Assembly (NCBI GenBank): GCA_030446525.1
Contig: JAUJNC010000182.1
Span: 1-12,795 of the forward strand
DNA: 12,795 nucleotides
Reading direction: 5' to 3'
DNA from: Armatimonadaceae bacterium
Lineage (GTDB): Bacteria; Armatimonadota; Armatimonadia; Armatimonadales; Armatimonadaceae
In this document: piece by piece, positions 1-12,795 of the stretch
How the letters are laid out: the number at the start of each line of letters is the position of its first letter
Numbering within the stretch: position 1 is the stretch's first letter
Program-made: the position numbers and the translations under genes
Notes under the pieces: generated by a model
Database searches by the model: none
Seen by the model: only the letters and a program-made list of their open reading frames with translations
Told to the model about the DNA's origin: nothing

Positions 1-710
1 CGCAGATGGTCGTCGAAGTCGCCCCGCGGCGCCGCACCCGGCAGGAGGCCCGCCCCGACGCCGCGGGGCGCATTTGACGGGGCCGCGCTGATCCGGCTGG
101 CCCACTGTGCCAGGGGCGCCTCCCATCCGAAGCGCTTTACGAGCTGGAGGAAGCCGTACACCAGGGCGACGATGAGCGCCAGCGCGGCGAGGAAGCGCCC
201 CGTGCTGAGCCACAACGGCGCGGTGGTCTCGGCATCGTACGTGATCGGGGTATCCCGTGTCTGGTAGGTTTTCGGCGCCGGGGCGGGCGGTTGATTATCG
301 GCGGGACGGGAGGGCGCGGCGGGCGCAGGTTTCGGCGCGGCCGGTCTCGGCGGCGCCGTACGCTCCGGGGCTTTCGCGGCGGGCCGAGCGGGCGGGGGAG
401 GGGCCTTGGCCCCCGTGACCCATCCCTCGTTCTCCGGGGTCGTGGGGATGGCCAGCAGGGTGTAGGGCTCCAGCTCGCCGTCCGGCCCGATCTTGTCCCC
501 GTTGAGCCGGCGGACCACGCGGGCGCTCGTATCGAGCTTGCGCGCCACATCGTCCAGGTCTTCACCGGGGTAGGTGCGGTAGTGCATCACCGTGTCGCCG
601 GTTTGCGCCGCCGCCGGGCGCGCCAGGGCCAGGGACAGCCCGATGCACGGCAGAAATGCGGGGATCAGGGTCAGGAACAAACGCCGCCCGAAGGGCAAGA
701 CACGGGCCAT
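1..710 (-). CDS. fliO: FliO-like flagellar export protein with LysM domain (3' end outside window)
   Basis: FliO is a small membrane protein that helps assemble the FliPQR core of the flagellar export gate. The frame is open from the ATG at 708-710 to the window edge, about 236 residues. In order: a signal peptide (basic MARVLPFGRR, hydrophobic core, cut near ARPAAAQ, residue 36), a LysM-like module at about residues 40-90 (YPGEDLDDVARKLD ... ELEPYTLLAIP), a Pro/Ala-rich linker to about 165, and one membrane helix at about 176-198 (FLAALALIVALVYGFLQLVK) followed by basic residues. The FliO core that normally follows the helix is only just reached. The start lies 5 bases after the fliN stop. 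The call rests on operon position and on the signal peptide-linker-helix layout more than on core FliO residues. It is missed by a caller needing both ends. The LysM module is seen; peptidoglycan binding is inferred. Confidence 0.75.
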   Translation of the reverse strand, partial: MARVLPFGRRLFLTLIPAFLPCIGLSLALARPAAAQTGDTVMHYRTYPGEDLDDVARKLDTSARVVRRLNGDKIGPDGELEPYTLLAIPTTPENEGWVTGAKAPPPPARPAAKAPERTAPPRPAAPKPAPAAPSRPADNQPPAPAPKTYQTRDTPITYDAETTAPLWLSTGRFLAALALIVALVYGFLQLVKRFGWEAPLAQWASRISAAPSNAPRGVGAGLLPGAAPRGDFDDHL

Positions 711-715
711 GGCTG

Positions 716-1168
716 TTACCCCCGGTTTCTGTCCCCGGCGGCGGGACGCGACGCCGGATTCACGATCTCGGTGATACGGACGCCGAAGTTGTCCTCGATC
801 ACGACGACCTCGCCGCGCGCCACCAGGCGGCCGTTAACCAGCAGGTCGACGGGCTCCCCGGCGATCTTGTCCAGCTCCACGATGGAGCCGGAGCCCAGAT
901 CCAGGATGTCGCGGATGCTCATCCGCTTGCGGCCCAGCTCCACGGACACCTCGAGGGGGATGTCCATGACGATGTCGAGGTTCTGCACGTCGACCCCGGC
1001 CAGTATGTCCGGCTCGTCCAGGGGCGCGAACACGGGGCGCGGCGGCTCCGGGGGCTCCGGCTCCGGGGGGGCTAGTGCCGCCGGCTCCACGGGCGCGGCC
1101 TGTGCCGCGGCAAGCACGGCGTCGATGTCCGACTGATCCAGCGGATCGCCGCCCCTGTTTAACGCCAT
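716..1168 (-). CDS. fliN: Flagellar motor switch protein FliN
   Basis: FliN forms the lower C-ring of the flagellar motor with FliM and takes part in rotation switching and export-substrate docking. The protein has 150 residues, a normal length. Residues 1-55 are an acidic, Pro-rich N-terminal tail. Residues 63-138 are the SpoA (surface presentation of antigens) domain, with [20 protein letters not shown], the [12 protein letters not shown] loop, the [20 protein letters not shown] core and [10 protein letters not shown] at the end, all typical of FliN. The ATG at 1166-1168 was chosen because it overlaps the fliM 3' end by 10 bases (translational coupling) and because the frame upstream of it is only the shadow of fliM. 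The long CheC-like N-terminal domain of Bacillus FliY is absent, so this is the short FliN form. Intact, no frameshift. Confidence 0.95.
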
Positions 1169-2274
1169 GGCGCCAGCGGATCCTCTCCCTCGGGACTTCG
1201 CTCCACCACGCTTTGAATGCGCACCACCATCTTCCGGCGCTTGGTCCCCGCCTGTCCGCGAAACTTGACGTTGCTGCCGACGAGTATGTCGATGTCGTTG
1301 CCGTAGGGCGTGCCTGTGACGATGGTGTCGCCCGGGGCGAGGCGGAGCAGGTCTTCCACGGTTATCCTGGCCGTCCCCAGGCGCGCGACGCAGGCGACGT
1401 TGGCGTTCTGGATCAGGCGCGACAGCTGCTGGGCGTGCTTGGGGTCGTCGGACTTCTTCCCGGTGCTCGCGAACCAGCGCTGCGCGGAAAGCTTGGACGA
1501 GATCGGCTTCAGGGCGACGTAGGGCAGACACAGGGTCATGGTGCCCAGCACGTCGCCCACCTTCACCTGAAACAGGAGCAGCACCACGGTGTCGTTGGGC
1601 GGCACGATCTGCACGAACTGCGCGCTGGTCTCTATGCCGTCCAGGTGCGGCTCGATGGGCGTGATGCTTTCCCAGGCGTTCTTCAGCTCGCGCATGGCCC
1701 GCCGGATGATCTGCGTGGCCAGCGTCTTCTCGATATCGGTCAGGTCGGCCCGCCGCGCCGTGGCCTGACCGGGGCCGCCCAGAAGCCGGTCCATCATGCT
1801 AAAAACGATATTTATGTCTGCTTCCATGAGCGCCTGACCGGCCAGCGGCGGCATGGAAAAGATGGCGATCAGCGGGTTGCCCGCGAGCGACCGGATGAAC
1901 TCATCGTAGGGTATCTGCTCGACCGAGAGAAGCTCCATCTGCACGTTGGTGCGCAGGTACGCCCCCAGCGACGAGGCGTACATGCGGCCGAACGTTTCGT
2001 GCAGCATCTGCAGCGTCCGCATCTGGTCCTTGGAGAACTTGTCGGGCCGGCGGAAGTCGTAGACCTGATACTCGATCGGGGGGCGAGGTTCCGCCCGGGG
2101 GCCTCCGAGCCCGCGCGCGCGCCCCTTAGCCGCGGAGCCCGCCGGGCGGGGTCTGGGGGGCGGCGCGGGCGCGCCGCCGGAAGCCTGCTGCGAGGGCGGG
2201 GCGTGCTCATCGGCGCTGCTGTCACTCACGGCAAGCAGCGCCTCGATCTCGTCCTGCGAAAGAACTTCTGCCAT
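1159..2274 (-). CDS. fliM: Flagellar motor switch protein FliM
   Basis: FliM is the middle C-ring protein; phosphorylated CheY binds its N-terminus and reverses rotation. The protein has 371 residues and is intact. Residues 4-14 ([11 protein letters not shown]) are the conserved CheY-P binding peptide. Residues 20-70 are a Pro/Ala/Arg-rich linker. The middle domain, about 75-270, shows [18 protein letters not shown], the [10 protein letters not shown] signature (the GGxG FliG-contact loop) and the LTDIEKTL segment. The C-terminal SpoA domain, about 285-360, carries the FliN-like fold. The linker is longer than in Escherichia coli FliM, accounting for the extra length. The start is 12 bases after the fliL stop and has only a weak ribosome binding site, so it may depend on coupling to fliL. 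A phosphorylated-CheY system is implied elsewhere in the genome. Confidence 0.96.
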
Positions 2275-2286
2275 GCTCAGGGTCTA

Positions 2287-2738
2287 TTATTGGGTGGCGA
2301 ACTTGCCGATGGTGACGTCCTTTACCTGGCCTTCCGGCTCTTCGATGTTTTTGTTGATGCGGGTTATCATTTGGCGCTCCACCTGCCGTATTCCTTCCCG
2401 GAACTCAACTTATCAACCGGCGTGGAGCGAAAAACCAGGGTGATCGCCCCTTCGATGCGGCTGGTGAAGTGCTCGAACTCTGGCCGTCTCTGCGCCGTGC
2501 GCCCCCGGCTTTTTGAACTCGACCTCGGGGTCGCCTTGATGAACTGGTCGCGATCGCGGAGGTTGACCACCATCTCTTCCAGCTTCATCGGTAGCCGGCG
2601 GCTCTTTTTCCGGCTTTTTCGAACCCGCCCCCCACCTTCTGTCCGAAGAAGAACGTGCCCGCCCCCATGAGCAGGAGGGCCGGCAACGATGGGGACCAGC
2701 GGTTTCTTCCCGTTACCGCCTTCTTTCGAGTCTGACAT
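2287..2738 (-). CDS. fliL: Flagellar basal body-associated protein FliL (frameshifted in this assembly)
   Basis: FliL is a single-pass inner-membrane protein that sits around the stator and supports its function. Pieces in three frames join into one FliL: MSDSKEGGNGKKPLVPI, a membrane helix (LPALLLMGAGTFFFGQKV), KLEEMVVNLRDRDQFIKAT, EVEFKKPG, FEHFTSRIEGAITLVFRSTP, and a C-terminus ending VKDVTIGKFATQ at a TAA stop. About four shifts are needed, near 2670, 2530, 2490 and 2400. The total of about 150 residues is normal for FliL. The ATG has a strong GAGGAG site 5 bases upstream (2744-2749) that overlaps the motB TGA stop. All pieces are in order and well conserved, and the neighbours are equally broken, so sequencing error is likelier than a real pseudogene. 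Confidence 0.88.
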
Positions 2739-2747
2739 CTTTTCTCC

Positions 2748-3473
2748 TCAAAAACTCGGCTTCTGGAGCACGCGGATCTCGACGCGCCGGTTTTTGCCCG
2801 TCCCCCGGTGTGGCGTTGGGCGCCACGGGCCGGATGTCGGCACAACCCGCCGCCTCCAGGCGCGGCGCGAGCGGCGGGTGCCGCTCCGCCAGATACTGCA
2901 CCACGTTCGTCGCCCGCGTGGTGGACAATTTTGCGCCAGTTGGACGGGAAGTGGGCGGTCCGGATCGGGGTGTCGTCCGTGTGCCCTTCCACCCGGATCT
3001 TGCGGACGGTTTTGTCGGCGATCTCGGGCCGGATCGCCGCGAACAGCGCCTCCAGGATCTCCCGGGTCCGCGGCTTCAACTCGGCCGTGCCGGCGTCGAA
3101 GAGCATCTCGCCGCTGGTGAGCGGATCACCGCCCCGTCCGGTTCCATCGCCACGCTCACCTGGGACTGGAGCTTCTCCCGCCCACGAACTCCTCCATGCG
3201 GGCGTGTATCTTTTGCGCCGGCGACAGTCCGCTCTTCACCACATCCGGGCGCGCGCCCGGCCTGTCCTGCCCGATGGGCGCGCGCCCGCCGCTGGCTATC
3301 CCCAGCGACGCCTGCACGCCGCTCTGCAGCCTATCCAGCTTCTCCTGCTCGACGCGCGACACGCCCCACATCATCACGAAAAACGCGACCAAAAGGGTGA
3401 TCATATCCGCGTAGGTCAACAGCCAGCGCTCATGATTCTCGTGCGTGGTCTCCACGTGCCTTTGGCGGGCCAT
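2748..3473 (-). CDS. motB: Stator protein MotB (frameshifted in this assembly)
   Basis: MotB with MotA forms the ion-driven stator and anchors it to peptidoglycan. The start MARQRHVETTHENHERWLLT leads straight into the single membrane helix, with YADMITLLVAFFVMMW carrying the essential ion-binding Asp (the D of YADM). A plug/linker region follows. The OmpA-like domain is assembled from other frames: VAMEPDGAVIRL, LTSGEMLFDAGTAELKP, IRVEGHTDDTPIRT (peptidoglycan-binding HTDDTPI), STTRATNVVQYLAE and a final RRVEIRVLQKPSF before TGA. Four shifts are needed, near 3180, 3130, 2930 and 2790, for about 242 residues in total. The start has an AAGGA site about 10 bases upstream. Proton or sodium specificity cannot be told from what is visible. 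Confidence 0.92.
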
Positions 3474-3592
3474 AATCGGTTCGTCCTTCCCGCGCCGCGC
3501 CGCGCGCTTTCCCCTGTGATACGGCGGGGTCCGACTATTTATGCCGTGGTTGGTCGGTTTCGCCCCCTCGTAAATCTGCGGGAACCGCACGA

Positions 3593-4372
3593 TTATTTAT
3601 GGGCGACCCGCAGGCCTTCCTCAGGGTGGGGGACAGGAAGGCTTTGAGTTTTTCCTCCACGATGCGCGGGTTGTCGCCGGACTGGATCGAGAGGATGCCC
3701 TCGACCATCATCTCCCGGCGCAGCACCTCGGCCTCGGAGCGGCGCTTCAGCTTGTTGCCCAGCGGCAGCATAACCAGATTGGCGAACGAGACGCCGTACA
3801 AGGTGGCGATAAAGGCGCTGGATATCTTGCGCCCCATGTTCTCCAGGTCGTTCATGTCCAGGAGCATGAACACCAGGCCGACCACCGTCCCGATGACGCC
3901 CAGGGTGGGCGCGAAGCCGCCCATGGAGAGGAGCACGTTCGCCCCCTGCGCGTGCCGCCCTGCAGGTAGGTGATCTCGATCTCCAGTATCTCGCGGACCA
4001 GGCTCCGGGTCGGTGCCGTCAATACCAGCCGGACTGCCCTTCTGCAGAAACGCGTCGCTTTCCCGGCGGGCATCCTCCTCCAGCACCAGAAGCCCCTCAC
4101 GCCGCGCCTTTTCGGCGCACCCGACCAGGGTGCGTATCACCCCTTCGAAGTCCTCCTCCTGGGCGACGAAGGCGTTCTTGAGCACGGCGGGGACGGCGCG
4201 GATGCGCTCCAGGGGAACGAGAGGACGGTGGCGCCGATCGTCCCGCCCACCACCAGCAGGAACGCGGGCGGGTTCCAGAAGGCGCCCAGCGAACCGGCCC
4301 CCCTTCCCAGATGATGGCCCCCACGAACGCCCCCCAGCCGAGCAGCAGCCCGATCAGGGTGGACAGATCCAT
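3593..4372 (-). CDS. motA: Stator protein MotA (frameshifted in this assembly)
   Basis: MotA is the four-helix channel subunit of the stator and contacts FliG to drive rotation. The reading is a mosaic: MDLSTLIGLLLGWGAFVGAI (helix 1), FWNPPAFLLVVGGTIGATVL (helix 2), VLKNAFVAQEEDFEGVIRTL, then after a break VLLSMGGFAPTLGVIGTVVG (helix 3) and SSAFIATLYGVSFANLVMLP (helix 4), KLKRRSEAEVLRREM and NPRIVEEKLKAFLSP. This matches MotA from end to end at about 259 residues. Shifts fall near 4300, 4200, 4020, 3960 and 3625. The end at 3593 (EEGLRVAHK) is preferred because the unshifted frame, which stops at 3535, uses AT-ending codons unlike the rest. The start lies at or slightly inside the flbD 3' end. 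It is the partner of the downstream motB. Confidence 0.9.
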
Positions 4373-4593
4373 ACCGCTCGCGCGCGCTGTTGTGCCTCTC
4401 CAGGAAGCGGCCGCACGCACGCCGCGCGCCGGCCAATGGAGCACCCGGGCGGTTATCTCCTGCGGCGTCTCGCGCACCAGGATCTTCTTGCCCGTGGTCA
4501 GAGTGACGATGGTGTCGGGTGTGGTCTCGACGAACCGATCAGATCCGCGTTGATCAGTATCTCCTGCCCGCCGAGCCGTGTGATTTGGATCAT
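4354..4593 (-). CDS. flbD: Flagellar protein FlbD (one frameshift; 3' end uncertain)
   Basis: FlbD-family proteins (the short Gram-positive-type FlbD, not the Caulobacter regulator) are 60-90 residues long and sit between flgE and motA in many fla operons; their function is not established. The protein starts MIQITRLGGQEILINADLI, then after a shift near 4543 continues RFVETTPDTIVTLTTGKKIL and VRETPQEITARVLHW, which is the family from start to finish (N-x-D-L-I, E-x-x-PDT-x-I-T-L-x-x-GKK, E-x-x-x-E). The extreme 3' end cannot be fixed: one frame runs without a stop into motA, another ends in a TGA at 4354-4356 overlapping the motA start by 19 bases. Either way the two genes are closely coupled. 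Confidence 0.82.
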
Positions 4594-5892
4594 GGTTGAG
4601 GGACGAGGGACGAGGAGGAGGAGGGATACGTTCTTTACCTTATCCTCGTCCCTCGTCCCTTCTTTCTCGCGCGGCATCTGGATCAGGTCCTGCAGGATCT
4701 CGTCGGAGGCCGTCACGATCCGCGTGTTGGCCTGGAAGCCGCGCTGCGTGATGATCATGTTGGTGAACTCGTCGGCCAGGTTGACGTTGGACTGCTCCAG
4801 GAAGCCCGCCGACACGCGGCCCGCGCCGGAGACGCCGGGCGGGGTCATCTGCGCGCCGCCCGAATTGTTGGTCGGGCGGAACAGGTTGGAGCCCATCTTG
4901 TCCAGGCCCGCCGGGTTGGCGAACTGCGCCAGGGCGACACGCCCCAGGTCGCGGTTCAGGCCGTTGGAGAAGATGCCCGTCACTGTGCCGTCGTCGCCGA
5001 TGGAGTAGGACTGCAGCGTGCCCATCGGGAAACCATCCTGCGCCACGGCGTTGGCCGTGGCTTCGCCCGACAGCTGCGTCAGCTTACCGAAATCCAGCGC
5101 GATGTTCATCGGCGACGCCGCGCCGCCCGGCGCGGTCAGCGTGAAGGTGAGCGGCGTGCCCGTCGAGGACGACAGGTTCCCGTTGGCGTCGAAGGTGAGC
5201 GTCGGCGCGGCGCCGAAGCTGCCGTCCGGCGAGGACGGCGTCACCGTCCACTGATTCGCCGCGGTCTTGGCGAAAGAGAACGTGATGTTGTGCGGGTTAC
5301 CCAGCGAGTCGAAGGCCTGTGCGGTCCGCACGTAGGGCGCGGTCGCGCCGCTGTTCAGGTTTCCCGCGAACGTGACGTTGCCGGTCGCCTTGACCGAGGT
5401 CAGCGTGCCGATGGGGATGGAGATCGCCGACTTGGGCGTCACCGGCCCGGACGCGTCCACCACGCCGTTGTTGGCCTGCCAGCCCAGGAGCTTCATCCCC
5501 GTGGTGGCGCTGACCAGGTTGCCGTCGGAGTCCAGGGTGAAGGCGCCGTCGCGGGTGTAGGCGGCGGCGTTGCCGTCGCCGACCAGGAAAAAGCCGTTGC
5601 CCTGGATCGACAGGTCCGAAGGCCGGCCCGACTGCTGGAGTGCGCCCTGCGTTTGCAGCGTCGTGACGGAGCCGACGCGCACGCCCAGCCCCACCTGCAT
5701 CGGGTTGACCCCGCCCATGCCGTTCTGCGGCTTGGACGCCCCCTTGATCGTCTGCGACAGCTGGTCGAAGAACGTGGTGCGCGCTGATTTGTAGCCTATT
5801 GTGTTGACATTTGCGATGTTGTTCCCGACCACATCGAGGCGGCTCTGATGGGCCTGCACGCCCGACACCGCCGAATACATTGCCTGAACCAT
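4594..5892 (-). CDS. flgE: Flagellar hook protein FlgE
   Basis: FlgE polymerises into the hook, the universal joint between rod and filament. The N-terminal rod/hook signature is at residues 5-40 (MYSAVSGVQAHQSRLDVVGN followed by NIANVNTIGYKSARTTF). The FlgE/F/G core follows (LQQSGRPSDLSIQGNGFFLV), then a variable D2-like domain at about 165-310 rich in Thr, Asn and Ser, and the C-terminal signature LADEFTNMIITQRGFQANTR with ILQDLIQM near residue 408. About 410 residues is right for FlgE. The ATG at 5890-5892 has a GAGAGGA-like site about 11 bases upstream. No stop codon follows the natural end near 4670: the frame reads through an inverted repeat and then into flbD until 4498. Either an indel hides the stop or the gene really extends. 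The end given here is the base before flbD. Confidence 0.95.
4599..4660. repeat. 18-bp perfect inverted repeat between flgE and flbD
   Basis: The arms 4599-4616 (AGGGACGAGGGACGAGGA) and 4643-4660 are exact reverse complements, separated by 26 bases. Each arm holds two copies of the 7-base unit GGGACGA. Transcribed in the operon mRNA it would form a long, very stable hairpin directly before the flbD start. There is no U-run, so it does not look like an intrinsic terminator. It may limit read-through or protect the upstream hook message, or be a small dispersed repeat. I see no second copy in this window. Confidence 0.85.
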
Positions 5893-5950
5893 GTTTTATG
5901 AGTCCTCTCCGGTCCCGTCCGTTGTTCGGGGACCCTGTCGAGGGCATCCC

Positions 5951-5968
5951 CAGGGCCCGTAGGCCCTG
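5951..5968. other. Small hairpin in the gap upstream of flgE
   Basis: A 7-bp perfect stem (CAGGGCC / GGCCCTG) with a 4-base loop lies in the 127-base gap between the flagellar operon protein gene and flgE. It would be in the 5' leader of flgE. No U-run follows in either direction, so a terminator is not supported. Role unknown. Confidence 0.4.
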
Positions 5969-5985
5969 AAAGTCCTGCCCGTGCT

Positions 5986-6015
5986 ATTATCGGTGGAAGG
6001 GGGGCGAGAGCTCAC
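5986..6015 (-). promoter_or_regulatory. Possible internal promoter for flgE
   Basis: On the minus strand a GATAAT -10-like hexamer (5986-5991, 5 of 6 to consensus) lies 18 bases from GTGAGC (6010-6015, only 3 of 6 to the -35 consensus). It sits in the longest gap inside the flagellar operon, about 95 bases before flgE. The overlapping ACCGATAA is also close to the sigma-28 -10 box, but no TAAA lies at the proper distance. Weak. Confidence 0.22.
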
Positions 6016-6019
6016 CCCT

Positions 6020-6433
6020 TTAGCAGATGACCGCCGAGTCGATGTTGGTGAAGACGTTGTCCTTGAGCGAGGCGGCGTCGACGGCGGTGATGACCGTGCG
6101 GTTCTTGACGGAAACCACCAGGGCGACGCCGTCCATCAGGACGAGGGACTCGCGGGAGCCTTTTGCCTGCGCTTTGCCCACCGCCGCCTCGAGCCGCGCC
6201 ACCTCCTCCGGTCCGAAGGGGATGTCGCGAGATTGCAGACGGGTCTGCGCGTGCGCGGAGAACTTGAGCGGCGCCGGGGCGCCCGGCGCCCGGTTCGTCG
6301 CCAGCTGATCCCGCAGCACCTCGCCGAAGGAGGGACCTGCCGGGACCTGGTTCGTGCTTTGCCCGCTCCCCTCGCGGCGCGCGGGCGCGACGGGGGTTAC
6401 GGACTGCATCTGGCGCAGCGTGATGTCGTCCAT
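6020..6433 (-). CDS. Flagellar operon protein, TIGR02530 family
   Basis: This 137-residue protein belongs to the small conserved family found next to flgD and flgE in many fla operons; its exact function is not established. Residues 1-55 are a variable, Pro-rich leader. The conserved core is at residues 57-137: LKFSAHAQTRLQSRDIPF, then RLEAAVGKAQAKGSRESLVL, ALVVSVKNRTVITAVD and the C-terminal KDNVFTNIDSAVI, which is the family hallmark. The start has an AAGGAG site 7 bases upstream and lies 10 bases after the flgD stop, so it is co-translated with flgD. Intact. It has no signal peptide or membrane helix, so it is cytoplasmic or an export substrate. Confidence 0.9.
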   Translation of the reverse strand: MDDITLRQMQSVTPVAPARREGSGQSTNQVPAGPSFGEVLRDQLATNRAPGAPAPLKFSAHAQTRLQSRDIPFGPEEVARLEAAVGKAQAKGSRESLVLMDGVALVVSVKNRTVITAVDAASLKDNVFTNIDSAVIC

Positions 6434-6443
6434 CGGTATCTCC

Positions 6444-6887
6444 TTAGCCGGCCGTCTCGACCCGGGTGACGTAGGAGAGCGGGATCTCGTCGCCGCCGAC
6501 CTTCAGCAGCACCTGGCCGTCGCGGAACGTGACGCCCGCGACCACGCCCGAAACGTCCTTGCCCGGCGTCTGCTGGCCGTAGGCGTCATAGCCGGACGGC
6601 ATCTTGCCCGTCACCTTTTTGCCCAGAAAGGAAGCGCCCTGGGCCATCTGGTTGCCGCCGGCCAGCTTGTCCAGCGACGTGCGCATGCCTTGCGTCTCCT
6701 CGAGCGCCGAGAACTGGGCCAGCTGCGCCATCATGTCTTTGTCTTCCAGGGGGTTCAAAGGGTCCTGGTGGCGCAGCTGCTCCGTCAGAAGGCGCAGGAA
6801 GTCGGACTTGCCCACGCCGCCGCTCTGGCGCTCGACCTGTGTTCCCGAGACCGCGGCCCCGGACCGTCCGGGGGAAGTAACTATCAT
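6444..6887 (-). CDS. flgD: Flagellar hook capping protein FlgD
   Basis: FlgD is the scaffold cap on which FlgE subunits assemble; it is exported and later discarded. The protein has 147 residues. The N-terminal FlgD domain is clear at residues 26-75: GKSDFLRLLTEQLRHQDPLN, PLEDKDMMAQLAQFSALEET. Residues 80-92 (MAQGASFLGKKV) match the family's AxxLIGK-like segment, and the C-terminal 60 residues (VSGVVAGVTFRDGQVLLKVG ... IPLSYVTRVE) match the short form of the protein. The FlgD Ig/tudor region is minimal, as in many Bacillota-type FlgD proteins. The start at 6885-6887 has an AAAGGGA site about 7 bases upstream. The same frame stays open further upstream, but that is the shadow of fliK. Intact. 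Confidence 0.94.
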   Translation of the reverse strand: MIVTSPGRSGAAVSGTQVERQSGGVGKSDFLRLLTEQLRHQDPLNPLEDKDMMAQLAQFSALEETQGMRTSLDKLAGGNQMAQGASFLGKKVTGKMPSGYDAYGQQTPGKDVSGVVAGVTFRDGQVLLKVGGDEIPLSYVTRVETAG

Positions 6888-6906
6888 GACCGACCGTCCC
6901 TTTCTT

Positions 6907-8525
6907 TCATGCGAGAAGATTAACCCGCCCCGGCGCCACGGGCGACACCCTTTGCCCCGCCCGATCCGTGCCGGCGCTTTCTGTGTTGCCGGCGTAGCCC
7001 GCGAAGGGCGCGGAGGACGGCCGGAAGGGCGCCCCCTGCGACCCCGGGCCGTGCCCGCTGTTGCCGGAAAACGTCTGCTCCCCCGTGGCGGCCTGCCGCG
7101 CGTCACCGCCCGGGTCGCCCTGTTCTCCCGCGCCGCCGGGCGCCGCCTGGGTCAGGGACACCGTGAAGCCCTCGAGCCGGAGGCCCCGCTCGGCCAGCGT
7201 GTGCCGCAGCCCCTCCATGGCGGTTTCCAGGCTCGCCTTCGCCTCCGCGGTCGTGGCCACGATCGCCGCGCGCACCTCGCCGTCCGGGGTGGCGCTGACG
7301 CGGATGCGCAGCTCGCCCAGGCCGTCCGGGGAAAGCGACAGGGTCACCTCCTGGCGTCCGGGCGTGGCGGGCATCTCCCGCAGCAGCGTCCGCACCGGCT
7401 CGACCACGCGCGCCGCCGTGTCGGCGCGCTCGGCCGCTTTGTCCCGCGTCACGGCCACGCCGCCGTTCGCCGCGGCGGGAGCCGTCTGCTCCGGCGGCGT
7501 GGCGTCGGTGGCCGGCGCATCGCCCGGCCCTGTTGCCGCAGCCTCGGCCAGGGCCTCCCCCGCGCTCTCCGGCGCAGCCGGTGGGGCGGGCACGGCATCC
7601 GGCGCGGCGGAAGAGGTCCTCACCCCCGGCCCCTTTTCCAACGCGGTGGCGCCCTTCCCCGCCTCGGGGAGGGGGGTGTCTGTGGCGGCGCCCGGCGCCT
7701 TACCGGATTTACCGTCTGCTTCCCCCCCCGTCTCCGACCCGGTGGCGCCCTCCCCTGGCTCGCGGACGGGCGCCGGGCCCGAAGGGTCGTGCGGCAGGGG
7801 CTGAGGCCCGCCCGGGGCGTGCGATCCAGCCGCTTCAACCGGCGCCGTCTGCGCCGCGATGTCGGCGGCAAAGCGCGCCTCGGCGACGTCCGGCGCCGTG
7901 TGCACGGCCGCGCCACAGGCGGCGCGGGGGTGGTCGCCTCCGGTCCGGGCTGCGGGCGCCCCGCCGGCCGGACTTGCGCGGGCTCGGACGGCGCCGGTGT
8001 CACGGCAGCCGGCGTGGGAGCCGTGAACGGCGCGGGCGCCGCTGGTGTGCCGTCGGCCGGGGATGTGCTGCCGGCGGCGGGCGCCGGGCAGGTGGCTCAC
8101 CTGCGGCACAAGCGCCGCCCCGCCGGGGGCCGTAACGGGCGCCCCGGCGCCGAGCCCGGCGGGCGCGCGCGGAGCGGGCGTCGGGCAGGTGCCCGCGCCC
8201 GCCGCGCCGGGCGTCAACGGGGGGACGGGTGCGAGACCCAGTGCCGCCAGCGCCGCTGACCCGTCCGGCGATGCGGCCGCGGGGGTGTCCTCGTCCGCGC
8301 CGGTGTCTTTCCCATCGGATGTTGTCTCTTCGCCCTCGCCGGAGGCGGAGAAGGGGGGCGGCCGTCAGCAGCGCAAGTAAATGGTCGAACGGCGAGGCCT
8401 CCGCTGTGAACGGTCCCGCGCTTGCCGTCGTTCGCGCCGACGTCCCCCTTCTCCCGCTCCGATCGTGGGCACGGGGCCGGGTGGCGGCCCCGTCGCCGCC
8501 GGGGCGCTCAGGGCTAGGTTGTCAC
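6907..8525 (-). CDS. fliK: Flagellar hook-length control protein FliK (frameshifted N-terminal half)
   Basis: FliK measures hook length and switches export specificity through its C-terminal domain. The conserved Flg_hook domain is intact (roughly 7100-7410): PVRTLLREMPATPGRQEVTL, SLSPDGLGELRIRVSATPDG, LETAMEGLRHTLAERGL and LEGFTVSL, followed by a Gly/Ser-rich tail ending VNLLA at a TGA stop. The N-terminal half is Ala/Pro-rich, as usual for FliK. It is spread over several frames, with breaks near 8516, 8420, 8350 and between 8200 and 7900. The start is placed at a GTG (8523-8525) with an excellent GAGGAGG site 6 bases upstream (8532-8538). From it VTT leads, after one lost base, to LALSAPAATGPPPGP. 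It heads the operon. About 540 residues in all, with the N-terminal sequence approximate. Confidence 0.85.
7621..7678. repeat. GC-rich imperfect palindrome inside fliK
   Basis: The outer arms CACCCCC (7621-7627) and GGGGGTG (7672-7678) pair, and an inner stem TCCCCG/CGGGGA lies around 7656-7670. The segment resembles the common GC-rich intergenic palindromes of many bacteria, here inside the low-complexity linker of fliK, where it is read as protein. It is similar in character to the element at 12212-12256. Confidence 0.4.
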
Positions 8526-8547
8526 AAACAACCTCCTCGAGGCAGCC

Positions 8548-8569
8548 GGGAGCGCTGCTGGGCGCTCCC
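8548..8569 (-). promoter_or_regulatory. Hairpin in the fliK 5' leader, just upstream of the ribosome binding site
   Basis: An 8-bp perfect stem (GGGAGCGC / GCGCTCCC) with a 6-base loop ends 9 bases before the GAGGAGG site of fliK. It would lie in the leader of the whole flagellar operon mRNA. There is no U-run, so it is not a typical terminator. It may stabilise the 5' end or tune translation. The 178-base divergent gap 8526-8703 shows no convincing promoter in either direction. Confidence 0.45.
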
Positions 8570-8703
8570 TGGGTGTATCATCGGCAAAGCGCGCGCGCCT
8601 GCAGGCGGGAAGTGGGAAAGCGGGGGAACCGGCAACGCCGGCGCGGGATTTTGCGTACAGTAGGTGACGTATCCCGGACAGATAACCGGCAAAGGAGTGG
8701 ATA

Positions 8704-9236
8704 ATGCGGAATCGTTTTTCGGTGCGGGCGGGCGCGGTGCTCGCCCTTGCTACCCTGGCGGTCTTTGGCGGGCGTGAGGCATCGCGCGCGCAGTCCCCGG
8801 GTCTGCCGGTCGGCTCGAAACCGCCGTCGTTCACGGCTAAAACATTGCGCGGCGCAGCGATCGACCCCACCAAGCAAAGTGGGCAAGGTGGTAGTGCTGG
8901 ATTTCTGGGCCACATGGTGCCTCCTGCCGTGAGTCCATCCCGACCCTTCAGGCGATGCACAACAGATACGGGCGCCAGGGGCTGATGGTGATCGGCGCTT
9001 CCAACGAAGAGCCCGCGACGGTGGCCCTTCGTCTCCAAGAACAAGATGACGTATACCATAGCCGCGGGCCCGGCCGTGTCGAGCGCCCTGGGAAAGTACA
9101 GGTGCGGGGCATCCCGACCATGGTCGTCATCGACAAAAAGGGCGCCGTCCGCATGTATGAGGTAGGCTTCCATCCTGTCGCTTCCAAGCCCAGGCTGGAG
9201 GCGATGATCAAGAAGCTGCTCGCCGAGCGAGCGTAG
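8704..9236 (+). CDS. Secreted TlpA/ResA-like thioredoxin-fold protein (frameshifted)
   Basis: This is a thiol-disulfide oxidoreductase of the TlpA/ResA type, acting outside the cytoplasmic membrane. A signal peptide occupies residues 1-30 (RNRFSVRAGAVLALATLAVF, cut near SRAQS). The AhpC-TSA/thioredoxin domain reads GSKPPSFTAKTLRGA, VVVLDFWATWC, CRESIPTLQAMHNRYGRQGL, MVIGASNEEPATVA, FVSKNKMTYTIA and GIPTMVVIDKKGAV, with the cis-Pro in GIPT. The active-site CxxC is disrupted: TGC CTCC TGC lacks two bases, so CPPC or similar is inferred. Four shifts, near 8880, 8918, 9026 and 9105, are needed for about 178 residues. The ATG has a strong AAGGAG site. It is first in the plus-strand group and could reduce the cysteines or selenocysteines of its secreted neighbours, which is inference. 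Confidence 0.85.
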
Positions 9237-9239
9237 CCG

Positions 9240-9910
9240 TTGGCGGAGCGGGGGGCGCTTTCCAGGTCCGCGCCGCGCTGTTCGATCTGGACGGGACGCT
9301 GGCGCGACATTCATCGACTTCGACCGCATGCGGCATGCCATGCGCGCTGTGTCGGCCCGCTACGGCACACAAGCCGCGACCGAGGGTGAAGACGACATCC
9401 TCGGCGTCGTGGAAACGATGGCCCGCACGCTCGGCGGCGCAGGCGGCGAGGCGGCCCGGCGGGAAGCGTGGGCCGTGCTGGAAGCCATCGAGGTCGAAGG
9501 GTGCGCGCATCCCGAGCCGGTCGAGGGCGCCCTGGAACTGCTCCGCCGTCTGCGCGACGAGCGCGGCCTGCCGGTCGCCGTTATCACCCGCAACTGCCGC
9601 CGCGTCTCCGAGGTGAGCCTGCTGTCCCGGCCCTGGCGCACGACCTGCTCGCCCGCGAGGACATCGCCCGGGCGAAGCCCCCACTCGACGCCGTCCTCCA
9701 CGCCTGCCGTGTCTTCGACGTTCCGCCCGCCGCCGCTGTCGTTGTGGGTGACCTGTGGACTGATATCGCCGCCGGCCGCGCCGCCGGCGCGCACACGGTC
9801 GGTATCCAGTGGCCGCACGATCCGCCTGGCCGCTTCGCCCGCTGCGCCCTGACTTCGAGGTACCTGCTGCGCGCGCCGCAGCGCCTCTTCTCGCGCGTGG
9901 TATAATATAG
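9240..9910 (+). CDS. HAD-superfamily hydrolase, phosphoglycolate phosphatase-like (frameshifted)
   Basis: This is a cytoplasmic phosphatase of the haloacid dehalogenase superfamily. All four motifs are visible in order: motif I ALFDLDGTLA (nucleophile Asp and acid/base Asp), motif II VAVITRN (Thr), motif III Lys in EDIARAKPPLDAVL, and motif IV AAVVVGDLWTDIAAGRAAGA (acidic pair). A helical cap lies between motifs I and II, as in the Gph/PGMB type. The pieces lie in different frames, with breaks near 9255 (G run), 9302, 9615 and 9842. The total of about 223 residues is normal. The start is uncertain because the G run after the tlpA-like stop obscures the frame. The end is the TAG at 9908-9910 or a TAA at 9903-9905. 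The substrate cannot be told. A TATAAT at 9901-9906 overlaps the stop but has no -35 partner. Confidence 0.83.
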
Positions 9911-9914
9911 CCAC

Positions 9915-10345
9915 ATGAAGCGGCGCGGTTTAGCCTTACACGGTCCTCTGCCTGCTCCTCGGCCTTTCGCGGCGCCGGCAAGCCCCATGCTCAGTTCGTC
10001 GCCTCGACCGGCGAGCCCATGACGCGCTCGTCGCAGGGACCGAGGAGCGTGCTTCGTGCTGTGCCCTGGCGCGCACGATTGCCGCCGACGGGACGGCCCG
10101 CTACGCGCTCGCCGCCCCTGACTGCTGCGACCTTCGCCAGAGCCCGGAACGCGCCGGGCTGCCCGCCGTCACCGTGGCCCCGGACGCGTTCGCCGCGGCG
10201 TGGGCCCCCGCTGCACCCCGCCGGGTTCGTGCCGCCCGCCGCCCCGTCCGTTTCGCTCGGGCCGATCGCGGACGAGTCGGCCCCGCGCGCGCCGCCGCGG
10301 CGCTTCTTTTCCCTCCCCGCGCCCCGCCTCTCGTCTCGGCCGCCG
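9915..10345 (+). CDS. Unrecognised secreted protein with paired cysteines (frameshifted)
   Basis: I do not recognise a family. The ATG 5 bases after the HAD stop begins MKRRGLAL and, after one shift near 9940, a hydrophobic stretch VLCLLLGLS, which together look like a signal peptide. The best-behaved piece of the body (about 10021-10205) reads EERASCCALARTIAADGTAR, ALAAPDCCDLRQSPERAGLP and VAPDAFAAAWAPA. After another shift come HPAGFVPPAAPSVSLGPIAD and PRRFFSLPAPRL. The two Cys-Cys pairs 20 residues apart and the Pro-rich tail are the only notable features. The right end is unclear because the sequence gives way to an antisense glycosyltransferase fragment. A role in metal handling is only a guess from the neighbouring HMA protein. 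Confidence 0.45.
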
Positions 10346-10347
10346 CC

Positions 10348-10611
10348 GCCGAAGCGGCGGGCGGAGGCCATGCAGTCGGCCGGGTCCACGGCCAGGGCGT
10401 CGAACGCGGCGACCGCCTCGGCGAGGGCGTCGGGCTCGTTGCGGGCGTAGAAGGTCCCCGGCACGCCGTCGATGACGCGCTCGAGCACGCCGCCCACGCC
10501 CACCGCGATCACCGGGCGCCCCGACGCCAGCGCCGCCACGGCGGCGATCGCCAGCAGCACCGTGGCGGGCACCACCACCGCCCGGGCGGGGCGCAGGAGC
10601 CGCTGGGGGGG
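10348..10611 (-). pseudogene. Fragment of a family-4 glycosyltransferase (C-terminal domain), antisense and truncated
   Basis: On the minus strand about 85 residues match the nucleotide-sugar-binding end of GT4 enzymes: RPARAVVVPAT, then ALASGRPVIAVGVGGVLERV, IDGVPGTFYARNEPDALAEA, VAAFDALAVDPADCMASARR. The usual E(x7)E motif before ALASGRPVIA is not intact: where EDFGIAxVEA is expected the sequence reads VLLAIAAVAA, so both glutamates are lost. No upstream GT4 domain or proper end is present. The left edge merges into the plus-strand secreted protein and the right edge lies at an 8-G run (10605-10612), where the barrel protein begins. This is a remnant, a rearrangement or an assembly join. 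It is not functional as it stands. Confidence 0.6.
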
Positions 10612-11442
10612 GAGAGCGCACCTTCGTTCGCCTTCGACATCTTCAACCCGGCGACGCGATTCGGTTTCGACAGCTTGTCCCGGCTGTACCAGGGAAGCGA
10701 CCGCATCGCCAACCCGGACGATCTCAAGATGTCCCGTCAGGAGAGCGTGTTTTCGCTCCAGTACTCCCCCCAGACCACGCTCAACGTGCGGCTGGAGATC
10801 CCCTACGTGCGCGTCACCAGCGAGCAGCGGATCGACGGGCAGACGCGAGAATCGCGCGCCAGCGGCATGGGGGATGCGATGCTGAGCGCGAAGAGCCGTT
10901 TCCGGGCGGAGTTCGGCCCCGACTGGAAGGCCATGCACGCCTACATGGTGGGCCTCCAGCTTCCGACGGGCGAGCACAACGGGCGGGAGCCGGACGGCAC
11001 ACCGCTTCTGCCCTCGGAGCAGCCCGGCACGGGCAACTGGGGCGTCCTGCTCGGCTACGCGTTCGCGTATGAGCGCCTCCAGGACACGACCTGGGCCAGC
11101 GCCCTGTACTCGCGGGATCTCGAGGGCGGATCGCGGCGCGGCGACATGCTGACGCTTGACGCCGCCTACGGCTACTGGGTGCGCCGGGCGAACCGGCCGC
11201 AGGACCTGGGCGTCATCCTGGCGGCGGGGCCGCGGCTGCAAGTCATGGGCAAGGACCGGGTGAGCGGGCAAAGCGACCGGGACAGCGGTTCCCGGATGGC
11301 GGGTCTGCATACGACCTTGATCGCCACGAAAGACAAGTACCAGGGCCGGATCGGCCTGCTTGTGCCCGTGTACCAGCGCTACAACGGCACGCAGCTCGGC
11401 TCCGGGTTGGAGTTCCGGGCGGGCCTGGAAGCGCTGTTTTAG
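10609..11442 (+). CDS. Outer-membrane beta-barrel protein, Phenol_MetA_deg-like (5' end missing)
   Basis: About 275 residues of beta-rich sequence end in a Phe (RAGLEALF) before TAG, as in outer-membrane proteins. Alternating polar/hydrophobic strands are visible: ESVFSLQYSPQTTLNVRLEI, GMGDAMLSAKSRFRAEF, KAMHAYMVGLQLPTGEHNGR, GNWGVLLGYAFAYER, GVILAAGPRLQVMG and RIGLLVPVYQRYNGTQLGSG. The pattern and the GLQLPTGEHN turn resemble the 'transporter' family PF13557 (MetA-pathway of phenol degradation), whose members are porin-like with poorly known substrates. The frame is open upstream to 10174, but that part is the shadow of the antisense glycosyltransferase fragment. No signal peptide is found, so the true N-terminus is missing at about 10610. 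The HMA gene follows 21 bases later. Confidence 0.72.
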   Translation, partial: GESAPSFAFDIFNPATRFGFDSLSRLYQGSDRIANPDDLKMSRQESVFSLQYSPQTTLNVRLEIPYVRVTSEQRIDGQTRESRASGMGDAMLSAKSRFRAEFGPDWKAMHAYMVGLQLPTGEHNGREPDGTPLLPSEQPGTGNWGVLLGYAFAYERLQDTTWASALYSRDLEGGSRRGDMLTLDAAYGYWVRRANRPQDLGVILAAGPRLQVMGKDRVSGQSDRDSGSRMAGLHTTLIATKDKYQGRIGLLVPVYQRYNGTQLGSGLEFRAGLEALF

Positions 11443-11463
11443 ATGCCAAGAAAGGAAATAGCC

Positions 11464-12036
11464 GTGCGAACGAAAGCAACGACCGCGCTCGCGGCGCTGG
11501 CCGCAATCTTGCTGGCCGGCCCGCTCCGCGCCGATGTAAAGAACGCCTGGGTGGGGGTCAACGGGGCCACCTGACCCACCTGAGCATACAGCCTCGACAA
11601 GGGGCTGCGACGCCTGGCAGGCGTCGAAAAGACACAACTCGTGACCGGTAAAGCGCCGCACCTGGAGATCCAGGTGAAGCGCGGCGCCTGGATCGACCCG
11701 GCGCAGTTCTTCCGGAACATCAGGGACGCCGGCTACCAGGCGCGCAAGGACGACGTGCGCCTGACCCTGACCGGTCAGGTGGCGAAGCAGGGCGACCAGC
11801 TTCTGTTCCTGCTGAACGACGTCAAGCCGGGGCCGCAGGCTTTCCTGCTCGCCCCCGACACGCCCAAAGACCCCAGAGAGCGGGCCGCTTTCACCGCCGC
11901 CTACAATGACATGATCCGGCGGGTCGGCCAGACCGTCGGGCTGGAGGCGCTGTGGAAGCCGGCGGCCGACAAGGGGGGCAGGGCGACGCTGCTCGTGCGG
12001 CAGATCCGCCCGGCCCCGTCCACGGGCAGCTCGTGA
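11464..12036 (+). CDS. Secreted HMA-domain protein, probable selenoprotein with UxxU (two in-frame TGA)
   Basis: A periplasmic or secreted metal-binding protein of 190 residues. The GTG at 11464 has an AAGGAA site 6 bases upstream; an in-frame ATG at 11443 is the alternative. A signal peptide occupies residues 1-23 (TTALAALAAILLAGPLRA). Residues 24-90 are a heavy-metal-associated domain: NAWVGVNGAT-U-PT-U-AYS, LDKGLRRLAGVEKTQL, LEIQVKRGAWIDPAQFFRN, IRDAGYQA. Both metal-ligand positions, normally Cys, are TGA (codons 37 and 40, at 11572-11574 and 11581-11583). The frame is unbroken on both sides with no indel. Residues 91-190 are a beta-rich domain of unknown type (VRLTLTGQVAKQGDQLLFLL ... ATLLVRQIRP). 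The gene ends with TGA at 12034-12036. The family call comes from sequence pattern; selenocysteine insertion is inferred. Without recoding the gene would be read only from an internal GTG at 11641. Confidence 0.8.
11589..11626 (+). promoter_or_regulatory. Two abutting hairpins, candidate bacterial SECIS elements
   Basis: Hairpin 1: CAGCCTC (11589-11595), loop GACAA, GGGGCTG (11601-11607), 7 pairs including one G-U. Its loop starts 21 bases after the first TGA and begins with G. Hairpin 2: CGACGCC (11608-11614), loop TGGCA, GGCGTCG (11620-11626), 7 perfect pairs. Its loop starts 31 bases after the second TGA and holds GG. Both fit the known bacterial SECIS spacing (loop roughly 16-37 bases after UGA, G early in a small loop). 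They lie inside the HMA coding sequence. Confidence 0.6.
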
Positions 12037-12044
12037 CCGCGGAA

Positions 12045-12069
12045 GGGCGGGGGGCGTGTCCCCCCGCCC
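12045..12069. other. 10-bp GC hairpin between the HMA and barrel genes
   Basis: A perfect 10-bp stem (GGGCGGGGGG / CCCCCCGCCC) with a 5-base loop fills most of the 52-base gap after the HMA stop. There is no U-run, so it is not a clear intrinsic terminator. It may reduce read-through or protect the upstream message. The GGAGGA site of the next gene begins 9 bases after it. Confidence 0.5.
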
Positions 12070-12088
12070 GAGCCGCGCGGAGGAACCT

Positions 12089-12781
12089 ATGCGAAAGATC
12101 ATCGCTCTGTTGGGCGTGGTGACGGCGACCGTCCCCGCCCATGCGCAGACAGAGGCCGCGCCGGCGGCGCCGGAGCGGACCAAGCCGCCCACCGCGGCGC
12201 GGCCGCGACCCGCCCTCCCCCCGTGAACGGGGTGACCCGGCGAAGGGTCGCCGCTCCGTGCGAGCGGCGTGCAGGCGCAGTGGCTGTTCAGCCAGCGCTA
12301 CGTCGACACCGAGCAGGAGCGCCCCCGGTGGCGCACCACGCTCGACTACCGGATCACGCCCAAGCTGCAGCTGGGCCTGGAGTACAACGCCGCGATCGGC
12401 GAGGTAGACCTGCGGGGCAACTGGTTCCTCCAGACCGAGACGGACGACCGTCCGGGCGTCATCTTCGGGTTCAGCTCCGACCGCATCGGCACGCCGTATG
12501 GCAAGATGTACTTCGTCACGGCGAGCAAGCTCGTGGCGGCGAACGGCCGGGGCTATGGCCTCGCGCCGTATGTGAGCCTGGCGTACTCGGAGTTCGACCG
12601 GGGCCTCACCGTGCCGTTCGGGGCGTCCATCGCGCTCGGACCGCAGTGGACGCTGCTGCCGATGTACGACGGCCACCGGGCCCATACCACGCTCACGTGG
12701 TCGGGCAACAGGCAGGACTCGGTGACGCTGATCTGGGCGTTCAACAGGCGCTTCGGCCTGTCCGTCGGGCGCAACTTTTGA
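12089..12781 (+). CDS. Outer-membrane beta-barrel protein (interrupted by two in-frame TGA near the N-terminus)
   Basis: A second barrel-like protein. The ATG has a GGAGGA site 4 bases upstream. The signal peptide is clear (MRKIIALLGVVTATVPAHAQ), followed by a Pro/Ala linker (PAAPERTKPPTAARPRPALP). After that come TGA at 12224-12226 and TGA at 12233-12235, and the same frame continues without shift into the barrel: VQAQWLFSQRYVDTEQERP, TLDYRITPKLQLGLEYNAAI, GEVDLRGNWFLQTETDDRPG, GRGYGLAPYVSLAYSEFDRG, LTVPFGASIALGPQWTLLPM, ending GLSVGRNF with a terminal Phe. The full length would be about 230 residues. The two TGA codons fall inside a GC-rich palindromic segment with a C run, so either that segment is miscalled or inserted or, less likely, the codons are recoded. 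It is co-oriented with the HMA gene and probably in one operon with it. Confidence 0.7.
12212..12256. repeat. GC-rich double-palindrome element in the N-terminal linker of the barrel gene
   Basis: Two stems lie side by side: CCCCG-TGAA-CGGGG (12219-12232) and CGGCGA-AGGG-TCGCCG (12238-12253). The segment resembles widespread intergenic palindromic repeats; one frame reads PPSPRERGDPAKGRR, a phrase familiar from such elements. It carries both in-frame TGA codons of the barrel gene and could have inserted into the linker. Confidence 0.5.
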
Positions 12782-12787
12782 AGGGAG
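12782..12787 (+). promoter_or_regulatory. Ribosome binding site of the next gene at the right edge
   Basis: AGGGAG directly after the barrel stop lies 6 bases before AT at 12794-12795, probably the first two bases of an ATG cut by the window edge. It suggests that another gene follows in the same operon. Confidence 0.55.
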
Positions 12788-12795
12788 ACGACTAT

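Follow-up and report, generated by a model that had tools for sequence, protein, structure and literature searches.

What is made from a gene whose reading frame carries TGA at exactly the two positions of a CxxC-type site, and is otherwise open? This is the question raised by a locus in the window, by which we mean the whole stretch of 12,795 nucleotides that was analysed. The gene and its parts are the following.

11451 to 11456, forward strand: AAAGGA, a Shine-Dalgarno-like stretch ahead of the GTG (by eye)
11464 to 12036, forward strand: UxxU protein gene, with GTG start, 190 codons and stop TGA at 12034 to 12036
11464 to 11532, forward strand: signal-peptide-like N-terminus, residues 1 to 23, with an LRA end before D24 (by eye)
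11533 to 11748, forward strand: HMA-like beta-alpha-beta-beta-alpha-beta domain, residues 24 to 95
11572 to 11574, forward strand: TGA within the frame at codon 37, where the CxxC-type site has its first Cys position
11581 to 11583, forward strand: TGA within the frame at codon 40, where that site has its second
11737 to 12012, forward strand: C-terminal OB-like domain, residues 92 to 183

Codons 37 and 40 are the sole TGA interruptions among the 190 codons of the frame that begins at the GTG, and their context is GAT-U-PT-U-AYSLDKGLRRL, as the initial annotation had read it. A scan of genome contigs revealed a homologue, L001, in the Armatimonadetes MAG G001, which is 53% identical to the window and has the identical TGA-CCC-ACC-TGA at the site; its ATG start is preceded by a stretch similar to the AAAGGA of the window. 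The two genes differ in the 15 codons before codon 37 by eight synonymous and no non-synonymous changes, and because these differences are purely synonymous the region ahead of the stops looks translated. In the other five pairs compared over the same 15 codons, non-synonymous differences number 3 to 7 and synonymous ones 4 to 9.

We searched 291 genomes of the phylum of G001 with the window protein and obtained matches in 18, eight with in-frame TGA and ten TGA-free and HMA-like; nine of the latter sit in frames of more than 700 amino acids. When these 291 genomes were searched with the profile A3, 184 had a match. Among the matches listed, in-frame TGA is present in all 10 full-length relatives, and the rows that are not full-length include none with TGA and one with TAG. 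The relatives comprise five UxxU genes (G001, G004, G005, G211, and G212), three CxxU genes (G011, G039, and G210) and two C-x6-U genes (G009 and G209), in which the U aligns with codon 40. The last two are distant, with E-values of 1.3e-8 and 1.0e-11 that are not better than those of many HMA-only rows, and we counted them as members of the family because they are matched over the full length, carry TGA and have the hairpin H2 (see below). Codon 40 or its equivalent is UGA in all 11 genes read. The position of codon 37 is UGA in six of the nine genes with CxxC spacing, the window included, and Cys in three; these are the CxxU genes L020, L021, and L031, whose motifs CPTU, CPSU, and CHIU represent an exchange of Sec and Cys at this position. 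In the tree of the family, where one of the 10 inner branches is well supported, the window groups with L021 (92/85) and then with L001 and L020, which weakly suggests that at least two Sec/Cys changes would have been required at position 37. A viral collection contained a single partial match (L002, 35% over residues 47 to 83).

The search was extended to 5.8 billion database proteins, for which 14 distinct homologues are listed. Two of them, P0004 and P0011, are full-length and have CxxC at the site. Eleven of the 14 start downstream of it, and they include P0002, the truncated form of the window's own protein, which is the 131-residue open reading frame from 11641 that ordinary gene calling produces. 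P0012 (Abitibacteriaceae) and P0015 (Armatimonadetes), each named hypothetical protein in the database, are short and start after the UGAs. Gene callers thus cut the relatives as they cut the window gene. This pattern, together with the frames that are broken elsewhere in the window, is what one could hold in favour of a pseudogene or a sequencing error, with the 131-residue protein as the true product. Against it, the site carries in-frame TGA in 10 other genomes, the change between the window and L001 upstream of the site is purely synonymous, and the CxxC homologues are full-length. We therefore rejected sequencing error and pseudogene, which are extremely improbable; the window gene does not look like either. 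The recurrence of identical TGA codons in other genomes speaks against a read error, and in the homologue search that had been proposed as a check both codons appear as TGA or Cys, with no stop conserved there.

The TGA codons could also have been reassigned in this lineage, to Trp, Gly or another amino acid, in a protein that would be free of selenium. One database homologue, P0013, has W-P-T-W, with W at both U positions; perhaps this is TGA called as Trp. The stop codons speak against reassignment: TGA is the stop in five of the nine gene ends read (window, L020, L021, L023, and L025), the others being TAA in L001 and TAG in L022, L024, and L031. Within the window, TGA closes the frame of FliK, the pieces of MotB and the frame of the last barrel gene, in agreement with the initial annotation; FliK and one MotB piece are named by Pfam, and some of the TGA-ending frames in this region are cut by indels. 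Moreover, the listed matches to selA, selB, and FliM are devoid of in-frame TGA, homologues have Cys at the site, and there is a SECIS hairpin as well as a machinery for Sec. Reassignment was rejected on this evidence, and we give it only a minute probability.

The machinery for selenocysteine was searched in the genomes that carry the gene. Both tRNA-Sec and selB were found above the cut-off in seven of the eight carriers tested, and selA in eight of 10 carriers, compared with 138 of the 291 genomes phylum-wide. In three of the four carriers tested for selD (G005, G009, G209, and G210) this gene scores above the cut-off and has one in-frame TGA; in G210 it is a contig-edge fragment with one TGA, below the cut-off. 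G005 has no selA above the cut-off, and neither selA, selB, nor tRNA-Sec was found above the cut-offs in G210. The gap in G210 may reflect an incomplete bin, a foreign contig or a loss. Its locus, L054, has a CxxU gene with both hairpins despite the missing selA, selB, and tRNA-Sec. The FliM of the window (PF02154) has its best match across the 291 genomes in G011, at 77% identity, and by this comparison G011 is the nearest kin of the window; it has tRNA-Sec, selA, and selB. Family-wide UGA and Cys homologues support the selenoprotein reading of the initial annotation. The window gene is very probably a real double-Sec selenoprotein, and insertion of Sec in the window's own organism is, in our view, highly probable.

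Two adjoining hairpins follow the UGA codons, and we compared them with the rules for bacterial SECIS elements given in PMC13188914: a loop of 3 to 9 nt, a G within the first two loop positions, a spacing of 16 to 37 nt and a folding energy of at most -7.5 kcal/mol.

11589 to 11607, forward strand: hairpin H1, 7 bp, loop GACAA, conforming, at a spacing of 21 from UGA37 of this gene, to the SECIS rules
11608 to 11626, forward strand: hairpin H2, 8 bp, loop GGC, candidate SECIS for UGA40 with a spacing of 32

In the window, both UGAs thus pass the rules. H2 does so for UGA40 in nine of the 11 genes (seven of nine, plus both later members), with a spacing of 31 to 32 nt and a loop that begins with G or UG in the passing genes; under the strict rules it fails in L024 and L025. 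Control codons, taken from the same genes and from upstream DNA, pass in 0% to 20% of cases. Only two of the six first-position UGAs pass by means of H1, which is also kept in two genes with Cys at that position, and the idea of one SECIS per UGA across the family was accordingly not upheld. A search of Rfam across the window returned nothing at gathering scores.

The conservation of H2 was assessed on an ungapped alignment of the 11 genes (A6). In this alignment, 87.5% of the H2 cells are paired, and the covariation score is 0.230, against 0.097 in shuffles that take no account of how the genes are related (1 of 500 as high); when the position of H2 is slid along the alignment the score is at most 0.080. 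Pairs changed on both sides number two, which is not above the shuffles (185 of 500 as high). For H1 and H2 jointly, the score is 0.240 against 0.135 (0 of 500), with five pairs changed on both sides (46 of 500). We also drew 5,000 sets of sequences under a synonymous-codon null that preserves the protein sequences and the codon usage of every gene and, like the shuffles, ignores kinship: 77 of the 88 possible H2 pairs are formed, against a null mean of 55.5 (sd 3.5, maximum 68; 0 of 5,000). Gene by gene, the probability of the H2 pairing under this null is below 0.05 in L001, the window (W), L021, and L083 only. The codons of its stem include Arg CGC and Leu CTG in all 11 genes. The 48 bases after UGA40 fold more stably than synonymous shuffles in six of nine genes (p at most 0.05), with no excess in the other three (L021, L024, and L025). 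H2 is conserved beyond the needs of the protein.

The N-terminal domain has a predicted fold of the HMA type, with the metal loop preceding helix 1, and the profile A4 matches 1afi (MerP) at 2.5e-9. The Pfam HMA family (PF00403) did not return the window at E 0.1; L001, P0004, and P0011 score 22.7, 14.3, and 19.7 bits, all below the gathering score of 24.8. The N-termini of the relatives are hydrophobic and resemble that of the window. For the C-terminal domain, no relation to DUF5818 was established (P0011 scores 13.9 bits against 27).

The genes around the site in the window are the following.

8704 to 9236, forward strand: probable TlpA-like thioredoxin gene (by eye), frame broken near CxxC, weakly supported
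10579 to 11442, forward strand: PF13557-type beta-barrel gene directly upstream (1.8e-07), 54% identical to L001 and 57% to L048
12269 to 12781, forward strand: second barrel-like gene, downstream, PF13505 at 15.1 bits, below the cut-off of 28.7, with a counterpart in L050 at 39%

The PF13557-type barrel is the commonest neighbour of the family. The second barrel-like gene has a 5' part broken by frame changes between 12090 and 12270. The frame of the TlpA-like gene shifts near its CxxC motif, between 8881 and 8945, owing either to an indel in the assembly or to a break in the gene itself; Pfam matches neither of its two open pieces, and its one tblastn match is to the redoxin of L051 (27%, 8.8e-05, residues 1 to 88). 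Among the relatives, a redoxin gene of the TlpA/ResA thioredoxin type is nearby in G001, G004, and G211, a CsoR-type repressor (PF02583) in G210 and a piece of a CusA/CzcA-type RND protein in G211. Copper-radical-oxidase-like genes (PF07250, PF09118) adjoin the C-x6-U members of G009 and G209.

L083, 1467 to 4019, reverse strand: copper-radical-oxidase-like gene
L084, 4693 to 6786, forward strand: copper-radical-oxidase-like gene

The oxidase-like proteins might be clients of the chaperone-like protein. Overall, these neighbours suggest copper handling in the envelope, the signs of copper coming from single loci.

Other small genes are found at these loci. Downstream of the CxxU gene of G039 lies a frame (L020, 2127 to 2525, forward strand) with a signal-peptide-like start and one in-frame TGA, in the UxxC motif MDGALUGGC; it is perhaps a second selenoprotein, and a search of NCBIfam at 0.001 gave it no match. 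Upstream of the barrel there are small, Cys-rich proteins that look secreted (L001, 3277 to 3780; L053, 7663 to 8163; L051, 8291 to 8770), which may belong to the same operon. The first has BLAST relatives in L048 and L050; the other two look similar by eye and fall in no Pfam family.

We consider it probable that the gene encodes a secreted selenoprotein, a UxxU HMA domain with an OB-like domain, that acts as a soft-metal chaperone of the envelope. The SelB/tRNA-Sec route would read both UGA codons as selenocysteine, directed by the in-frame hairpins downstream, with H2 as the candidate for UGA40 and H1 possibly serving UGA37 in the window gene. The mature protein would then be a Sec-x-x-Sec HMA-fold domain fused to the OB-like domain, and its likeliest task would be to bind a soft metal ion and hand it on in the envelope, with copper(I) as the leading candidate, followed by Hg(II) or Ag(I). 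The barrel would act at the outer membrane, and a TlpA/ResA-type thioredoxin would perhaps keep the site reduced; in Bradyrhizobium, the copper chaperone ScoI is a substrate that TlpA reduces (PMC6696091). These parts differ in strength. Metal binding is likely, and copper has a little less than an even chance of being the metal. We think TlpA a rather unlikely reductant, the more so because the TlpA-like gene of the window is weakly supported. More tentative is the full picture of a dedicated family of envelope metallochaperones whose Sec-x-x-Sec site, a bis-selenolate, holds Cu(I) (or Hg/Ag), and whose two UGAs, nine bases apart, are decoded by way of two adjoining SECIS-like hairpins.

The selenoprotein might instead be a redox protein that binds no metal in the cell, its UxxU/CxxC pair working as a thiol/selenol oxidoreductase or together with some TlpA-like protein. 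According to PMC9312934, a redox role is assumed for most selenoprotein families of prokaryotes, the redoxin gene noted above is near in three relatives and probably in the window, and the C-x6-U branch lacks the CxxC spacing typical of HMA sites. Yet the predicted fold is that of HMA and not of thioredoxin, the site is at the position of the metal loop, and the neighbours are linked to metals in four relatives (G210, G211, G009, and G209). We thus hold a redox protein to be rather improbable, and retain the envelope chaperone as the preferred reading.

These results add a conserved selenoprotein family whose database gene calls begin past the UGAs, and link selenium to what is probably envelope copper handling in a little-studied phylum. 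The first ligand of the family switches between Sec and Cys and the second is Sec in every gene read, and there are CxxC homologues too. If the reading is correct, this is a natural UxxU/CxxU/CxxC series in which to measure the effect of selenium on metal affinity and transfer. The small soluble domain makes it testable what selenium gains in metal binding, as opposed to redox catalysis; the sharing of SECIS elements between two close UGAs is testable as well.

How does the family compare with known systems? The view that secreted UxxU HMA proteins are rare or undescribed was too strong: UxxU metal-binding selenoproteins are already catalogued, in NF041115, and the kind is also represented by the selenoprotein model NF045683 and by the MerP selenoprotein listed for GOS (PMC2398784). 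An open-access literature search yielded no description of this family or of Armatimonadetes selenoproteins, nor of the two-domain secreted build, the C-x6-U branch or the Sec/Cys series. MerP (TIGR02052) is a periplasmic mercury-binding protein without the OB-like domain of the window protein, which scores 20.0 bits against a cut-off of 92.55. The copper chaperones of the CopZ/Atx1 type and the HMA domains of copper ATPases share the HMA fold and the position of the metal loop. They are cytosolic proteins or parts of ATPases, whereas the window protein combines Sec-x-x-Sec with a signal-peptide-like start and an additional domain; its score for NF047957 (CopZ) is 22.9 bits against 85. NF045683, the MerT/CopZ fusion-like heavy metal transport selenoprotein, also handles metals and has an HMA-like part, but is a transporter fusion (P0004 scores 12.6 and L001 13.1 bits against 375, the window not being listed). 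In the table of PMC13188914, NF041115 appears as a metal-binding protein and putative mercuric reductase, with UxxU and two Sec. The window family is far below the cut-offs of both NF045683 and NF041115, the scores for the latter being 22.1 (window), 23.6 (L001), 32.4 (P0004), and 33.4 bits (P0011) against 95. Like the window protein, NF041115 (UxxU_metal_bind) has an HMA-like region in which UxxU replaces CxxC; it differs in being a model of 74 positions that lacks the C-terminal domain of the window protein.
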